This document shows, piece after piece, positions 1-64,000 of a stretch of 64,000 nt of DNA. The stretch covers positions 1 through 64,000 of the forward strand of contig QCHT01000009.1 in assembly GCA_003279445.1 (NCBI GenBank). The letters run 5' to 3'. Both the position numbers and the translations under genes were made by a program. The first letter of the stretch is position 1, and every line of letters starts with the position of its first letter. Source of the DNA: Prochlorococcus sp. AG-402-G10. Its GTDB lineage: Bacteria; Cyanobacteriota; Cyanobacteriia; PCC-6307; Cyanobiaceae. Below the pieces are notes generated by a model. It was not told the DNA's origin and made no database searches. It worked only from the letters and a program-made list of their open reading frames with translations.

Positions 1-11
1 ATTCTCATCAT

Positions 12-46
12 CTGCGACCTAGTCCTTTGGGAGCACTAGGTCGCAG
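12..46. repeat. Perfect 12-bp inverted repeat at first tRNA-Pro scar
   Basis: The arms 12-23 (CTGCGACCTAGT) and 35-46 (ACTAGGTCGCAG) are exact reverse complements around an 11-nt spacer. The right arm belongs to the tRNA-Pro fragment at 24-69. The left arm is a short inverted piece of the same tRNA segment. I infer two partial tRNA copies meeting head to head, as repeated integration or excision could leave; a regulatory hairpin is the alternative. Confidence 0.6.
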
Positions 47-69
47 GTTCGAATCCTGTCGCCCCGACT
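24..69 (+). repeat. tRNA-Pro(UGG) 3'-half fragment, scar 1
   Basis: The segment reads as the anticodon loop (TTTGGGA, anticodon TGG), the 3' anticodon-stem strand, a complete T arm (GCAGG / loop TTCGAAT / CCTGT) and the 3' acceptor strand CGCCCCG plus A. The matching 5' acceptor strand (CGGGGCG) and D arm are absent upstream, so this is not a working tRNA gene. A 3' half running from the anticodon loop to the end is what an integrase att site within a tRNA gene leaves behind. Confidence 0.85.
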
Positions 70-182
70 ATGATCTCAAGGAATGGGTTTTGGACTTTTG
101 TCCTAATTGTGTACAAAACACTGGTTGAATGACTTTTGGAATTATCTAAAAAGCAATATCATAGGAATAAAGGAAAACCCTG

Positions 183-464
183 ATGTATCGCTTGTTTTTT
201 CTTACTTTAATTTCGACCTTGCTTTTTACTCCTAAAGCTTTTGCTCATAATGATGTGGAAATGGCTAATGTCACAAGAATGATTGGATGGATGCAAGCTA
301 CATGTACTTATTACAAAACGGGATCCTTAAGTTACTCAAATGCGCAAATTGGATTGAAAGTAGCCCTTAAAATATTGACGGAAGATCATTCATTGTATAA
401 AGCCAACACAGCAAAAGAAATCACCTTAGAAAAATACCCTTCATGCGTAGATATTATGCCTTGA
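183..464 (+). CDS. Small secreted hypothetical protein
   Basis: A 93-residue protein that I cannot assign to a family. Residues 1-21 form a clear signal peptide (Met-Tyr-Arg, hydrophobic core, Ala-Phe-Ala cleavage site), so the roughly 72-residue mature part (starting His-Asn-Asp) should be exported. The mature part has two cysteines (CTYYKTG and PSCVD), which could form a disulfide in the periplasm. A purine-rich AAGGAAAA precedes the ATG. It sits alone between two tRNA-Pro scars, so it may be cargo of a former integrative element. Confidence 0.65.
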   Translation: MYRLFFLTLISTLLFTPKAFAHNDVEMANVTRMIGWMQATCTYYKTGSLSYSNAQIGLKVALKILTEDHSLYKANTAKEITLEKYPSCVDIMP

Positions 465-478
465 TTATTTATGTTTTG

Positions 479-523
479 CTTTGGGAGCACTAGGTCGCAG
501 GCTCGAATCCTGTCGCCCCGACT
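479..523 (+). repeat. tRNA-Pro(UGG) 3'-half fragment, scar 2
   Basis: Same content as the fragment at 24-69, anticodon loop through acceptor 3' strand, with one T-loop change (GCTCG for GTTCG). It has no 5' half. Together with scar 1 it brackets the secreted protein gene at 183-464. Confidence 0.85.
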
Positions 524-660
524 GGGTTTTTAGATTCTCACTCTGAGAAAAAGCGATTATCTGCATATCTTTGATGAGATTTGCAGAAAGAGCCGTGGCT
601 TTTCACTGTTTTGCTATTAACATATTTTCAGTATTTTTAAGGTATGTCTAAGCTTTTGGG

Positions 661-1317
661 ATGAAAATTCAACTTGATACAAGTAATTTGACCAGGACTC
701 AAATCGGAGTCATTTTTTTTGTTTTTGGGATATCCATAGGTTCGATTGGAGGATGGTATCTCGGTCGAGAAGCTTTACGTAATCAAGTAAGGAACTCTAT
801 AAAGGACTCCTTGCCTGGGCTTCTTGGAGGAGGTGCGAAGACAAATAAGCCAGTCAAAGAGAAAAACAAATCAAAAAAAAATAAACCAAAAGAGGACTAC
901 ACAGAAATAAAACTTGATAAAAATGAAATGGACGGAACAACTAAATACACGTTGATTTCACTGTCATCTGAGAAACTCAGCACTTCCTATGGTTCTGAAT
1001 ATGGAGCTATATCAGTTCGATGTGAGGGCAACCAAACTGATGTGATCATTAAAGCTGCTAGATTTTTGTCTTCGGATTCACAAACAGTCAAGCTTCGTTG
1101 GGATGATGGTGAAATTGAGTCTGAATATATGAGTGGATCAACTAATGGGACTGCTCTCTTTAGTAGGTCTCCACAAAAATTTATAGCTAAAGCTAGCAAG
1201 GCAAAAAAACTAGTTCTTCAATACACTCCTTGGAGAGCAACTGACGAAGTTGCAGTTTACAGATTTACAGATCAGAACAGAAAGGACTTCACAAGAATGC
1301 AAGATTATTGCAATTAG
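661..1317 (+). CDS. Membrane-anchored protein with VasI-like C-terminal domain
   Basis: 218 residues. An N-terminal membrane segment (about residues 15-35, FFVFGISIGSIGGW) is followed by a short Lys-rich linker (about 60-80) and a soluble domain. The domain has an RCEGNQTDVII strand, then LRWDDGE and LQYTPWR, which resemble the fold of VasI, a type VI secretion accessory protein, and related periplasmic modules (LRC...VRFDDG...VTPYR). No type VI genes are present here, so function cannot be transferred; a substrate- or stress-related periplasmic domain is as likely. The gene lies between tRNA-Pro scars 2 and 3. Confidence 0.6.
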   Translation: MKIQLDTSNLTRTQIGVIFFVFGISIGSIGGWYLGREALRNQVRNSIKDSLPGLLGGGAKTNKPVKEKNKSKKNKPKEDYTEIKLDKNEMDGTTKYTLISLSSEKLSTSYGSEYGAISVRCEGNQTDVIIKAARFLSSDSQTVKLRWDDGEIESEYMSGSTNGTALFSRSPQKFIAKASKAKKLVLQYTPWRATDEVAVYRFTDQNRKDFTRMQDYCN

Positions 1318-1496
1318 GGAAAATCTTGTTTTTAACTTTAAGAAGACTAGCGATTATTTAGCGATTAATTGCATATTTATGCTCGCCTTTGACCAAAGAT
1401 AAGTCAATCCTGAGACTCATAATCATTACTACTATCTTGACTCTTAAGCTATAGCCTGACCATAGTATTTACATGCTTGTCTCAATTTGAATACAG

Positions 1497-1517
1497 GGTG
1501 CTTTGGGAGCACTAGGT
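1497..1517 (+). repeat. tRNA-Pro anticodon-arm fragment, scar 3
   Basis: GGTGC, TTTGGGA and GCACT form an intact anticodon arm with anticodon TGG, followed by AGGT. The sequence then leaves the tRNA, with no T arm. It is the shortest of the copies and the one that best keeps the 5' anticodon-stem strand. Confidence 0.65.
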
Positions 1518-1599
1518 TTCTTCTTTAAAGATCGCTTTATAACAGCTGTCTTAGCTACTTGTAATTAGTCATGCGTGGAAAATACGTGGAAATGGATTC

Positions 1600-1869
1600 T
1601 TAATTAGTTGTGATATCAATAATTTTCCACGGAACTTGTTTATTTGATAAGACATTTTGCTTCTGGACTAGTGTCTGTAGATTCTTTGCAAGGACTCTCT
1701 TTACTGGATCAAACGTCTTTTCGAGTTGTCTACTAATAGGGGTAAGACTAAAAGGTTTAGTGTTTAAGGTATTAAGGTGACCACAAAATTCGCAGCTAAC
1801 AGAGGAAGCAGATCTCTTCCAATTGATTGGAGCACCGCAGCGACTACATTTAGTGGGTATTCCTTTCAT
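1600..1869 (-). CDS. Small zinc-ribbon protein
   Basis: 89 residues. Cysteines at 8, 11, 26 and 29 (CSRCG ... CEFCG) form a treble-clef or zinc-ribbon module. The rest, about residues 35-89, is basic and helical with no membrane segment. The same CxxC-x14-CxxC head occurs at the N termini of the proteins at 3851-4444 and 7912-9042, which carry a membrane helix after it. It lies downstream of the helicase-like gene on the same strand, 67 bp away, and could share its transcript. Function unknown. Confidence 0.65.
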   Translation of the reverse strand: MKGIPTKCSRCGAPINWKRSASSVSCEFCGHLNTLNTKPFSLTPISRQLEKTFDPVKRVLAKNLQTLVQKQNVLSNKQVPWKIIDITTN

Positions 1870-1936
1870 GCAATTAAATACTTCCTTCTAACTTATCTCA
1901 AATTCAAGTCATCTAATGGCACCTTAAGGAATTAGA

Positions 1937-2869
1937 TTAAGCTGCTAAATTTCTATACCTTGTGTACTCAGGTTCAAAGAGGAGTTTGACAGTACCAACA
2001 GGACCATTGCGATGCTTGCAAGTGATGAGTTCTGCAATGCCTTTAGCTTCTGTTTCAGCGTTGTAGTACTCATCTCGGTAGAGCATGACAACAAGATCTG
2101 CATGAGTTTCAAGCGCCTGTGTTTCACGTAAATCACATAGCATTGGACGTTTGTTGTCTCGTAGCTCTAAATCTCGATTGAGTTGAGATAAGACAACAAC
2201 AGGGACCTTTAACTTTCGCGCCATATCCTTGATAGCAATTACAACTTTCGACAACTCCTCATCTCTAGATTGGCAAGCATGACCTTCCATCATTTGGGCA
2301 TAATCCACAACAACTAATCCAAGTTCTTTGTTTTGTCTCTTCTTAATCTTTTCGCATTTGGCAAGCATTTCCTGGACAGTGATATTGGGTTTATCGCAGA
2401 TAAAAATGGGTAGTTGAGCAAGCTCTTCAATGCTTTGACCAAGCTCTGGCCATTCTTCTTTTGTTAGTCGTCCTGTTCTTAATCGTCCGGATTCAATCCC
2501 AACATTCATGGAAAGCAGACGATAGGTATAGCACTCTTTGCTCATCTCCAATCCAAATAAGCAAACCGGTAAGTCGTGTATCTTGGCCACATTCATGACC
2601 ATGTTGAGAGAGAAGGAAGTTTTTCCCATCGCTGGTCGTCCAGCTAGAACCGTTAAAGAACTTCGTTGAAGTCCTTGCGTCATGGCATCAAAGTCGTAGA
2701 AGTTGACGGGAACTCCAGAAATGGACGTTCCTAAAGATCGGCTTTCGATTTCATCAAATGTGGTGGTCAGTACTTCTCCAACAGGGGACAAATCTTCTGA
2801 GAGCTTGAACTTGCCTTGATTGTTTTGCTTGGACTGATCTTTCTTCTTTTTGTTCTTTTTACCCATCAA
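1937..2869 (-). CDS. Stand-alone DnaB-type helicase core
   Basis: 310 residues matching only the C-terminal RecA-like domain of replicative helicase DnaB. It has the linker-proximal SGVPVNFYDFDAMT, Walker A GRPAMGKT (77-84), the Walker B region VVVDYAQMM (about 185-195), VVVLSQLNRDLE, and the end motif KHRNGPVGTVKLLFEP. Full-length DnaB is about 450 residues; the N-terminal primase-binding domain is replaced by a short Lys-rich tail (KKNKKKKDQSKQ). The usual RESG loop reads RETQ. Chromosomal DnaB is expected elsewhere, so this is an accessory helicase of the kind carried by phages, satellites or integrative elements. It probably follows the RHH gene at 2950-3132 in one transcript. Confidence 0.85.
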   Translation of the reverse strand: MMGKKNKKKKDQSKQNNQGKFKLSEDLSPVGEVLTTTFDEIESRSLGTSISGVPVNFYDFDAMTQGLQRSSLTVLAGRPAMGKTSFSLNMVMNVAKIHDLPVCLFGLEMSKECYTYRLLSMNVGIESGRLRTGRLTKEEWPELGQSIEELAQLPIFICDKPNITVQEMLAKCEKIKKRQNKELGLVVVDYAQMMEGHACQSRDEELSKVVIAIKDMARKLKVPVVVLSQLNRDLELRDNKRPMLCDLRETQALETHADLVVMLYRDEYYNAETEAKGIAELITCKHRNGPVGTVKLLFEPEYTRYRNLAA

Positions 2870-2949
2870 ATATTTTTGGCTGGACCGTCATCTAAACCAG
2901 AAAATTTTGACCTGGCTAGAGGAAGAAATACTTAAGCCTAGATTCCACG

Positions 2950-3132
2950 TTAACTATTTGGATTATCTTCATCTTCTTCGAAAAGAGTCTCGAGAAGCCT
3001 TTCCAGTACTGCACCTCTACGTTGTAGCCCCCATTGTTCTTTAAGCTCGTCGAACCTGTCAATCAAACTTTCAGGAAGATCTACGCAGACCCGTATTGTC
3101 TTTTCTGTGCTGCTATTAGATTCCTTATTCAT
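2950..3132 (-). CDS. Ribbon-helix-helix DNA-binding protein
   Basis: 60 residues. The central part (IRVCVDLPESLIDRFDEL, about 13-30) is a beta strand then helix of the CopG/Arc type, followed by a second helix (RRGAVLERLLETLF) with an Arg-Arg-Gly turn. The C-terminal tail is acidic. Such proteins dimerise and bind operators through the beta ribbon; here it would be a repressor or plasmid-type copy regulator. It lies 80 bp upstream of the helicase core on the same strand, so it may control that gene. Confidence 0.75.
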   Translation of the reverse strand: MNKESNSSTEKTIRVCVDLPESLIDRFDELKEQWGLQRRGAVLERLLETLFEEDEDNPNS

Positions 3133-3180
3133 ATCAAAAACAAGTGATAAACCTATAATAAAAATATAGTTGTAGGCGAC

Positions 3181-3798
3181 ATGTTGTTTAGAAAAATATT
3201 CTCATCCTCTTTACTCTGTGCATTGCTATCAGTGCCAGTGTTGCAACCCCCAGCTAAAGCAGCTTTGGATGGCACTAAAGATATGGAGTCATTGATTGAA
3301 GTTGTCCTAACTGGAGCCTCTAAGACAATGGGGAAGAAATCTAAAGCCAAGCGTGTGAAGTGGAACTGGTGTGATGACACCTATTACGACTCAAGATCTC
3401 AACTGATTTGCCTTGAGAAAGAGTTCATGGAGCAGTTAGCAAAATTAGGAGATGCTGCAGTTGCTTTTGTCGTTGCTCATGAATATGCACATCACGTTCA
3501 ATTTGCTCAGTCTCAATTAATCTCAAGAGCACAAAACAACACGATGAGGATTGAGCTTCAAGCGGACTGCTTTGCTGGGGTCATTCTCGCTAGCATTCCT
3601 AACCTGACATTTAATCAATCTGATATTGAAAGTATGATTACGGCTGCTGCCTTACTTGGAGATAAGGAATTTGATAGCCAGTCACATCATGGAGCTGGAG
3701 AGAATCGTGCGTTAGCTCTTAGATCTGGATTGCGTTTAGGAAACTCTAAAGGGAAAATCAAAGATGCCTACTACAGAATGTTCTGTTTGCAGAAATGA
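3181..3798 (+). CDS. Secreted neutral zinc metallopeptidase (YpfJ-like)
   Basis: 205 residues. Residues 1-28 form a signal peptide (PPAKAALDG). The zinc motif HEYAH is at 100-104 (FVVAHEYAHHVQ) and the third ligand lies in the helix IELQADCFAG, with Glu at about 125. This HExxH plus E..AD arrangement is typical of the putative neutral zinc metallopeptidases. The later ENRALALRSGL also fits the family. Expected location is the periplasm; the substrate is unknown. It is transcribed divergently from the RHH-helicase pair, with 48 bp between the two starts. Confidence 0.8.
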   Translation: MLFRKIFSSSLLCALLSVPVLQPPAKAALDGTKDMESLIEVVLTGASKTMGKKSKAKRVKWNWCDDTYYDSRSQLICLEKEFMEQLAKLGDAAVAFVVAHEYAHHVQFAQSQLISRAQNNTMRIELQADCFAGVILASIPNLTFNQSDIESMITAAALLGDKEFDSQSHHGAGENRALALRSGLRLGNSKGKIKDAYYRMFCLQK

Positions 3799-3850
3799 TT
3801 AAGTCTGTCCAAAAATTAGCTGTAGAAACAGACTTTAAGTATTGATATAG

Positions 3851-4444
3851 CTACTCTTTCTTTGTATATGGAGCTTCACAGGTACTATTCCACCCGATAT
3901 TTGGAATACCCTCAGGACAATTTGGATTGTGAATTGCAGGAATAATAATATCACTAAGTTTTAACAAACCTGCACCAAACCAAAAGCTGTATTTACAACT
4001 CCATGTGCTCTTGCCAGCAACTATTGGGTTGTGACCTTTTGATGACTTAAAATAATCTACTGGGTAATCACATTGAACTTCTCGGCATGAACCGTTCCCT
4101 ACATAAGCTGAGCCAGTTGGACAAGAATTCTTAGATTTTTCTTTTGGCTTTGAAGCTGATGGATCAATAAATACAACTAATACTTCTCGGTAGAACTTGC
4201 TTAAATTAGTTCTGCTTGCTGGGTTGAGTAAAGTAAGGCAAAAAGCTCCAAATACAGCCGCAGGGATAATTAATTTCCAATTTCTTTTAGTCTGAGTCGA
4301 TTTTGAACTTTCTTCTTTAATTTTTTCATCTTGATTATCAAGGACAAAGGTATTGCCACAATATGAACATTTTATTGACTTTGATATTAATGTTGATTTA
4401 ATTGGCGCTCCACAATAGATGCATTTATTTATTGTTTTTTTCAT
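3851..4444 (-). CDS. Zinc-ribbon membrane protein
   Basis: 197 residues. The N-terminal ribbon has cysteines 8, 11, 26 and 29, then a polar linker and one membrane helix at about 56-75 (LIIPAAVFGAFCLTLL). The outer part, residues about 90-197, has eight or so cysteines in short motifs (NSCPTGS, GSCREVQCDY, NPNCPEG), suggesting a disulfide-bonded extracytoplasmic domain. The gene starts 27 bp beyond the stop of the membrane protein at 4471-5148, so the two and the SPFH gene likely form one transcript. Function unknown. Confidence 0.65.
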   Translation of the reverse strand: MKKTINKCIYCGAPIKSTLISKSIKCSYCGNTFVLDNQDEKIKEESSKSTQTKRNWKLIIPAAVFGAFCLTLLNPASRTNLSKFYREVLVVFIDPSASKPKEKSKNSCPTGSAYVGNGSCREVQCDYPVDYFKSSKGHNPIVAGKSTWSCKYSFWFGAGLLKLSDIIIPAIHNPNCPEGIPNIGWNSTCEAPYTKKE

Positions 4445-4470
4445 GACTTCTTTGTTACATGACTTCTTTG

Positions 4471-5148
4471 TTATTTGATAGTTCTAAGTAATAAAAGAAG
4501 CTGACTCTCATCGACCCCTCTCTCAAGCATCTTTAAAGTTGCTGATGATTCCTCAGTTCTAAAATAAGAGCTGAAGGGAACAATATCTTTGATCCTTGTT
4601 AGCTCATCTAGGATCTCACTATTACCCAAATGATCGATTGATGCTTGATGAAGATATCTCTTCCAATCCTCCCTAGTTTTCAGACTGATGTTTCTCTCCT
4701 TAGAAATGTCTTCTAGGGATTTGCTTTGACTTTCTTCAATCTCTTTGTTGCTATTAATCCAATCATCTCTCTTCTTACTTATTTGTTTGTTGGATACTGA
4801 GAAGACTTCGGCGATGATTGTGTTAATGATTAAAGGTATAACGATGAGAGCAATCGATAGTTCATTCTCTGCAGCTTGAATGAGATTTAAAAAGACTGAG
4901 ATACTAGAAACAAGTAGACATGATAACAAGACATTCGCTGTCCCAAATTTAACTAGTGCTCCTTCCCTTTTATTGCCAATAACCAACTGTAACTGCAGTA
5001 CAAGCAGGAATGAAACGAGTAAATAAGAGATTAATGGAACAACCCCTTCTAGCTCAGTAGAAGGGGTATTGAGCTGTATAGCAAAAAGGAATGTCCAGAA
5101 ACCTATTAAAGGAAGCCAAAGGATTGGGAGTGCTCTTTTTATTCTCAT
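4471..5148 (-). CDS. Four-helix membrane protein with cytoplasmic tail
   Basis: 225 residues. There are four hydrophobic stretches (about 8-25, 38-57, 70-92 and 97-118), then a charged C-terminal half of about 105 residues with no recognisable domain. It lies between the zinc-ribbon membrane protein and the SPFH protein on the same strand, with gaps of 26-32 bp. The gene order suggests a membrane-associated complex; this is inference only. Confidence 0.6.
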   Translation of the reverse strand: MRIKRALPILWLPLIGFWTFLFAIQLNTPSTELEGVVPLISYLLVSFLLVLQLQLVIGNKREGALVKFGTANVLLSCLLVSSISVFLNLIQAAENELSIALIVIPLIINTIIAEVFSVSNKQISKKRDDWINSNKEIEESQSKSLEDISKERNISLKTREDWKRYLHQASIDHLGNSEILDELTRIKDIVPFSSYFRTEESSATLKMLERGVDESQLLLLLRTIK

Positions 5149-5180
5149 GACTCTCTCGTGATGGTTTTAATCATAAGGAT

Positions 5181-6149
5181 TTAAATTTGTCCTAATAAAT
5201 CCTGTTTCTTCTTTTCATATTCTGCTTTTGAGATCAGACCTGAATCAAATAGATCTCTCAACGAAGAGAGCTTTTGTTTTAGGTCGCCGCCTGAATCTTT
5301 ATTGCCAGAGTTGCCAATGTTGATACCTCCAAGTCCTTTAGAAAGAAGATTGCCTGCCATGCCTGTATCTTTCTCAGCAGCCTTATTAAGAGCATCAAGT
5401 GTTCTTTCCTGTTGGTAGAAACCTTGTGTATCAGAAGCAGCTTTTGCTCTAATTCTTAAACTTGCAGCATCTGCAAGACTTTCTTTGATTTTGATGTATT
5501 CAGGGTTATCACCAATAACCTCAATCCCTTGAATGAAGAAATCAATCAGCTTTAAACCAAATCTTTCAAAGGAGCGCTCAATAGATTTCTTTGTTGCAGC
5601 TGAGGCTTCTTCTAATATTGAGTCGATGCTAAAGATATCAAGTGTTCCTCTTTTAATCTTGTCAGAGATTTGGTCCTTCAGGCTTCTCTCAATATTGGGA
5701 ACAAGAAATTCCTTGAGCTCATTTTTGCTCATAGATAACTTCTTCCCAACAACCTGTATCACTAGTGAGGCTGGGTCTTCAATTCTTAGGAGCATGGAGC
5801 CATAGGATCCAATAGGAACAATCAGTTGATGTGTGGAATCTTTGGCTTGTAATTGAACCCCCCATTTGTAGTCAGTAGAGGAGGTCTTTGTAACGAACCA
5901 AATATCAATTTTAATAGCTGAATTATTACCAATAGATCTTCTAATAAGTGCATCGAGGCCTGGGATATTACCTGCTTCAACTAAGTGTTTGCCGGCTTTA
6001 AGAATATGTAGGAGTTGTCCATTCTCAAAGAGTAAAGCCTCTTCGCTTTCATTCACAAGGATTTGCGAACCAACTGAGATATCTCTATTTGGATGTCTCC
6101 AAACTAAGTAGTCCTTCTGGGGATTACTTTCTATCGTGGCTATTGCCAA
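5181..6149 (-). CDS. SPFH-domain protein with C-terminal SHOCT motif
   Basis: 322 residues. The N-terminal half reads as the SPFH domain of the YdjI/virion-core-like group: VWRHPNRDISVGSQILVNESEEALLF is split here into VWRHPNRDI then ILVNESEEALLF, followed by FVTKTSSTDYKWG and an amphipathic helical region. The last 30 residues (LRDLFDSGLISKAEYEKKK) are a SHOCT motif, a short oligomerisation helix pair. In bacteria these proteins assemble at membranes and are often next to zinc-ribbon proteins, as seen here. Likely first gene of a three-gene transcript with 4471-5148 and 3851-4444. Confidence 0.8.
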   Translation of the reverse strand: MAIATIESNPQKDYLVWRHPNRDISVGSQILVNESEEALLFENGQLLHILKAGKHLVEAGNIPGLDALIRRSIGNNSAIKIDIWFVTKTSSTDYKWGVQLQAKDSTHQLIVPIGSYGSMLLRIEDPASLVIQVVGKKLSMSKNELKEFLVPNIERSLKDQISDKIKRGTLDIFSIDSILEEASAATKKSIERSFERFGLKLIDFFIQGIEVIGDNPEYIKIKESLADAASLRIRAKAASDTQGFYQQERTLDALNKAAEKDTGMAGNLLSKGLGGINIGNSGNKDSGGDLKQKLSSLRDLFDSGLISKAEYEKKKQDLLGQI

Positions 6150-6231
6150 TTTCTGCTACACAATTTAATTCATTTTATCAGTAGCCTCAATAATTATCAG
6201 ATGCTTAAACTAATTTTTATATTATTAGAAC

Positions 6232-7458
6232 CTATTCATCATCATCTTTGCCATTGTATTTAATTACAAGAGAAAAAATGACAATAAGGAAGATGGGAAC
6301 TAGCAAAATGTATTTAATTAATAGCTCATAGGTCTTATTCATTAGCTTTTCAAAGTCATAATTGCCTTTATTCTTTTGGATTTTTTTATCACTTGAATCT
6401 TCACAAGCATCAACCAATGTTTTGTCTTGGTCAAACAATTCATCAAGGAACGAATCAGAATCAGCTCTCTCTTTAATTAAGTTGATACTTGTATCTGAAG
6501 CCCCAAGAGTCATGCCTCGCAGAAGATTTGAACAGGCTGAATCTCTATCAGACCAATAATTCTCTAATCCTTTTTGGAAATAAGCTTGACCATGAAGTGG
6601 ATTGTTCTCAAGCGCCTGGTCAAAATCTTTTACAGCACCACGTTGGTCACCGATTTCACTTTTAGACAAAGCACGTCGGTAATAGAACTTGTCAAAAATT
6701 GGGTTAATTTCTTTAATCTCAAGCTCTGATCTTTCGCTCTCATTAAGCTTTTCCCATAGGGCGATGAGCTTGTTTAAATCTTTAATAGCCCCTTTATGAT
6801 CATTTATTTGGTACTTGGCCATACTCCTTAAGTTGTATGCCTTGATGTTGTTCTTATCAGATTTCAGATGTGTATTGGCATCTTTAATTGAACCTAAAAA
6901 ATCCTTAAGCATGAATTTTGCAAAGGCTCTTTGGTAATAGGCATCTTTGTCTTTGCTCAACTCAATCTCAGAAGTGAAGTTCTCTAATGCAGCATTCCAC
7001 TTCTCAGCTTCTATATCTTTCAAACCTTTCTTAAGGTAATAGCCGTCTGGTCTAACACCTTTTAAAGACCTCTCACTTGATCCATCACACTCATACTTTG
7101 AGCCAACCTTTTTAGCTGTGCATTTGTATTGAACTAACTCATCTTCTTCAACCTTATACTCAAGCAAACTGGTTGTAGACCCAAAACCTTTTCTCACCTT
7201 TTCTTCTAGTGTCTTGTTGAGTTGAGCCTTCTCTTCTACAAGCTCTCCTTCTTCATTGATTTTATTAATGACACCATTTGATTTGAGGCAGTATTTAAAT
7301 GTCTTTTCTTTGGGTGTTATAAAGTCAGGGCTATCAATACAATCTGCTTTTTCCTTATAAGCCTCGCTTGGATTCGCTAGGCTTGGTGAAGGGAGCAGGC
7401 AGCACAAACTGGTGATGAAAAATATTAAAGATGAATTTTTGTTTATTTCTTTTTTCAC
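6232..7458 (-). CDS. Exported TPR-repeat protein with C-terminal membrane anchor
   Basis: 408 residues. The N-terminal signal peptide ends near residue 28 (PSLANPSEA). A cysteine-containing region follows, then tetratricopeptide repeats over about 150-335, with typical units such as YYQRAFAKFMLKDFLGSIKDA, AYNLRSMAKYQINDHKGAIKDL and YYRRALSKSEIGDQRGAVKDF. A terminal membrane helix lies at about 380-400 (YILLVPIFLIVIFSLVI). The repeats should face the periplasm or lumen as a protein-binding scaffold. The partner is unknown. It is transcribed toward the SPFH cluster, 83 bp upstream of it. Confidence 0.7.
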   Translation of the reverse strand: MKKEINKNSSLIFFITSLCCLLPSPSLANPSEAYKEKADCIDSPDFITPKEKTFKYCLKSNGVINKINEEGELVEEKAQLNKTLEEKVRKGFGSTTSLLEYKVEEDELVQYKCTAKKVGSKYECDGSSERSLKGVRPDGYYLKKGLKDIEAEKWNAALENFTSEIELSKDKDAYYQRAFAKFMLKDFLGSIKDANTHLKSDKNNIKAYNLRSMAKYQINDHKGAIKDLNKLIALWEKLNESERSELEIKEINPIFDKFYYRRALSKSEIGDQRGAVKDFDQALENNPLHGQAYFQKGLENYWSDRDSACSNLLRGMTLGASDTSINLIKERADSDSFLDELFDQDKTLVDACEDSSDKKIQKNKGNYDFEKLMNKTYELLIKYILLVPIFLIVIFSLVIKYNGKDDDE

Positions 7459-7666
7459 AAAGGATTAGCAAATCTGCATTAATTGTCTCATGTTATTTAA
7501 ATAAGTTATTAGGACTGAATTGATTCATTGATGTTTAGCGATATATATGCTGAGCTCCCAGAGGCGCTATCTGACGCTACCTTTTGAAACTCAATACTTT
7601 TGTCCTGTTCGGGAGAATCCCTTTATAGAGAGAATACTTGGCTCTTAGTCATGTTACAAGAACGTT

Positions 7667-7686
7667 AGTTTAGATTGATCTAAACT
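7667..7686. repeat. Perfect 9-bp palindrome (operator-like)
   Basis: AGTTTAGAT, spacer TG, ATCTAAACT. It lies in a 450-bp gene-free stretch (7459-7911) between divergent genes and is the right size for a dimeric regulator site. No bound protein can be named. Confidence 0.45.
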
Positions 7687-7745
7687 TTTATTAATTTTTG
7701 CACCATATACTGAGTTCTAATACATTTCTAAGCATCCTTTTTTCT

Positions 7746-7785
7746 AAACTATGGAAAATATATTTTCATAGCTTTTCCATAGTTT
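7746..7785. repeat. 13-bp perfect inverted repeat
   Basis: Arms 7746-7758 and 7773-7785 (AAACTATGGAAAA and its complement) enclose 14 nt. Neither side has a U-tract in the right orientation for an intrinsic terminator. It could be a stable RNA hairpin or a DNA site. The rest of 7459-7911 shows no gene. Confidence 0.5.
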
Positions 7786-7911
7786 AAAACTTGAAACTCT
7801 AATTTTGCTTCTCCTCTTTAGGAAGGTTTCTATTAACCCAATTTGGACTCTCTCCTATTTTAATTATTCATGATAAAAACTCTCACTTACCATAAATAAT
7901 AGCTAAATCAT

Positions 7912-9042
7912 ATGAAAGCTAAATGTGATTACTGTGGAGCAAGCTTTCTTTATGAAAGAACCTCTAAATATATCAAGTGTGAATATTGCGGAAATTCAGT
8001 TATAGTAAATCAATCTATACCTTTGATTAGCGAAGCAAAAAAGATTACTAATAGATTAAAGCCTGCTTCTCTTCTAAGTTTTAATTTACCTTTCTTCTCA
8101 GCATTGCTTAGTAAGATTAATAAGTTAAAAATAATAAAGCTTATTATTTTTATAGCACCAATTACTATTCTTGCATTTTTATTAATCCCCAAGAAAGACA
8201 AGAATGAATGGATTAAGATCGATGTTGGGAATACAGATAAAATTAAAGAAATCTATTTGAAGTTAGGTAAATGGAAGGAAAATAAAAGGTTTAGATTCGT
8301 TTCTGAAAGATTTATTCTACCTAGTGGTATGGAGTCAACATTAGAATATAAATATGATTGTGATAGATGGAGATATAAACGAATAGATGGAGAATGGAGT
8401 GATATTACATATTTCTCTAATGGACATAACTGGGCTGCAGAACATATTTGCAAGAAGCCCAAGCCTGGAAGATGGAAACTAGTTCCATTTAATGATAAAG
8501 ATGGAATTAAACGATATGTACGTAAAATGTTTAGTCTAGAAGGAGGAAGAATTAAAGTAGTTGAAGTTAAACACGTGAAGCCATTTACAGACAAAGATGA
8601 TATAAAGCCATATAAATTAGCTATAGATTGTATGCTTTGGGGGTTGAATACTGGGAAGAGGGGATGGAGGCCAGGTATTGTAAAGACTGAAAGGCCTGCT
8701 TACAAGACCACTACGTTGGTTTGTGGACATAAACCTTTCGAAAATAAAAAATTCAACATAACAAAAAGACCACAGAAAGAATGGACTTTTGCCAGGGAGG
8801 ATAGTGATGATAAAGGAGAGGTTTACTATAGAATTTTAGCTAAGTCAAGTGATGGAAGATATGTACATTACATGCAAAGATATGATGGGAAAGATGGCGA
8901 AGAAAAATTTAGGATGAGTTTTATAGGAGATTGCAAAATCCCTAGATTCATGTGGCTTGAAGGAACTAAATGGTTTGAAGAATTACCTGAGACTTCATTA
9001 GGCGCGAACCAACTTAAGAAGGCCTGTCGTAATACTTATTAA
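7912..9042 (+). CDS. Zinc-ribbon membrane protein, large form
   Basis: 376 residues. Ribbon cysteines are at 5, 8, 23 and 26 (CDYCG ... CEYCG), and one membrane helix lies at about 73-93 (IIKLIIFIAPITILAFLL). A long, basic, aromatic-rich domain follows (about 100-376) with several CDRW, HICKK and VCGHKPF cysteines and repeated WR/WK motifs. It is a larger relative of 3851-4444 in layout but not obviously in its outer domain. Codon use is AT-rich. Function unknown. Confidence 0.65.
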   Translation: MKAKCDYCGASFLYERTSKYIKCEYCGNSVIVNQSIPLISEAKKITNRLKPASLLSFNLPFFSALLSKINKLKIIKLIIFIAPITILAFLLIPKKDKNEWIKIDVGNTDKIKEIYLKLGKWKENKRFRFVSERFILPSGMESTLEYKYDCDRWRYKRIDGEWSDITYFSNGHNWAAEHICKKPKPGRWKLVPFNDKDGIKRYVRKMFSLEGGRIKVVEVKHVKPFTDKDDIKPYKLAIDCMLWGLNTGKRGWRPGIVKTERPAYKTTTLVCGHKPFENKKFNITKRPQKEWTFAREDSDDKGEVYYRILAKSSDGRYVHYMQRYDGKDGEEKFRMSFIGDCKIPRFMWLEGTKWFEELPETSLGANQLKKACRNTY

Positions 9043-9151
9043 GTTAGCTTGCGAATTTATTTTTTATTCTGCACTAAACAATAAACAAAGAGAATTGAGC
9101 CCCAAATTGGTAGCAAATAAAGTGCTTAATAAAGCCCATGAAAACAACTGA

Positions 9152-9406
9152 AAGGGCAAAAATAGTCACACTAAAAATCCCATCTCTAATCAGCCAGTCT
9201 CGTCAGGGCCCCAATTTAGACAATGGATATATAAAGGATTTCCAGATGATTTCTCACCATTTTTTCCTAAGACAGATTGCGAGCCAACAGAAGAAAACGA
9301 AGATAGCCTTGGTTTACAAACCTCATTCAAAGAAATCCGCCTGAATACCAACCTTATATCGCTAAAGAGGATCTCATATAAGAGAGAAGTTGCCAGAAGC
9401 TTTTGA
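9152..9406 (+). pseudogene. Possible decayed small gene
   Basis: An 84-codon frame that reads like protein (motifs QWIYKGFPDDF and ISLKRISYKRE) has no start codon: an in-frame TGA lies just before it at 9149. The ATG-started frame at 9138 overlaps it out of frame and looks less protein-like. I read this as a gene that lost its 5' end, with low certainty. Confidence 0.3.
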
Positions 9407-9505
9407 TTTTTTGAGCAAAAGCTCATGGCAAACGTCCTAATTTGATTAATTTACAAACCTCGTTATCTAATCATCATCTAAGCCTTGGAGTGAATGGGAT
9501 GTTTC

Positions 9506-9802
9506 TTAAGAAGTTATACCACCATCCATAATTGTGATATTGGTATCACTGGAATTTGCCCAACGCAACTTGCTCAATTCTTGATATTCAGCACTGTTAT
9601 AAGCGTCAATTGCAACTTTTTTGGATGGGAACTCGATAATCACTGCTAATTTTCCACCTTGTCCTTCTACAGTTTTTGATTCCATATCTTTAGCAAAAAC
9701 TGCTCCTCCTAGTGATTTAATCCAAGGTTGAAATGCTTCAACATATTCAGCAAATGCTGGATTAGTAACGGTTGTTGTGACAATCCAGAAACCCTTGGCC
9801 AT
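9506..9802 (-). CDS. DUF1330 family protein
   Basis: 98 residues. The layout follows DUF1330: an opening strand (KGFWIVTTTVTNP), the helix YVEAFQPWIKSLGG, AVFAKD, then VIIEFPSKKVAIDAYNSAEYQEL and a short end. The fold is a ferredoxin-like dimeric alpha-beta barrel. The ligand or reaction is not established for the family. It stands alone on this strand, upstream of the zinc-related island. Confidence 0.85.
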   Translation of the reverse strand: MAKGFWIVTTTVTNPAFAEYVEAFQPWIKSLGGAVFAKDMESKTVEGQGGKLAVIIEFPSKKVAIDAYNSAEYQELSKLRWANSSDTNITIMDGGITS

Positions 9803-9936
9803 TAGAAAAGAATCAATTCAAAACAGCTTTACATACTCCTTGCAATTTGGAAATGTACGTCAGAAAATCAAATACAAAAGTCACTCGGTAAGGGAAAATT
9901 TAATCTTTGCCTTATTAGTAATCAAAACTTCATTGA

Positions 9937-10048
9937 AATAGAATAAAGAAATGAAGGTGAGAATGTTAATCCATCCACACATCGCAATGTCGCTGAGAGC
10001 TCATGGCTCAACAGGAACCACGCTACTGGCTAATGAAGTATGAGCCTT
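9937..10048 (+). repeat. Direct repeat copy 1 with EVE-gene 5' remnant
   Basis: About 110 bp shared with 12542-12664 at high identity. It contains ATG at 10003 followed by 15 codons ending RYWLMKYEP, then a stop. This resembles the start of EVE-domain proteins (YWLMKSEP). The upstream part of the repeat would be that gene's leader. The two copies flank the CobW-like and metallophosphoesterase genes exactly, so the island apparently inserted next to, or duplicated, a broken EVE gene. Confidence 0.6.
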
Positions 10049-10113
10049 GATTGGTGGAAAGCGATTAGAAGAAATTAATAAATTCTGTTCGGACACTTAT
10101 TTATCCTGATTAC

Positions 10114-10136
10114 AGAATGAAAATGATTATCATTCT
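10114..10136. promoter_or_regulatory. Zur/Fur-type operator
   Basis: AGAATGAAAATGATTATCATTCT is a 23-bp palindrome with a single mismatched pair and the Fur-superfamily core TGAnAAT-n-ATTnTCA. It lies 43 bp before the CobW-like gene. A related site (46503-46517) lies before znuA. Zur is encoded at 45334-45750, so zinc-responsive repression of the 10180-12496 genes is the simplest reading; Fur is the alternative. Confidence 0.75.
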
Positions 10137-10179
10137 AGCTCTTTGTTAGGCTCCTAAAGCGTTTGCAATTGCCCAAAAG

Positions 10180-10965
10180 ATGGGACAAAAATGGTTGATT
10201 TCAGGTTCGCCAGGGTGCGGGAAGACCACCTGGATACTTAACACAATCAAACGCAATCAAGGTGCTTGCGGATATTTACGTCTCACTGAGCAGGCTAATA
10301 ACGGTCAAAAGAAATCACCCGAATCTCTAATTGATTCCACATTCTTAAAAGATCAGGTTCCTCATCTACAAGACTTATCGGACTGTCCTGATATCTCAAT
10401 TTCAAAGCACAAAGACTTACTAATTTTCGTTGAGCTTTCACAATCCCACTCACCTGAGAAATTAGAAGCAGTCGGTATAAATCCTTACGTCAAGAGTCAA
10501 CTCGAGTCCTTAAAGCTGCAACCTGATAGGCACCTACACTTTGGTCGAGACTCAGAATTACCAAATAATGACACATTGGTTTTCAAAGACCTTGCATCTT
10601 GGAGCCTCAACCTTGCAAGAAGCGTCTGGGATCCACAGAGTCTGAATACCTTTTGGTTTGAGCTTGTGAATGGAGCCTATGGAGATGTTTATAGAGCCAA
10701 GGGTCTCATGAACTTGCCCGATGGACAGTCGATTTTCTTCAACTGGATTGTGAGTCAAAAAGGGTCACAGTTTCTTCCACTAAAAACTGTTTCTCCCCCT
10801 AATGGTAGACCTGAACGACCATCAGGGCTTGTTATACAAGGACAAGGACTTGATTGCATAAACATTCAGTCAACGATCAATCTCTGCCTGCTAAACGATG
10901 CCTTACTCGAAATGCATCAAATGCCTCTGCGAGATCGACAACCAGAAGCACTTCGTGCAAGCTAA
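10180..10965 (+). CDS. CobW-like P-loop protein (COG0523 relative)
   Basis: 261 residues. It opens with a P loop (GSPGCGKTTW, 8-17) and near the end has VYRAKGLMNLPDG (about 168-180), the hallmark of the CobW C-terminal domain. The CxCC metal motif typical of G3E GTPases is missing; only a lone cysteine follows the P loop (QGACGYL). Length is short for the family (usually 320-450). Expected role is zinc-dependent metal delivery or allocation under low zinc. A Zur-type palindrome lies upstream, and two metallophosphoesterase genes follow on the same strand (5-bp gap). Confidence 0.7.
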   Translation: MGQKWLISGSPGCGKTTWILNTIKRNQGACGYLRLTEQANNGQKKSPESLIDSTFLKDQVPHLQDLSDCPDISISKHKDLLIFVELSQSHSPEKLEAVGINPYVKSQLESLKLQPDRHLHFGRDSELPNNDTLVFKDLASWSLNLARSVWDPQSLNTFWFELVNGAYGDVYRAKGLMNLPDGQSIFFNWIVSQKGSQFLPLKTVSPPNGRPERPSGLVIQGQGLDCINIQSTINLCLLNDALLEMHQMPLRDRQPEALRAS

Positions 10966-10970
10966 TCGTC

Positions 10971-11786
10971 ATGAAACATGCAGTTATCTCCTGCCTACAT
11001 GCCAACCTAGCTGCTGTAAAAGCAGTGCTAAATGATATTGATCAAAAAGGAATTAGCGACATCACCTGTCTTGGTGATTTAGTGGGTTATGGGCCACAAC
11101 CGAATGAAGTAGTAGATCTAGTACGAGAACTTGATATTGCTTGCTGTCAAGGCTGCTGGGATGAAGATATTATTGAGGGTCTTAATGCATGCGAATGCAG
11201 CTACCCATCTCAACTAGCTGAAAAGCGTGGACATCTAGCTCATCAGTGGACAGCAGAACAATTAACAGATATCAACAAAGATTTTCTAGCAAGTTTGCCA
11301 ACATCAATACGTAGAGATCGAATCCTGTTTGTTCATGGCAGTCCCAATAGCCAACATGAGTATCTTCTACCTGACATGAATGCATTTGCAGCACTTGAAA
11401 GAGTTGAGAAAGCCGGAGCTGATACCTTGTTTTGTGGACACACTCATCAACCTTATGTACGTGATCTGAAAAATGGATCAATTCGTGTGAGGCTACAAAA
11501 CACGTCTAATCACAATGCAGAAGAAAAAGAAATAAACTTACCGATGCGAAAAATAGTCAATGCAGGATCAGTAGGCGAACCTCGTCATGGTAGTACTAAT
11601 GCTACCTATGTAATCCATGATGATGTTACTGGACAAGTTGAGATCAAAGAGGTGGTCTATGACATCGGACTAACATGCCAAGCCATTATTGATGCCGGAC
11701 TACCACGAATATTCGCATGGAGGCTGAGTCATGGCTTTGAATTTGCTGAGCAAGCCGAAGATGCTAGTCATGTTTGCGAACGATGA
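10971..11786 (+). CDS. Metallophosphoesterase-like protein, altered metal site
   Basis: The ATG at 10971 gives 271 residues beginning KHAVISCLHANLAAVKA, matching the first block of calcineurin-like phosphoesterases (ISDIHGN) but with Asp replaced by Cys. GDLVGYGP, VHGSPN and CGHTHQP are kept. The GNHD block reads QGCWDED, losing Asn and His. Two key metal ligands are thus changed, so activity may be lost or use another metal. The start before this point is in-frame but lies inside the preceding gene. Part of the Zur-box transcript. Confidence 0.75.
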   Translation: MKHAVISCLHANLAAVKAVLNDIDQKGISDITCLGDLVGYGPQPNEVVDLVRELDIACCQGCWDEDIIEGLNACECSYPSQLAEKRGHLAHQWTAEQLTDINKDFLASLPTSIRRDRILFVHGSPNSQHEYLLPDMNAFAALERVEKAGADTLFCGHTHQPYVRDLKNGSIRVRLQNTSNHNAEEKEINLPMRKIVNAGSVGEPRHGSTNATYVIHDDVTGQVEIKEVVYDIGLTCQAIIDAGLPRIFAWRLSHGFEFAEQAEDASHVCER

Positions 11787-12496
11787 TTGAGCGCTGGGCA
11801 CTAGTGAGTGGTCTAAAAGGTGACCTAGAAACCTACGAGCTGATTCAACGTGATTTAAAGAAGGCTCGCGGAGTTACGGCCTTATTTGTCCTGGGAGATA
11901 TGATCGGGCCAGAACGCAACTGTGATGCATTATTAAATCGACTACAGAATCCCCGCCGTGATGAGTTACAACCTCAATGCATTTATGGCTGGTGGGAAGA
12001 GCAGCTGCTTGCAGAGCAGGGCTTACGTGGCGAGCAAAAGGCCGATGCTTTGCGACTAAATCAAGGAGAAGAAGTAGTATCAGCCTTATTGAATGCTGTT
12101 GATACCTATCATCTCAAGTGGCTATCATCACTTCAATTTGGCTTCATTGAATTGGACTGCGGTCTGATTCACGGAAGCTCAGCAGATATAGGAGATAACC
12201 TTACATCAGAAACCTCTCCGCTAATTCTTATTGATCGCCTTACTCGACTTGATGTAAATAGATTATTTACAGCACACAGCACTAAACAATTTCATCTTGA
12301 GCTCACTGGAGGAGGGCTCGATTCACAGGTAAAAGACTTGAATGGTGAAAGTCAACATAAGCAGAAAGTATCTAAACAAAGCATCATTGGGATTGGAGCA
12401 GGGGCGAGTTACACCATTTATGACGTTGGTAGTGATAAAACACACTTTCTTACTGCTGTTGGACAATGCAATACACCAAGCAAGGGGTTTGCATAA
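11783..12496 (+). CDS. Degenerate metallophosphoesterase paralog
   Basis: 237 residues from the ATG at 11783, which overlaps the previous stop by four bases. Block order matches the upstream protein: LVSGLKGDLETYE, VLGDMIGPERN, YGWWEEQ (for GNHDE), GLIHGSS and TAHSTKQF (for GHTH). Almost all metal ligands are gone, so it is probably non-enzymatic, perhaps a partner of its neighbour. The tight overlap suggests translational coupling and a heteromeric complex. Confidence 0.65.
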   Translation: MIERWALVSGLKGDLETYELIQRDLKKARGVTALFVLGDMIGPERNCDALLNRLQNPRRDELQPQCIYGWWEEQLLAEQGLRGEQKADALRLNQGEEVVSALLNAVDTYHLKWLSSLQFGFIELDCGLIHGSSADIGDNLTSETSPLILIDRLTRLDVNRLFTAHSTKQFHLELTGGGLDSQVKDLNGESQHKQKVSKQSIIGIGAGASYTIYDVGSDKTHFLTAVGQCNTPSKGFA

Positions 12497-12541
12497 CAAT
12501 CATCATTGTGAGTAATTCTTATTCCTTTCAAATACTAATTA

Positions 12542-12666
12542 GATAGAGTAAAGAAATGAGGGTGAGAATATTAATCCATCCACACACCACCCACGCATCG
12601 CAATATCTCTGAGAACCCATGGCCCAACAGGAACCACGCTACCGGCTAATGAAGTGTGAGCCTTAA
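12542..12666 (+). repeat. Direct repeat copy 2 with EVE-gene 5' remnant
   Basis: Second copy of the repeat at 9937-10048. ATG at 12619 is followed by 15 codons ending RYRLMKCEP and TAA at 12664. It keeps the leader-like upstream block (AAAGAAATGAGGGTGAGAAT) with an 11-bp insertion relative to copy 1. It marks the right edge of the Zur-box island. No functional EVE gene follows. Confidence 0.6.
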
Positions 12667-12751
12667 GTAGGTATATAAAATTCCTCTTTTTACCCTTTTT
12701 ACTCCTATGAATAAAGGGTTGTAAGTGTAAATAGGGCCTTACTAGATATAG

Positions 12752-13153
12752 GGCCAAAAGAATGAAACCTTAGAACCTCTTGAGATCCGTGGCGAACTTT
12801 ATGCACCAAATCTTTCTAGAACTAAATCTCAAGCATTGGCTGCTGGGCATCTAAGAAAGAAAGTTCCTACTGGTCATGGACTTAGCTTTGTTGCTTATGA
12901 AATTCTTGGATCAACGAATGATGAAATCGAAAATATTAAACGCCTAGAAAGTTGGTTTTTTGAAATTCCGCCAACGAATCGGACTGCTGATCCAAAGCAA
13001 GTGAAGCAATGGGACAAGGAATGGTTGGCTGGTGAATTATTTGAGAATCTTCCTACCGATGAAATTGTAGTCAAAGTTGCGTCTGGAGCAACTAAACAAA
13101 AACTTGGTGTTAATTCAAAGTGTCCGAATTGGGCGCTAGCGATGAAGGATTAG
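12752..13153 (+). pseudogene. Truncated LigA adenylation-domain-like gene
   Basis: The open frame from 12752 encodes an LEIRGELYAPN block, AAGHLRKK and a final DEIVVKVASGATKQKLG...CPNWALAMK. These match motifs III to V of the nucleotidyltransferase domain of NAD-dependent DNA ligase. Motif I (KxDG lysine) and everything before it are absent, and no ATG fits; the first possible start is a TTG inside the domain (12836). I call it a 5'-truncated gene. A fuller paralog is at 57529-58206. Confidence 0.6.
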
Positions 13154-13369
13154 GTGAAGAGCCTCTTTTCAATCGTTTGTATTCCTCATGAAGAGAACCA
13201 ATCATGCTTAGCTCCGAAGTTTTTCCGTAATAGTCCCACTCTCCTTGGAGTTCAGTGCTTGATAATGAGTTATAGAAACCTCTCTACTTCTTTTCTGAGT
13301 TGGCATCAGTGGCGACTAATGAAACCAGCAGATCTATAGCCTGTTCTTGGTTAAAGGATTTGCCGTCAT
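13110..13369 (-). pseudogene. Possible decayed small gene on the minus strand
   Basis: Reading the minus strand gives a protein-like frame (NQEQAIDLLVSLVATDAN, then a TAG, then ELQGEWDYYGKTSEL and IGSLHEEYKRLKRG). It ends inside the ligase-like remnant. One in-frame stop and no clear start suggest a dead gene of unknown family. The plus-strand frame at 13154 is probably its shadow. Confidence 0.35.
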
Positions 13370-13438
13370 TTAATTTATTAATTTTTTATTTTTAAGTAGG
13401 AAAACAACAGATAACTAATTAAATTGATAGAAAAATCA

Positions 13439-14830
13439 ATGCCAGTCAATCAAAATATCTTAACTCGTAGACGATTATTAAAATTATTACTGATGGCCTA
13501 TTGCGCATCGATGATGCCCCCAGTATTAGGTCGAAAATCTCAATTATTAAAAGGTAAAAATATCATCGTTATTGGTGCGGGAATTTCTGGATTAACAGCA
13601 GCAAGCGAACTTATACAAAAAGGAGCAAATGTAACCATACTGGAGGCTAACAATTACATTGGTGGTCGAATTAAAACCGATTGGTCACTTGGCAAAGATG
13701 CTCCTTTTGAAGTTGGTGCAGGATGGATTCATGGCCCTTCTCAAGACAATCCAACAAAACAATTGGCAGACAAAAGTGGTTGTAAATACTTTTTAACTAA
13801 TGACGATAATATTTCGACATTCGATTCAGATGGCACTATATGGTCTGATGAGAAATTCGAAGCTGTTGTAGAAAAATGGGAAAAAGCTTTATATCTTGTA
13901 GATCAAGAATTAGAACTTAATGATAGGAGAAATTTAAGAAAGGCAATACAAGATATTTATCCTGCGGCATTAAATGATCCAGGGGTGTTGTGGGCACTAT
14001 CTGCATACACAGAATTTGACAAAGGAACTTCTATAGAGAAGGTTTCTGCTGTTTTTCATGACGACGATAAAGCTTTTGATAAACCAGATGTAATTATTAA
14101 GAATGGATATGATTCAATTATAAAAAAACTTTCAGAAAATTTAGATATTCGGTTGAATAATAAAGTCAGTAAAATTGATATATCTGATAAGGATTTTGTA
14201 AGAGTTCAATCTAATAATAAAGAGTTTAAATGTGATTCAATCATTTGCAGTGTTCCTTTAGGTATTCTGAAAGCAAAAAATATAAAATTCAAGCCTTCAT
14301 TACCTAAAAAATATATTAAAAGTATTGATAAGTTAGGCTTTGGATCAGTAACTAAAATAGCAATGAAATTTAAAGATATTTTTTGGGATAAAGAAACTCA
14401 GTATTTTGGCATAAATACAGATATAAAAGGCCGTTGGAATTATTGGTTAAATTACCGAACTTTTAGTAGAGAAAATATTTTACTGGGATTAAGTGTTGGG
14501 GATTATGCACTTATTGCAGACCGAATGAATGATCAAGAAATGAAAAAAGATGCAATGAAGGTTTTGAGAGATGTATGGGGGAGGAATATACCTGACCCTA
14601 CAGATGTTCTCACAACAAGATGGTCTAAAGAAGAAAATATTCTTGGTGCATATTCTTATCCATCCCCTGGATCAACTCCTCGAGATTACAAAGTTTTATC
14701 TACTCCAGTCGATGGAAAATTATTCTTTTGTGGAGAACATACAAATTTTGATTATTCGGCTACTACACACGGAGCATATTTAAGCGGCATTCGTGTAGTC
14801 AAAGATATTGAGAAAGCAATCTTAAATTAA
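13439..14830 (+). CDS. FAD-dependent amine oxidase, exported
   Basis: 463 residues from the ATG at 13439; an upstream TTG at 13424 adds five residues but has no better ribosome site. A TRRRLLKLLLMAY stretch in the first 25 residues resembles a twin-arginine signal or signal anchor. The Rossmann motif IIVIGAGISGLTAASEL, EANNYIGGRIKT, and the C-terminal FCGEHTNFDYSATTHGAYLSG are the FAD-binding blocks of the flavin-containing monoamine oxidase / polyamine oxidase family. The substrate is an amine, but I cannot say which. The gene is AT-rich and monocistronic. Confidence 0.85.
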   Translation: MPVNQNILTRRRLLKLLLMAYCASMMPPVLGRKSQLLKGKNIIVIGAGISGLTAASELIQKGANVTILEANNYIGGRIKTDWSLGKDAPFEVGAGWIHGPSQDNPTKQLADKSGCKYFLTNDDNISTFDSDGTIWSDEKFEAVVEKWEKALYLVDQELELNDRRNLRKAIQDIYPAALNDPGVLWALSAYTEFDKGTSIEKVSAVFHDDDKAFDKPDVIIKNGYDSIIKKLSENLDIRLNNKVSKIDISDKDFVRVQSNNKEFKCDSIICSVPLGILKAKNIKFKPSLPKKYIKSIDKLGFGSVTKIAMKFKDIFWDKETQYFGINTDIKGRWNYWLNYRTFSRENILLGLSVGDYALIADRMNDQEMKKDAMKVLRDVWGRNIPDPTDVLTTRWSKEENILGAYSYPSPGSTPRDYKVLSTPVDGKLFFCGEHTNFDYSATTHGAYLSGIRVVKDIEKAILN

Positions 14831-14913
14831 ATTATGTTGGGAATCAAATTTTCTATGACTTGTTTTTTCTACTTTCATTCATGCTCTAGTAAGAATTTGT
14901 TTTTGATTTAGAC

Positions 14914-15311
14914 ATGGAGGGACGTTGGGTACAAATAGAGCAAGGTTAAGTGCCATTATGTTGCTGGTGGAATAATCCTCAGGAAGAAAGTAAGCATTTT
15001 GTTCTTGTTCTACCAGAAGTCTTTGGTGTTAATAGTTGGGTAAGAAGCGTCGTCGATCGACTTGCAGAACAAGGTATTCCTGCTTTAGCAATGCCATTGT
15101 TTGCTAGGACTGCTCCAGAGTTAGATCTTGGATATAGCGAAGATGACTTATAGAAGGACGTCGGCACAAAGAACAAACAACAACACGGCAAATCCTCGAT
15201 GATGCTTCTCACTCATTGACTTGGTTGAAACAGCAATACAGCCAATCGAAAATAACTGTTATTGGATTTTGCTTTGATGGCCATGCAGCTACATGGCCAT
15301 CATCTATTTGA
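14914..15311 (+). pseudogene. Dienelactone hydrolase, broken
   Basis: Reads as the N-terminal two thirds of a dienelactone hydrolase: VPLCCWWNNP, VLVLPEVFGVNSWVR and RLAEQGIPALAMPLFART, then after a frameshift near 15150 SLTWLKQQYSQSKITVIGF and CFDGHAA around the nucleophile Cys (family GFCxGG). There is a TAA in frame at 14947, a frame change and a premature end, with no C-terminal Asp/His part. A second fragment of the same gene lies at 39371-39631. Confidence 0.75.
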
Positions 15312-15330
15312 CAAAGTAAGTTGACCTGAC

Positions 15331-15570
15331 TTGGCAGATTTTATAGAAAACATTCTTGTAGTTGAAAGCAGTATTCATATTGATTTTCATTCTTGGAATA
15401 AAGGGAAAGAATTTTGCACTCCTAAAGATTTTTTGGACTATTTATCCGAAGCTAGAGGTGACTTGTTTGACTCTGAAAGTGCAAGGACATTGCAACGTCA
15501 TGGAAAGTTAGTAGCCAGACTTGTTGCGCTGCAAAATAATTATGAAGGGAATTACCTTAAATACAATTAA
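15331..15570 (+). CDS. Hypothetical protein
   Basis: 79 residues starting at a TTG; no in-frame ATG is available. It begins ADFIENILVVES and is mixed alpha-beta with one cysteine. No domain recognised. It follows the broken dienelactone hydrolase and could itself be a 3' remnant of a larger gene. Confidence 0.4.
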   Translation: MADFIENILVVESSIHIDFHSWNKGKEFCTPKDFLDYLSEARGDLFDSESARTLQRHGKLVARLVALQNNYEGNYLKYN

Positions 15571-15718
15571 AAGCTGAATAGAGGATTGCTTTTAAAAAAT
15601 CTTTTTAGCACATATTTCGCACATACCCCCCCCAGAAGTGTCCAGACATTGCCAGACAGATCAAGATATAACTACAGTCTCAGCCTATAAAGTCAGTTCC
15701 TCACTAGAGAGGTAGGGT

Positions 15719-15755
15719 GCTTTAGGTCGCAAGTTCGAATCCTGTCGCCCCGACT
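15719..15755 (+). repeat. tRNA-Pro 3' fragment, scar 4 (deleted form)
   Basis: GCTTT is joined directly to AGGTCGC, losing most of the anticodon loop and the 3' anticodon stem. The T arm (one change, GCAAG) and the acceptor 3' strand remain. The preceding GAGAGGTAGGGTGC may be a decayed D-arm remnant. Confidence 0.75.
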
Positions 15756-15822
15756 AGGTTTTCAAGGAATAGGGTTAGGAGCGTTCCCGCAAAACTCCCG
15801 TAAAAGGTAATTAAGATCAATG

Positions 15823-15886
15823 GAGATAAATGGATCTAACGGACGGCTGAGAAAATTCTTAGGATGTTTCTATCTTTAATTTCACT
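15823..15886 (+). repeat. Duplicated 5' leader, copy 1
   Basis: About 64 bp ending at the start codon of 15887-16252. It matches 31092-31157, which ends at the start codon of an unrelated small gene. Shared blocks are GGATCTAACGGA, TTCTTAGGATGTTT and TTCAC just before the start. It probably carries a promoter and 5' untranslated region. Confidence 0.6.
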
Positions 15887-16252
15887 ATGAGCAATTTGTA
15901 TATAGGACTGGTAGTACTAGTTGGCTTGTTGGCAACGGGCGTGCTGTTGCGTTTTATTTTTTCAACCTCAGCTAACCCAAAAGAGATTTTTGAATCGATC
16001 GATGGAACTAAGTTTTCTCGTGAAAAAGACCTCAAGGAATATGAGGTTCTTTATGAAAGGTTGAAATGTCTATATGAAGAAAATCCTTCAGCCAATGAAA
16101 AGAAGCAGAATGCCAAGTCTGGCCTGACGCTCTCCTTTATTAAGCAGTTGAAAACCAATGGTTTTCCAACTCTCAATTTGCTGATAAGTAATAAGGAACA
16201 ATTCAAAAAGCTAGTTGAATTATTGGATGTTTCTGAAATCTCTAGTGATTGA
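15887..16252 (+). CDS. Small membrane-anchored hypothetical protein
   Basis: 121 residues with one N-terminal membrane helix (about 5-27, IGLVVLVGLLATGVLLRFIF). The soluble part is helical and charged, with no recognised domain. The start is set by the conserved leader upstream. It is followed by a partial tRNA-Pro scar and the convergent NmrA-like gene. Confidence 0.6.
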   Translation: MSNLYIGLVVLVGLLATGVLLRFIFSTSANPKEIFESIDGTKFSREKDLKEYEVLYERLKCLYEENPSANEKKQNAKSGLTLSFIKQLKTNGFPTLNLLISNKEQFKKLVELLDVSEISSD

Positions 16253-16299
16253 AAATCAGAAATGAGACCTCACTCCTCTTATTAGTTGTGGCAAGAGTT

Positions 16300-16321
16300 C
16301 TTTTGGATCACTAGGTCGCAG
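16300..16321 (+). repeat. Degenerate tRNA-Pro fragment, scar 5
   Basis: TTTTGGATCACTAGGTCGCAG keeps the anticodon-loop to variable-loop part with two changes. It ends at the T stem. On the other strand its bases supply the last codons and stop of the NmrA-like gene. Confidence 0.6.
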
Positions 16322-17372
16322 TTACAAATTTTCTTTGTAAATCAATACTAGGTAATCTTTTTTGAGTATTGCTTGATGAAATCTTTTCTCTAAGCCAACA
16401 AGATAGCGGGGTCATAGTTATACCTAGCTCATCTGCTTGTATTTTTAGTGCTTTCAAGTCTGCTCCATAACCTGCTCTTTCTATCCAGCTAGCCATTAGT
16501 GCAATATCGTGCTCAATGAAATTAATAAGTTTGCGCGGGACCATTGAATAACGGACTGATGTAGAGTCCTTAGCATTTATTTTTTGCCAAAGAGCTGCCA
16601 TTTCCTGTCCAGTCATCTCTTCTCCAGCAATATTCATTGATTCTCCCCAAAACTTTTGGGGATTTTCAAAAACAGCCCTTGTCCATAGTCCAATATCATC
16701 AACTGCGATGGTTTGCCAAACTTTGTCTTTGTGGACAACTCCAGGGAAACTTGATTGAGAAATCTGCACACCAGGAAGATCACTATCGAAATTTTCGAAG
16801 TAGCTAACAGGTCGAAGAATTGTCGAAAGTTTGTTTAACCCATTAATCAAGATGTATTCCTCAATACTCCACTTGCTTGTGAAATGTCCTGGCGCTGGCT
16901 GACTTTTCAGAGGGTCCTTGGGTTTGCATACTGAACTAAAAACAAAGTGCTTTAATGTTCCCAAGTCAGCAAGTTTTTTCACTACGTCTACTAAGTTTCT
17001 CCCTTGCTCTATCTCATAATCACGAACCATGCTTCCACGGCCAAATATCCACCCTTTTGTGGGAGTTGTATTGCCAAATATTCCATAAACCCCTGAAAAA
17101 GCTCTTTCTAAGCTTTCTGGTTCCAGGAGATCTCCTTGGACAATTTCGACATTTGGCAACTTGGCCAAAACCTCAGCTCGCTTACTAAAGGGAGAACGAG
17201 TAATTGCTCGAATCCGAAAAATACCATTTTTGGATAAATGCCTTACGACTGAAGATCCCTGTCGACTCGTGGCCATTGTTACTGCAATAACAGGCCTAGA
17301 GTTTTCTTGATTACGTTTCTTATAACTAGATGAATTGCCTTGAAAAAAAACAGTCCGAGAAGAGAAGTTCAA
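16311..17372 (-). CDS. NmrA-like NAD(P)-binding protein
   Basis: 353 residues. A Rossmann start (RPVIAVTMATSRQGSSVVRHL, here shortened to VIAVTMATSRQGSSVVRHL) is preceded by a 28-residue tail. VEIVQGDLLEPESLERAF and GVYGIFGNTTP follow as in NmrA/HSCARG atypical short-chain reductases, which sense NADPH or reduce small substrates. The TAG stop and the codons for the last Thr-Ala-Thr lie inside tRNA-Pro scar 5, so the original C terminus was probably replaced. A start nearer the Rossmann fold (about residue 29) is possible but no strong ribosome site decides it. Confidence 0.75.
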   Translation of the reverse strand: MNFSSRTVFFQGNSSSYKKRNQENSRPVIAVTMATSRQGSSVVRHLSKNGIFRIRAITRSPFSKRAEVLAKLPNVEIVQGDLLEPESLERAFSGVYGIFGNTTPTKGWIFGRGSMVRDYEIEQGRNLVDVVKKLADLGTLKHFVFSSVCKPKDPLKSQPAPGHFTSKWSIEEYILINGLNKLSTILRPVSYFENFDSDLPGVQISQSSFPGVVHKDKVWQTIAVDDIGLWTRAVFENPQKFWGESMNIAGEEMTGQEMAALWQKINAKDSTSVRYSMVPRKLINFIEHDIALMASWIERAGYGADLKALKIQADELGITMTPLSCWLREKISSSNTQKRLPSIDLQRKFVTAT

Positions 17373-17437
17373 TTGCTAAGAAAAATTGCGCTTATTATTA
17401 CGGAATGTAAAGCATTTTTCTCTCAACCGCGAGGCTG

Positions 17438-17481
17438 CTTTGGGAGCACTAGGTCGCAGGTTCGAACCCTGTCGCCCCGAT
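17438..17481 (+). repeat. tRNA-Pro(UGG) 3'-half fragment, scar 6
   Basis: CTTTGGGAGCACTAGGTCGC through the acceptor 3' strand, with one change in the T stem (CCCTGT). It has no 5' half. It lies 66 bp upstream of the NmrA-like gene start, so that gene sits between scars 5 and 6. Confidence 0.85.
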
Positions 17482-17796
17482 TGGGATATCAGCGATTGGC
17501 TAATGGGTGGTTGTGAAAAAATAGGTTAGTAATAGCTTGAATCCCTTTGTTTTTCCCAAGACTTTTGAATACGTTGTTGGATTTTGAAGGGTATTTATTA
17601 AGTTGCGATTTAACGATTGAATTTTCAATCTTTGAACCCTTAAGTTTGGGCTTTGTTAATGAGACTGCTTCTAGCCAGATGTGAATATTTTGTCTAGTTT
17701 TAAAAAGAACTGGTTATCCCTAGCAATTATGCTTCGGTGCTTCGCCGAGGTAGTAGTCACGCTACACAACCATCATCATCTGCCTTCACACATTCA
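17482..17796. other. Gene-free stretch
   Basis: No coding frame with protein-like content was seen. A small hairpin (TCGG ... CCGA around 17734-17748) precedes the large nested hairpin that starts at 17797. Confidence 0.4.
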
Positions 17797-17882
17797 GGCT
17801 GTGACTGGTTACAGTTTTCAGCCGCTTAACTGAATCGACTGCAGGCAGTCCCCACGGCTGAGGCCTGTAAACAGTCACAGCC
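17797..17882. ncRNA. Three-tier nested hairpin, candidate structured RNA
   Basis: Outer arms 17797-17814 and 17865-17882 pair over 18 positions with one mismatch or wobble. Middle arms TCAGCCG (17818-17824) and CGGCTGA (17855-17861) pair inside them. A further hairpin GACTGC-AG-GCAGTC (17837-17850) sits at the tip. The segment is clearly richer in G and C than its surroundings. It does not match tmRNA, RNase P or SRP RNA motifs I know. It could be a small RNA on either strand or a mobile palindromic element. Confidence 0.5.
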
Positions 17883-17929
17883 GAAGGTGCGCTCGACATC
17901 GATCTCAGTCGGGATAGTAGGGGTAATCA

Positions 17930-18073
17930 GCATGCCTCTTTATTTCGGGTGTTTTATTAATAGTTTTTGGGGCAATTGCTACTGAGCAACGAAAGCAAAC
18001 TGCACTTTTAGCTCTACAAACATGGGAATTACAAAGAAGAGCTAATCCTGAAATTGGACAATATCGTATTTAA
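17930..18073 (+). pseudogene. Possible remnant of small membrane protein
   Basis: A 47-codon frame reads as a membrane segment (GVLLIVFGAIAT) followed by EQRKQTALLALQTWELQRR. There is no usual start codon and an in-frame TAA lies just upstream, so it is likely a 5'-truncated gene. Confidence 0.3.
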
Positions 18074-18251
18074 TCAACTAGCTTTCTCTGCTTTTCATCT
18101 GTGGAGCAAATAATAAGCGTTTCAATTAATCTTTGATTGCATACTGCCAACGAGGGCAAGTGCTGTATTTGTTTTCTAGCTGATCTAGCTTAAGGCTTTA
18201 TGCTGCTAACTCTTCTTATGCCAGCAAATCTAGGAGAATTTAGAAAGGCAC

Positions 18252-18343
18252 AAAAAAACCTGCCCGAAGACAGGTCTTTTTGGAGATCTTAAGCAAGTGT
18301 TTCCTTGTTTCCACTGCTGGAGGATCTCAACTCCTCACAACGG
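18252..18343 (-). ncRNA. Yfr2-family-like small RNA
   Basis: On the minus strand a 5' stem-loop (GAGGA ... TCCTC) is followed by TGGAAACAAGGAAACAC (18297-18313), which carries the GGAAACA element twice as in the cyanobacterial Yfr2 family. It sits in a loop closed by AGCA/TGCT. The RNA ends in a strong intrinsic terminator: ACCTGTC, tetraloop TTCG, GGCAGGT, then seven T (18252-18275). Total length of about 90 nt fits the family. Yfr2 RNAs are abundant; their role is not settled. CATATTT about ten bases upstream may be the -10 box. Confidence 0.75.
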
Positions 18344-18437
18344 AAATATGCCACATGTTCTTCAAAAGTGCGAGAAATTATCTAAAAACACTCAAAACTG
18401 TCACATGTGCCAATTGTAGGTCCAGGAAAAATTAGAT

Positions 18438-18500
18438 AGAAAAAAGAGCGCCCTTAACTAGCAGCGCTCTATCGGACAATTATGTGAGGAGTGTCCTTAT
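18438..18500 (-). ncRNA. Candidate small RNA displaying a CUCCUC loop
   Basis: On the minus strand GGACA, loop CUCCUCACAUAAU, UGUCC (18474-18496) presents an anti-Shine-Dalgarno-like sequence in an apical loop. It is followed by an intrinsic terminator (18439-18470). ACTCCTCACA resembles the core of the cyanobacterial small RNA Yfr1, but Yfr1 keeps its motif single-stranded between two hairpins. The ten bases are perfectly complementary to the 5' end of the Yfr2-like RNA about 150 bp downstream. It could instead be the 3' untranslated end of the gene at 18608-19021. Confidence 0.5.
18439..18470 (-). terminator. Intrinsic terminator
   Basis: AGAGCGC, a 12-nt loop and GCGCTCT are followed on the minus strand by TTTTTT. 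It would end transcription from the gene at 18608-19021 and the candidate small RNA. Confidence 0.8.
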
Positions 18501-18607
18501 CTTTTCTACTCCTGCTAAGGGTCTTTTGTGACTTATTTAAGAAAAGAAACTTTTTTGAATGATTGGACTTGTCTTGCTCCTCTTTGGGTTGGAAACGGTT
18601 TTATGAT

Positions 18608-19021
18608 CTAAGCAGTATCTACACTTTTTCCAAACGTACAAACTTGATCGATTACACCCAGAATCAGTTTGTCTCCATTGGGGGCTTTCCATCCTGAATC
18701 CTTGCTCTTGAACTCATCAAATTCCTTTGCTCCTACTGCAACATCTCTGAAGGAGTTTTTCGAGCAATCAATATCCATTGTGTAGAGGATGTCTGTCGTA
18801 ATTTCAGTAGTGCTTTTAGGAAGAAATTTGCTGAACACCCTTATTGATCCATCTTGGTTTTGTTTAACACTGTTCTTATCCCATAACTGCTCTCCATACT
18901 GACTCTTTGGAACAGAAACCCAATCATGCGACAAGGCATCTATTTTTAGTGGATAAAAAATAATTAGAAGTGCTAGACAACTAAGACAAATATTTTTAAG
19001 GAATTTGAGGGTCATTGCCAT
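18608..19021 (-). CDS. Secreted protein resembling surface-adhesin E
   Basis: 137 residues. The signal peptide (about 1-29, LSCLALLIIFYPLKIDALS) precedes a domain opening HDWVSVPKSQYGEQLWDKNSVKQ, here split at Tyr-Gly, then RVFSKFLPK, a Cys pair (DIDCSKN and DQVCTFG) and an aromatic-poor end. This pattern (W..V, D..S, VRVW/K, two Cys) is that of the surface-adhesin E / small lipoprotein-like family. Likely outer-membrane or periplasmic. The start has Met-Ala-Met; either ATG could be used. Confidence 0.6.
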   Translation of the reverse strand: MAMTLKFLKNICLSCLALLIIFYPLKIDALSHDWVSVPKSQYGEQLWDKNSVKQNQDGSIRVFSKFLPKSTTEITTDILYTMDIDCSKNSFRDVAVGAKEFDEFKSKDSGWKAPNGDKLILGVIDQVCTFGKSVDTA

Positions 19022-19054
19022 AGCGTTAAGTTAATCATATTGAGATTGATTTGA

Positions 19055-19804
19055 ATGGTTTTACATCAATGTAAAGATTGTGGTTCAACAGATATCAGGA
19101 CTGATCGTTCACTAGGAGGAAGGTTGGTATGCACAAAGTGCGGTTCTTTTACAATAGGTTTTAAGCAGCAGAGAAATCGTGAGAAAAAAGTTTTTCAAGG
19201 ATATCAATCACTGTCTTCAGGCATCACTGTATCCAGAGATGATTGGCAGTACTTCATACCTTCCTTGATATGTTTACTTGGCTTTATAGCAACAGATATT
19301 TTAGGTTTGCTTGATAAGTCAAATATAGTTTATTGGTCAGGAGGACTTCTTTCACAACCGTACAGAATACTTACATCACATTTCTTTCATGGTGATTTTG
19401 GACATTTATTATTTAATACAGGCGGGATAATAATTGCCCGAAATTTCTTTAGAACTCTTGGTTTAAGCAATAGGTCATTTTTTGTTTTACTGACTGCTTG
19501 TTTGATCCCTCTGCAGGTCTCTATAAACTGGTTCTACGATATTTTTGTGGCAAGAAATCCAATGTCACTTGCGTTAGGTTTTAGTGGCATTATTTATGGA
19601 ATAGATGCGTTTATTCTTTTGGCATCAATCTATGGAAAGCAAACTTTTCTTGGGGTCCACATAGGTTTGAGTCGTAATTATCAATGCCGACAAACTATGA
19701 CACTTCTTACTGTTATGGGAGTACTTTATTCCTTTGCACCTGGTATAAGTTTAATGGGGCATCTCTCTGGATTTGCTGCAGGAACATTGCTATTCCTACT
19801 TTGA
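19055..19804 (+). CDS. Rhomboid-family intramembrane protease with zinc ribbon
   Basis: 249 residues. An N-terminal zinc ribbon (Cys 6, 9, 26, 29) is followed by a six-helix rhomboid core. Visible hallmarks are HGDFGHLLFN (second-helix HxxxHxxxN type), the catalytic serine motif GFSGIIYG (about 171-178) and the catalytic His in LMGHLSGFAAG near the end. It should cleave membrane protein segments. Some of the Wzy-like helices are rich in aromatic residues. Divergent from the secreted protein at 18608-19021, with only 33 bp between starts. Confidence 0.8.
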   Translation: MVLHQCKDCGSTDIRTDRSLGGRLVCTKCGSFTIGFKQQRNREKKVFQGYQSLSSGITVSRDDWQYFIPSLICLLGFIATDILGLLDKSNIVYWSGGLLSQPYRILTSHFFHGDFGHLLFNTGGIIIARNFFRTLGLSNRSFFVLLTACLIPLQVSINWFYDIFVARNPMSLALGFSGIIYGIDAFILLASIYGKQTFLGVHIGLSRNYQCRQTMTLLTVMGVLYSFAPGISLMGHLSGFAAGTLLFLL

Positions 19805-19923
19805 TAAATCAATGTGATAAAAATTTTTGTCAGTTAAGGAAGGGATAATATAAGAAACTAATTTATAAATTAAATGCAACAATTGAATTTTTAATTAAAT
19901 AGTTTACGCTCGAAAGGTAGATT

Positions 19924-21015
19924 TTATATGCCTAGCCTGCCTCCATCATAGAGTCCTTTCTTTTTAACAAACTCACACCAATCCAAATTATTTAAATACC
20001 ATTGAATAGTTTTTTCAAGAGCATCTTTAAAATCAAATTTATTCTTCCAGCCCAACTCTTTTTTAATTAAAGAGGAATCGATAGCATATCTAAAATCATG
20101 TGCAGGACGATCTTCTACATATTTTATAAATCTCCTGTGTGACTCTTTTGTATTAAATTTCAAATCTAAATAATTACAAATTAACTCTACAATTTCTAGA
20201 TTTGATATTTCATTGGCACCACCTATACAATAGTTATTCCCATTAATTCCTTTATCTGCAACAATTAAAAGAGCATTAACATGATCTTCAACATATAACC
20301 AATCACGGATATTCTGCCCATTTCCATAAATGGGAATATCTTCATGATGAATTGCCTTTAGAATAGTTAAGGGAATAAGTTTTTCTGGAAATTGCCAAGG
20401 ACCAAAATTATTACTGCAATTAGTAATGATAGCTGGGATATCATAAGTTTGATTCCAAGCCCTAACTAAATGATCGCTAGATGCCTTTGAAGCTGAATAG
20501 GGACTTGTTGGTTTATATCTAGAACTTTCATTGAAAATTCCATTTTTTCCTAAGCTTCCAAAGACCTCATCAGTACTTATATGGAGAAGTCTGAATAATT
20601 TCTTTTTTGTTATTGATGTATTCTCCATATATTTTCTTAAAGATTCTAATACATTAAAAGTACCCAATATATTACTATTTATAAAACTACTTGGACTATC
20701 AATAGATCTGTCTACATGACTCTCTGCTGCGAGGTGAAAAACTATGTCTGGTTGATAATCATTAATTACTTTCATTAATCTATCTTTATCACATATATTT
20801 AGCTCAACCATATTATATCTTTCTGCTACATTATTCTCTAGCTTATCTAAAACCATATTGATACCTTTAAGATCACTAGCGTAATTTAATTTATCTATAT
20901 TTAAAACATTTATATCGGTATCTAATAATAATTTTTGAATAAGGTTCCCACCAATAAAACCAGCACCACCAGTTACTAAAGCTTTATTAAATCTTGACAG
21001 TTGTTTAAAACTCAT
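19924..21015 (-). CDS. rfbB: dTDP-glucose 4,6-dehydratase
   Basis: 363 residues. Rossmann GGAGFIGGNLI, the catalytic TDEVFGSLG (Thr, Asp, Glu) and YSASKASSDHLVRAW (Tyr, Lys) are as in RfbB/RmlB, the second step of dTDP-6-deoxyhexose synthesis. Usual length is 340-360. It follows the thymidylyltransferase gene on the same strand (40-bp gap). The rest of a rhamnose set (rfbC, rfbD) is not in the window, so the end sugar is unknown. Confidence 0.9.
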   Translation of the reverse strand: MSFKQLSRFNKALVTGGAGFIGGNLIQKLLLDTDINVLNIDKLNYASDLKGINMVLDKLENNVAERYNMVELNICDKDRLMKVINDYQPDIVFHLAAESHVDRSIDSPSSFINSNILGTFNVLESLRKYMENTSITKKKLFRLLHISTDEVFGSLGKNGIFNESSRYKPTSPYSASKASSDHLVRAWNQTYDIPAIITNCSNNFGPWQFPEKLIPLTILKAIHHEDIPIYGNGQNIRDWLYVEDHVNALLIVADKGINGNNYCIGGANEISNLEIVELICNYLDLKFNTKESHRRFIKYVEDRPAHDFRYAIDSSLIKKELGWKNKFDFKDALEKTIQWYLNNLDWCEFVKKKGLYDGGRLGI

Positions 21016-21055
21016 AAAATGAAAAATTAACTAATTTTATACAACAAAAGTGGCA

Positions 21056-21970
21056 TTAAGAATAGGTAACCTCATATTTATCATTCAACGACTCATCTAC
21101 AAGTAATTGACGTAGATAGTTACCATAACCACTTTTTAATAAAGGTTCAGCCAGTTTATCTAATTGCTCATCATTTATCCAGCCAAGTCTCCATGCAATT
21201 TCTTCAGGACAGCCAATTTTCAAACCTTGCCTGTGCTCTATTGTCCTTATAAAAGTACCAGCCTCAATAAGTGAATCTATTGTTCCTGTATCAAGCCAAG
21301 CATGACCTCTCCCTAATTTATGCACATGCAAGTTTTTTGATTCTAAATACAATTGATTCAAAGCACTAATCTCAAGCTCACCTCTAGAAGATGGTTTGAG
21401 AAATCTTGCTCTTTCCACTGCTGTATTGTCATAATAATATAAACCGGTAATAGCAAAACGACTGATAAATTTGTCAGGTTTCTCTATGATTTTTTTAGGT
21501 CTGCCAATATCATCAAACTCTACTACACCATAATTCTCAGGATCACTAACTGGATAAGTAAATATAGTTGAATCATTTTTATTTTTATCAGCTTCTCTTA
21601 GTATGTTTACTAATTCATTTCCATAAAAAAGATTATCTCCTAAAATCAATGCGCATGGAGAATCTTTTAGAAAATCTTTTGCAATCAATAATGATTGAGC
21701 AACTCCCTCAGGTTGAGATTGAATAGCATAAGTAATCGAAACACCCCAAGAACTTCCATCACCTAATAGTCTCTTAAAAGCATTATTATCGTGTGGAGTA
21801 GTTATTATTAATATTTCTCTAATTCCTCCAAGCATTAAAGTACCTAGAGGATAATATATTAACGGTTTATCATATAAAGGCAATAATTGCTTGCTAACTG
21901 CAAGTGTAACAGGATATAAGCGTGAACCTTTACCTCCAGAAAGTAAAATCCCTTTTCGTTCCAAAGACAT
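21056..21970 (-). CDS. rfbA: Glucose-1-phosphate thymidylyltransferase
   Basis: 304 residues, full length for RfbA/RmlA. LSGGKGSRLYPVT is the nucleotide-binding signature (one change: Ser for Thr). EKP and GDNLFYG, then YYYDNTAVE, GRGHAWLDTGT and IGCPEEIAWR follow as expected. It makes dTDP-glucose for the dehydratase downstream. The gene is strongly AT-rich, like the whole 19.9-27.4 kb block. Confidence 0.9.
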   Translation of the reverse strand: MSLERKGILLSGGKGSRLYPVTLAVSKQLLPLYDKPLIYYPLGTLMLGGIREILIITTPHDNNAFKRLLGDGSSWGVSITYAIQSQPEGVAQSLLIAKDFLKDSPCALILGDNLFYGNELVNILREADKNKNDSTIFTYPVSDPENYGVVEFDDIGRPKKIIEKPDKFISRFAITGLYYYDNTAVERARFLKPSSRGELEISALNQLYLESKNLHVHKLGRGHAWLDTGTIDSLIEAGTFIRTIEHRQGLKIGCPEEIAWRLGWINDEQLDKLAEPLLKSGYGNYLRQLLVDESLNDKYEVTYS

Positions 21971-22116
21971 TTATATTTATAGCTAACTACTTAATTATTA
22001 TTTCAACAAGTATACCATAATGGTATTATATTATTAAAGTTTGTTGTAATGAATATAGATGCTTATCATTTTTTATACTATGAATAGATTTCAAATAAAT
22101 ATCATTTGTTGAAATT

Positions 22117-24567
22117 ATGATTCATATTATAGGAGCTGGACCAGCTGGCATATCACTTGCATACTACTCATTTTTAAGAGGAATTAAAGAAATTTCACTC
22201 TATGAAAGAAGTAACACAATAGGAGGAATGTCAAGATCTTGGGATCATCATGATTTCATCCTAGATACTGGCCCTCATATATTTCATACTGATGATAATG
22301 AAATTGCTTCAGATTGGGAAAAGATCGGTAAAGACCTATTAGTAAAAGGTAAATTTAACTCTTGCAATATTTTGAGTGATTTTCCAGGTAGATTATTTCA
22401 CTACCCGCTATCATTATCAACACTAAAAAAGAATCTAGATGCTAAGGATTTTGAAATAATTAAGAATGAATTATTGAACTTAAGTTCTATCGACAAGTCT
22501 AGAACAGCCGAAAATTTTAAAGACTTTATGGAAGCTAAAGTTGGGAAAACTTTAACAGAAATGTTTTTTACACAATATCCGAAGAAAGTATGGGGTATAA
22601 ACACAAATGAAATGCTCGCAGATTGGGCACCCCAAAGAATCGAATTAAGAGATAATGATGATACTTTTTATACAAAACCGTTTGTAGCTGTTGGCTTAAA
22701 AGGTACAGGTTGTTTTTACAATAGAATTATAGAAATCTTGTCGCAAGAAAAATCCTTTAATCTAAAACTAAAAAAAAATCTTACTTCTGTTCAAAAAACT
22801 AATAATAAAGTAGAGAAGTTAATTTTTAACGAAAATGAAATCATAAATATAGAAAATGACGATCATATATTTTCAACAATACCAGCGACTAATCTTGCTC
22901 GTATATTAGGTTTAAATTTATCCTTGAAGTTCAGAGGTGTAAAGTCAGAATATTTCTTCTTTAATAACAAAAAAATTCTACCAGAAGGCTACAACTGGGT
23001 TTATTGCAGTGACCAAGAAGTTCCATTTAATCGAATAACAGAGCCATCTTCGATGTCATCAGAAGTTAGTCCAAAGGGACATTCATTTGTTTGTGTTGAG
23101 ACTACTTTCCCTGGGGAAAAACAGAACATTGCAAACATAAATTATGATGAATTTATTAATTGGCTGTCAAGACAAGGTAATTTTAATGCTAAAGGTTATT
23201 TACCCGATCTTAATACTTTAAATTATGAAAGATATGTTTATCCAATACAAGATCAAAGCTTTAGAAGCTCACTATCACAATATAACTCATTAATTTCTCA
23301 ATTTGATAATTTGAACGTTTTAGGCACGGGTGGAGAGTTTCATTACTCAGATATGCAAATAATCTTCAGAAAGAGTAAGACCTTGATTGATAGTTTTCTT
23401 AATAACACATATAATTATAAGTGTTTAAATATACCTTTAATCAGAAATTTTAAATCACCTAGAGAGAAGGAATCGATTTTAAAAACAGAAAATTATTCAA
23501 GAAAAAATAATGAAATAATGTCATCTAAACTTCATGAGATAGCAAATGTACCTATACCTCTAATAGCAGAGATAGGCATAAATCATAATGGAGATTTGAA
23601 TTTAGCAAAGAAAATGGTCTTATCTGCTAAAGAGTCTGGCGCACACTTTGCAAAGTTTCAGTATTACAAAAAAGAATCAAGAGTAGAAAAAAACTCTTTA
23701 ACTGAATTTTTGCATGAAACAGCTGATGGTAATGAAATGTCACTCAATGATATTTTTGAAAGATCTAGACTAAATCGCTCAAAATGTATAGAACTAATTA
23801 AGTATGGTAAAGAAATTAATATACCTATTTTCTTTACTGTATTTGATATTGAGTCAGCAATAGAAATTAACGAACTTGGCCAAAAAATTGTAAAAGTTGC
23901 TTCAATGGATTGCAATAATATTCAACTTCATAATAAAATTAATTCACTAGATTTTGAAACTATTATTATATCAACAGGCATGACATATATCTCAGAAATA
24001 ATACGATCTCTATCCATATATGATAAAAAGAAGGAAATTTTATTAATGAGTTGTCGTAGCTCTTATCCAGCAAGATTCGAGGATATAGATTTAGGTGAGA
24101 TCGATTATCTTATTAAAAAAACAAATTGTATAGTTGGGTATTCTGATCATACTGAGGGTAATATGGCTAGCTTGCTATCAGTTGCCTCAGGCGCAAGGTT
24201 TATAGAGAGGCATTTTACTACAAATAAATGTTTACCAGGTCCTGATAATAGAATGTCTATAGACCATAAGGAAACTATAGAACTTTCCAAGAATCTACAA
24301 ATAGTTGCAAATTCTATTATGAAAAAACAAAAAATAATTCATCCCAGCGAGCAAAATACTTTCTCTATGCAAAAAAAATCGCTTAGATTCCAAGCCAAAA
24401 AATATAAAGGAGATATTATTCATACCGACGAGTTGGTCAGTGTTGCACCTCCAGAAGGGTTTAGTATTTTTCAAGCTAATCTTCCAAGAGGGTATTTAAA
24501 AATAATAAAAGATGTTGGGCAAGGTGAACCTATAAATGCTAATAATGTATCTATTTTAAAGGATTAA
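22117..24567 (+). CDS. Fusion: FAD sugar-mutase-like oxidoreductase + NeuB sialate synthase
   Basis: 816 residues with two domains. Residues 1 to about 465 form a flavoprotein of the UDP-galactopyranose mutase / protoporphyrinogen-oxidase-like group: IIGAGPAGISLAYYS, SNTIGGMSRSW, DTGPHIFH, KKVWGINTNEM. Residues about 475-816 are a complete NeuB: LIAEIGINHNGDLNLAKKM, FAKFQYY, STGMTYISEI, VGYSDHTEG, IERHFTTNK, and a C-terminal SAF domain (VSVAPPEGF). NeuB condenses a six-carbon amino sugar with phosphoenolpyruvate into a nonulosonic acid. No stop or frameshift separates the halves. The fusion would couple ring remodelling to nonulosonate synthesis. Confidence 0.85.
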   Translation: MIHIIGAGPAGISLAYYSFLRGIKEISLYERSNTIGGMSRSWDHHDFILDTGPHIFHTDDNEIASDWEKIGKDLLVKGKFNSCNILSDFPGRLFHYPLSLSTLKKNLDAKDFEIIKNELLNLSSIDKSRTAENFKDFMEAKVGKTLTEMFFTQYPKKVWGINTNEMLADWAPQRIELRDNDDTFYTKPFVAVGLKGTGCFYNRIIEILSQEKSFNLKLKKNLTSVQKTNNKVEKLIFNENEIINIENDDHIFSTIPATNLARILGLNLSLKFRGVKSEYFFFNNKKILPEGYNWVYCSDQEVPFNRITEPSSMSSEVSPKGHSFVCVETTFPGEKQNIANINYDEFINWLSRQGNFNAKGYLPDLNTLNYERYVYPIQDQSFRSSLSQYNSLISQFDNLNVLGTGGEFHYSDMQIIFRKSKTLIDSFLNNTYNYKCLNIPLIRNFKSPREKESILKTENYSRKNNEIMSSKLHEIANVPIPLIAEIGINHNGDLNLAKKMVLSAKESGAHFAKFQYYKKESRVEKNSLTEFLHETADGNEMSLNDIFERSRLNRSKCIELIKYGKEINIPIFFTVFDIESAIEINELGQKIVKVASMDCNNIQLHNKINSLDFETIIISTGMTYISEIIRSLSIYDKKKEILLMSCRSSYPARFEDIDLGEIDYLIKKTNCIVGYSDHTEGNMASLLSVASGARFIERHFTTNKCLPGPDNRMSIDHKETIELSKNLQIVANSIMKKQKIIHPSEQNTFSMQKKSLRFQAKKYKGDIIHTDELVSVAPPEGFSIFQANLPRGYLKIIKDVGQGEPINANNVSILKD

Positions 24568-24571
24568 ATAT

Positions 24572-25564
24572 ATGGAAAGAATAATAGTACTATCCAATAC
24601 AGTAGGGAGAAGTTTTTCAAAGCCTGTAAAAACAACAGCTGTAAGAGAATTCGATGAATTAGAAGTCGTTTCTTTATTAACATCGAATGAATGTGATTAT
24701 AATGATTTAGTAAAAAAAATATCACTTACTTCTTCTCATTTATTTGTAGATCTAGAGAAGAAACAACCTTTAAATATAGAAAATAAAATTGATCAGAAAG
24801 GTAACTTATATAATAGTATTTATACCTCGATACACAATCAAGGCTTACAAGGGAAATTAAATTTATATCCTATAAAATTAAATGACATAACAGTAAATGC
24901 CACATGGCGTCACCTAGCTAATGAATACAATGACATATCTGGTCTGAATTTTGGTTTAATTGGAACAGGTAATATAGGTTCAAAGTTATTAAGTATCTTA
25001 ACTGAATCGGGAGTAAAAGTTAGATGTTTTAATAGAGATATCTCTAAAGCCATTACAGTTGTCAACTCAGTCTTGCTAACTAAACCGGAACAAGTAATAG
25101 CATCGCCTGATGTAGTTAGAATGATAGAACACTCTATTATTAACACTTCAGGCCTTATTGTCGCATGCAGTGAAATATCTGAAGATCTTGCAGATTATAT
25201 ATCTTTAATTCATGGTGATTATAAGATTTTCCTAATCGGGCATTCAATTCTTAAAGAAAATAGCCTAAAAAAAATAAGAAATAAAAAAATAGGTATTCAA
25301 AGAATAGATGTTGGCAAAGAATTACTTTCTTTTGTAATAGGTACCTTAAGAACCTCTGATTATTCAGTTTATGGGCAAAATAAATCACAAGGTAGATCAT
25401 TTTGTTCAGGAGGCTACATAGGAGAAAAAGATGAAATAATAGTGGATAATTTTATTAGTCCTAAGTGGCATTATGCTTCTTGTGATGGGAAAGGAGGACT
25501 TTCCTATAATTCTAAAATAAATCAACTTAGATCTTTAGATGAATTAGATGAAATATATTCTTAA
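24572..25564 (+). CDS. NAD-binding dehydrogenase-like protein of the surface-sugar cluster
   Basis: 330 residues. A central Rossmann motif LNFGLIGTGNIGSKLL (about 127-142) matches D-2-hydroxyacid or phosphoglycerate dehydrogenases; the flanking domains do not show the usual catalytic Arg-Glu-His set clearly. The ATG lies 4 bp after the fusion gene's stop, so the pair is one transcript. A role in making or modifying the nonulosonate is likely from position only. Confidence 0.6.
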   Translation: MERIIVLSNTVGRSFSKPVKTTAVREFDELEVVSLLTSNECDYNDLVKKISLTSSHLFVDLEKKQPLNIENKIDQKGNLYNSIYTSIHNQGLQGKLNLYPIKLNDITVNATWRHLANEYNDISGLNFGLIGTGNIGSKLLSILTESGVKVRCFNRDISKAITVVNSVLLTKPEQVIASPDVVRMIEHSIINTSGLIVACSEISEDLADYISLIHGDYKIFLIGHSILKENSLKKIRNKKIGIQRIDVGKELLSFVIGTLRTSDYSVYGQNKSQGRSFCSGGYIGEKDEIIVDNFISPKWHYASCDGKGGLSYNSKINQLRSLDELDEIYS

Positions 25565-25593
25565 AAAATAAATATGGATTACAGTTTTTAGTT

Positions 25594-26280
25594 TTAAATT
25601 CTATAAAGCTGCGTTTTTGCAAAATTAATATCTTCTGGATAATCAATGTCAACTGGGTATCGATCATTTGAAATATAAAAACCAGTTTTATCGTGCATAT
25701 AACTTTTATATTTAAACAATGACTTGATTGTAGCAAGATAAAAGTTTCCGCTTATAAAGAAGAAATTATCTTTAAACTCCTGCCTATTTGTAGCTCCTTC
25801 GGGGCCTGGAACTAAATATGACCAATCATTTGAGGCTTTATCTAATTGAATGCATTCAGAGGGATGTTCTCGCATTTTAGTTAAGGCTACTACTGATTCT
25901 ATATTTGGATTATCAAAAACTTTTATACCTTCTTTTACTTCTTTTAAATTTCTTATAAAATATGTAGGTTGAAGTACTAACAATGAATCAAATATATTGA
26001 CTTTTTCATTAATAAATGTTGAGGCATGTAATAGAGTTTCAATAATTCTAGATGTATCTGAAGCAAGGTAGGTTGGTCTATTGATTGAACTAATTCCATA
26101 TACTTTTGCTCTTTCAAGAATTTGCAAATCATCACTTGTAATAAATATTTCAAGATTTAATAATTTAGCAAACTCTATAGTGTAATCAATTAAAGGTTTT
26201 CCATTTATATGAACTAGATTTTTATTTGGAATCCCTTTTGAACCACCTCTCGCTGGTATTATTATTGCGATTTTTCTCAT
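25594..26280 (-). CDS. neuA: Acylneuraminate cytidylyltransferase
   Basis: 228 residues. The opening AIIIPARGGSKGIPNKNL is the CTP-binding signature of CMP-sialic acid synthetases. ITSDD, RPTYLASDTS and the ending DIDYPEDINFA are also typical. It activates a nonulosonic acid to its CMP form. Start and the upstream aminotransferase stop share one base (TAATG), so the two are translationally coupled. Confidence 0.88.
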   Translation of the reverse strand: MRKIAIIIPARGGSKGIPNKNLVHINGKPLIDYTIEFAKLLNLEIFITSDDLQILERAKVYGISSINRPTYLASDTSRIIETLLHASTFINEKVNIFDSLLVLQPTYFIRNLKEVKEGIKVFDNPNIESVVALTKMREHPSECIQLDKASNDWSYLVPGPEGATNRQEFKDNFFFISGNFYLATIKSLFKYKSYMHDKTGFYISNDRYPVDIDYPEDINFAKTQLYRI

Positions 26281-27416
26281 TAAGATTTGATTATGCTTTG
26301 AATTGCTTTAGCTAGGGAAGTATATTCTTCAATAGTATTATTAACAAAAATAGGAATTGCAACTGATGATTCTAATAGCTTTAAGGTTTTATTCGAATGC
26401 TCAACTTCATGGTCATCAAGCGCATGTCCCCAATATGCCGCACAATGCCATTCCATAGCATCTGGCAATATTTTGGTGCCAAAGCCTAATTCAAATAATT
26501 TCTTTATTACTTCTGCTTTTATAGATTTGTCGTCAGCCTTGAATATAAAAGTATCATAACTACCTGAATGTGAATAATATTCTTGCCTTACATGAGAAAT
26601 AGGTTCAATTATATTTTTAAGTATCATATATCTTTTTCTATTTTCATCAACAAGATATTCTAATTTATCTAATTGAACACTAGCGATGGAGGCTTGAAGT
26701 TCTGTCATCCTAAAATTAAAGCCAGGCATTACTCTATTATCATGTCCCCTTTCTAAATCAGGATTGTTTTCATGCCCGTGATCTATATACTGTTTAATAT
26801 ATGTACCATAAATATCATTATTAGTTAATGTTATTCCACCTTCACCACAAGTTATCATTTTAGCAAAATCCAAGCTAAATATACCTATATCACCAATTGA
26901 ACCATAATAATTAGGGCCAACTTTTCCTCCTATGGCTTCACATGCATCTTCTATTAATATTAAACTGTTTTTCTCACAAAATTCCTTGATTGCATAAATA
27001 TCTCCTCCCTGACCAAGCATATGAACTACTAGAACTGCTTTTGTCTTGCTAGTTACTTTATCCTTCAAATCATCAATATCTAAATGTAAGTTCTCATTTA
27101 CATTACATATGATAGGTTTTGCTCCTACGTCAACAATTGCTTCAACACATGCTACAAAATTAAAAGCTTGAGTAACCACTTCATCACCACTTTTTACTCC
27201 AGCAGCTTTTAAAGCACATTTAATAGCCGCTGTCCCTGATGAGACCGCTGAACAATGTGAAGAATTAAAATATTTCTGACATTTATTATTAAATTCACGA
27301 ACATAAAAGTGTTTTCTTATATTCTCAAACGACCTATGAAAAAGTACTCCACCTTCATCAAATATTTTCATAGCGGCATTTCTTTCTTCCTTTCCAATAA
27401 GCTCGTAACCTGGCAT
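26280..27416 (-). CDS. DegT/DnrJ/EryC1/StrS aminotransferase
   Basis: 378 residues. The PLP family is shown by SSGTAAIKCALKAAG, GDEVVTQAFNFVACVEA, LIEDACEAIGG and LDFAKMITCGEGG, where Lys would form the aldimine. The C-terminal half has RMTELQASIA. Sugar aminotransferases of this family add an amino group to a nucleotide-linked keto sugar, the expected step before NeuB. First gene of a minus-strand pair with neuA. Confidence 0.88.
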   Translation of the reverse strand: MPGYELIGKEERNAAMKIFDEGGVLFHRSFENIRKHFYVREFNNKCQKYFNSSHCSAVSSGTAAIKCALKAAGVKSGDEVVTQAFNFVACVEAIVDVGAKPIICNVNENLHLDIDDLKDKVTSKTKAVLVVHMLGQGGDIYAIKEFCEKNSLILIEDACEAIGGKVGPNYYGSIGDIGIFSLDFAKMITCGEGGITLTNNDIYGTYIKQYIDHGHENNPDLERGHDNRVMPGFNFRMTELQASIASVQLDKLEYLVDENRKRYMILKNIIEPISHVRQEYYSHSGSYDTFIFKADDKSIKAEVIKKLFELGFGTKILPDAMEWHCAAYWGHALDDHEVEHSNKTLKLLESSVAIPIFVNNTIEEYTSLAKAIQSIIKS

Positions 27417-27498
27417 GACAGTATTGAAATTAATAATATTTAAGAAATTATTATAGCTGATTTCTATTCCTTTTTACCATTTCTTTGTGCCATTCATT

Positions 27499-27765
27499 AT
27501 GACAATGAATTGTCTTTTTAAAGAACCTTAAAAGTCATTAGAGTCTTCTAATCCAACTGATGCCTTAGAAGATGAGGACCTGCTGGAACTCATTAATTAC
27601 TACCGATTGATCTTTATAAAGCTGAGAAGAAACGGTGATATTACTTCTGGTTATTGCTCTTTTTCTTCCATTCTCTTTCTAGTTGATCTAGCTCAAATCT
27701 TCAGGCAGCTAGGAATCCTTCTGCTTGAAAAACTTTTGGAACATCCAAACCAAGTAAATGGTTGA
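27499..27765 (+). pseudogene. Possible broken small gene
   Basis: From ATG at 27499 the frame reads ten codons, a TAA (27529-27531), then about 77 codons that look like protein (LEDEDLLELINYYRLIFIKL). The last part overlaps the minus-strand gene at 27709-27801, so only the first two thirds may be real. Family unknown. Confidence 0.3.
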
Positions 27766-27801
27766 GCCTACAAGCAACAGCATTGGGAAGATTGTTTCCA
27801 T
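27709..27801 (-). CDS. Tiny one-helix membrane protein (family A)
   Basis: 30 residues: METIFPMLLLVGSTIYLVW, then FQKFFKQKDS. One membrane helix and a basic tail. It matches the protein at 33885-34004 over the helix and tail (GST[IL]YLVW, FQKFFK[QK]KDS) and a broken copy at 37215-37302. Conservation across copies supports translation despite the size. Function unknown. Confidence 0.65.
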   Translation of the reverse strand: METIFPMLLLVGSTIYLVWMFQKFFKQKDS

Positions 27802-27891
27802 AAGTCCTTTAAATCCCGTTAGATTCCTTGATCTTACTTACCTTTTATGTGCTTTTTGTGTGCCTTCATTAGGGACATTCCCTGAAAACTT

Positions 27892-27936
27892 AGTCGGGGC
27901 GGCATGATTCGAACCTGCGACCTAGTGCTCCCAAAG
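27892..27936 (-). repeat. tRNA-Pro(UGG) 3'-half fragment, scar 7 (inverted)
   Basis: Reverse-strand copy from anticodon loop to acceptor 3' strand. The T stem reads CATGC on its 3' side, so one pair is lost. It is the only full-size inverted copy in the window and marks the right end of the surface-sugar block. Confidence 0.8.
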
Positions 27937-27971
27937 CCTCGGATGATTTACATTAATTGAGCAAGGACGAT

Positions 27972-28274
27972 CTATTTAATCGAATGTTCCTTTATTAAAG
28001 TAGATAGTTTGTTTACTCGAGGCTCATCTAGAGGCCTTGTAGCGTCAAGTATAGCCGCACAACATAAAAGCCAACTTGCCCCACCTTCTAAATCCAGGCT
28101 TTCAGAAATGTTGGGAGGAGCAACAGAGAGAGAAGTTAGTTCTCCAATGTGCAGAAAAGTCTCCCATAGCTCAGCTTCTAAGAAATCGAGCTCGACTTTT
28201 GAAAGAAGCTTTGTTGCTACAAAATCTTTTACTAAGTCGGTTAGTTCAAGAGTCATATCTTCATTATGGCTCAT
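27972..28274 (-). CDS. Hypothetical helical protein
   Basis: 100 residues, acidic, largely helical, with a hydrophobic middle (ASWLLCCAAILDATRP). No family recognised. It was preferred over the opposing plus-strand frame (28009-28428) because its composition is protein-like and the other frame runs into the ureC remnant. It may have belonged to the urease region. Confidence 0.5.
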   Translation of the reverse strand: MSHNEDMTLELTDLVKDFVATKLLSKVELDFLEAELWETFLHIGELTSLSVAPPNISESLDLEGGASWLLCCAAILDATRPLDEPRVNKLSTLIKEHSIK

Positions 28275-28343
28275 ACTCCCATTAGAAAAGTTGTATATGA
28301 AAGATATTTTTTCTGATCAATCCCCTGAGGTTATTATTCATCT

Positions 28344-28590
28344 TCAAAGTAATAAGTATCGTTGTGCCATTGGAAGCTCTTTTGCAGGTTCACATTTAAG
28401 CAACTCTCCATTTGCAAAGACTTCATAGGTCTGGGGGTCAACATCGATTGAAGGCAAAGCACTATTTAACTGCATACTTTCTTTAGAAATCTCACGAGTA
28501 TTTTTAACACTTACACAGTTTTTGTGTAGACCTAGAGTTTTTGGAATACCGGCATCGATAGCAGCTTGACTAAGAAATGTAAGAGAGATT
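28344..28590 (-). pseudogene. ureC: ureC 3' fragment (urease alpha C terminus)
   Basis: About 80 codons match only the C-terminal end of the nickel-enzyme urease alpha: [20 protein letters not shown], then [20 protein letters not shown] and [12 protein letters not shown] before a natural stop. Full UreC is about 570 residues with the nickel ligands far upstream, all lost here. At its 5' end it abuts a piece of urtD on the opposite strand, so it is a deletion remnant. Confidence 0.88.
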
Positions 28591-28743
28591 GACCATGACA
28601 TGGATTTCATTAGACGACTAGATAGTCCTGTAAGTGTTCTACATCAAGGGCATCCTCTCTGTGAAGGTGACATGCAAACAATTCAGAATGACCCTCGTGT
28701 ATTTGAAGTTTACTTTGGGCAACCAGAGGAGAGTAAGCAATGA
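28588..28743 (+). pseudogene. urtD: urtD 3' fragment (urea ABC transporter ATPase)
   Basis: The frame [19 protein letters not shown], then CEGDMQTIQNDPRVFEVYFG, is the last 50 residues of UrtD, starting in the switch-region histidine motif. The Walker motifs are gone. Its stop overlaps the urtE start (ATGA), as in intact urt operons. Confidence 0.85.
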
Positions 28744-29446
28744 ATTTAATAGAGATCTCTAACTTAAATACCTACTATGGCGAGAGTCATGTCCTACGAA
28801 ATGTAGATATAACAATCAAATTAGGTGAAATGGTTTGTCTTATTGGTCGCAATGGTGTCGGTAAGACAACATTGTTAAAGTCTCTAATTGGCTTATTAAA
28901 ACCTCGTACAGGAGAAATCCTTTTTGAGGGGAAGTCAATAATACGTAATCGACCTCACCAAAGAGCACGTTCAGGTATTGCTTATGTCCCCCAAGGGAGA
29001 GAATCATTCCTTATTTAACTGTAGAAGAAAACTTAACGCTAGGGATGGAAGCACTGCTAGGTGGCATTGAGAAAAACAAAAGAATTGATCCCTTAGTTTT
29101 TGAATTATTCCCAATACTTCAAGACTTTCTATTTAGAAAAGGTGGGGATTTAAGTGGAGGATAACAACAGCAGTTAGCAATTGGGAGGGCACTACTAGGC
29201 CGTCCAAAAGTTTTATTGCTTGATGAGCCTACAGAGGGAATTCAACCCAATATTATTAAAGATATTGAAACAGCTGTAAGAAGAATTATTAATGAAACTG
29301 GTATATAAGTGTTGCTTGTAGAGCAACACTTATATTTTGTCCGACAAGCGGATCGTTATTACGCAATGCAACGTGGAGGAATTATTTCAAGTGGTCCCAC
29401 TAGTGAACTGAGTAAAGATATTATTAGCAAGTTCCTAAGCGTTTAA
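28740..29446 (+). pseudogene. urtE: urtE, inactivated (urea ABC transporter ATPase)
   Basis: The full length of UrtE can be read: LIGRNGVGKTTLLKSLIG (Walker A), [13 protein letters not shown] (Walker B) and a C-terminal GGIISSGPTSEL. A frameshift after YVPQGRES near 29010, a TAA right after the signature LSGG (29163) and a further TAA after NETGI (near 29306) kill it. The first 92 codons remain open. Confidence 0.9.
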
Positions 29447-29489
29447 ACCATCAAACAAGCTTCCTTTTGATATTCCTGGAATTGCTTAA

Positions 29490-29675
29490 ATGAACTTTGC
29501 TGATAACTGGGCTAGGATTTTTGTTGTGATTACGTTTCTTACTTTAGGAGAAGCTCAGGTTATTGGAGGTCTAGTTTCCAACCTGATTGCTTTTGGGTTA
29601 TTTCTTGGAGCAATTGGATACTTTGCTTTAACCGGAAAAATGGCTGAGATGTTTCGCTGGAAAAAGAAGAAATAG
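29490..29675 (+). CDS. Small membrane protein (family B)
   Basis: 61 residues: NFADNWARIFVVITFLTLGE, then a second hydrophobic stretch (LIAFGLFLGAIGYFAL) and a basic tail WKKKK. Probably two membrane helices. A dead copy with two in-frame stops is at 40685-40867. Function unknown. Confidence 0.65.
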   Translation: MNFADNWARIFVVITFLTLGEAQVIGGLVSNLIAFGLFLGAIGYFALTGKMAEMFRWKKKK

Positions 29676-29725
29676 TTGCTAACAATTAAATGAATTGCTT
29701 TCCAACTTCTCAATAAACTCAAACC

Positions 29726-29839
29726 ATGCCCATCAACAAAACTATTCCTGACTCTGTTATTCGCTTTTGCAAAAAATCTTTAGAGACCTTAAAGCGAGAT
29801 TTAACAAACAGACTAAGACTGCATGAAGATTTGAGCTAG
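29726..29839 (+). CDS. Very small basic protein
   Basis: 37 residues (MPINKTIPDSVIRFCKKSLE and a helical Arg/Leu-rich end). Amphipathic, with no known family. Only length, composition and position between real genes support it. Confidence 0.35.
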   Translation: MPINKTIPDSVIRFCKKSLETLKRDLTNRLRLHEDLS

Positions 29840-29857
29840 TTTAGCTAGAAAGGAAGT

Positions 29858-30274
29858 ATGAAACGCTTATCAATTGCCTGTCTTATGGCAATAACATTTT
29901 TTTTCGCTCCAGTTGTAGCAGTTGCATCCTCTTCAGCTTTATCACCAGCTTTTTCAGAAGTAAGTAAGAATTTCTCAGAGAAGTTCTGTACGTCTATTGC
30001 GAATGGACTTACACCTGAAAAAGCTGGTGAGCGTGCTGCTGCTCAATTATCAAAAGGCTTATTGTTCTCTCCTGTTATGAAAGAAATAATGTCTGCTCCA
30101 AAAGAAAATTTAGCTGCATCTTTATCTAATAATATTTTTGATGGATGTGGGAACGACCTTGGAGGTACTAAAGAAGAACTTGATGATTATCTGGTTAAAT
30201 TAGCAAATAAAGTTCCAAGTAAATCCACTAGCGGTTTGCAGCTTCCTCCGACTCGACAGAAACCATCTAAATAA
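29858..30274 (+). CDS. Secreted hypothetical protein
   Basis: 138 residues. Signal peptide 1-23 (APVVAVASS). The mature part is helical with two Cys (KFCTSIANG and DGCGNDL), possibly a disulfide. AGCTAGAAAGG sits 5 bp before the ATG, a leader sequence also seen at 35189 and 41316. Function unknown. Confidence 0.65.
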   Translation: MKRLSIACLMAITFFFAPVVAVASSSALSPAFSEVSKNFSEKFCTSIANGLTPEKAGERAAAQLSKGLLFSPVMKEIMSAPKENLAASLSNNIFDGCGNDLGGTKEELDDYLVKLANKVPSKSTSGLQLPPTRQKPSK

Positions 30275-30409
30275 AAAAGCCGCCAATTAAGAGCGACATT
30301 TCATTAGATTTAGAACAAAGCTTTTGTCAGAAGAGTCTGAAGAGATGCTCTCCCGACTCAACAACTGAAAAAGATATATGCCATGGTTAATTTTAACTGA
30401 TATAAATTA

Positions 30410-30796
30410 ATGTCATTCGGAGATGAGAAGCCCTTCATTCTTCTTGCTCGTATTCAAGTTAAGCCAGATAAAGTTGAGGAATATGTAGAGTTGGTCGCTA
30501 AAACCGATGCTGCTGTGGAGGCATCAGAACCAGGAATGTTGCACCAAACTTTTGATCAAGATCCAGAAAATCAACTTTGTTTTGTTTGCTCCAAAGTTTA
30601 TAAAAACGACGAAGCTTTTCTTGCTCATTTAGCAAATCTACCTGTAGAAGAATATTTTCAAGGTCATGCAGAACTTGGCGATGATTTCACTATTGAGGTT
30701 TATGGAACTGTTGGAGATAAATGTAAAGCAGCTATGAAGACAATTGGATTGCCGTTGAAAATAGTTGAAAGTAAGTGTGTTTATAGCAGGGTTTAA
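30410..30796 (+). CDS. ABM-domain (antibiotic biosynthesis monooxygenase-like) protein
   Basis: 128 residues. The ferredoxin-like ABM fold is seen in FILLARIQVKPDKVEEYVEL, SEPGMLHQTFDQDP and SKVYKNDEAFLAHL, ending in a longer tail than usual with two Cys. Members include quinol monooxygenases and many proteins of unknown reaction. Confidence 0.8.
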   Translation: MSFGDEKPFILLARIQVKPDKVEEYVELVAKTDAAVEASEPGMLHQTFDQDPENQLCFVCSKVYKNDEAFLAHLANLPVEEYFQGHAELGDDFTIEVYGTVGDKCKAAMKTIGLPLKIVESKCVYSRV

Positions 30797-30894
30797 TAAC
30801 TACTAAACATTAGCTAAGACACTTCTTTCTTTTAAATTCATTTGTTTTCATGATTCCTCGAAGAATCGTTTTCTGTAAGAAGAGCAGTATCTAG

Positions 30895-30993
30895 TTAATG
30901 CCTGTTTCTCATCCCAAAGAGGAGGCACCAAACTTTTTGGCCACATTCAACGCATTGCCATGTTGCTCCCATCCCAGTAATACAGCAGCCACC
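30895..30993 (-). pseudogene. Possible remnant of a small Cys-rich zinc-binding protein
   Basis: The minus strand reads GGCCITGMGATWQCVECGQK before a stop, with a CxxC metal pair. An in-frame TGA precedes it and no good start exists, so it is at most a 3' fragment. The rest of 30797-31091 shows nothing. Confidence 0.3.
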
Positions 30994-31091
30994 TCAACTA
31001 ATTTCTCCTTCTGAAGATGCTCTTTGAAATTTATTAGTCCTTAAAGGATTTCTGCAAGACATCATCTCTCCCAACACTTTTTAAATACGAA

Positions 31092-31157
31092 CTGAAATAA
31101 AGGGATCTAACGGATTGTTGAAAAAGTTCTTAGGATGTTTTTACTTTTAACTTCACA
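31092..31157 (+). repeat. Duplicated 5' leader, copy 2
   Basis: Matches 15823-15886 (GGATCTAACGGA, TTCTTAGGATGTTT, TTCAC) up to the start codon of a different gene. Two unrelated coding regions thus share one upstream region. Confidence 0.6.
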
Positions 31158-31313
31158 GTGAAAAAAATTCTTCCATTAGTTTTCGCACTTTCAATTAGCG
31201 CTGGTCCTGCACTTGCTTGGGGATGGGGTGGAGAAGGTGATTGCCCGTTTTCTAAAGACAAGTCAAATCAAGAGACCAAAACTGAGCAAGTAGAAGAATC
31301 AGAGAAGAAGTAG
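31158..31313 (+). CDS. Small secreted protein
   Basis: 51 residues with a GTG start set by the conserved leader. Signal peptide 1-20 (LPLVFALSISAGPALA) and a short mature part: WGWGGEGDCPF then an acidic/lysine tail. The single Cys could allow dimer formation. Function unknown. Confidence 0.6.
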   Translation: MKKILPLVFALSISAGPALAWGWGGEGDCPFSKDKSNQETKTEQVEESEKK

Positions 31314-31316
31314 GCC

Positions 31317-31568
31317 TTGAAGATAAGAGAAGGCTGGTTGATTAACCCAAGCAGGGCATGGGGTATGAGGTTTTATCAAAACCCTCACCATCCTTTCCCT
31401 CATGTTTATATTCATCGCGCTTTTTGCAAAAACTTATTTCTGCATGGCATTACTCCAGATGTGGTGATTATTGAAAGTAAAAATATTCCTAGACCGGAAG
31501 CGATTTCACTTTGGGCTGAATTATTGAAGGAAGGCTGGAAGAAAAGTAAACCATTATGGCTTTATTAA
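31317..31568 (+). CDS. DUF1651-like protein
   Basis: 83 residues starting at TTG, 3 bp after the preceding stop. GWLINPSRAWGMRFYQNP and EAISLWAELLKEGWKKSKPL match my memory of DUF1651, a family confined mainly to marine picocyanobacteria. Role unknown. It may be co-transcribed with the small secreted protein. Confidence 0.65.
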   Translation: MKIREGWLINPSRAWGMRFYQNPHHPFPHVYIHRAFCKNLFLHGITPDVVIIESKNIPRPEAISLWAELLKEGWKKSKPLWLY

Positions 31569-31708
31569 CGATGTTTCTTTTTGGCTTTGAAGAGAAAGAG
31601 CTCTACATTGCAATGGAAAGATTAGGATATTTTTAGAACCTATTTCAATTTCCTTGAATTTTTATTTGAGATAATTACAATCAATAAAATTCCTAAATCA
31701 GTTGGTTA

Positions 31709-32941
31709 GTGAAATTATCTAAATTTATAAGGAAAAGCTTTTTCCCCTTTGCTTTAGCAGCTAGTTGTATTCCTTTGGCTCAAGCAGAGACTATTGGCTC
31801 TAACGAAGTTGCCTCAAGCTCTAATGGAACTCCTGAGGGTTACCAAGAAATTCATATAGAAAAGCCAGACAATATCAATCATCCAACAGATTGCAATGTT
31901 TTTGAGGATCCAAGTTCTGTGGCTTGCATTGGACCAAATGATCGGGTCTATCAACCAAAAGATCGTTTAGATCGAATCGTGATTAAAACAGCTGAATATG
32001 CTGGACGTTTTGTACCCCTTTTAAATAACAATTCTGATGGCAGTGCTTACTCAGATTTAGTTATTAATGATGGGAAACGGATCATTGCTGATGCAGGTTA
32101 TGGAGCAATTAATAGCTATAGCAACGAACAAATTCAAAAGATCCCATTCTTTGCTCAAACCTCAGTTTCTATCTCTGGAACAACTGATGCAGAAACAAGC
32201 TTTTCAATTGATAGCTTGATGAGGCTCAAAGAGATGGCCAATGATGATGAGGGTGATCTCAAAACACTTTTGTTCTCGCAAGTAAGGTTCTCGAAAGCTA
32301 GTAGTAGTGATGGTTCAACAATGAACTTGGGACTAGGGATGAGGCATCGTCCTAATGATGAGTCAATGCTTGGAGCTAATGCTTTCTTGGATTACCGCAT
32401 GACAAATTACAGTTCTGCTCATAGCAGATTTGGTTTAGGTGGAGAGTATTTAAAGAATGGCTGGGAACTAAGAAATAACTGGTATATGTCACTTTCTGAT
32501 GAGAAAGACGTTACGGTCTCTGGAAGTACCTATAAAGAAAGAGTTGTTCCTGGCTGGGATGTAGAAGCTGGTTACCGTTTCCCAGACCACCCAGAGATGG
32601 CAGTTTTTGTAAAAGCCTTTAATTGGGATTACACGCATACTCAAGACAACTCTGGATTAGAAGCTTCCTTTAGTTGGCAAGCAACACCTCATACCAACTG
32701 GGAAGCTTGGGTCGGCAATCAAATCTCTGCAGGTAAGACAGTAACCAACTCAGCTCTACCAAAAACAGACGAAACCTTCTTTGGTTTGAGATTTAAGTGG
32801 ACAGGGCAACCAGTGAAATTCAAGAAGCAGAACATCAAGAAAAACCTCGTAACTCAAATGACTCAACCAGTAAGACGTAGCTATGAAGTCTTAATTGAGA
32901 GATCTTCTGGTTCTTTCCAAAACCGAGCTGCTGGCAGCTAA
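31709..32941 (+). CDS. Inverse-autotransporter-type outer-membrane beta barrel
   Basis: 410 residues with a GTG start. Signal peptide 1-26 (ASCIPLAQAE). Residues about 170-370 follow the intimin/invasin barrel: LLFSQVRFSKASSSDG, LGLGMRHRPNDESMLGANAF, LDYRMTNYSSAHSRFGLGGE, and PGWDVEAGYRFPDHPEMAVF, each an amphipathic strand. Unlike intimins no C-terminal Ig-like passenger follows; the protein ends after a basic tail. A barrel without passenger may act as a porin or display partner. The secreted protein 32985-33854 lies 43 bp downstream. Confidence 0.75.
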   Translation: MKLSKFIRKSFFPFALAASCIPLAQAETIGSNEVASSSNGTPEGYQEIHIEKPDNINHPTDCNVFEDPSSVACIGPNDRVYQPKDRLDRIVIKTAEYAGRFVPLLNNNSDGSAYSDLVINDGKRIIADAGYGAINSYSNEQIQKIPFFAQTSVSISGTTDAETSFSIDSLMRLKEMANDDEGDLKTLLFSQVRFSKASSSDGSTMNLGLGMRHRPNDESMLGANAFLDYRMTNYSSAHSRFGLGGEYLKNGWELRNNWYMSLSDEKDVTVSGSTYKERVVPGWDVEAGYRFPDHPEMAVFVKAFNWDYTHTQDNSGLEASFSWQATPHTNWEAWVGNQISAGKTVTNSALPKTDETFFGLRFKWTGQPVKFKKQNIKKNLVTQMTQPVRRSYEVLIERSSGSFQNRAAGS

Positions 32942-32984
32942 CAAAAATAATTTTATCAATTTACTTTTTTCTTTTTAAAAAATC

Positions 32985-33854
32985 ATGTCTTTCAAATCAT
33001 TTACTAAAAAGTTACTAACCAAGTCAATTACAGGATTGGGTGCAATTAGTTTTTTTGTCATTCCTAGCTCGACAAAGGCATCTGAGTTAAATATGCCAGT
33101 TTGTCCTGCCAGTGGATCTGCAAATGCCACGATCCAATATATAGGTCTGCAACAAAACGGTTTTTGCACGCTTTCTCCTGAAAAGTATGAACTTACTATT
33201 TACGAGATGGGCTTATGTACCAGTCATCCCATTACAGGAACAACTGGAAGCTTGATTTATGACAAGTCTAGCTGCACTTCGACAATGAGTTCATCTTCAG
33301 GGATAACAGTTGATTTGGCTGGTGGAAATGCCCTGGCAAGTTTACCTGCAGGTGAAAGGCCTCCTTCAAATAGCTATAGCTATGCATACATCTTAATTTC
33401 AAATAATTTTAATTTAAAAGGTAGTTACACCCTTCAAAATGGTACTACTTATTACTCTAAGCCTATGGTGGATGAATGGGGCGCATATGGTGCTGCAGAC
33501 TCTTCTCTCAGTGCTTCCCAAGAACATGGTGAGTTGCTTGATGACTTAGGTTTTGGAGGGTCTTGGTCTGGTGAAATGTCAGCGCAAACAATGTCAGGAG
33601 GGGGAAAAGTTAGCGCGATACTTCTTCAAGAAGATGGCCTAACAAAAGCCACTGCTAGAGGTAATGTAAAAAGGTTGTTGGGTGCATTTGAAACCAATTC
33701 AGGTTCTCCTGTTGTTATTACCGATTTATCAACAGGTCTTGAAGTAAGCTTAGTCGTTACTGATACAGGCTATTCGATGAGTCTAAATGATGCGGGTAAT
33801 AATATAGGCAGCTTCGGGTCAGCGCCATTTAAGCCAGTCTTCACAGTCTTTTAA
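32985..33854 (+). CDS. Secreted Ser/Gly-rich surface-type protein
   Basis: 289 residues. Signal peptide 1-33 (SSTKASELN). A Cys-rich first part (PVCPASGSANA, GFCTLSP, GLCTSHP, SSCTST) is followed by strand-rich Ser/Gly/Thr sequence. No domain recognised. Composition and position after the barrel gene suggest it is displayed on or released from the cell surface. Confidence 0.6.
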   Translation: MSFKSFTKKLLTKSITGLGAISFFVIPSSTKASELNMPVCPASGSANATIQYIGLQQNGFCTLSPEKYELTIYEMGLCTSHPITGTTGSLIYDKSSCTSTMSSSSGITVDLAGGNALASLPAGERPPSNSYSYAYILISNNFNLKGSYTLQNGTTYYSKPMVDEWGAYGAADSSLSASQEHGELLDDLGFGGSWSGEMSAQTMSGGGKVSAILLQEDGLTKATARGNVKRLLGAFETNSGSPVVITDLSTGLEVSLVVTDTGYSMSLNDAGNNIGSFGSAPFKPVFTVF

Positions 33855-33884
33855 ATATCTCCACTTAATAGTTTTTGAATAGAA

Positions 33885-34004
33885 ATGCCAACAGTAGAAG
33901 CAGCAAATTCAGCAGTTGGTACATTTAGCTTGATTTTGTTTATAGGCTCAACTCTTTATTTAGTGTGGATATTTCAAAAGTTTTTCAAGAAGAAGGATTC
34001 CTAG
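33885..34004 (+). CDS. Tiny one-helix membrane protein (family A)
   Basis: 39 residues. The helix LILFIGSTLYLVWIF and tail QKFFKKKDS match 27709-27801 and the broken 37215-37302. An N-terminal polar extension (PTVEAANSAVG) is specific to this copy. Confidence 0.65.
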   Translation: MPTVEAANSAVGTFSLILFIGSTLYLVWIFQKFFKKKDS

Positions 34005-34030
34005 CTGCCTGATATATTGAGAAAGGTAAT

Positions 34031-34317
34031 ATGAAAAACTTTTTAGCCAGCGAGAGATCTAAATGGATATTTGTAATTGGATTAGTCGCAATCGGCGTAG
34101 GCTTTACTGCTAAGAATGTGATTTCTTATCCAACTGAGTGCATACCTGATAAGGCTGTTGATATAAGCATGTTGATCAGACCTTTGCAGTGATAGAAGAT
34201 TTAGACGCAGATGCATTATATGCAAGAAGGTTTGAGACTTTTACAAATGAGGATGAAAAGAATTGGATGAAGTTAAGTGAGGATGGAACTCAAATCAAAG
34301 TGATGAGGGCGAAATAA
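34031..34317 (+). pseudogene. Frameshifted small membrane protein
   Basis: ATG at 34031 starts a membrane helix (WIFVIGLVAIGVGFTA) that continues to a stop at about 34190. A second frame downstream carries on as a protein-like stretch (QTFAVIEDLDADALYARRF, KNWMKLSEDGTQIKVM) to TAA at 34315. One frame change near 34160 joins them. A programmed frameshift cannot be excluded, but no slippery heptamer was seen. Confidence 0.5.
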
Positions 34318-34338
34318 ATCAATCCGACTCAGTCGTCT

Positions 34339-34614
34339 ATGGCGCTACTAACTGTTGTTATTGCAGCTATCTCTGCTTGGTGGATTAGCACTACCCTCAA
34401 AGAAGGTAGAAAAGCAATCGATGAGAGTAAAAAACAATGAAAAAGAATAAATGCTCAAGCAAGATACAAATTACCAGAAGACTTTTGGCCGAGAATAATC
34501 TTTCTGTTATCTAGTGGAGCTTTTTTTTACTGGATAATGATCTTTCCTAATGCTGATGCAACCCAGCAAACTTACTTAATATATCCTATTCATAATAAAT
34601 TAGCTTCTATCTAA
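34339..34614 (+). pseudogene. Small membrane protein split by an in-frame TGA
   Basis: The first frame codes 33 residues (LLTVVIAAISAWWIS, then charged) and stops at TGA 34438. The same frame continues without further stops as RYKLPEDFWPRIIFLLSSGA and a second membrane stretch to 34614. Nonsense mutation of a two-helix protein is the simplest reading; a functional 33-residue protein is possible. Confidence 0.45.
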
Positions 34615-34680
34615 AGCTGCAGTTGCAGTATGAAGACTTGATCTAGATCAGCTATAACTAGCTGGTATTTATAAAGCTTT

Positions 34681-35112
34681 ATGCGCCGTTTTTTACTTCT
34701 TGCAATAACAGCTGGAATTACTATCCCAATAGTTGCTTGTAGTCCAAAGAAGCAAACATCTATTGAAGCTGTGGTTGTAGAAACTCTTGTTAGTGCAACT
34801 GAATCGTGGAATGGAGATTCTTTTAAGTATCCAAAAGGGCAAGCAGAAATGTCACTCGAAAAAATAACTGCTCAACCTGGCTTTAAAACACCTCTTCATT
34901 TACATCCTCAGCCTGGAATCATTTATGTAGAAAGAGGAATTCTTTATTGTGAGACTAGTGACGGAAAATCGATGACAGTAGGGGCTGGTGAAAGCTTCGC
35001 TTCATCCCAGGATACAGTTCATCACTGTGAAAATAATGGTGATGAAGAGATGGTGGTTTTTGTTGCCTCAGCAGGTGTTAAAGGCAACAAAACAACTGTT
35101 CCTGTCGACTAA
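34681..35112 (+). CDS. Cupin-domain lipoprotein
   Basis: 143 residues. A lipobox (IPIVAC, Cys 20) follows a hydrophobic signal, so the protein is likely lipid-anchored. The cupin motifs are PLHLHPQPGIIYVERG (motif 1) and DTVHHCENNG (motif 2), giving a metal site of three His or so. An enzyme or ligand-binding role in the periplasm; substrate unknown. Confidence 0.8.
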   Translation: MRRFLLLAITAGITIPIVACSPKKQTSIEAVVVETLVSATESWNGDSFKYPKGQAEMSLEKITAQPGFKTPLHLHPQPGIIYVERGILYCETSDGKSMTVGAGESFASSQDTVHHCENNGDEEMVVFVASAGVKGNKTTVPVD

Positions 35113-35153
35113 ATCAAACGTTTTTTGCTTGAATAAAGACGATTGACCTACAG

Positions 35154-35180
35154 AGGGTTGGCCTAATGTCAGCCCTTTTT
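35154..35180 (+). terminator. Intrinsic terminator
   Basis: GGGTTGGC, CTAAT, GTCAGCCC then TTTTT. It ends the cupin gene. A near-identical element is at 40901-40926, each followed by a GATC[AG]GCTAGAAA leader. Confidence 0.7.
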
Positions 35181-35203
35181 CGTTGATCAGCTAGAAAGGG
35201 TAT

Positions 35204-35617
35204 ATGAAACGATTTTTCCTTGCATTCCTGAAGATCTTTGAAAGAGGTGTGCAAGCTGGTAATTTTTATTAAGAGCTAATAGGTGAAGATTTTTTCATCC
35301 AGATTGGTAATGAACTATCAGTTTTACTTGAATGTCATGTTCAAGGAACGGAAATTACGAAGCAAGAAGCAGAGTTATTATTAGACCTAGCGCTATACTC
35401 GCAAATCGGAAGCAGCAAAGTTTCTCGAACGCAGGGTTGTCTTGAAATTGCTCCGGACCATATTTGTAAGACTTACCTTGTTTGCAAAGATAATACCTGG
35501 ATTATTTGTCTTGCTGCTGTATTGGATCAGATATGACCAGTGACAATGGCTAAGCAAGCAAGAGGTGCTCAAGTCTTTGATGAGTTAGTAAAGAATTGTT
35601 ATTTAGCAACTGATTAG
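35204..35617 (+). pseudogene. Broken gene of unknown function
   Basis: A single frame of 137 codons reads as protein (KRFFLAFLKIFERGVQ, EAELLLDLALYSQIGSSKV, ARGAQVFDELVKNC) but is cut by TAA at about 35270 and TGA at about 35534. The leader AGCTAGAAAGG precedes it, so it was once a normally expressed gene. Family unknown. Confidence 0.6.
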
Positions 35618-35648
35618 GCAAAATGGGTTGATTAATGCTTATTGATTA

Positions 35649-35864
35649 ATGACTGACAAGTGCAAAGAGAGGTGGCAACTAACAGATGAGCAAGTCGAAA
35701 AATAATTCTTTCTGTCATGTAGGGGATAGATAGCACAGCAATGTGCTGGTTATATCAACGAACTTCAATCTCCTTCTGAATTTATTGCTGTAATGCTTAG
35801 GGATGTTGCAGATGCATTTGAGAACCCTGAACCCGAAGGCTATAGCGATTGTTCTTTTTGTTGA
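35649..35864 (+). pseudogene. Broken small gene
   Basis: MTDKCKERWQLTDEQVEK, TAA, a second stop, then AGYINELQSPSEFIAVMLRD and a Cys-containing end (CSFC). 71 codons in one frame with two stops. It resembles in length and acidity the intact small proteins at 36441 and 36553. Confidence 0.5.
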
Positions 35865-35902
35865 AAATGTCTTTATGCCAACGCCAATAAAGTTAAAGCG
35901 GC

Positions 35903-35998
35903 ATGAGAAGGCCTAAATTCAAGGAGTTTGTTACCTTCTATATAATCATCCCTCTTCTTTTGATAATTACTGTTTACGGATACTTAATTCTTAAGTGA
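35903..35998 (+). CDS. Tiny membrane protein
   Basis: 31 residues, one helix (FYIIIPLLLIITVYGYLIL) after a basic N terminus. No family known. Supported by composition only. Confidence 0.4.
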   Translation: MRRPKFKEFVTFYIIIPLLLIITVYGYLILK

Positions 35999-36038
35999 AG
36001 AAAGTGGCATGATGCGTTTATGAGAACGAATCAAATCT

Positions 36039-36218
36039 ATGGGTGAGGCTAAAAGGAGAAAAGAACAAGGATTGGCTCCTAAGGGTCCAAAGGAAACAGG
36101 ATCAAAAGCAAAGACAGATACCCAAAATATCTTTGCTAAATATCAGATTTTGCCTTATATCCTGGTGGTATTTCTTGTTGCTTATCTGCTTTACGATTTA
36201 ATTAAGTATTATCTCTGA
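36039..36218 (+). CDS. DUF2839-like small membrane protein
   Basis: 59 residues. MGEAKRRKEQGLAPKG is the signature start of the cyanobacterial DUF2839 family. A single membrane helix lies near the C terminus (ILPYILVVFLVAYLLYDLI). Function unknown. Confidence 0.7.
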   Translation: MGEAKRRKEQGLAPKGPKETGSKAKTDTQNIFAKYQILPYILVVFLVAYLLYDLIKYYL

Positions 36219-36244
36219 TAATGAAATGCTTGAAGGTTAAATAA

Positions 36245-36361
36245 ATGGAGAGCACAGTTAATGCATTTCTAAGTCCGTGGCATTTAGGGTTTGATGCATT
36301 GGTATTGCTTAGTTTCCTTTCGTATGTGCTCTACGTAAGGAGGAAGAACAATGGCTCCTAA
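36245..36361 (+). CDS. Tiny membrane protein
   Basis: 38 residues: a helix (FDALVLLSFLSYVLYV) then RRKNNGS. It overlaps the start of the next small frame at 36351. Unknown family. Confidence 0.4.
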   Translation: MESTVNAFLSPWHLGFDALVLLSFLSYVLYVRRKNNGS

Positions 36362-36437
36362 GCCAATTGATAATCACTTAGAAAAACTATCCTTGGGGAT
36401 TAGCTATAAGAGTGGTAGGAATGAATTTATTTTTTGA
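36351..36437 (+). CDS. Very short possible protein
   Basis: 28 residues overlapping the previous stop by 11 bp. AGGAGGAAGAAC just before the ATG is a strong ribosome site, which is the main support. Confidence 0.35.
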   Translation: MAPKPIDNHLEKLSLGISYKSGRNEFIF

Positions 36438-36440
36438 CAA

Positions 36441-36560
36441 ATGACACGAAAAGAATTTATGGACCAGTTCTTTAATTTGTGCAAAGAAGCTCAAGAAGAA
36501 ATCCCACCGCAAGTAATTGCAGAAATTCTCCGTGATTATGCAGAGAGGTTAGATGGCTGA
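36441..36560 (+). CDS. Small acidic helical protein
   Basis: 39 residues: EFMDQFFNLCKEAQEEIPPQ and VIAEILRDYAERLDG, two helices. Its stop overlaps the start of 36553-36729, so the two are probably translationally coupled. Unknown family. Confidence 0.55.
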   Translation: MTRKEFMDQFFNLCKEAQEEIPPQVIAEILRDYAERLDG

Positions 36561-36729
36561 ACAATTTTCACCTAAGGATCCTTATGAAGTTCAAGCTGCC
36601 TGGGAGATTGTAATGACTGCAGTTGATGAAATCAGAGCAGAACAAAAATGGCCTGATGATTACATTGCAAAAACGCTTAAGGGAATTGCTGACAGTCTTG
36701 AAGAGAAAACTTGTTGCGAAGATCAATAG
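36553..36729 (+). CDS. Small acidic helical protein
   Basis: 58 residues, three helices (AWEIVMTAVDEIRAEQKW, IAKTLKGIADSLEEKT) ending CCEDQ. It is coupled to the previous gene by an 8-bp overlap and followed by a terminator-like hairpin. The layout recalls 54001-54219 (helical, W-containing, about 70 residues) without clear identity. Confidence 0.6.
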   Translation: MAEQFSPKDPYEVQAAWEIVMTAVDEIRAEQKWPDDYIAKTLKGIADSLEEKTCCEDQ

Positions 36730-36730
36730 A

Positions 36731-36758
36731 AAAGTCGCCCGTTCTAGTGGGCCCCTTT
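36731..36758 (+). terminator. Terminator-like hairpin
   Basis: GCCC, GTTCTAGT, GGGC then CCTTTC. The U-tract is short, so confidence is moderate. Similar AAAGTCGCCC-type ends occur near 30280 and 54555. Confidence 0.45.
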
Positions 36759-36848
36759 CATTGATCCGAAAATCGGCTGTCAATCAAAATATTATCGGCC
36801 TATGAAATGCTTACTCCTTTCAATATTTGCTGCAACCGCTCTACCTAA

Positions 36849-37088
36849 CTAGTTGCCGCCATTGCAAAAGCGAACTGCAGCCGAGGCACTTTCCCCGCTT
36901 TCCCTAACTTCATCAACGCAGTTAGTAAAGATTTTTGCTTCTTGCTTTACTGAACAGAAACTTAAAGCGATCGCAGCAAGAGATAACGCAGAGATAACGC
37001 TAGTTCCTAATTGGATAACTCCATAGGCAAGCATTGCTCCTTTCTTGCTGCCGCAATGCTTCTTTTCATTGTTGTTTTCTTCAGTCAT
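36849..37088 (-). CDS. Small membrane protein
   Basis: 79 residues. A polar, Lys-rich start (TEENNNEKKHCGSKKG) precedes a membrane helix (QLGTSVISALSLAAIALSF) and a Cys-containing end (TNCVDEV, RFCNGG). The HCGSKK start recalls the HCGSKPKK of the DUF3721 protein at 63413-63868. On the plus strand at 36802-36852 a signal-peptide-like 16-codon scrap ends just at this gene. Confidence 0.55.
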   Translation of the reverse strand: MTEENNNEKKHCGSKKGAMLAYGVIQLGTSVISALSLAAIALSFCSVKQEAKIFTNCVDEVRESGESASAAVRFCNGGN

Positions 37089-37214
37089 TGAACTTTGTAG
37101 TTAATGATCAGAATCCTATGGAATATTTCCGTGTACCGTGAGATTGAGGGAGCAGGGAAAACCGTAAGGTAGTCAAAGAGTTGTGCATAATGTGGCTAAA
37201 GGGGGCAAGGATTT

Positions 37215-37302
37215 ATGGAAACACTTTCCCGATGCTGTTGTTTGTAGCTTCAACTATTTATTTAGTGTGGATTTTTAAAGAGTTTTCAAGAAGAAGGATT
37301 CC
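37215..37302 (+). pseudogene. Broken family A membrane protein
   Basis: The start METL and the pieces FPMLLFVASTIYLVWIF and FSRRR, read across two frames, match 27709-27801 and 33885-34004. One-base losses near 37227 and 37283 break it. Confidence 0.65.
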
Positions 37303-37403
37303 TCTCAGAATGAAGAGTTGAGCTAAAGCAGCATTAATACTCTCTATGCATTGTTACCTTCGGAGGAGTAAATGTGGAAGAAGGATTTTTCTGAGGCTTG
37401 ATC

Positions 37404-37559
37404 ATGTCCTTATCTTCTGAGGCGGTTGAAAATGCTGCCCGAAGTGTTCTGAAACAACTTTCTGAAAGACTAAATTTCTCCAAGCAACAAAGAAATGATC
37501 AGTCAATGGAGTGCTTGCAGTTTGGTATTTGCACTGCTCCTATCCGTACTCACTTGTAA
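37404..37559 (+). CDS. Small protein with ECxQFGIC motif
   Basis: 51 residues. A helical start (SSEAVENAARSVLKQLSERL) ends in SMECLQFGICTAPIR. The same C-terminal motif, VIECMQFGICSVRPKP, ends a second small protein at 43493-43660. The Cys-x4-Cys pair and flanking hydrophobics suggest metal or disulfide use. No named family known to me. Confidence 0.6.
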   Translation: MSLSSEAVENAARSVLKQLSERLNFSKQQRNDQSMECLQFGICTAPIRTHL

Positions 37560-37649
37560 AGAGTGATTCGTTAAGAGGAGTTACTTTTCTAAAAGATGAA
37601 TAAACAAGCCACCCATTAATAGAGAGTTGCTAGGAGCCATATCCTTTAA

Positions 37650-38060
37650 CTAAGCAACTTTTTCTTCCTCCTCAGTGATTACTGCAATTAGTTCTGGACT
37701 GAAAGAAGATAATGCAGTGTCCTCATCTTCCTTTACTGAAACGTTAACTGGTGATGATTCAATTGCTTTAGATGCTTCAATTGACTGAACTGGGTGAACA
37801 ATCTTTACTAGCTGATCATCAAATTCTTTTGACTCAGCAGGTCTTGCCTCGCATGATTCAGAAGAGAAGGAATGCTCTGCTAGAACTCCTATTAGGGTCT
37901 TTATAGATACGAAAAGCATCTTACAATTATGAAACAAGTCCTTGAGTTCTTTTTTAATGAACTTCTGGGAATCTTCTTTAATTAAGTAAGTCGTGACCGT
38001 CCATCCTGTCAGACCAACAAAGAATAGATAAAAAGATACCTTAAACAGAGTGAACATCAT
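37650..38060 (-). CDS. Membrane-anchored hypothetical protein
   Basis: 136 residues: one N-terminal membrane helix (LFKVSFYLFFVGLTGWTVTT) and a polar, acidic cytoplasmic part ending in EEEEKVA. Low complexity in the last third. Unknown role. Confidence 0.55.
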   Translation of the reverse strand: MMFTLFKVSFYLFFVGLTGWTVTTYLIKEDSQKFIKKELKDLFHNCKMLFVSIKTLIGVLAEHSFSSESCEARPAESKEFDDQLVKIVHPVQSIEASKAIESSPVNVSVKEDEDTALSSFSPELIAVITEEEEKVA

Positions 38061-38496
38061 TAGGTAGATACATTCCCCTATATATATCTATTTATTTTAG
38101 ACATTGCAAGGAAGAGCCTATTGCTTAGGTGCAGAGGACTTTTTCTTTCTTCTTTCTTCGTTCTTGTTCTGAATGACCATGTTTAAGGACTGGGACTAGA
38201 TCAATCCTCAGAAAATCAAGGCTCAAGCATGATCTGATCAGAATATTTAGAAAGACATAGCAGAAAAGTTATTTTCAGTAGAGCTTTTAAAGCTGTTTTC
38301 GATACACTTTTAGCTTAGAGATTCTCTGCAATTTTTGATTCACAGTCGATTCATCGAGGTTATTTAGGTTTATTCTTATTGCCTTTAGATTCCTGCCTAG
38401 ATCTTTCTGTGTGGCTTGTGGGACTCTTTGTTATCTCAGATTTTCCTCGTTTTCTAGCGGCCAAAGATAGAATGCTCCTAGAGCTATTTCTAAATT
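38061..38496. other. Gene-poor stretch
   Basis: A plus-strand frame from about 38355 to 38550 looks faintly protein-like but has no start and runs into the minus-strand gene at 38497. Nothing else is supportable. Confidence 0.35.
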
Positions 38497-38724
38497 CTAA
38501 ACAAAAGGACCCTTTGCTACTGTGCCACTTTTTCTGCGAATGATACCTTCCTCAGAGGAAAATATAGTTGAAATATCTATATCATTCTCAGCGGAAGAAG
38601 GATTTAGCCACTGAGCTATTTGTTTTTCCGGTGCTGTATAAGTGAGTATCTCTTTAATTCTAATAGCTTCCTTAACATCCTTGCCTCTAGCAAACCTATT
38701 GATCCCCATTGGATCACCTTGCAC
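38497..38724 (-). CDS. Hypothetical protein
   Basis: 75 residues: GINRFARGKDVKEAIRIKEI then KQIAQWLNPSSAENDIDIST. Soluble, mixed charge. No family recognised. The start at 38724 or the Met six codons later could be used. Confidence 0.5.
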   Translation of the reverse strand: MQGDPMGINRFARGKDVKEAIRIKEILTYTAPEKQIAQWLNPSSAENDIDISTIFSSEEGIIRRKSGTVAKGPFV

Positions 38725-39093
38725 CCTGAAGTAAGTTGGCCAAGATTCTTGTTGATGCTGGATGTAGACAAGTCACATTTAGCCTAAATGTCACAAGACT
38801 GAGATCCATCTTGGCCCTACTGAAGTAACGATCCTGTTCCCTGGTATTGGTAATAAAGAGTTATCAGAACCACTCATTATCCACACCGATACCAGCTAAC
38901 TCGTATGATTTATCCTTATTTATTCATGTGTCCGAAAGTTTTTATTCCTGTAGCATAAGTAGCGCATGTTCGCGTCTATGCCCACTTATATAACACTATC
39001 TATGGCGTTTGTACCTATGCCAATTAATTAGGTAAAAAGTCGGATATGCGTAACATTTTGAGTAGGTAAGTTTGGTGCCCTCACAAAATATCC
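38725..39093. other. Gene-free stretch
   Basis: Both strands show only short frames broken by stops. No hairpin or repeat stood out. Confidence 0.35.
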
Positions 39094-39264
39094 ATGACAG
39101 AACAAGATGTAGAAATGGCTATGGAAAGCTTATTTGTTGGAGCATCAAGGGTTAGAGCTGAGAAGCACGCAAGAAAGCTCCCCAAGGGTGTTCATAGACA
39201 GTTCAGTTCAAGAGTGGCAGCGGAATTGTGGAATCAAGAGAAGAGGTATCTTAAGGCATCTTAG
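39094..39264 (+). CDS. Small basic protein
   Basis: 56 residues: EQDVEMAMESLFVGASRVRA then KHARKLPKGVHRQFSSRV, two helices with a basic second half. Could bind nucleic acid; no family known. Confidence 0.5.
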   Translation: MTEQDVEMAMESLFVGASRVRAEKHARKLPKGVHRQFSSRVAAELWNQEKRYLKAS

Positions 39265-39370
39265 TTAGTCAAAATTTAGAGACCTTATCGCTCTTTGCAT
39301 CGAGTCTCCCAGCATTGATTCTGTACCCACTCTGTATGAGCTTTGTTTTGAGCTACTGTTGTGTGATCAA

Positions 39371-39631
39371 TCATTGAGCTTGCTTATTAGTCTTTAAGTT
39401 TGCAATACCTATGAGTTCTTTTGACATAACTGTGCAAGAAGCTAAAAAGCACAGCTTCCCTCTCTTTCTTAAGTCGATCGACAATACTTCTTCCCATCTG
39501 CTGATCCTAAACACTTTAGGTAGGACGAGCACTACATGCTTGTTTCTTTTATGTGGATCATTCCACCAACAAGATAATGGTAGTTGAACTTGTTCTATCA
39601 GAATCCTACGTTCCTCTATATCACTATTCAA
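39371..39631 (-). pseudogene. Dienelactone hydrolase fragment 2
   Basis: LPLSCWWNDPHKRNKHVVLV and PKVFRISRWE match the first 35 residues of the broken copy at 14914-15311 (PLCCWWNNP, VLVLPEVF). The frame then drifts into unrelated sequence. It overlaps the end of the epimerase gene by 8 bp. A 5' fragment only. Confidence 0.65.
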
Positions 39632-40643
39632 TGTAGAATTTCTTTAAAGAATTAGTCATATCCTTCAAGGTTTTGTTAAAAGGGATAGGCTTCCAATCAT
39701 AAAGTAAAATGGTTTCTGATATATCCGCGTTATAGCAACCTCTTTTAATCATAGAGGCAGTACTTTTCATGTTTTTATTGAATATTGCTAAAGAATTTAT
39801 CACTTGATTTGGAATTAAACTCTTGGGAGACTTCTTGAATCCAAGCTCTCGTAAAATCTTTGAGATTTCAAGAAATGGGATACCTTCTTGAGAAGTAGCA
39901 ATTATTCTTTTTTGATCACTTCCTTGATTTTTCAATGATTGTACATGTAATTTCGCCACGTCTCTGACATCAACAACTGTAAAGTAGATGTCTGGTAGAG
40001 CTGGGAATTTACCGGTAATCATTTTTGTAATTAAACTTGCTGAAATTCCCTCTATATCGTTACTAAGCAATGGCCCAAAGACCATCCCAGGATGAATGGT
40101 AGTCATTTTAAATGATTCATCAGATTGATTGCTAATGAAATCCCAGGCTGCTTTTTCAGCTATGGTTTTGCTTTTTATATAAGCCCCAACATCTTGTGAG
40201 ATATCAGTCCAATCATTGTGAGTACAAGTTCTTTTTTTATGACCATAAGCCATTGCACCCATAGAAGAAGTTAGAACTACTTTTTTGATCGTAGATTTTT
40301 GCGCAGCTTTTAATGCTCTTAATGTTCCTTCTAATGCGGGCCGAATCAGTTGCTTTTCATCTTTTGGCTCTTCTATAAAACATGGAGAGGCAATATGAAG
40401 AAGATAATCACAATCAGAAGCAGCAGCGTCCCAACCTTCATCATCTAGAAGATTTAGTTTACAAAATTCAAGTTTCTCATTTTCAACTTCAGCACCTAAA
40501 GATTTCCTGACTTCATCTTCTCGTTTCAGATTTCTGAGAGATCCTTTTACCTTGTATCCATTTTCTAATAATTCTGAAATGCAATGAAGAGCAATATATC
40601 CGGATGCACCAGTTACTAAAACTTTTTCTTGATTGATTTCCAT
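39624..40643 (-). CDS. Extended short-chain reductase (dihydroflavonol-reductase-like)
   Basis: 339 residues. Rossmann VLVTGASGYIALHCISELL, NLLDDEGWDAA, SSMGAMAYG, and the catalytic YIKSK (Tyr, Lys) are as in the DFR/cinnamoyl-CoA reductase branch of NAD-dependent epimerases. IHPGMVFGPLL follows. Reduces a carbonyl with NAD(P)H; substrate unknown. Confidence 0.82.
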   Translation of the reverse strand: MEINQEKVLVTGASGYIALHCISELLENGYKVKGSLRNLKREDEVRKSLGAEVENEKLEFCKLNLLDDEGWDAAASDCDYLLHIASPCFIEEPKDEKQLIRPALEGTLRALKAAQKSTIKKVVLTSSMGAMAYGHKKRTCTHNDWTDISQDVGAYIKSKTIAEKAAWDFISNQSDESFKMTTIHPGMVFGPLLSNDIEGISASLITKMITGKFPALPDIYFTVVDVRDVAKLHVQSLKNQGSDQKRIIATSQEGIPFLEISKILRELGFKKSPKSLIPNQVINSLAIFNKNMKSTASMIKRGCYNADISETILLYDWKPIPFNKTLKDMTNSLKKFYIE

Positions 40644-40684
40644 TTCGTTATCGTATCAATAATCAAAGACACCCCGATCTTTTT

Positions 40685-40867
40685 ATGAACTTCGCTGATA
40701 AAGGGAGCAGAGCTTTTGTTGTGATTACTTTCTTATGATTTGGAGAAGCTCGAATCATTTGAGGAATAGCTACAAGCCTAATTGCCTTGGGTATTCATGG
40801 ATCAATTGGATACTTTGCATTTATTAGGAAAAATGCTGAAATACTTGGTATGAAAAAAATTCTCTAA
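40685..40867 (+). pseudogene. Broken family B membrane protein
   Basis: 61 codons aligned end to end with 29490-29675 (MNFAD, FVVITFL, GEA, IGYFA) but with TGA at codon 17 and another at codon 26. A dead duplicate. Confidence 0.75.
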
Positions 40868-40900
40868 ATCAGAGGAATCTTCAAGTGATTGATCTGTAGA

Positions 40901-40926
40901 AGTTGGCTTAATGCCAGCTTTTTTTT
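40901..40926 (+). terminator. Intrinsic terminator
   Basis: AGTTGGC, TTAAT, GCCAGCT then eight T. Related to the terminator at 35154-35180 and, like it, followed by a GATC-GCTAGAAA leader. Confidence 0.75.
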
Positions 40927-40972
40927 CCTTGATCGGCTAGAAAAGGAATAGTTTTTGATTGAGAGGAATAAG

Positions 40973-41158
40973 ATGTCAGAAGAAAAAGATCAAAAAGGCT
41001 TTCTCAAAAAATTTGGCAAATGGGCACCAATTATTGGTGGAGCTTGGATTATCTTGAACATTGTGCTCCCTTTAGCCCTATTGCGTGTTCCTGCTGTTCA
41101 GAAATTCTTGGTAGTAATAGGAGACAAGCTTCCCTTTGACATTCCAGGGATTGGATAG
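40973..41158 (+). CDS. Small membrane protein
   Basis: 61 residues from the ATG at 40973, preceded by GAGGAATAAG as ribosome site; an upstream TTG adds six residues but is less likely. One long membrane helix (IIGGAWIILNIVLPLALL) and a final hydrophobic segment. Unknown role. Confidence 0.6.
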   Translation: MSEEKDQKGFLKKFGKWAPIIGGAWIILNIVLPLALLRVPAVQKFLVVIGDKLPFDIPGIG

Positions 41159-41159
41159 A

Positions 41160-41321
41160 ATGAGCACAGAACTTATTTGCTATTCCTTGCTTGGTATCGC
41201 AGCATTGCTTCTAAATGCTGGACTTTCCTCTCAAGCTCTCCCACTCTTTTGGTTAGTTCTTCCATTAGTAATCAAAAGCTGTTTCGACACTCTCCGAAGA
41301 ATCCGTATTCAGAACAGCTAG
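41160..41321 (+). CDS. Small membrane protein
   Basis: 53 residues from the ATG at 41160, whose first base lies 1 bp after the previous stop, so coupled translation is likely. Two hydrophobic stretches (CYSLLGIAALLLNAGL, FWLVLPLVIKSCF) and a basic end. Confidence 0.55.
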   Translation: MSTELICYSLLGIAALLLNAGLSSQALPLFWLVLPLVIKSCFDTLRRIRIQNS

Positions 41322-41492
41322 AAAGGCATAAGAAATAATGGACTAACATAATTTCAAGAACATTAGATGTCACTTCTGATTTCGCTTGGATACATAAGTT
41401 GCATTTATAGCACCTATGAGAGTTCTGAAACTTATTGGCAATAACTTATTTGATTCGTTATCTTTTTACAAATAAACTCCACTTGTGTGAAT

Positions 41493-41573
41493 ATGACTAA
41501 AGAGGTTTACGATGCAGTTCTTGAAGCATCAAAGAATGGGGAGCTTTGGGGCATAAATAGAGCTCATTGGTAA
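41493..41573 (+). CDS. Very small protein
   Basis: 26 residues: EVYDAVLEASKNGELWG. The EASKNG[EG][LM]W piece recurs at the C terminus of the minus-strand protein 42970-43152, which supports translation of both. Confidence 0.4.
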   Translation: MTKEVYDAVLEASKNGELWGINRAHW

Positions 41574-41772
41574 TTACATTTATGCTATTCATTGCTTTCT
41601 GAGTTATGACCTGGAGAAAATTTCAATTTGAATACTTACTCATTTAAATGCTAATAAGAAACTTTGGTGCCTGGGCTTTTATTTTAATTAATTACGTATG
41701 ACTTAGGAACAAATGCAGATGCTAGGCATCTAATTACTGAATACACTGTCATTAGTTAGAGGAGGAAGTCTT

Positions 41773-41925
41773 ATGGACAACACCTTGGATAAAAGCAAGG
41801 AAGCAAAGGAAATGGAAGCTATCGATGAATATTTTGAATGCACGTCTTTTTGTTTAATTGACGAGAACTTGAGTGATTGCCAAACAATCTGCATGGAAAG
41901 ATTCCTTCAAGGAAATTATTTCTAA
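41773..41925 (+). CDS. Small acidic Cys-containing protein
   Basis: 50 residues with four Cys (FECTSFC and DCQTIC), in two pairs that could bind a metal ion. A GGAGGAAG ribosome site precedes it and a terminator follows. Unknown family. Confidence 0.6.
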   Translation: MDNTLDKSKEAKEMEAIDEYFECTSFCLIDENLSDCQTICMERFLQGNYF

Positions 41926-41966
41926 GGCTGATTTGATTTAACCTTTTCGTTTAGATCGTTAACCAT

Positions 41967-41992
41967 AAAAAAGGGCCTGTTAAAGCCCTTTT
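41967..41992. terminator. Bidirectional intrinsic terminator
   Basis: AAAAGGGC, CTGTTAAA, GCCCTTTT works on both strands, ending 41773-41925 and the convergent 42014-42325. Confidence 0.8.
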
Positions 41993-42013
41993 GCACGTCC
42001 TTAGTGATCCAGA

Positions 42014-42325
42014 TTAGCTAGAACTAGAAAGCTTTATGCCGTCATTGTTTTTCTCAGCTGGGGCAAATACTTTGAGTTCTTCTTGAAGTTCATGCTCACG
42101 TTCATCGAGGATTTTTATACGTGATTGATAGTTTGCCTCAAGACGCTTGCGTGATTCAACGAGCTTGTTGAGTTCTTTTTGATTTTGCTTTTGCTTAAGC
42201 TCCTCTAGTTGACTATCAGAGACAACATAAATAGTCCTATGAGGAGTAATGAAAGAATCAGAAAAGAAGGTGTCAAAGAGTGATGTATACATGGTGTCTT
42301 TTTGAGGTACATAACTACTTTGCAA
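42014..42325 (-). CDS. Coiled-coil hypothetical protein
   Basis: 103 residues. The middle (SQLEELKQKQNQKELNKLVE and on to LDEREHELQEEL) is a strongly charged coiled coil. The start and end are flexible (Ser-rich tail). Unknown role. Confidence 0.55.
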   Translation of the reverse strand: MQSSYVPQKDTMYTSLFDTFFSDSFITPHRTIYVVSDSQLEELKQKQNQKELNKLVESRKRLEANYQSRIKILDEREHELQEELKVFAPAEKNNDGIKLSSSS

Positions 42326-42455
42326 TGAGTTGTTCGAATCTAGAAGGATGTAAACCGAAGATTTCTATTCGGTCTCTACCACTCAGATCGGTTGCCACTA
42401 CTGAAATATTGGGTTTACCGAAAGTTGAAGCAACGATCAACTAGTGAAGTACTAC

Positions 42456-42875
42456 TTATCTAGACCACCGGCATTGGTCTTCATAACGTTGATATATTTG
42501 TGCATATCCTTTTGAGACAAGTTTCTTTTGAATATTCATTCGACCTTTTGATATCTCCGCAACTGTTCGTCCATAACGGTCTTTGGTTATTCGGCGAATC
42601 GAAACTTGCTCGCCAGCCACTAACTTATTCAGATAATCTCTAGCTGCTTTTGCTGGTACAGGGTCAGCTCTTGAACCACGTAGTTCAGGTGTGTCGATAC
42701 AAGCCAATCGTATTTTTTCACCTTTAGTACTCGTGCAAGTGTCACCGTCATAACAGCTTTTAATCGTTACTAAAGCACTTCTGTTGGAGTAGTGATTGAT
42801 TCCAATGATGACGATCAAAGCTCCAAGCCCAATCTTCAATAAATCTGTTGCGCAGCCAAAACAACCTTTAATCAT
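42456..42875 (-). CDS. Staphylococcal-nuclease-like protein, membrane anchored
   Basis: 139 residues. A membrane helix (about 10-26) is followed by an SNase domain: SCYDGDTCTS, IRLACIDTPELRGS (catalytic Arg and Asp region), TKDRYGRTVAEI (Glu/Arg) and KLVSKGYAQIYQ. The C-terminal helix that normally follows (CPW...A) is cut to QCRWSR, about 20 residues short. Exported Ca-dependent nuclease if active. Confidence 0.82.
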   Translation of the reverse strand: MIKGCFGCATDLLKIGLGALIVIIGINHYSNRSALVTIKSCYDGDTCTSTKGEKIRLACIDTPELRGSRADPVPAKAARDYLNKLVAGEQVSIRRITKDRYGRTVAEISKGRMNIQKKLVSKGYAQIYQRYEDQCRWSR

Positions 42876-42969
42876 TGTTCTTATCTTTGTTCATGTATCT
42901 AATTGTCCTGGATATAACCCTTCAAAGTATTTGACCACTGTGGTCCTGATATCAATTCTGATCAGAGCC

Positions 42970-43152
42970 TTATGAGAACCACATTCCACCATTCTTACTT
43001 GCTTCTAAAAAGTTCTTTCTTTGCTCCTGATGTTTCTCAAGAAGTTCTTTGGATTTTGCTAAATCAGTTGTGTTACTTTTGAGAGGTTTAACTGTCTCAG
43101 GCCATAGAATTGAAATCCATGATCTTGTTCTTGCTCTAGCGTATGCAACCAT
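42970..43152 (-). CDS. Small basic hypothetical protein
   Basis: 60 residues. A basic/aromatic start (ARARTRSWISILWPETVK) then a charged helix and the end EASKNGGMWFS, shared in part with the 26-residue protein at 41493-41573. Confidence 0.5.
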   Translation of the reverse strand: MVAYARARTRSWISILWPETVKPLKSNTTDLAKSKELLEKHQEQRKNFLEASKNGGMWFS

Positions 43153-43492
43153 GTCTCAATAGAGAGATTGATTTAGTAGGTAGGTGTAGCTATTTAGCAT
43201 ATACCTGATTTCCTTATAGCTTTGAATTAGGGAACAGCAATCAGTGAAGTCTTGAGATGAACACGCTGCTGAGTAGAGCGTGTTCATGAAGGGAGAGCAA
43301 GACCAGTATTGGTAGACTAACAAGCTTGATCTTTATTAGCTAAAAGCTAAGGGAAAGAAGAAAGGCTATTAATTTAGCTTGGCCTATTCGCAAATGCTTA
43401 TTGCTGATCAGTATAAATACTTAAGTAATCCTCCTCATTCGTTCTCTGAGCAATAGAAGTAGAAAGAAGGAAGGACATTTGGAGCCTTAATT
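43153..43492. other. Gene-free stretch with perfect 11-bp inverted repeat
   Basis: ATGAACACGCT (43257-43267) and AGCGTGTTCAT (43277-43287) are exact complements around 9 nt. No U-tract follows. The rest holds no convincing gene; the leader of the small gene at 43493 occupies the last part. Confidence 0.45.
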
Positions 43493-43660
43493 ATGTCAAA
43501 CCGTTTATCCCAAAACTTCAAGGAATCATCTCCCCTAACTAATCTACTTTCTATTAATAAACCAAAATATGATGATGATGTGATTGAGTGCATGCAATTT
43601 GGTATTTGCTCAGTACGTCCTAAACCCTTAAAAGAAATTCCTTATTATTATCATTTTTAA
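43493..43660 (+). CDS. Small protein with ECxQFGIC motif
   Basis: 55 residues. NRLSQNFKESSPLTNLLSIN leads to VIECMQFGICSVRPKP, the motif also found at 37404-37559. Outside that motif the two differ, which points to selection on the Cys motif. Unknown role. Confidence 0.6.
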   Translation: MSNRLSQNFKESSPLTNLLSINKPKYDDDVIECMQFGICSVRPKPLKEIPYYYHF

Positions 43661-43850
43661 TTAGTCCTTCAGCAAAACTTACTAGCACTACAAGCTATGA
43701 GAAATATGTAAAGCGCGAATTTCTAGCAGACGTGTGTATTCATTGAGGCTTCTAAAAATAAATACACTTTTTCATTTTGCTAATGAAAAGGAACCTTTAG
43801 ATATAGGGAAGGAGTCAGAGGGAATCAGTACCTATATTATTCTCAGATTT

Positions 43851-44333
43851 TCAAAGGAACGAAGGATCTAGAAGTGATGGTCTGTAAGAAAGAACAAAAG
43901 GGTTTTGGTCGTTTTTAACTGCAGTAATCACATCTTCTCCAGTGTGCCAAATCCATTGTTGCTGAGGAGCTCTTCCATCAATATCAACGCTTGTCCCAAC
44001 TGGAGGTCCAAAACGATGCCTTAAGCCTGCCAATACTTCGGTCATGTTTCTATAGTCAATCTCATAAGCAAGTTGGTTTAATCCATTCTCATCTTCGACA
44101 CGAACACGAAGTCTACTCACTGGTAAACCACTCATTTGGAAATCTCTAACTTCATAAAGCTCTTTGCTTACTCCAACCTCTACAGCTTTTAAAGACACAC
44201 CAAGATGTCTCTCGACACTTGTGAGATCCATCCCCCAAGATAAACCTTCAACACAAGCATTCGCAGGTATAGGAATCAGTTGAATAGAAAAAAGAACAAC
44301 AGCTAAAACAACGGATCTAAAAACTGTCTTCAT
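43851..44333 (-). CDS. Secreted hypothetical protein
   Basis: 160 residues. Signal peptide 1-26 (IPIPANACVEG). The mature part opens with LSWGMDLTSVERHLG and has a YEIDYRNMTEVLAGLRHRFG helix and two W residues in QQWIWHTG. The WGM...V...LG pattern recalls small periplasmic proteins that gauge substrate; no firm family. Stands just before znuB. Confidence 0.6.
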   Translation of the reverse strand: MKTVFRSVVLAVVLFSIQLIPIPANACVEGLSWGMDLTSVERHLGVSLKAVEVGVSKELYEVRDFQMSGLPVSRLRVRVEDENGLNQLAYEIDYRNMTEVLAGLRHRFGPPVGTSVDIDGRAPQQQWIWHTGEDVITAVKNDQNPFVLSYRPSLLDPSFL

Positions 44334-44500
44334 CTTAATCTCTTTAATCTTTCTAATTAAAAACTAGGCAGTCCTTTTTGAAAAGAATGTCTTTTGTGTG
44401 CTATCAAACTTAAAATAATTAAAGCTTTCGATCTCGCCACGAATCTTCTGAAAACCCAGTGGCGATTTCATGAACACCACTTATTTTTCTTTAGATCATT

Positions 44501-45295
44501 TTAGACAGAGGAACGTCCTGCTGGTACAAGTACTAAGGAAGCAACACAGAGAACACTTATAAGAGGACCTGGTGCCAGATTAAAAAGAATTGAAAGAGAA
44601 AAACCTAAAACGGATATTACAACTCCAAATATTGAAGATCGAACCATGGCAACCCGCAAGCTTTGGGCTTGAACTAATCCCAACAAAGCTGGAGTCGATA
44701 GTAGAGCAATTACAAGGATGACCCCAACTGCAGCCATTGAGCTAACAATGACAAGAGCAGTTGTAAAACCAAGAGCTAAGTTTAAAGAAGATACATTTAT
44801 GCCATTAGCATCAGCACCTTCTGGATCTAATCCAACATAAATAAGCTTGTTGTAACCAAAAATCATCAAACAAACAAATATTAAAAATGAAATCAATGTT
44901 CTTAATAGATCTCCCCAGTTTGCAGTTAATAGATCTCCAAATAAAACAGCTTCTAAATCAATTCTGATACCAAGCAAAGGTATTAGGATGAGGCCAAGTC
45001 CAAGTGATCCAGCAAGAATTGTATTCATTACTGCTGCATAGGTTTCGCTTCGTTTATTAGTCAGCTTTTCGGCCAGGAGTGCCCCAATTAATCCACTTAT
45101 AACTCCTCCAATAGAAGCATCTAAACCAAGCGCTACTGCCAACGCTAAGCCGGGTAAAACACAATGAGAGATTAAATTGACCTGTAAAAGTCGTTTATGT
45201 GTAATTAATACAGTGCCCATAGCTGGGCATAGTGCACCTGAGAAGCAAGTTATAAAAAAGGGGATTACCCACCAATTTGTATTGATAAAAGACAT
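44501..45295 (-). CDS. znuB: Zinc ABC transporter permease
   Basis: 264 residues, about seven to eight membrane helices (FFITCFSGALCPAMGTVLI, LVIVSSMAAVGVILVIALLS). The layout and the conserved helix pair ALLSTPAL are those of ABC-3 type ZnuB/MntB permeases. It moves zinc through the inner membrane with ZnuA and ZnuC. Unlike in most operons it is separated from znuC by zur on the other strand (start to start with zur, 38 bp from its ATG). Confidence 0.88.
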   Translation of the reverse strand: MSFINTNWWVIPFFITCFSGALCPAMGTVLITHKRLLQVNLISHCVLPGLALAVALGLDASIGGVISGLIGALLAEKLTNKRSETYAAVMNTILAGSLGLGLILIPLLGIRIDLEAVLFGDLLTANWGDLLRTLISFLIFVCLMIFGYNKLIYVGLDPEGADANGINVSSLNLALGFTTALVIVSSMAAVGVILVIALLSTPALLGLVQAQSLRVAMVRSSIFGVVISVLGFSLSILFNLAPGPLISVLCVASLVLVPAGRSSV

Positions 45296-45333
45296 TAAGC
45301 AAATGATTGAGTATTGTCAGAAAAAGAGATCCA

Positions 45334-45750
45334 ATGAAGATCTTGCCAATGAGCAGTAGAAGAGCCGAAATTACTTTTCGCCAAAAGCAATTGCTTGAGG
45401 AACTCAAAAAATGTGATGATGAATTGACCGGCCAAGAGTTGCATAGACAATTGCATCAAGGTGAGAAAATCATGGGTTTGGCGACGGTGTATAGGAATTT
45501 GCAAGTACTTGTAAAGCAAGGCTTGGTTCGTTCTAGGCACCTTCCAACAGGTGAAGTCCTTTATACACCTGTTGAAAGAGATATCCATCATTTGACTTGT
45601 GTTGACTGTGGAGAGACCACACGCTTGAATGGATGTCCTGTAAAAACATTGAGTATTCCTAAGAAATCCTCTCCAAAATTCGAGTTGTTGTTTCATACTC
45701 TTGAGTTCTTTGGCCTTTGCCAAAATTGCCTTGAGAAGCAAGAGTCTTGA
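45334..45750 (+). CDS. zur: Zinc uptake regulator
   Basis: 138 residues from the ATG at 45334; an upstream TTG (45307) and a further ATG (45349) are also possible. The winged helix (ITFRQKQLLEEL, TVYRNLQVLVKQGLV) and two CxxC pairs (CVDC, CQNC) with HHLTC are those of Fur-family Zur. It represses zinc-uptake genes when zinc is plentiful. It is placed head to head with znuB and tail to tail with znuC, so any znuC-to-znuB read-through would be antisense to it. Confidence 0.85.
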   Translation: MKILPMSSRRAEITFRQKQLLEELKKCDDELTGQELHRQLHQGEKIMGLATVYRNLQVLVKQGLVRSRHLPTGEVLYTPVERDIHHLTCVDCGETTRLNGCPVKTLSIPKKSSPKFELLFHTLEFFGLCQNCLEKQES

Positions 45751-45766
45751 AGTTATTTGAGTAATA

Positions 45767-46468
45767 TTATGCACAGCAGTGATTACTTATACAACTTATA
45801 GATTCAAGTCTTTCCTGTACTTCTTGAGGATTACCTGAAGCTAGAACAGTCTTATCAAGAGCGACGACCTTGTCATAGGCCTCTAAGGATTTCCCCCATT
45901 CATGACTACTAACAAAAAGTGTTAGTCCTGAATCAGCTAGTTGACGAATAATTTTTAAGAACTGTTCTCGAGTAGGTGGATCTAAGGAAGAGCATGGCTC
46001 GTCAAGAAGAAATATTTTCGCTGGCGTCATTAACGTTTTTGCTAATAATGCTTTTTGTTGTTGACCGCCTGATAATGAATCAAGCCTCCTTTTTGCTAGA
46101 TCAGTTATTCCTACTCGTTGTAGGGCAGCTTCTAATTCACAACAGGTTGATTTTGAGTGATTTGTCCGACCCAAAGAAACCAGTCCTTCAACAGTAATTG
46201 GGAAACTCCAATTTAATGATGATCTTTGTGGCATGAGAGCAACATGATGCCGGGCATTAAGCAAAGGAGAACCATTAATATTTATCTGACCAGTATCAGG
46301 CTTATGTTGTCCTTGAAGAAGACGCAATAAAGTAGATTTGCCAGCTCCATTTGGACCAACAAGTGCTGTCAAAGTCCCTCGTTCGAGTTCAACTGAAACA
46401 TCATTCAAAGCAGAAAAGCCTTGCCCTGAATAGGAATATGTCAAATTCTCCGCAATTAAACTAGCCAT
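45767..46468 (-). CDS. znuC: Zinc ABC transporter ATPase
   Basis: 233 residues. Walker A GPNGAGKST, Q-loop MPQRSS, signature LSGGQQQKALLAKTL and Walker B KIFLLDEPCSSLD are all intact. Length is typical. Powers ZnuB. It is divergent from znuA across an 81-bp region with a Zur-type site, and its 3' end faces zur with 16 bp between stops. Confidence 0.9.
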   Translation of the reverse strand: MASLIAENLTYSYSGQGFSALNDVSVELERGTLTALVGPNGAGKSTLLRLLQGQHKPDTGQININGSPLLNARHHVALMPQRSSLNWSFPITVEGLVSLGRTNHSKSTCCELEAALQRVGITDLAKRRLDSLSGGQQQKALLAKTLMTPAKIFLLDEPCSSLDPPTREQFLKIIRQLADSGLTLFVSSHEWGKSLEAYDKVVALDKTVLASGNPQEVQERLESISCISNHCCA

Positions 46469-46502
46469 TAATCAAAGCATTTCCTAACAGAGAGATTCAT
46501 AA

Positions 46503-46517
46503 TGATAACCATTCTCA
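46503..46517. promoter_or_regulatory. Zur-box between znuC and znuA
   Basis: TGATAACCATTCTCA within the longer ATAATGATAACCATTCTCAT. It is a diverged form of the 10114-10136 palindrome (5 of 7 dyad positions match). It lies 33 bp before znuA and 35 bp before znuC, so both could be repressed from it. Confidence 0.7.
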
Positions 46518-46549
46518 TAATATAAGGGAAGTGATGAATTATCGGTCGC

Positions 46550-48052
46550 ATGTTTTTCAGGCTACCCAAAGAAGAAAACAGAAAGCTCTCATATAGAGAA
46601 ACAATCTTCAACGCTTCTATTCTAGCTGGCGCAGTTTTTTTATCTGGAATTAATCAGAGCGTTCAAGCTAAACCTAAGTCAATTGTTGCTGTTGAACCAT
46701 TAGTTTGTGATTTGGTTTCTGCAATTGCACTACCTTCATCCTCTGTCACTTGTTTGATTGATAGAACAAAAGATGTACATGATGTGAAAATTTCTCCGAG
46801 GCAGGCCCAAACTTTAAAGAAGGCAAGTCAAGTGTTTACTCTTGGGCAAGAGATGACTCCCGCAATGAAAAAATGGCTGGATAATCCCATAACGGTTGTT
46901 CTCGGTGTAAGTGCAATAGAAATTGACGACCACGACGACCACGACGACCACGACGACCATGATGATCATTCATCTGCGAAAGGTGACGATCATTCAGCTG
47001 ATAAACATGATGATCACGATGATCATGGAGATGAAGCGTTTGAATGGGCTGGTGTCTTTGAACTTTCACCAGGAACCTATAAATGGTCTTTTGCAAAAGT
47101 CGATGGAGACTATGCAGATCCTGCAATGAAAATGGTCATCCTTAATTCTGGGGATATTGAAGCATCAGAAGAGCTTGCTGAAGAATTATTAGAGTCCAAA
47201 AATTCAGAAGTTAAACGCAATAATGACAAACTTGTTGCACAGGACAAAGCCTATGTTCTTACATTTAATGAGAGAAAAGACAGCACAACATTCAATGTAG
47301 AAATCAAAAAAGCTGGTAAATATGCATTCTTTACTGAGCATATGCCTTTTGAGTTTGAAGCCGATGAACATTTCTTTAAAGATGTTTCAGGAGATGATAT
47401 TGAACCAATAGCTCAAGTTCCAGATGAAGGTGGTGATCATCATCACCATGATCATGGTGGACTAGATCCACATATTTGGCATGATCCTCATAACATCATC
47501 AAGATGGGAAATATCATTTCTAAAAATCTCAACAAGAAAATTTCATTCTTTGATAGAGAAACGAAAAAAGTTTTAAAAGAAAGAACACAAGCTGTTAATT
47601 CTATTTTAGAAGATTTAGATCAATGGACTCAAAGACAAGTGGCCACAATCCCTTCTAATCAAAGGACGATAGTTTCTAAGCACAAAGCTATGGAATACTA
47701 CGGGGATGCTTTTGGTTTAAAAACTATTAGCTTATTAGATTTTCTTGGTCATTCAGCGAGTCTTAGGCCTCAGACCATTTCAAGAGTAATAACAGAGCTT
47801 AGAGAAGAGAACGTACAAGTTATATTTCCTGAGCAAAAACCTTCTTCAAAGTTGTTGAAGAACTTAAGTAGACAAACTTCTACCCCTATAGCAAAACAGC
47901 AGATTTTTGTTGATGGTTTAATGCCAACAGGAAACACGATTTCTGTAGCTGTTCATAACACTTGTACTATCGTTAACTCTTTGGGTGGTTACTGCAATGA
48001 GAAAGCAGGTGATGAACTCGAAAATAGATGGGACACATTAACTAAACGTTGA
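46550..48052 (+). CDS. znuA: Zinc-binding protein ZnuA with inserted domain
   Basis: 500 residues, far longer than the usual 310. The signal peptide ends near 41 (SVQAKPKS). ZnuA landmarks are VHDVKISPRQAQ (first His ligand), DPHIWHDPHNI (second), TIVSKHKAMEYYG (third) and the end AVHNTCTIVNSLGG. Between the first and second sits an Asp/His stretch (DDH repeats at 126-140, and HDDHDDH) and a roughly 120-residue insert, about 164-285 (FEWAGVFELSPGTYKWSF to FFTEHMPFEFEADEH), homologous to one in the CobW protein at 48432-49814. A second His run, HHHHDHG, precedes the DPHIW block. Periplasmic. Confidence 0.9.
   Translation: MFFRLPKEENRKLSYRETIFNASILAGAVFLSGINQSVQAKPKSIVAVEPLVCDLVSAIALPSSSVTCLIDRTKDVHDVKISPRQAQTLKKASQVFTLGQEMTPAMKKWLDNPITVVLGVSAIEIDDHDDHDDHDDHDDHSSAKGDDHSADKHDDHDDHGDEAFEWAGVFELSPGTYKWSFAKVDGDYADPAMKMVILNSGDIEASEELAEELLESKNSEVKRNNDKLVAQDKAYVLTFNERKDSTTFNVEIKKAGKYAFFTEHMPFEFEADEHFFKDVSGDDIEPIAQVPDEGGDHHHHDHGGLDPHIWHDPHNIIKMGNIISKNLNKKISFFDRETKKVLKERTQAVNSILEDLDQWTQRQVATIPSNQRTIVSKHKAMEYYGDAFGLKTISLLDFLGHSASLRPQTISRVITELREENVQVIFPEQKPSSKLLKNLSRQTSTPIAKQQIFVDGLMPTGNTISVAVHNTCTIVNSLGGYCNEKAGDELENRWDTLTKR
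46925..46969 (+). repeat. (Asp-Asp-His)5 nine-base tandem repeat in znuA
   Basis: Five copies of GACGACCAC-type units. It codes the zinc-binding loop of ZnuA. Such repeats can change copy number. Confidence 0.8.
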
Positions 48053-48102
48053 TTTAAAAATCCTAATCTTCTGTTAAAGTTTCACATTCACTTGTAATTA
48101 AA

Positions 48103-48435
48103 ATGTCTAAGGTTAAAGGTTTAGAAGGCTACAAAAAATACTGGGAAGATCAAGTAAGTTTAATGGATCAATCACCATGGAACCAACAAAAGATCTTAAA
48201 GTTAACTCTCTCAAATGATTTTGAGAAAAAAATTGAAGAATTTAAATTTTCTAATCACTCTCTTGTCAGAGAAGGTGGGCAATTAACTTTACGTTTAAAA
48301 GTTCCCTACAACTACTCTGAGCTTGATGATTTTGAGGGAAAGGCTATCGAACTCTTGGCTATCGATAAAAATTTCTTAATTGACATGAGATTGACCAATT
48401 CAAATTGTACTAAAGACATAACAAAAACAAAATGA
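48103..48435 (+). CDS. Small hypothetical protein of the zinc locus
   Basis: 110 residues: YKKYWEDQVSLMDQSPWNQQ, then an alpha-beta part (LTLRLKVPYNYSELDDFEGK). Soluble. Its stop overlaps the start of the CobW gene by four bases (ATGA), a coupled pair. No domain known to me. Confidence 0.65.
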   Translation: MSKVKGLEGYKKYWEDQVSLMDQSPWNQQKILKLTLSNDFEKKIEEFKFSNHSLVREGGQLTLRLKVPYNYSELDDFEGKAIELLAIDKNFLIDMRLTNSNCTKDITKTK

Positions 48436-49814
48436 CTATCGAACAAAAAGTACCTGTCACAATCCTTACGGGCTTTCTCGGCTCTGGGAAAACCACTCTC
48501 CTTAATCGGATTCTGAGTGAAGAGCATGGTAAACGAATTGCTGTAATTGAAAATGAATATGGTGAAGTTGGTATTGATCAGGGTCTGGTCATTAATGCTG
48601 ACGAAGAAGTCTTTGAAATGTCCAACGGTTGCATTTGCTGCACCGTTCGTGGAGACCTAATTCGCGTATTAGGCAACCTCATGAAGCGACGAGATAAATT
48701 CGACTATGTGTTGGTTGAGACAACAGGACTTGCTGATCCTGGACCTGTTGCTCAGACATTTTTTATGGATGACGAAATCCGTAATGAATTTTCTCTTGAT
48801 GGCATTGTTACTCTCGTTGATGCGGCTCACATTGATCAGCAACTCGGTCGCAGTGATGAAAGCTCCGAGCAGGTTGCCTTCGCAGATGTCCTTGTCCTAA
48901 ATAAAACGGACTTAGTCTCTGATGAATCTCTTGATATTCTTGAATCAAGACTACGCGATATGAACCGGATGGCTCGTGTTGTTCGAAGTAAGCAAGCGGA
49001 TGTGTCTATTGATACTGTGTTAAACCTGAGTGCGTTTGATCTAGATCAGGTATTAAAGCGTCGCCCCACTTTTCTTGAGCCAGAATATCCATTCGAGTGG
49101 ACAGGTGTTTTTTCTCTTGAGAAAGGTCGTTATGAACTTAGCCTTGAAGAAGGTCCTGATCCCACTATGTCGCTGGTCGTTCTGGAAGATCAGGGGATTG
49201 ACGAAGCAGCTCTAAATACAGGTGCGGAATCATGCGTAAGACTTTACGCTGACCCTGCGGAACTTATTCATCCGGGAAGCACAGTCCCAATTGAAAAACA
49301 TGTCAGTCTTCAGCTTCAGTCTAATGGGAGTAAATCTTTCTTTTTAGAACTTGATAATGCTACTCATATTGGGCTGTTCACCCAGCACACAGCAGAGGAG
49401 TTTGATATTAAAGTATCCCGAGTTGGTACTTTAATCACTACAACTGAAAGTGATGGCAAAAATGATGCTTTGATCCAACCTGAAACTGAGCGGACTTGGG
49501 TTGCAGAGCATGAACATGATGATGAAGTGGGCTCAATTGCTATTGAGCGAATAGGTGATGTCGATCCAGCAAAACTTAATAAGTGGTTGAGTCGACTCCT
49601 GTCAGAAAAAGGTGTAGATATATTTAGGACAAAAGGGTTTATAAGTTATGCGGGTGAATCCAGGCGAATGGTTTTTCAAGGGGTTCATATGCTCTTCACT
49701 GCTCAGCCAGATAAAGAATGGGGGAATGAACCTCGCCATAATCAATTAGTGTTTATCGGTCGAAATCTTGATGAAAAAGAAATGTGTAGGGAGTTCGATA
49801 AGTGCCTGGTGTAG
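48432..49814 (+). CDS. CobW/G3E-family GTPase with inserted ZnuA-type domain
   Basis: 460 residues. G1 GFLGSGKTTLL (11-21), metal motif GCICC (about 68-72), VETTGLADP and NKTD are intact. The CobW C-terminal domain comes only after a roughly 115-residue insert, about 221-337, opening FEWTGVFSLEKGRYELSL and ending GLFTQHTAEEFDIKV, which matches the insert of ZnuA. The last part is VFIGRNLDE. Such GTPases deliver zinc to client enzymes when it is scarce. Stop and next start overlap by 13 bp. Confidence 0.88.
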   Translation: MTIEQKVPVTILTGFLGSGKTTLLNRILSEEHGKRIAVIENEYGEVGIDQGLVINADEEVFEMSNGCICCTVRGDLIRVLGNLMKRRDKFDYVLVETTGLADPGPVAQTFFMDDEIRNEFSLDGIVTLVDAAHIDQQLGRSDESSEQVAFADVLVLNKTDLVSDESLDILESRLRDMNRMARVVRSKQADVSIDTVLNLSAFDLDQVLKRRPTFLEPEYPFEWTGVFSLEKGRYELSLEEGPDPTMSLVVLEDQGIDEAALNTGAESCVRLYADPAELIHPGSTVPIEKHVSLQLQSNGSKSFFLELDNATHIGLFTQHTAEEFDIKVSRVGTLITTTESDGKNDALIQPETERTWVAEHEHDDEVGSIAIERIGDVDPAKLNKWLSRLLSEKGVDIFRTKGFISYAGESRRMVFQGVHMLFTAQPDKEWGNEPRHNQLVFIGRNLDEKEMCREFDKCLV

Positions 49815-50872
49815 GAGGATTTAGTCCCCAGGGGATGCTTCACGAGGGCTGGAGTGCTGAAGTTGAAGACTATGCAATAGTTTGTGGGTGGACGTTAGGT
49901 GGTAAAGCACTCTTAGTAGGTGATGTTGCAGGTGGACTTTATTCATTTGAGGGTAAGTCTGGGAGCCCCCTTTGGCAGAAAAAAGAGGTCCATAAAGGAG
50001 GCCTACTCGCATTGTCTATTCACCGAGATGGAGATATTTTTGCAACTTCAGGACAGGATGGACGTGTTCTTATTTGGAATAGCGAAGAAGGTGAGTTAAC
50101 TAAAGTAATAGAGCTTGGCGATGGTTGGGCCGAACACCTGAAATGGTCACCAGATGGACTTTTTTTGGCTGTAGCCTTTTCTCGCAGAGTGCATGTATAT
50201 GGGATTGATGGCCACGAGCATTGGAGTTCAGGAGAACACCCAAGCACTGTTAGCTCTATCTCTTGGTCAAAGTCGAATGAACTAGCAACTGCATGCTATG
50301 GCCGAGTAACTTTTTTTGACGTAGTTAGTGACAAGGTAAATCAAAAGCTGGAATGGAAAGGTTCACTAGTGTCTATGGTACTTAGTCCTAATGGTGATGT
50401 TGTGGTTTGCGGTAGTCAGGATAATTCTGTACATTTCTGGCGACGCTCAACTGATCAAGATTCTGAAATGACTGGGTATCCGGGCAAGCCAAGCCAGTTA
50501 GCATTTGATCAGAGTGGCACAGTCCTCGCTACTGGGGGAAGTGATGTCGTAACAGTTTGGAGTTTTGAAGGTAATGGCCCTGAAGGAACTGCGCCTGGAC
50601 AATTAGCTCTTCATGCTGATTCGATTTCTAGTCTTGCTTTTTCTAATCAAGGAATGCTTCTTGCTTCAGGATCTAGAGATGGCTCTGTTCTTGTTTGGTT
50701 TCTTAAGAAGAATGGTGATGGTGACCCACTTGGTGGAGCATTCGCGGGAGAGCTTGTCTCTGCAATTGCCTGGCGGCCAGATGACTGTTCTTTGGCAGCA
50801 GTAAATTCAAAAGGAGGCATTACCGTTTGGGAATTTAAAATGCGTACAAAATCTTCCCCTAAAGGTTTCTGA
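49802..50872 (+). CDS. WD40-repeat beta-propeller protein
   Basis: 356 residues (GTG start) or 345 from the ATG at 49835, which lies after a good AGGAGG. Six or seven WD repeats: ALSIHRDGDIFATSGQDG, VLIWNSEEG, HLKWSPDGLFLAVA, SMVLSPNGDVVVCGSQDNSV, SLAFSNQGMLLASGSRDGSV and AIAWRPDDC. It folds into a ring that binds proteins. The tight overlap with the CobW gene suggests it is a scaffold for the GTPase or its client. Confidence 0.85.
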   Translation: MPGVGGFSPQGMLHEGWSAEVEDYAIVCGWTLGGKALLVGDVAGGLYSFEGKSGSPLWQKKEVHKGGLLALSIHRDGDIFATSGQDGRVLIWNSEEGELTKVIELGDGWAEHLKWSPDGLFLAVAFSRRVHVYGIDGHEHWSSGEHPSTVSSISWSKSNELATACYGRVTFFDVVSDKVNQKLEWKGSLVSMVLSPNGDVVVCGSQDNSVHFWRRSTDQDSEMTGYPGKPSQLAFDQSGTVLATGGSDVVTVWSFEGNGPEGTAPGQLALHADSISSLAFSNQGMLLASGSRDGSVLVWFLKKNGDGDPLGGAFAGELVSAIAWRPDDCSLAAVNSKGGITVWEFKMRTKSSPKGF

Positions 50873-50909
50873 TCATACTTTTTAAAAGAAAAAACCCCTA
50901 GACAATTCT

Positions 50910-51956
50910 ATGTCAAAAACTAGCAGTGATTTAACTAAAAATGAGAAACTGGGCATTCCAGTGACAATTATTACAGGATTTCTAGGGTCAGGGAAGACAA
51001 CCCTTCTCAATCATATTTTAACTAATCAAGGGGGCTTGAAATCAGCAGTATTAGTTAATGAATTTGGTAAAATAGGGATAGATAATGACTTGATAGTAAA
51101 ATCAGGTGAAGACATTATTGAACTTACTAATGGATGCATATGTTGCACAATTAATGGAGAATTGCTTGAAGCAATAAATAAAATTTTAGACACCAATAAA
51201 GATATTGAGTACTTGATTGTTGAAACCACTGGTTTAGCTGATCCTTTACCAGTAGCAATGACAATTAATGGTGCGAGAGATCAACTAAGGTTAGATTCTA
51301 TTATTACTTTAATAGATGCAGAAAACTTTAATAATGAGACTATTTCTAGTCAAATAGCAAGATCTCAAATAATTTATGGAGATATTATTCTAATCAATAA
51401 ATGTGACCTGGTAACTCAAGAAAAAATAGCTTCTATAGAATTAGAAATTTCCGAAGTTAAAAGTAATCCAAGAATTCTAAAAAGCATTAAAGGAGAGATC
51501 CCTTTGCCCCTTTTGATAAGTGTTGGACTATTCCAATCGGATTTAATAGCTAAGAATAATAACCATAACCATAACCATAACCATAACCATAACCATGACC
51601 ATGACCATGACCATGACCATGACCATGACCATAATGAGGAAGAATCTTCTATAGAAGGATTTACTTCATTTTCATTCCAATCTAAATTCCCTTTCTCATT
51701 AAGAAAATTTCAAAATTTCTTAGATAATTGTTTGCCTGATAGTGTTTATAGAGCAAAAGGATTACTTTGGTTTGAGGAAAGTGAATTAACACATATATTT
51801 CATTTATCAGGGAAAAGGTTTACAATGGACGATACTAAGAAGTATCGCAGTCAAGAGAATAAGGTTGTTCTAATTGGAAAAAATCTTGACCATAAAAAAT
51901 TATATGAAGAACTTGATAAATGTATATATTATGAAACTAAAAAGAATTTGAAATAG
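50910..51956 (+). CDS. CobW/G3E-family GTPase with His/Asp metal-binding run
   Basis: 348 residues. G1 GFLGSGKTTLL, GCICC, VETTGLADPLP and NKCD are intact. A run of alternating His with Asn and then Asp (about 217-240) sits between the GTPase and the C-terminal domain, which has VYRAKGLLWFEE. COG0523 subgroup with metal-chelating loop. Less GC than the first CobW, pointing to a separate origin rather than a recent duplication. Confidence 0.88.
   Translation: MSKTSSDLTKNEKLGIPVTIITGFLGSGKTTLLNHILTNQGGLKSAVLVNEFGKIGIDNDLIVKSGEDIIELTNGCICCTINGELLEAINKILDTNKDIEYLIVETTGLADPLPVAMTINGARDQLRLDSIITLIDAENFNNETISSQIARSQIIYGDIILINKCDLVTQEKIASIELEISEVKSNPRILKSIKGEIPLPLLISVGLFQSDLIAKNNNHNHNHNHNHNHDHDHDHDHDHDHNEEESSIEGFTSFSFQSKFPFSLRKFQNFLDNCLPDSVYRAKGLLWFEESELTHIFHLSGKRFTMDDTKKYRSQENKVVLIGKNLDHKKLYEELDKCIYYETKKNLK
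51561..51632 (+). repeat. Hexanucleotide tandem repeat, 6x AACCAT + 6x GACCAT
   Basis: Twelve six-base units coding Asn-His then Asp-His dipeptides in the CobW gene. Regular enough to slip in copy number, always in frame. Confidence 0.85.
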
Positions 51957-52097
51957 ATAAATTTATTATAGAGAAGCTAATTATTATTAATTCAAATTAA
52001 CAATGAAATTAGGCTCTTCAATTCTTATCACTAAGAAATTGGATCTTGTAAAAATTATCGGATTACATGAAGGAATGAAATCAAGTTGTTAGATTCA

Positions 52098-52247
52098 ATG
52101 CCACTGGTAGCTGACAATGAAGTTTTGAATTTTCAGCTTCAAAAATCCAAGAAGCCACTTGTTGTCCCACTTCTCCCTCGACCGGTTCCTAGTCTGGAGA
52201 TACCATTACCATTAAAGATTGCCGTCTTAGATCAACGTAGTATCTAG
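52098..52247 (+). CDS. Possible small Pro-rich protein
   Basis: 49 residues: PLVVPLLPRPVPSLEIPLPL then KIAVLDQRSI. A Leu/Pro-rich start and no clear ribosome site; may be a gene fragment. The other part of 51957-52334 shows nothing. Confidence 0.3.
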   Translation: MPLVADNEVLNFQLQKSKKPLVVPLLPRPVPSLEIPLPLKIAVLDQRSI

Positions 52248-52334
52248 TGACCACAATTATATTCTTTCTGACAAAGGTTAGCGGTTGCCTCCTTAATTGG
52301 TTAATATCCAACGATCTATATACCGAGTGAAAAG

Positions 52335-52496
52335 ATGGATGTCCCTTTGATGCATGTAAATTTGTTTAATGCAATCGTTGCCTTATATTTGATTGGGTAT
52401 CAAATAACAATATGTAGTGATTGGAGTTGGATTCCTCTTAACGAAGAGGATTTCAAACTTCCTTATCAGGAGAAATGGAATATTGTGCAAAAATGA
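52335..52496 (+). CDS. Small membrane-associated protein
   Basis: 53 residues: a hydrophobic helix (LFNAIVALYLIGYQITI), then SDWSWIPLNEEDFKLPYQ. The stop overlaps the start of 52493-52639 (ATGA), so a coupled pair. Unknown family. Confidence 0.55.
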   Translation: MDVPLMHVNLFNAIVALYLIGYQITICSDWSWIPLNEEDFKLPYQEKWNIVQK

Positions 52497-52639
52497 TTTC
52501 TGATATTTTCAATCAAGCAGCAACAGACTCTAGGCAAATAGAATTGTGGCGGCCAGTTCTTGGAGTGCTCATAGTTTTTATTGGAATGAATATGAGTGTA
52601 GAGATCAGAATTCAGAAGAATGACGAAGAAGATGATTAG
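52493..52639 (+). CDS. Small membrane protein
   Basis: 48 residues: DSRQIELWRPVLGVLIVFIG, one helix, then a charged tail (RIQKNDEEDD). Overlaps the upstream stop by four bases. Confidence 0.5.
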   Translation: MISDIFNQAATDSRQIELWRPVLGVLIVFIGMNMSVEIRIQKNDEEDD

Positions 52640-52929
52640 CTAGATTTCTTTTGTTTTAATAGGTCATTAGAAGTCGACGCTCTCCTTGGATAATCTCTTA
52701 TAGTCTCTAGACGATGTCATAACTTGGGTAGTCTTTCTAAGCGCTTTTTTCTCAGTTAACGGTCCTTTGTTCGAGACGTTCATTCTTCTATTCTGCTTAT
52801 TTTTGATAGTCATACTGATCAACCACGACTGAAGTACAAGGAATGCACGTAAAAGAACAGCTTGTTCTAATGTCCTTTGCTTTATTAGATTGTTTTTATA
52901 TGAGATTTAGAGGTATGAATAGGAGCCCT

Positions 52930-53070
52930 TTAATCTAGAAACATCCCTTCTACAGAGATATTCTGTCTTTGCTCGCTTGAAGGAAAGTTCTCATGATACA
53001 TAATCATCCCACCTGTAAAAGCTAAGGAGACTAATATTCCAAGAATTAAAGACCCTTTTTCAATCTGCAA
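52930..53070 (-). CDS. Small membrane protein
   Basis: 46 residues with a TTG start: KGSLILGILVSLAFTGGMIM then SSEQRQNISVEG. One helix. It follows 53077-53193 by 6 bp, an apparent two-gene unit. Confidence 0.45.
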   Translation of the reverse strand: MQIEKGSLILGILVSLAFTGGMIMYHENFPSSEQRQNISVEGMFLD

Positions 53071-53076
53071 CTTTCT

Positions 53077-53193
53077 TCAGATCATTAATATTTTAGGATC
53101 TATAAAGCCTCCAACTATCCCAATCATCATGAGGAAAGCTGTAATAACGACTAGAGCAACAGGCCAGATAAATTTAAGTTGCTGTTGATTCAT
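53077..53193 (-). CDS. Small membrane protein
   Basis: 38 residues: QQLKFIWPVALVVITAFLMM then GIVGGFIDPK. One or two short helices. First of a pair with 52930-53070. Confidence 0.5.
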   Translation of the reverse strand: MNQQQLKFIWPVALVVITAFLMMIGIVGGFIDPKILMI

Positions 53194-53242
53194 AATTAGC
53201 CTTTTGTATTAATTATGGTGCTTCTCCGATGGTTTTTCATTA

Positions 53243-53671
53243 CTACTGAATATTAATCACGATGTTTCTATCCCTAGGACCATCTAGCTCAACCATAATT
53301 ATTTCTTGGTATTTACCTAATTGAAGTTTTCCATTTTTAAAAGGCACATTTACATGATTCCCTAATAGCAAGGCCCTTAGATGCGAGTGAGCATTCTTTG
53401 GTTCATCCTCTGGTATGTTCTCCCTAAGATGTAAATCATCATGTTTATAGCCTTGAGCTATGGGAGCCATTTCTTCTAACCATTTACCTAGATCTAATAT
53501 CAGCCTTTCTTCCATCTCATTTATGATTATTCCAACGGTCGAATGTTGACTGAAAGCGCAAACAACACCTTCCAGCTGTTGAGATGTATCTAAAAAGCTT
53601 TGTATACGCTCAGTAATGGGGTGGCAACTATAAGAAGAAGTTGATTGAACTTTAATAGTCTCAGTAAACAT
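53243..53671 (-). CDS. YjbQ / UPF0047 family protein
   Basis: 142 residues, full length. CAFSQHSTVGIIINEMEER, DDLHLRENIPEDEP, NAHSHLRALLLG and LGKYQEIIMVELDGPRDR are the family blocks. Members have weak thiamine-phosphate-synthase-like activity; the true role is unsettled. Monocistronic. Confidence 0.9.
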   Translation of the reverse strand: MFTETIKVQSTSSYSCHPITERIQSFLDTSQQLEGVVCAFSQHSTVGIIINEMEERLILDLGKWLEEMAPIAQGYKHDDLHLRENIPEDEPKNAHSHLRALLLGNHVNVPFKNGKLQLGKYQEIIMVELDGPRDRNIVINIQ

Positions 53672-54000
53672 TGTTGTGGAGAAATTAAAATAAAACTAGT
53701 GCTTGCGTTCTCTTTTTATTTTGCTGATATTTCACAGATATGGTGGTAATTGGATATGAATTTGAACAATAACTCCTGGGATGGGAAAGAAAGAGTTGCT
53801 CTTTGCAGTCTTGGAGATGATTTTAAGAATCTCTAAATGCTTTTCATAACATGGCAATTGAATTTTCATGGCTGTAAAATTGCCTTTAACTAAGGTATCC
53901 TAACCTCATTAGTTGTGAGTTCATTTTGACCATGAGGTGCTAGCTTTGGACTTAATTCAAAGAGTTTAATCTATACAAAGAATTCATTAAGACTCATCTA
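53672..54000. other. Gene-free stretch
   Basis: One 26-codon frame from about 53757 is too weak to call. No hairpin or repeat stood out. Confidence 0.35.
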
Positions 54001-54219
54001 ATGACTGAAAAGTGGACTCCATCAAAAGAGCAAAGTCAGGGCGTGGTGACTCGTACGGTTGATTTCTTTTTAGATGAACTCAATGAATTACAGGAGGAGC
54101 TGGACTGTCCTGATGAATATATTTTCAGTTTGCTTGAAGCAATAAGAGATAGATGGTCGCAAGAAAGCTGCCATGCAAAAATGAGAGAGCTTAAGAAAGC
54201 TAACCCAGAGGTATTTTGA
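54001..54219 (+). CDS. Small acidic helical protein
   Basis: 72 residues: VVTRTVDFFLDELNELQEEL and YIFSLLEAIRDRWSQESCHA, two to three helices, acidic. In form close to the small proteins at 36441 and 36553. A terminator follows. Confidence 0.6.
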   Translation: MTEKWTPSKEQSQGVVTRTVDFFLDELNELQEELDCPDEYIFSLLEAIRDRWSQESCHAKMRELKKANPEVF

Positions 54220-54287
54220 TTTTCTTTGAGTATTAATAACGAGGCGCCAAAATAATAGAAGCGTTTATATGGAATTGGAAACATGAG

Positions 54288-54317
54288 GACGGTTTGTTCT
54301 TACAGGCCGTTTTTTTT
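54288..54317 (+). terminator. Terminator-like hairpin
   Basis: GACGG, a 14-nt loop, CCGT then seven T. Short stem, good U-tract. Confidence 0.55.
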
Positions 54318-54332
54318 GTACAAAGACAGCTT

Positions 54333-54518
54333 TTATACGACTCCTAATTTCATGGCACTCTTAACTCGTCTCACGATTGCATCATCAATTTCATTGTCTG
54401 TTTGAAGAGCCAGCCACTCCAAAGCAGAAACTATCCATGCTTTCATTTGCTTTTTGAAAAACTTTTTTAGAATTAAGAATAATACTGGTTTGAATAGTAG
54501 AAATAAGAAGCTTGTCAT
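54333..54518 (-). CDS. Small basic membrane protein
   Basis: 61 residues: FLFLLFKPVLFLILKKFFKK then AWIVSALEWLALQTDNEIDD. One hydrophobic basic helix and a soluble helix. Unknown. Confidence 0.5.
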   Translation of the reverse strand: MTSFLFLLFKPVLFLILKKFFKKQMKAWIVSALEWLALQTDNEIDDAIVRRVKSAMKLGVV

Positions 54519-54885
54519 TGCCTACACTTTGTTAGAGATAGAGTAGGTGAAAACAATAAAGCTGCCCATTTAGAGCGACTTTTTTTATCTGAAGACCGGT
54601 GCAACTAAAACCATTCTTAACTGTAATTTCAATATTAGAAAATTGATAAGACTTGGGAAATAGCTTGGAGAGATGCTCCGTTTATGAGTTGACTTGAATT
54701 TTTTTGGAAGTCAGTGAATCATTCTTGAAATAAAACAGTTGAGAAATGACTTCCTTAAGGTGCACTTCATGTTTTCTAATAGTTACTAATGGACGTAGGT
54801 CATAAGTTTTTTTTGAGTAATGAGAAAACCTTGGTAATCTTTGATAAAAGGACTTATCTCTTTCTCTCTAGAGTTTGCTTGACCT
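54519..54885. other. Gene-free stretch with degenerate terminator
   Basis: AAAGCTGCCC ... GCGACTTTTTTT at about 54561-54589 looks like a worn terminator. No gene was seen. Confidence 0.4.
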
Positions 54886-55287
54886 ATGTCATCAATTAAC
54901 AAAGACAGTGATCCTTTAGATGATTTTACAGAAGAACAATTGGCGAATTTGGATAAATCAATCAATACTCTTGATCAAGAAGAGAAAAGATGGATTCAAG
55001 AACAGAGAGAAGCAGTAGCAAGAAGATTTACAAAAACACCATTCCGACGATTAAGAAAATCGCCTCTCGAAATAATTAATAGACTCTTGCTTATCTTTTT
55101 CTTATGGAGCTTCTTCTTTTCATTTTTTACTATTTATTCTATAAATCTATGGTGGTTTTTAGGATATTTAGGAAGTGCTTTTTCCTGTATTTTGTATCCT
55201 CCAAATAGAAGAGCGCTAAAAGAACTGATTGCAGCTTGGCCGAATGTAGAGGATTTGATCAAGAAGCGAAGTCTTTGGAGGAAATGA
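54886..55287 (+). CDS. Two-helix membrane protein
   Basis: 133 residues. A charged N terminus (DFTEEQLANLDKSINTLDQE) leads to two close membrane helices (about 67-105, LLLIFFLWSFFFSFFTIYS, WWFLGYLGSAFSC) and a short soluble end. Unknown family. Confidence 0.6.
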   Translation: MSSINKDSDPLDDFTEEQLANLDKSINTLDQEEKRWIQEQREAVARRFTKTPFRRLRKSPLEIINRLLLIFFLWSFFFSFFTIYSINLWWFLGYLGSAFSCILYPPNRRALKELIAAWPNVEDLIKKRSLWRK

Positions 55288-55479
55288 CCATCATAAGCAG
55301 TTGAAACTGCAAATCCTCATTAAATAAGCAACTGTGCTTGCAATTAAAGGATTCTACTTAGGGAGGTGAAAGCAGATAATACACTGATGAGTCTTTATCT
55401 ACACATAAAGAGTATTTTCTCCAATTCCAAGACCAATATTCTTGGCTATTGATTATGTAGAGGATATCTTCTTTGATTA

Positions 55480-55671
55480 ATGAATGCTGATTCTCAGCTA
55501 AAAGCAACTTTGAATAAGGTTGTTTTGAATGCTGTTTTAAGAATGGAAACACTGAAAGAACCTTCTGATCGAAGGTGCTTATTTCATGAATATAAGGAGT
55601 GGTTAGGCGGAGAAATTAATGATGAAGTTTGGGCAATTCCAATAGAGGCAATTCAAAACGATAATGGGTAA
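55480..55671 (+). CDS. Small hypothetical protein
   Basis: 63 residues: ATLNKVVLNAVLRMETLKEP, RRCLFHEYKEWLGGEINDE, mixed helix. The opposite-strand frame (55358-55552) looks like its shadow. Unknown family. Confidence 0.5.
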   Translation: MNADSQLKATLNKVVLNAVLRMETLKEPSDRRCLFHEYKEWLGGEINDEVWAIPIEAIQNDNG

Positions 55672-55837
55672 ATAAATTATTCACAAAAATGTTGATATAG
55701 ATTTAGCATGATTAATAGATGGATAAGAATGAAGAAGAAATTATCACTAGCAGAGGTGGGGATGGTAACCCTGCTTAGCTATTTCTAGCCCTCTTGAAAA
55801 GTCTGCCTAAGGGAAGCCCTACCTCTTCTTCTTTACG

Positions 55838-55999
55838 CTAGAAACCTTTAAGACTTTTGACTCCTAGCTGAAGCTCTAGTTCCATCTTCCTTTCAGCGAG
55901 TCTTCCTTCGTTCTTGATAATGCGTAATCCTAGCAAGGCGCTCCCGATGCCTATTGCAGTTGGAATAGCAAGGCTAACGATTCTTGAGAGATTATTCAT
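55838..55999 (-). CDS. Small membrane protein
   Basis: 53 residues: LSRIVSLAIPTAIGIGSALL, one helix with Gly, then a charged amphipathic tail (RLAERKMELELQLGVKS). Unknown; other parts of 55672-56227 hold no convincing gene. Confidence 0.5.
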   Translation of the reverse strand: MNNLSRIVSLAIPTAIGIGSALLGLRIIKNEGRLAERKMELELQLGVKSLKGF

Positions 56000-56154
56000 G
56001 CTTCGCACATGTCTCTATTAAGTATGGGGAAAGTAAATGGAGCATTTATTTTTTAATAATAATGTCTTTGTTAGCCCTACTAACGCTAGGAAGAGAAACA
56101 AGAGGTGCAAGTTTTCTTTATGAGGATGAAAAGACTACTTTTCTAAGAACTTTT

Positions 56155-56227
56155 TAAAGAATAGGTGTTTAGACGGACTTGAATGATTTGCTTTGAAAGC
56201 TAGTTTTGTTTAATCGCTTTTTCTTCA
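56155..56227 (+). repeat. Conserved leader of a small-gene pair, copy 1
   Basis: AATAGGTGTTTAGACGGACT, TGAAT and the start-proximal TTTAATCGCTTTTTC match 60464-60536. A shared promoter and 5' untranslated region of two paralogous genes. Confidence 0.6.
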
Positions 56228-56383
56228 ATGTCTCCAGATGGATTAGATGACTTCATTGATGATTGTTTTGTTGAAAAGGATTCGATTTGTGATTTAAGAA
56301 GACAGGACTCCCTTGAGCTTGACCGTTATGCCTCTGCTTTAATTGCAGAAATGATGTTAAACAGTGGTACGATAACAAGTTGA
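56228..56383 (+). CDS. Small acidic protein (family C)
   Basis: 51 residues: DGLDDFIDDCFVEKDSI then ALIAEMMLNSG. Shares FD[ADx]FIIDDCF-type start, IA-x(2)-L/M pattern and leader with 60537-60695. Function unknown. Confidence 0.6.
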   Translation: MSPDGLDDFIDDCFVEKDSICDLRRQDSLELDRYASALIAEMMLNSGTITS

Positions 56384-56460
56384 ACTAGATGAGTTGTTTC
56401 AATATTTTGCCGAAGGCAAATAACTGTATTATGGGTAAGAGTTTTGTCTAATTTACTGAT

Positions 56461-56715
56461 ATGAAATGGAACAGGGCATTGGGTCTAAATATTCATCAAT
56501 TGTGGGAAGAACATAATAAGGTGATAATGTATGCGGGTTCCTTTCTTTTATTGGGTATTTGGCTGAACCCACTAATTCAACAGGCGAGCTATAAAAATAA
56601 ATGCATTCATTTTGCGACTAAAGAATTTTTAGCAAGAGCATCTATTGAGACTAAGAGCTTAACGGAACGTGAGTTAGCAAGAACTGAGGCGTATCGTTTT
56701 TGCAATCACATCTAA
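56461..56715 (+). CDS. Small membrane protein
   Basis: 84 residues: a polar start, one membrane helix (VIMYAGSFLLLGIWLNPLI), then KNKCIHFATKEFLARAS and a terminal FCNHI. The Cys and His could be periplasmic. It is 12 bp upstream of the SRAP gene, same strand. Confidence 0.55.
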   Translation: MKWNRALGLNIHQLWEEHNKVIMYAGSFLLLGIWLNPLIQQASYKNKCIHFATKEFLARASIETKSLTERELARTEAYRFCNHI

Positions 56716-56727
56716 TAGTAATGATCT

Positions 56728-57366
56728 ATGTGTGGAAGATATGAATTGACAACAAAGTTTGATCAACTTTCTACTCTCTTAACTAAAGATTTGCCTAAAG
56801 GTTTCGAACAGAAGTATTGTCCACAGCACTTAATCAGGCCAACTGATCCTGTGCTGGTGTTAAAGAACGAAGGCAATATAACTACTTCATTAATGCTTTG
56901 GGGTTTTGTCTCAGAGTGGGCTAAAGACCCTTTTGAGAAAGAAAGGCCTAGACCTTTCAATGCAAGGGCTGAAACTGTTAGAGAGAAGAAATTATTTAGA
57001 GGAAGTTGGAAACATAAAAGATGTCTCATTCCAGCAAGTGGATTTTTTGAAAAAGGCTATCGAATTAGTAAACAAGATGAACAGCCTTTTTGGTTCGGTG
57101 GGATTTGGAATAGGTGGATGTCGCATGACGGAAGTGAGCTTGAAAGTTGTTGCATTTTGACTACTACAGCAAACGAATTATTAAGACCATTGCATAAGCG
57201 AATGCCAGTCATTATCCCTAATGGATTAGAAGAAGAGTGGACAGTTTCGGTAAAAGATGTAGCTGAATTAAGAGCACTTGAGCCCATGTTAGATGGGTGG
57301 AGTCCAAATGAATGGAAAGTAGAACCGGTTAAAAAACCGCCAATTTCTCAGATGAGTTTGTTTTAA
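56728..57366 (+). CDS. SRAP-family (YedK/HMCES) abasic-site protein
   Basis: 212 residues, full length. MCGRYEL gives the catalytic Cys2; NARAETV (Asn, Arg, Glu), CLIPASGFFEKG and LHKRMPVII carry the other conserved residues (Glu in FFEKG, His in LHKRMP). It forms a covalent link to abasic sites in single-stranded DNA. It is followed by the ligase-adenylation-type protein. Confidence 0.9.
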   Translation: MCGRYELTTKFDQLSTLLTKDLPKGFEQKYCPQHLIRPTDPVLVLKNEGNITTSLMLWGFVSEWAKDPFEKERPRPFNARAETVREKKLFRGSWKHKRCLIPASGFFEKGYRISKQDEQPFWFGGIWNRWMSHDGSELESCCILTTTANELLRPLHKRMPVIIPNGLEEEWTVSVKDVAELRALEPMLDGWSPNEWKVEPVKKPPISQMSLF

Positions 57367-57528
57367 GTATGCTTGCATACTTTCTCTTTCCTCTTAGATA
57401 AAAATGATATATTTTCGTCTAAGTCTACTGAGACATTATTATTTATGAAAAAGAAATCCTAAAAAATCTTTTGTAACTATTCCATGACAACAAGAATTAG
57501 ATAATACTAAAGAATCAACCAAGTTTTT

Positions 57529-58206
57529 ATGAGTGATAATCAATTTATTCAACTGGAAGCCAATTTATACAGAGTTAAAAAGGATAATGATTACTTTCAT
57601 TCTAAATACTCTCTCTTAAGCCTTGACCCTAATAGTTACAATAGATGGCTTGCTGAAACTCTACTTCCAGGAACTAGACTAATCATTCAACCTAAGATTA
57701 TTGGCGTTGCTATTGTTCTCAGCTACGAAGGAGGACACTTGGTTAAGGCAATAAGTAAATCAGGGTTAGAAAAAAAACAAGCTATTATGAAAAATAAAAA
57801 TGTTCCAATTCAACTTCAAATAAAAAAAAATATCGAAATAAGAGGAGTGTTATACGGACCTAACCTTGATGGAGTCAGTTCAGAACCTCTAGCCATTAAC
57901 TTCTCAACAAAAATAAATCAAATGGAAGAAGCTTTAAAATTTTGCGCTTTTCAAATTCTTAATTCAAATCAAAATCAATATCAATCACTAAAAGAATTAC
58001 AGAAACTTGGATTTGAGGTACCAGAGACAGAATTTACAAAATTTAAAAGCGAAGTAGATTTATATGTTCAACTTTGGAGGGAAGGTGAATTATTTGCTAA
58101 ATACCCAACAGATGGAATTGTCTTAAAAGTCAATTCAAAGAAATTGCAAAAGCAACTTGGAGGAAATCTGAACTGCTCTAAATGGTCTTATGCTATAAGA
58201 AAATAA
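57529..58206 (+). CDS. Stand-alone LigA-type adenylation domain protein
   Basis: 225 residues. PKIIGVAIVLSYEGGHLVKA is motif I of NAD-dependent DNA ligase, with the catalytic Lys kept but the Asp of KxDG changed to Ile. NIEIRGVLYGPN is motif III and YPTDGIVLKVNSKKLQKQLG then CSKWSYAIRK are motifs IV-V. The Ia domain that binds NMN, and the OB, HhH and BRCT domains, are absent. So it cannot be a normal ligase. It may transfer or bind nucleotides, or be a decoy. A truncated paralog is at 12752-13153. Confidence 0.75.
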   Translation: MSDNQFIQLEANLYRVKKDNDYFHSKYSLLSLDPNSYNRWLAETLLPGTRLIIQPKIIGVAIVLSYEGGHLVKAISKSGLEKKQAIMKNKNVPIQLQIKKNIEIRGVLYGPNLDGVSSEPLAINFSTKINQMEEALKFCAFQILNSNQNQYQSLKELQKLGFEVPETEFTKFKSEVDLYVQLWREGELFAKYPTDGIVLKVNSKKLQKQLGGNLNCSKWSYAIRK

Positions 58207-58308
58207 ATGGCTCACAGTGTAACTTCTATTATATAGCTACAAGAAACCCTTACCTAATGAGTAAGGCAAGATTGCTATTAAGACATTGCTCCCTGATTTG
58301 TTTAGGTA

Positions 58309-58473
58309 TTAGTAATTACAAGCGTTATACAGGCGCTGAGCTTTTTGTTGATCTTCCATCTTTTTTACTTTCTTCTCTAATTCTTCCATTTCCTTTTGTG
58401 CTTGAGCTATGAGAGTCAATGACCATTGCCAATTACGCTCAGTACAATGTTTCTTTGCAGAGTCCCAATCCAT
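58309..58473 (-). CDS. Small charged coiled-coil protein
   Basis: 54 residues: DWDSAKKHCTERNWQWSLTL, then QKEMEELEKKVKKMEDQQ. A helical coiled coil with a W-rich start. Unknown. Confidence 0.55.
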   Translation of the reverse strand: MDWDSAKKHCTERNWQWSLTLIAQAQKEMEELEKKVKKMEDQQKAQRLYNACNY

Positions 58474-58608
58474 AATAAAAGCATTAAAAAAAGAGTCTAA
58501 GAATTAGATCTTGATAACTCTCTTGCAATAATATAAAGACTTTTGTACTTGTGATGATATCCCTAATGGATTGTTAGCAAAGAGCTTCCCATGTTATAAA
58601 ATTTGGCC

Positions 58609-58881
58609 ATGATAAGAAATCTCTTTTTCATTGCCCTTGGTTTTTTTGGCGGACTTTGGCTGGCATGGCCTGGAATTGCTACAAACAAAGGTTTGCGGTG
58701 TGCAAAAGACATTGTTCTAAACGCAGAAACAAAGCCTTCAGATGCCCAGTCAGTCTTAGGTGATGTAAGAAGGAAGTTGAAAATAACTACTGCTGTATCT
58801 CCTAAGACTTTGGTAAAGGCTAATTCACTTGATCCATTGGATAAATTAAGAATTGTAGGAGACGTTTGTTTCCGTTCCTAA
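58609..58881 (+). CDS. Small membrane-anchored protein
   Basis: 90 residues from the ATG at 58609 (the TTG at 58603 adds two). A helix (LFFIALGFFGGLWLAWPGI) then a soluble part with Cys at both ends (LRCAKD, VCFRS). Unknown. Confidence 0.6.
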   Translation: MIRNLFFIALGFFGGLWLAWPGIATNKGLRCAKDIVLNAETKPSDAQSVLGDVRRKLKITTAVSPKTLVKANSLDPLDKLRIVGDVCFRS

Positions 58882-59172
58882 TGCAAACCAAACAAAACAG
58901 ATGATATGACGGATATAGTCAGCTTTTTTTGAGGTTAGGATTAGTGCTTTGAGTTTCTATGCTTCAACAAGAGTTCGAGCAATGAATGATTGAACAGGGC
59001 TAATAAGAATGTATATAGAAATTTCTTATCGAGGACGATTTCATAGATGTTGATCGACGAGAAAAGAAATCTCATGGCAGTTTTAACCTAGGTCCTTAAG
59101 TCGTCTGCTCATCCTTTCTGGCAAAAGGGTCAGAGAAAGTTGCTTGGGCTTTCTTTTGGAGTTTGATGCTTG

Positions 59173-59286
59173 TTAAATAAAACATCTACCTATCGCTATC
59201 CATCCAATAACTAATGTTGACAATAGAAACATTGCAACACGACCATGAATAATTTCAGCGCGGGACATACGAGCGAAGGTGGACAT
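59173..59286 (-). CDS. hli: High-light-inducible-type protein
   Basis: 37 residues: ARMSRAEIIHGRVAMFLLST is the chlorophyll-binding helix of HLI/Ohp proteins (consensus AE..NGR.AM.GF), with His in place of the usual Asn. The helix ends VIGWIAIG. Such single-helix proteins shield chlorophyll and photosystem assembly under stress. Unusually short tail. It stands alone in a gene-poor stretch. Confidence 0.75.
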   Translation of the reverse strand: MSTFARMSRAEIIHGRVAMFLLSTLVIGWIAIGRCFI

Positions 59287-59714
59287 GCGGAACCTTGCAT
59301 ATTGTGTCTGTTATATCGATAACCTTAAGACTTGCCATAAGTAATAAATACCATTGACCTTCAGAAGGCTTTCCCTATCTGCTTTTCAGAAAAAAAAGAG
59401 TTCTCTAAGCTTAACAAACGTTACTGATATATTTATCCTTAGCGTAGCTCTACTATTAATACAAAAAATCTCCTATCATGACTTTTTGAGGTTTTCAACC
59501 TTAAGCATAATAAACAATTGCTAATAGATAGCCCAATGCCTCTAGTATGAATTGGAAACCTCTAAAGGACGAAATATTATTTAAGCTAAGAGGGTAGGAT
59601 CTAAATCAAGAAAAATGCCTCTAAGGTAATTTACTTAGATGACTAAGGAGTAGTAGACGCTTAGAACTAATAAAATATTTGGTAGATAGGAGTTTATGAA
59701 TTGATAACTATTTC
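59287..59714. other. Gene-free stretch
   Basis: No protein-like frame or clear hairpin. It may hold the promoter of the hli gene. Confidence 0.35.
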
Positions 59715-59894
59715 TTACTTGTTGACTCCTTGATATATTTCAACTGCTTCACTCATCCCATGTGATTGTGATAATTCCTTCAGGGATTTGGAACCACATA
59801 TTGCCGATAAGGCAATTACTATTAACGATGCAGTGCTTAAAACTTGGAGTACAATAGGAAGATGAGCATTGACTCTGTCTCTGATAGTTGTCAT
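59715..59894 (-). CDS. Small membrane protein
   Basis: 59 residues: a charged start, one helix (VLQVLSTASLIVIALSAIC), then SLKELSQSHGMSEAVE. Unknown family. Confidence 0.55.
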   Translation of the reverse strand: MTTIRDRVNAHLPIVLQVLSTASLIVIALSAICGSKSLKELSQSHGMSEAVEIYQGVNK

Positions 59895-60045
59895 AGAGTA
59901 AATATAATTATGCTTATTTAAGCAAGGGTTTTTAATAAATCAACAGTTAAGGGTAAATTTAAACCTTGGTGTTTAACTAATTGGGTGGATTTCAAAATTG
60001 TGCTCTTTTATAAAATCGCCTAGTTCTCTTACTTATACTTAAAAA

Positions 60046-60273
60046 ATGATCAGAATCTTTGCCTACGTTCAATATTCTCAAGCTCAAATTCAATGGAGCT
60101 GGCAATATTCTTTAATCTCTCTAACTGGAGTTGCCATTTTTATTGGATTATGGATTGGCTATAGAAATAATGAAATAGAAGATGAGAAAAAAAAACTTGC
60201 AAAAGATCTTGCGGTTAAGGTAAGGAAGCAAAGGTTAGAAAAGCTTGAATCACTTTATCCAAAGAAGAAATAA
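60046..60273 (+). CDS. Small membrane protein with charged tail
   Basis: 75 residues: one helix (LISLTGVAIFIGLWIGY) and a long Lys/Glu amphipathic tail (EIEDEKKKLAKDLAVKVRK). Unknown. Confidence 0.55.
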   Translation: MIRIFAYVQYSQAQIQWSWQYSLISLTGVAIFIGLWIGYRNNEIEDEKKKLAKDLAVKVRKQRLEKLESLYPKKK

Positions 60274-60463
60274 AAGCTCTGCCCCCTCATCAATTCATCA
60301 GATACACTTTCGTTGAGTGTTATGGTCTGACGCTCCATGAAAATTTCTTCATAGCTTCTTAGTTTTCCACCTTGTATTTTTTGACTGGATCTAGAATTAT
60401 TAGTTCTTCTTTTCAAAAAAATTCTGAAGGATTGATTATGAAAAGTTATTTAAAAAAATGATT

Positions 60464-60536
60464 TTTTGGAATAGGTGTAAAGACGGACTTGAATCAGTTC
60501 ATATAACGGCTATTTTTGCTTAATTGCTTTTTTCTA
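60464..60536 (+). repeat. Conserved leader of a small-gene pair, copy 2
   Basis: AATAGGTGTAAAGACGGACT and the start-proximal TTAATTGCTTTTTTC match 56155-56227. Confidence 0.6.
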
Positions 60537-60695
60537 ATGCCCTCAAGAGAATTTGATGCGATCATTGATGACTGCTTTTTAGATGGTGCAGCAAGGTCTA
60601 TAACAAGAAAATACAAGGATCGAGTCAACCCAAGAGCAGATTTAATAATTGCTCAAATCTTAGAAAATGAGGCAGGGGAAAGAGATGCGTGTTAG
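60537..60695 (+). CDS. Small acidic protein (family C)
   Basis: 52 residues: EFDAIIDDCFLDGAARS, then ADLIIAQILENEAGE. Paralog of 56228-56383 in protein and leader. Confidence 0.6.
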   Translation: MPSREFDAIIDDCFLDGAARSITRKYKDRVNPRADLIIAQILENEAGERDAC

Positions 60696-60848
60696 GAGGC
60701 TTCTTAAAGCGCGATTTTGAATGAATTGTCCAGTAATGCCAACCATTTTGGAGGATTACAAATTCTCCTTTTGACTAGTTAGCTTTACTTTTATTGCTCC
60801 TGACGAAATTGGGACTTAGATTAGCTATTAGCTTCCTGTCTCAGACAT

Positions 60849-61280
60849 ATGACAACCCCACTTGAATTCAGTCAGGTATATACAATCCTCAACAAAATAA
60901 AGGAAGGAGATGATAGCCCCCAATCTGAGCTCAATTTAATCCTAAGTGATTTCAAAGAAGGAGCAAAGGCAGAGAGTTTCTTGCATCAGCTTGGTCAAAT
61001 GTTTTTATATATTGGTGTGCAAGAATTATATAAGTTTACTAGTTCGGAGAATTTAAAATTTATTGGCCAATTAACTAAAGAGGAGTGGGATGAACTTGTA
61101 AAGAAAAATAATTCTGATCTTCATATATATCTTGCAAATAGCATGATTAATTTCCTAAAGGATAAGCAACAGTCAGAAGGGCTTGCCTCAAAATGGAACG
61201 TCTCCAAAGGAGAAGTGGAGAAACATATAATGCCAATGGCAAGATATATAACCGAAGGTATTATAGATGTCTTGGAATAA
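60849..61280 (+). CDS. Hypothetical helical protein
   Basis: 143 residues, all-helical, acidic, no Cys: FSQVYTILNKIKEGDDSPQS, AESFLHQLGQMFLYIG, KHIMPMARYITEG. No domain recognised. 61281-61559 holds no gene. Confidence 0.55.
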   Translation: MTTPLEFSQVYTILNKIKEGDDSPQSELNLILSDFKEGAKAESFLHQLGQMFLYIGVQELYKFTSSENLKFIGQLTKEEWDELVKKNNSDLHIYLANSMINFLKDKQQSEGLASKWNVSKGEVEKHIMPMARYITEGIIDVLE

Positions 61281-61559
61281 GAGGCATTAATCCTTGATAA
61301 ATACTCTTTAAAGAGTATAAAACTCAGGCAGAAATAATCCAACTTTCTTTATTAGATAATCTATCCAACAAACCTCAACCATAAAAGAACTCTTCTCAAT
61401 AAGATTTGAAAAGCTTACTGTGCTCTTAATTTTATTCGGTTGAGTTAAACTTAATGATTTTGCTGAGTATCAGAACTGATTCCAGAAAAATATATTTGAC
61501 TATGAACCAAAAAGTAGGTTCTCTTCACTTATTAAGTTTGATTGACAAGAGATCCCAGT

Positions 61560-61688
61560 CTAGGACGCTAGCTTAGCATTAGCCTTATTTGCTTTTTTGA
61601 TAATTTTCTTTGCCTCCTCTCTTGATAGGCAGCTTTCAGCTTTTGTTTGTAATTTGAGAAGCTTTGCGTGTTGTTTTGATGGATTCAT
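61560..61688 (-). CDS. Very small basic protein
   Basis: 42 residues: KQHAKLLKLQTKAESCLSRE, EAKKIIKKANKANAKLAS. Helical, strongly basic. Supported by composition only. Confidence 0.4.
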   Translation of the reverse strand: MNPSKQHAKLLKLQTKAESCLSREEAKKIIKKANKANAKLAS

Positions 61689-62136
61689 TTAGGGCTTTGA
61701 ATGTATTTTAATCTAGTAAAATGATTAACAGTTTAATAGCTGATGAACTAATTCACTGGGCTGTTAACAGTATTAGTAGAATATGTTGAGGTTATATTAT
61801 CAAGGAAATAGCATGAAATCAACTTCCTCGTGACAAGTTTAGATTTGGCATGAGTCTCAGCGTTTTTTAAAGAGTATAAGAATTTGAATCCTCAGCAAAA
61901 TAGATGTATCCTTAGCCAATCTCAGCAACTTCTAAAGGCTTCTCATGATTATCATCTAATGAAGTTACTAGTTTCTGTGACTGGCCTTAATTGTTAAAAT
62001 ATTGAAGATTAGGAAATTAGCCGTTTCTTACTCTGAAGTCTTTAGACCCGCATTTAAAAAAGAAAACATACTTGGAGTTTTTTTTATAAGCACAATCAAC
62101 CCTGTATTGGAACTATCTTAGGTAGAATTTTAAAAG
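61689..62136. other. Gene-poor stretch
   Basis: A protein-like frame at about 61862-61999 (FFKEYKNLNPQQNRC, LLKASHDYHLMKLLVSVTG) has no start and may be a dead gene's 3' end. Nothing else was seen. Confidence 0.35.
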
Positions 62137-63051
62137 ATGATTTTTTTTGAGAGGATGAGACTTAAGAGCCAATTGCTTATTGCCGTCAACTTTTTTTTAG
62201 GTCTAGTTTTTTTTGACGGGAATGTACTAGCTCAGCGTGCATTGATTGTAAGTGCAATACCTGATCAGAATCCTGAAAAACTTAATAGTTTATATTCGCT
62301 TTTAGCAGATGAACTGAGTGAAAACCTTGGGATAGAAGTTGCTTACAAGCCTGTTATTAATTATCAAGCAGCGGTGACAGCATTTCGCACAGGTGATTTG
62401 GATTTAGTTTGGTTTGGCGGACTTACAGGTGTGCAGGCTAGGTTGCAGAAACCTGGCTCAGTTGTAATAGCTCAGAGAGATATAGATTCTAATTTCCATA
62501 GTTTATTTATTGCGCATTCAAAGAGTAAAATTAAACCTATATCAAATATCAATGGCCTAAAAGTCTTAAAAGGTAAACGCTTTACATTCGGTTCTGAAAG
62601 TTCAACTTCTGGCAGATTAATGCCCCAACATTTTCTAGCAAAAGCTGGTGTTTTTCTATCAGATTTCAAAGGTGGGAGAGCTGGTTTTAGTGGAAGTCAT
62701 GATGCAACAATAGTTTTGGTGCAAAGTGGCTCTTATGAAGTTGGAGCAGTTAATGAAGAAGTATGGAAAACAAATTTAGCTAATGGAGAAATTAATTTAA
62801 GAAAGGTTAGCCCTATTTGGAGAACACCTGCCTATGCAGATTACCATTGGCTAGCTCAGCCCAACCTTGATAAACGATTTGGCATAGGGTTTACTGAAAA
62901 ATTAACGAATCAATTTTTAGCGCTTGACAAGAAAACATCGAGAAAAAGGGAAATACTTAAACTATTTGGGGCCAATAGTTTTGTTAGAGCCTATGATTAT
63001 AACTACAACGATATAGAGATGATTGGGAGAAAACTTAATAAGATAAGATGA
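62137..63051 (+). CDS. PhnD-type phosphonate/phosphite-binding protein
   Basis: 304 residues. The signal region ends near 32 (GNVLAQRA). The fold of PhnD/PtxB-type binding proteins: RALIVSAIPDQNPEKLNSLY, AAVTAFRTGDLDLVWFGG, FTFGSESSTSGRLMPQHFL and GSYEVGAVNEEVW. It would carry phosphonate, phosphite or a similar oxyanion to an ABC transporter. No phnC or phnE is in the window. Confidence 0.8.
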   Translation: MIFFERMRLKSQLLIAVNFFLGLVFFDGNVLAQRALIVSAIPDQNPEKLNSLYSLLADELSENLGIEVAYKPVINYQAAVTAFRTGDLDLVWFGGLTGVQARLQKPGSVVIAQRDIDSNFHSLFIAHSKSKIKPISNINGLKVLKGKRFTFGSESSTSGRLMPQHFLAKAGVFLSDFKGGRAGFSGSHDATIVLVQSGSYEVGAVNEEVWKTNLANGEINLRKVSPIWRTPAYADYHWLAQPNLDKRFGIGFTEKLTNQFLALDKKTSRKREILKLFGANSFVRAYDYNYNDIEMIGRKLNKIR

Positions 63052-63148
63052 GTGCATCTCTACTAATCATCCTTAAGTAAAATTTCTATTTCCTGAAAAT
63101 AGTTGAATTTATCATTCAGTAATTAAAGATTGACCTAATATTATTAAG

Positions 63149-63403
63149 TTGATTATTATTAGATTGGAACACAAGGTTGAGCCTAGAAAAGTTTTAACAG
63201 TTTGCATTGCCATTGCCTTGACTGTTTTAATGATTCCTTATCAAGCAGTTGGAATGAAAGGGCTTTTTCATACAAAGGCTGCAGCAGAAAAAGCAGCAAA
63301 GAGATTCGGATGTACTGGAGCCCATAAGATGGGCAAAAAATGGATGCCATGTTCTATGCATGAAATTCATGATCAAGAACTTGACCATCAAATTCACAAT
63401 TAG
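63149..63403 (+). CDS. DUF3721 protein with membrane anchor
   Basis: 84 residues, TTG start. One hydrophobic stretch (TVCIAIALTVLMIPYQAVG) then the DUF3721 module: FHTKAAAEKAAKRFGC, GAHKMGKKWMPCSMH, ending in HDQELDHQIHN. The Cys-x-His-rich repeat may bind metal. It is 9 bp upstream of its relative 63413-63868. Confidence 0.75.
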   Translation: MIIIRLEHKVEPRKVLTVCIAIALTVLMIPYQAVGMKGLFHTKAAAEKAAKRFGCTGAHKMGKKWMPCSMHEIHDQELDHQIHN

Positions 63404-63412
63404 AGGATTTTA

Positions 63413-63868
63413 ATGACAACAAAAAATACTGACGAAATTCAATCTAATGAGTCTGCTCATTGTGGTAGCAAACCTAAGAAAATTGCTTTTGGAATAGCTC
63501 CATTAGGATTTATTTCTGTTGGAGTAGTCCCAATGGGAGTAATCACAATTGGTGTTGTCCCAATGGGAGTTGTCTCTCTAGGTGTTGTAGCGATGGGAGT
63601 TGTTAATGCTTCTCTTGTAGGAATGGGCATTATATCTGCGGGCATCACAACAATGGGGATTTGGGAATGGAGCCCAAGTGGTAGGAGCCATGAGCATCAT
63701 GGTGCAGTTCATCAACTAGATCAACACTCAAATCACGGTAAATTAGAGAATGATACTGTTTATTCGACAAAAGCTGAAGCAGAGAAACAAGCAAAGATAT
63801 TGGGCTGTAAAGGAGTTCATCGTATGGGTAAGTTTTGGATGCCTTGCTCAATGCATGCTGAGCATTAG
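63413..63868 (+). CDS. DUF3721 protein with G-V-x-x-M-G repeats
   Basis: 151 residues. SAHCGSKPKKIAFGI is followed by about ten short repeats (GVVPMG, GVITIG, GVVSLG, GVVAMG, GIISAG) that probably cross the membrane or form a stacked strand array. It ends in a His-rich linker and a DUF3721 module (YSTKAEAEKQAKILGC, KFWMPCSMHAEH). Function unknown. Confidence 0.75.
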   Translation: MTTKNTDEIQSNESAHCGSKPKKIAFGIAPLGFISVGVVPMGVITIGVVPMGVVSLGVVAMGVVNASLVGMGIISAGITTMGIWEWSPSGRSHEHHGAVHQLDQHSNHGKLENDTVYSTKAEAEKQAKILGCKGVHRMGKFWMPCSMHAEH

Positions 63869-63936
63869 TGTTTAAAATAATGAATTTAATTTTAGCTGTA
63901 TAAAGTCTTATGAGATTTAGTATAGAAACAAAAAAG

Positions 63937-63970
63937 TAGAGCCCTTAGTCAAAAAAAACTAAGAGCTCTA
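63937..63970 (+). terminator. Intrinsic terminator
   Basis: TAGAGC...CTTAGT and ACTAAG-AGCTCTA pair around an A-rich loop, then TTTCTTTTT. It ends the DUF3721 pair. Confidence 0.7.
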
Positions 63971-64000
63971 TTTCTTTTTAAAGAGAATTGAATCAGACTT

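Follow-up and report, generated by a model that had tools for sequence, protein, structure and literature searches.

The locus examined here, in a window of 64 kb (the whole stretch of DNA analysed), is very probably a Prochlorococcus Yfr10-Yfr2 tandem whose two small RNAs act as a mutual titration (sponge) pair; the loop RNA would have mRNA targets as well. We observed the sequences of both RNAs, structures with compensatory changes, exact complementarity and conservation across loci. The window pair is the Prochlorococcus version of the described and partly experimentally tested Yfr10/Yfr2 system, which makes the finding sound and mostly not new. The features of the locus are as follows:

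18526-18531, minus strand: putative promoter-like TCACAA, 17 nt upstream of the Yfr10-like TAGAAA; TGACAA in relatives (tandem copies)
18503-18508, minus strand: candidate -10 element TAGAAA of the Yfr10-like gene, conserved upstream of tandem copies
18433-18499, minus strand: Yfr10-like RNA with the Yfr1 motif in a hairpin loop, then a terminator (own covariance model R1; sub-threshold Rfam Yfr10)
18474-18496, minus strand: loop-presenting hairpin GGACA-N13-UGUCC (folds, covariation)
18483-18492, minus strand: core ACUCCUCACA, which matches 10 nt of the 11-nt Yfr1/Yfr10 motif ACUCCUCACAC and is invariant in 12 aligned copies
18440-18469, minus strand: intrinsic terminator of the Yfr10-like RNA, GAGCGC..GCGCUC plus U6 (folds; two pairs with double changes)
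18396-18415, minus strand: imperfect near-palindrome AATTGGCACATGTGACAGTT, about 60 nt upstream of the Yfr2 start, a candidate regulator site
18345-18350, minus strand: candidate -10 element CATATT of yfr2, its position relative to UGUGAGGAG kept among yfr2 copies of the genus
18279-18344, minus strand: body of Yfr2 (Rfam Cyano-1, RF01701), its extent being that of the full-length Rfam alignment
18330-18339, minus strand: 5' pairing segment of Yfr2, UGUGAGGAGU, complementary without mismatch to the core in the upstream loop
18298-18312, minus strand: twin GGAAACA loop of Yfr2 (18312-18306 and 18304-18298), from the sequence and its alignment to the conserved Cyano-1 loop
18251-18275, minus strand: intrinsic terminator of Yfr2, ACCUGUCUUCGGGCAGGU plus a U run (sequence; paired in folds)

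Cyano-1 (RF01701) is the name that Rfam gives to Yfr2, and cmscan placed the downstream RNA in this family with 57 bits against a cutoff of 41 (E 2.8e-7). Together with the sequence and a terminator stem at 18275-18258 followed by the U run, this score confirmed the original prediction of a Yfr2-like RNA with twin GGAAACA elements and its own terminator. The window copy, one of four in the genome (1.62 Mb, 37 contigs, about 90% complete), resembles the family in its full-length match over the cutoff, its twin GGAAACA loop and its single-stranded 5' motif, and shows no notable difference from it. Its 5' end probably lies near 18338-18340. With the RNA start set at 18339, the segment UGUGAGGAGU had a predicted unpaired probability of 0.70-0.98; this fold hangs on the exact 5' end, and a start at 18341 or 18345 (at least two extra bases) sequesters the pairing segment. 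Across the 30 listed yfr2 copies the -10-like box keeps a constant distance, so the RNA should start at or beside UGUGAGGAG, which would leave the segment single-stranded in the predicted fold.

A second same-strand hairpin with a terminator, expected about 150 nt upstream, was found at 18433-18499(-), with 143 nt between the two complementary cores. This RNA scored 90.5 bits with our own covariance model R1, whose training set includes the window copy. The Rfam Yfr10 model (RF02362) aligned full-length over the same positions at 21.5 bits against a cutoff of 43, and we therefore class the window RNA as divergent and Yfr10-like, outside RF02362 by score. In its copy of the motif the last C is replaced by U; this base is C in other Yfr10-like copies, including that on C2 of the same genome, and C-to-U variants of the motif have been described for Yfr12 too (PMC2518516). 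In the minus-strand fold, GGACA and UGUCC (18496-18492 with 18478-18474) close a 13-nt loop bearing CUCCUCACA, and both folds and covariation place the motif exposed in a loop atop a stem. The claim that ten bases of this loop region are complementary to the 5' part of Yfr2 held in that the complementarity is exact over 10 nt, but the first A of the core lies in the stem (unpaired probability 0.2), leaving about 9 of the 10 nt displayed in the loop. A simple terminator scan of the minus strand listed neither the Yfr10-like nor the Yfr2 terminator; both terminators rest on sequence and folds, and the upstream one also on covariation.

The 10-mer ACTCCTCACA occurs in only two places in the window, at 18483-18492(-) and at 18330-18339(+), the latter being the complement of the Yfr2 5' end. 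These two occurrences compare with 0.07 expected in 64 kb, and none of 100 shuffles contained two. Cofolding of the two RNAs yielded a gain of -12.2 kcal/mol against a mean of -3.6 with shuffled Yfr2 (5 of 500 as good), and the window Yfr10-like RNA and Yfr2 are predicted to be able to pair. RNAduplex on the full-length RNAs gave an energy no better than that of shuffles (353 of 500 as low), and we consider this an uninformative test of binding because the program ignores internal structure.

The idea of a sponge-target or kissing pair was right but already known (Voss 2007, Steglich 2008, Lambrecht 2019), and it is supported by experiments on the MED4 homologues (PMC6778093) as well as by complementarity conserved across loci. 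In MED4, Voss et al. 2007 noticed that the Yfr1 motif occurs 150-160 nt ahead of the 5' end of Yfr2 (PMC2190773), and Steglich et al. 2008 named the MED4 RNA Yfr10, reported it as 78 nt long together with a 270-nt Yfr10/Yfr2 precursor, and proposed Yfr10-Yfr2 base pairing (PMC2518516). For the MED4 RNAs, Lambrecht et al. 2019 recovered Yfr1 and Yfr10 with Yfr2 as bait and, for the most part, the converse; pull-down, primer-extension and RNase E assays all showed the Yfr10-Yfr2 interaction. In E. coli, Yfr2 lifted the repression that Yfr1 exerts on a GFP reporter. Yfr2 also blocked the binding of Yfr10 to ppa, and Yfr10 abolished RNase E cleavage of Yfr2 (PMC6778093). In MED4, darkness raises Yfr10, whereas Yfr2 goes up under high light or when nitrogen is limiting; Yfr10 homologues lie upstream of Yfr2 in HL strains, the motif of Yfr10 sits in a loop on a stem, and Yfr10 is present in SS120 as well (PMC6778093). 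Like the tandem of MED4 and further HL strains, that of the window presents the Yfr1 motif in the loop of a hairpin, directly upstream of yfr2 on the same strand and roughly 150 nt ahead of the 5' end of Yfr2, has a terminator for each RNA and shows complementarity to the Yfr2 5' end. On the other hand, the window RNA differs from HL Yfr10 (RF02362) in sequence outside the motif, as its 21.5 bits reflect, its motif ends in ACAU where that of HL Yfr10 ends in ACAC, and its pairing comprises 10 uninterrupted bp while the HL form is bulged.

Three of the four yfr2 copies in this genome (C9, which is the window copy, C14 and C12) carry CTCCTCACA upstream on the same strand. On C9 and C14 the same Yfr10-like body precedes the Yfr2 loop by 177-179 nt; on C12 a different RNA body precedes it by 124 nt. 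At C14 a further Yfr10-like hairpin follows downstream of Yfr2 (L004 from about 1669), and the body shared by C9 and C14 also stands alone, with no adjoining yfr2, at C2:65760. Genome-wide, CTCCTCACA occurs 17 times, four times as the complement of Yfr2 and at least five times in a Yfr10-like RNA. C9 and C14 share a block of about 285 bp (roughly 18245-18529) at 93% identity, and the G002, G004 and G010 loci match it at 93-95% (BLAST); matches end at the block edges, except in G005, where the match is 689 bp. Beside the C14 Yfr10-Yfr2-Yfr10 cassette we noted by eye a serine-recombinase-like reading frame (L014 645-1226, minus strand), and the window tandem lies near rfbA/rfbB-like sugar genes, perhaps in an island-like setting, as with MED4 Yfr10/Yfr2. 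About 330 nt downstream of Yfr2 there is a G+C-rich, very stable long hairpin (17740-17925, minus strand; -72.9 kcal/mol, z -4.4), which had no fitting Rfam family, was absent from all 13 other genomes of the genus and is possibly a mobile inverted-repeat element.

To compare the Yfr10-like RNA among relatives, we aligned 12 copies, the window copy among them, drawn from eight genus genomes. Paired bases filled 97.9% of the cells, supporting both helices. Double changes were found in 9 cells against 2.5 in shuffles and affected three pairs across hairpin and terminator: the outer pair of the hairpin changes from G-C to C-G in 3 of the 12 copies, and two pairs of the terminator carry double changes; all of these sit in the G009/G011 copies, and the covariation has to be read with shared ancestry in mind. 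The covariance model built from these copies matched in 13 of 14 genus genomes (training copies match by construction) and in 45 of 121 genomes of the family sample. Rfam Yfr10 (RF02362) gave no match at E<=0.01 among the sampled genus genomes. Rfam Yfr1 was found in 94 of the 121 genomes of the family sample and in none of the 14 genus genomes, three of which are at least 99% complete. Nor was Yfr1 found in the three sampled genomes each of genera g16 and g39, both of which give strong matches to the Yfr10-like model. The absence of Yfr1 from the LLII/III lineage has already been published (PMC2190773), and its genus-wide lack agrees with an LLII/III placement.

These data also bear on what the upstream element is. 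It is very improbable that it is a leader or processing hairpin of a longer Yfr2 transcript instead of an sRNA of its own. The 270-nt precursor of MED4 (PMC2518516) would favor such a transcript, and the two RNAs here together span about 250 nt; against it stand the element's own terminator with compensatory changes, its conserved promoter-like region, the separate 78-nt Yfr10 that MED4 also makes (PMC2518516) and standalone copies with the same body but no neighbouring yfr2 (C2:65760 in this genome; L297 and L302). Still less credible is a relocated canonical Yfr1, despite a match to 10 nt of the 11-nt Yfr1 motif. Yfr1 is defined by an unpaired motif between two stem-loops (PMC2190773), whereas here the motif lies in a hairpin loop and at another locus; Rfam Yfr1 (RF01116) had no match at the window locus, and nothing in the genome reached E<=0.001, the top score being 14.8 bits at another place; we rejected this candidate on both architecture and model score.

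A search of other genomes for the same pair recovered it. Among the matches listed, 59 of 101 distinct named loci carry CTCCTCACA on the strand of the Yfr2 loop, 45-320 nt upstream of it; the loci were selected through an exact 18-mer from that loop, with enough flank, and the fraction is not a census. In regions of equal size at the same 101 loci, CTCCTCACA was found in none on the opposite strand, none downstream and none farther upstream. The opposite strand and shifted regions served as controls because the backwards-read pattern ACACTCCTC overlaps the real motif and is not independent of it. We rejected chance complementarity on these same-strand counts together with the window count and shuffles of ACTCCTCACA. 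In four named high-light-type loci (L017, L019, L025 and L037), Rfam Yfr10 scores over its cutoff directly upstream of a Cyano-1 that also does.

Two classes of Yfr2 5' end were seen. Copies with GTGAGGAG, the window included, mostly form 9-10 uninterrupted pairs with the upstream motif, and copies with TGTAGGAG, typical of high-light strains, mostly form 6-7 pairs plus a bulge. We consider it unlikely that the two RNAs are mere neighbours whose complementarity is a by-product, with the CUCCUCACA loop kept for ribosome-binding sites of mRNAs and the Yfr2 5' GAGGAG for partners of its own. In keeping with such a by-product, the Yfr1/Yfr10 motif hardly varies whereas the 5' ends of Yfr2 differ between the classes, and inside the genus the inter-RNA helix shows almost no compensatory change and none that is clear, so each motif could be conserved for other partners. 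However, the mean predicted local duplex energy is kept across both classes (-16.8 kcal/mol for GTGAGGAG and -17.4 for TGTAGGAG), the high-light motif is extended by AC where Yfr2 starts with GUGUGU, and direct binding and interference were demonstrated in MED4 (PMC6778093). The comparison of the two classes confirms that the pair is conserved but is a weak test of coevolution, as the change may be one clade-level event.

Several arrangements other than the simple tandem were noted among the matches. A second motif RNA downstream of Yfr2 makes a Yfr10-Yfr2-Yfr10 triple at L004 (1669-1744), L276 and L277 (770-845 in both), and that of L004, at 29.3 bits, comes closer to Rfam Yfr10. At L282, L290 and L291 (G005 C2, G012 C6 and G010 C1), a weak Yfr2 copy is convergent with a motif RNA of another class, in which ACTCCTCACA is followed by a hairpin with GGGAGTCTT..AAGACTCCC or the like, and a similar sequence occurs at C13:29137 in the genome studied here. 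For each of the standalone Yfr10-like copies L007, L297 and L302, a tRNA gene lies on the other strand no more than about 0.4 kb away, which suggests one syntenic locus in the genus. The Yfr2 loop sequence is also contained in L027 (PAAM01000015.1, labelled a Rhodobiaceae MAG), which is probably a misbinned cyanobacterial contig. On viral contigs with GGAAACAAGGAAACA, only two of about 120 stretches among the matches listed carry the longer GTGGAAACAAGGAAACAC; both are one sequence, without the Yfr2 5' motif or terminator, and there is no phage-borne Yfr2 among the matches listed.

Upstream of yfr2, a AACTGNCACATGTGACAGTT-like palindrome stands at the same place in about half of the 30 copies listed for the genus, and in several of them it is perfect (AACTGTCACATGTGACAGTT), about 60 nt before the Yfr2 start. 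We take it to be a candidate for CGRE1, the published site of a GntR-type regulator. Separate promoters would allow separate control of the Yfr10-like RNA and Yfr2, as reported for MED4.

In the proposed sponge pair, the upstream gene would produce a Yfr10-like sRNA of about 65 nt whose hairpin loop displays the Yfr1 motif ACUCCUCACA, and the displayed motif would cover complementary sites in mRNAs. Yfr2 from the downstream gene would pair with this loop through its single-stranded 5' end, and a rise in Yfr2, as under high light or nitrogen limitation in MED4, would titrate the Yfr10-like RNA and free its targets. The Yfr10-like RNA in return would shield Yfr2 from RNase E and block the 5' seed of Yfr2 itself. 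Each RNA has promoter-like elements and a terminator, and read-through could yield a two-sRNA precursor as in MED4. We infer that expression, binding, interference and the RNase E effect carry over to this strain from the MED4 homologues.

What is new here is a Yfr1-less low-light lineage with a compact, multi-copy family of loop-type RNAs that falls under the Rfam threshold and whose pairing with Yfr2 is uninterrupted. In this lineage we found no carriers of the motif other than the Yfr10-like RNAs, and some loop-type copies stand in duplicated Yfr10-Yfr2 or Yfr10-Yfr2-Yfr10 cassettes. We tentatively suggest, at somewhat less than even confidence, that in this lineage the multi-copy compact loop-type RNA took over the role of Yfr1, with uninterrupted Yfr2 pairing as opposed to the bulged HL form. 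A Yfr1-less lineage that retains only loop-type motif RNAs is a natural experiment, in which it is directly testable which targets need the architecture of Yfr1 and which need the motif alone.
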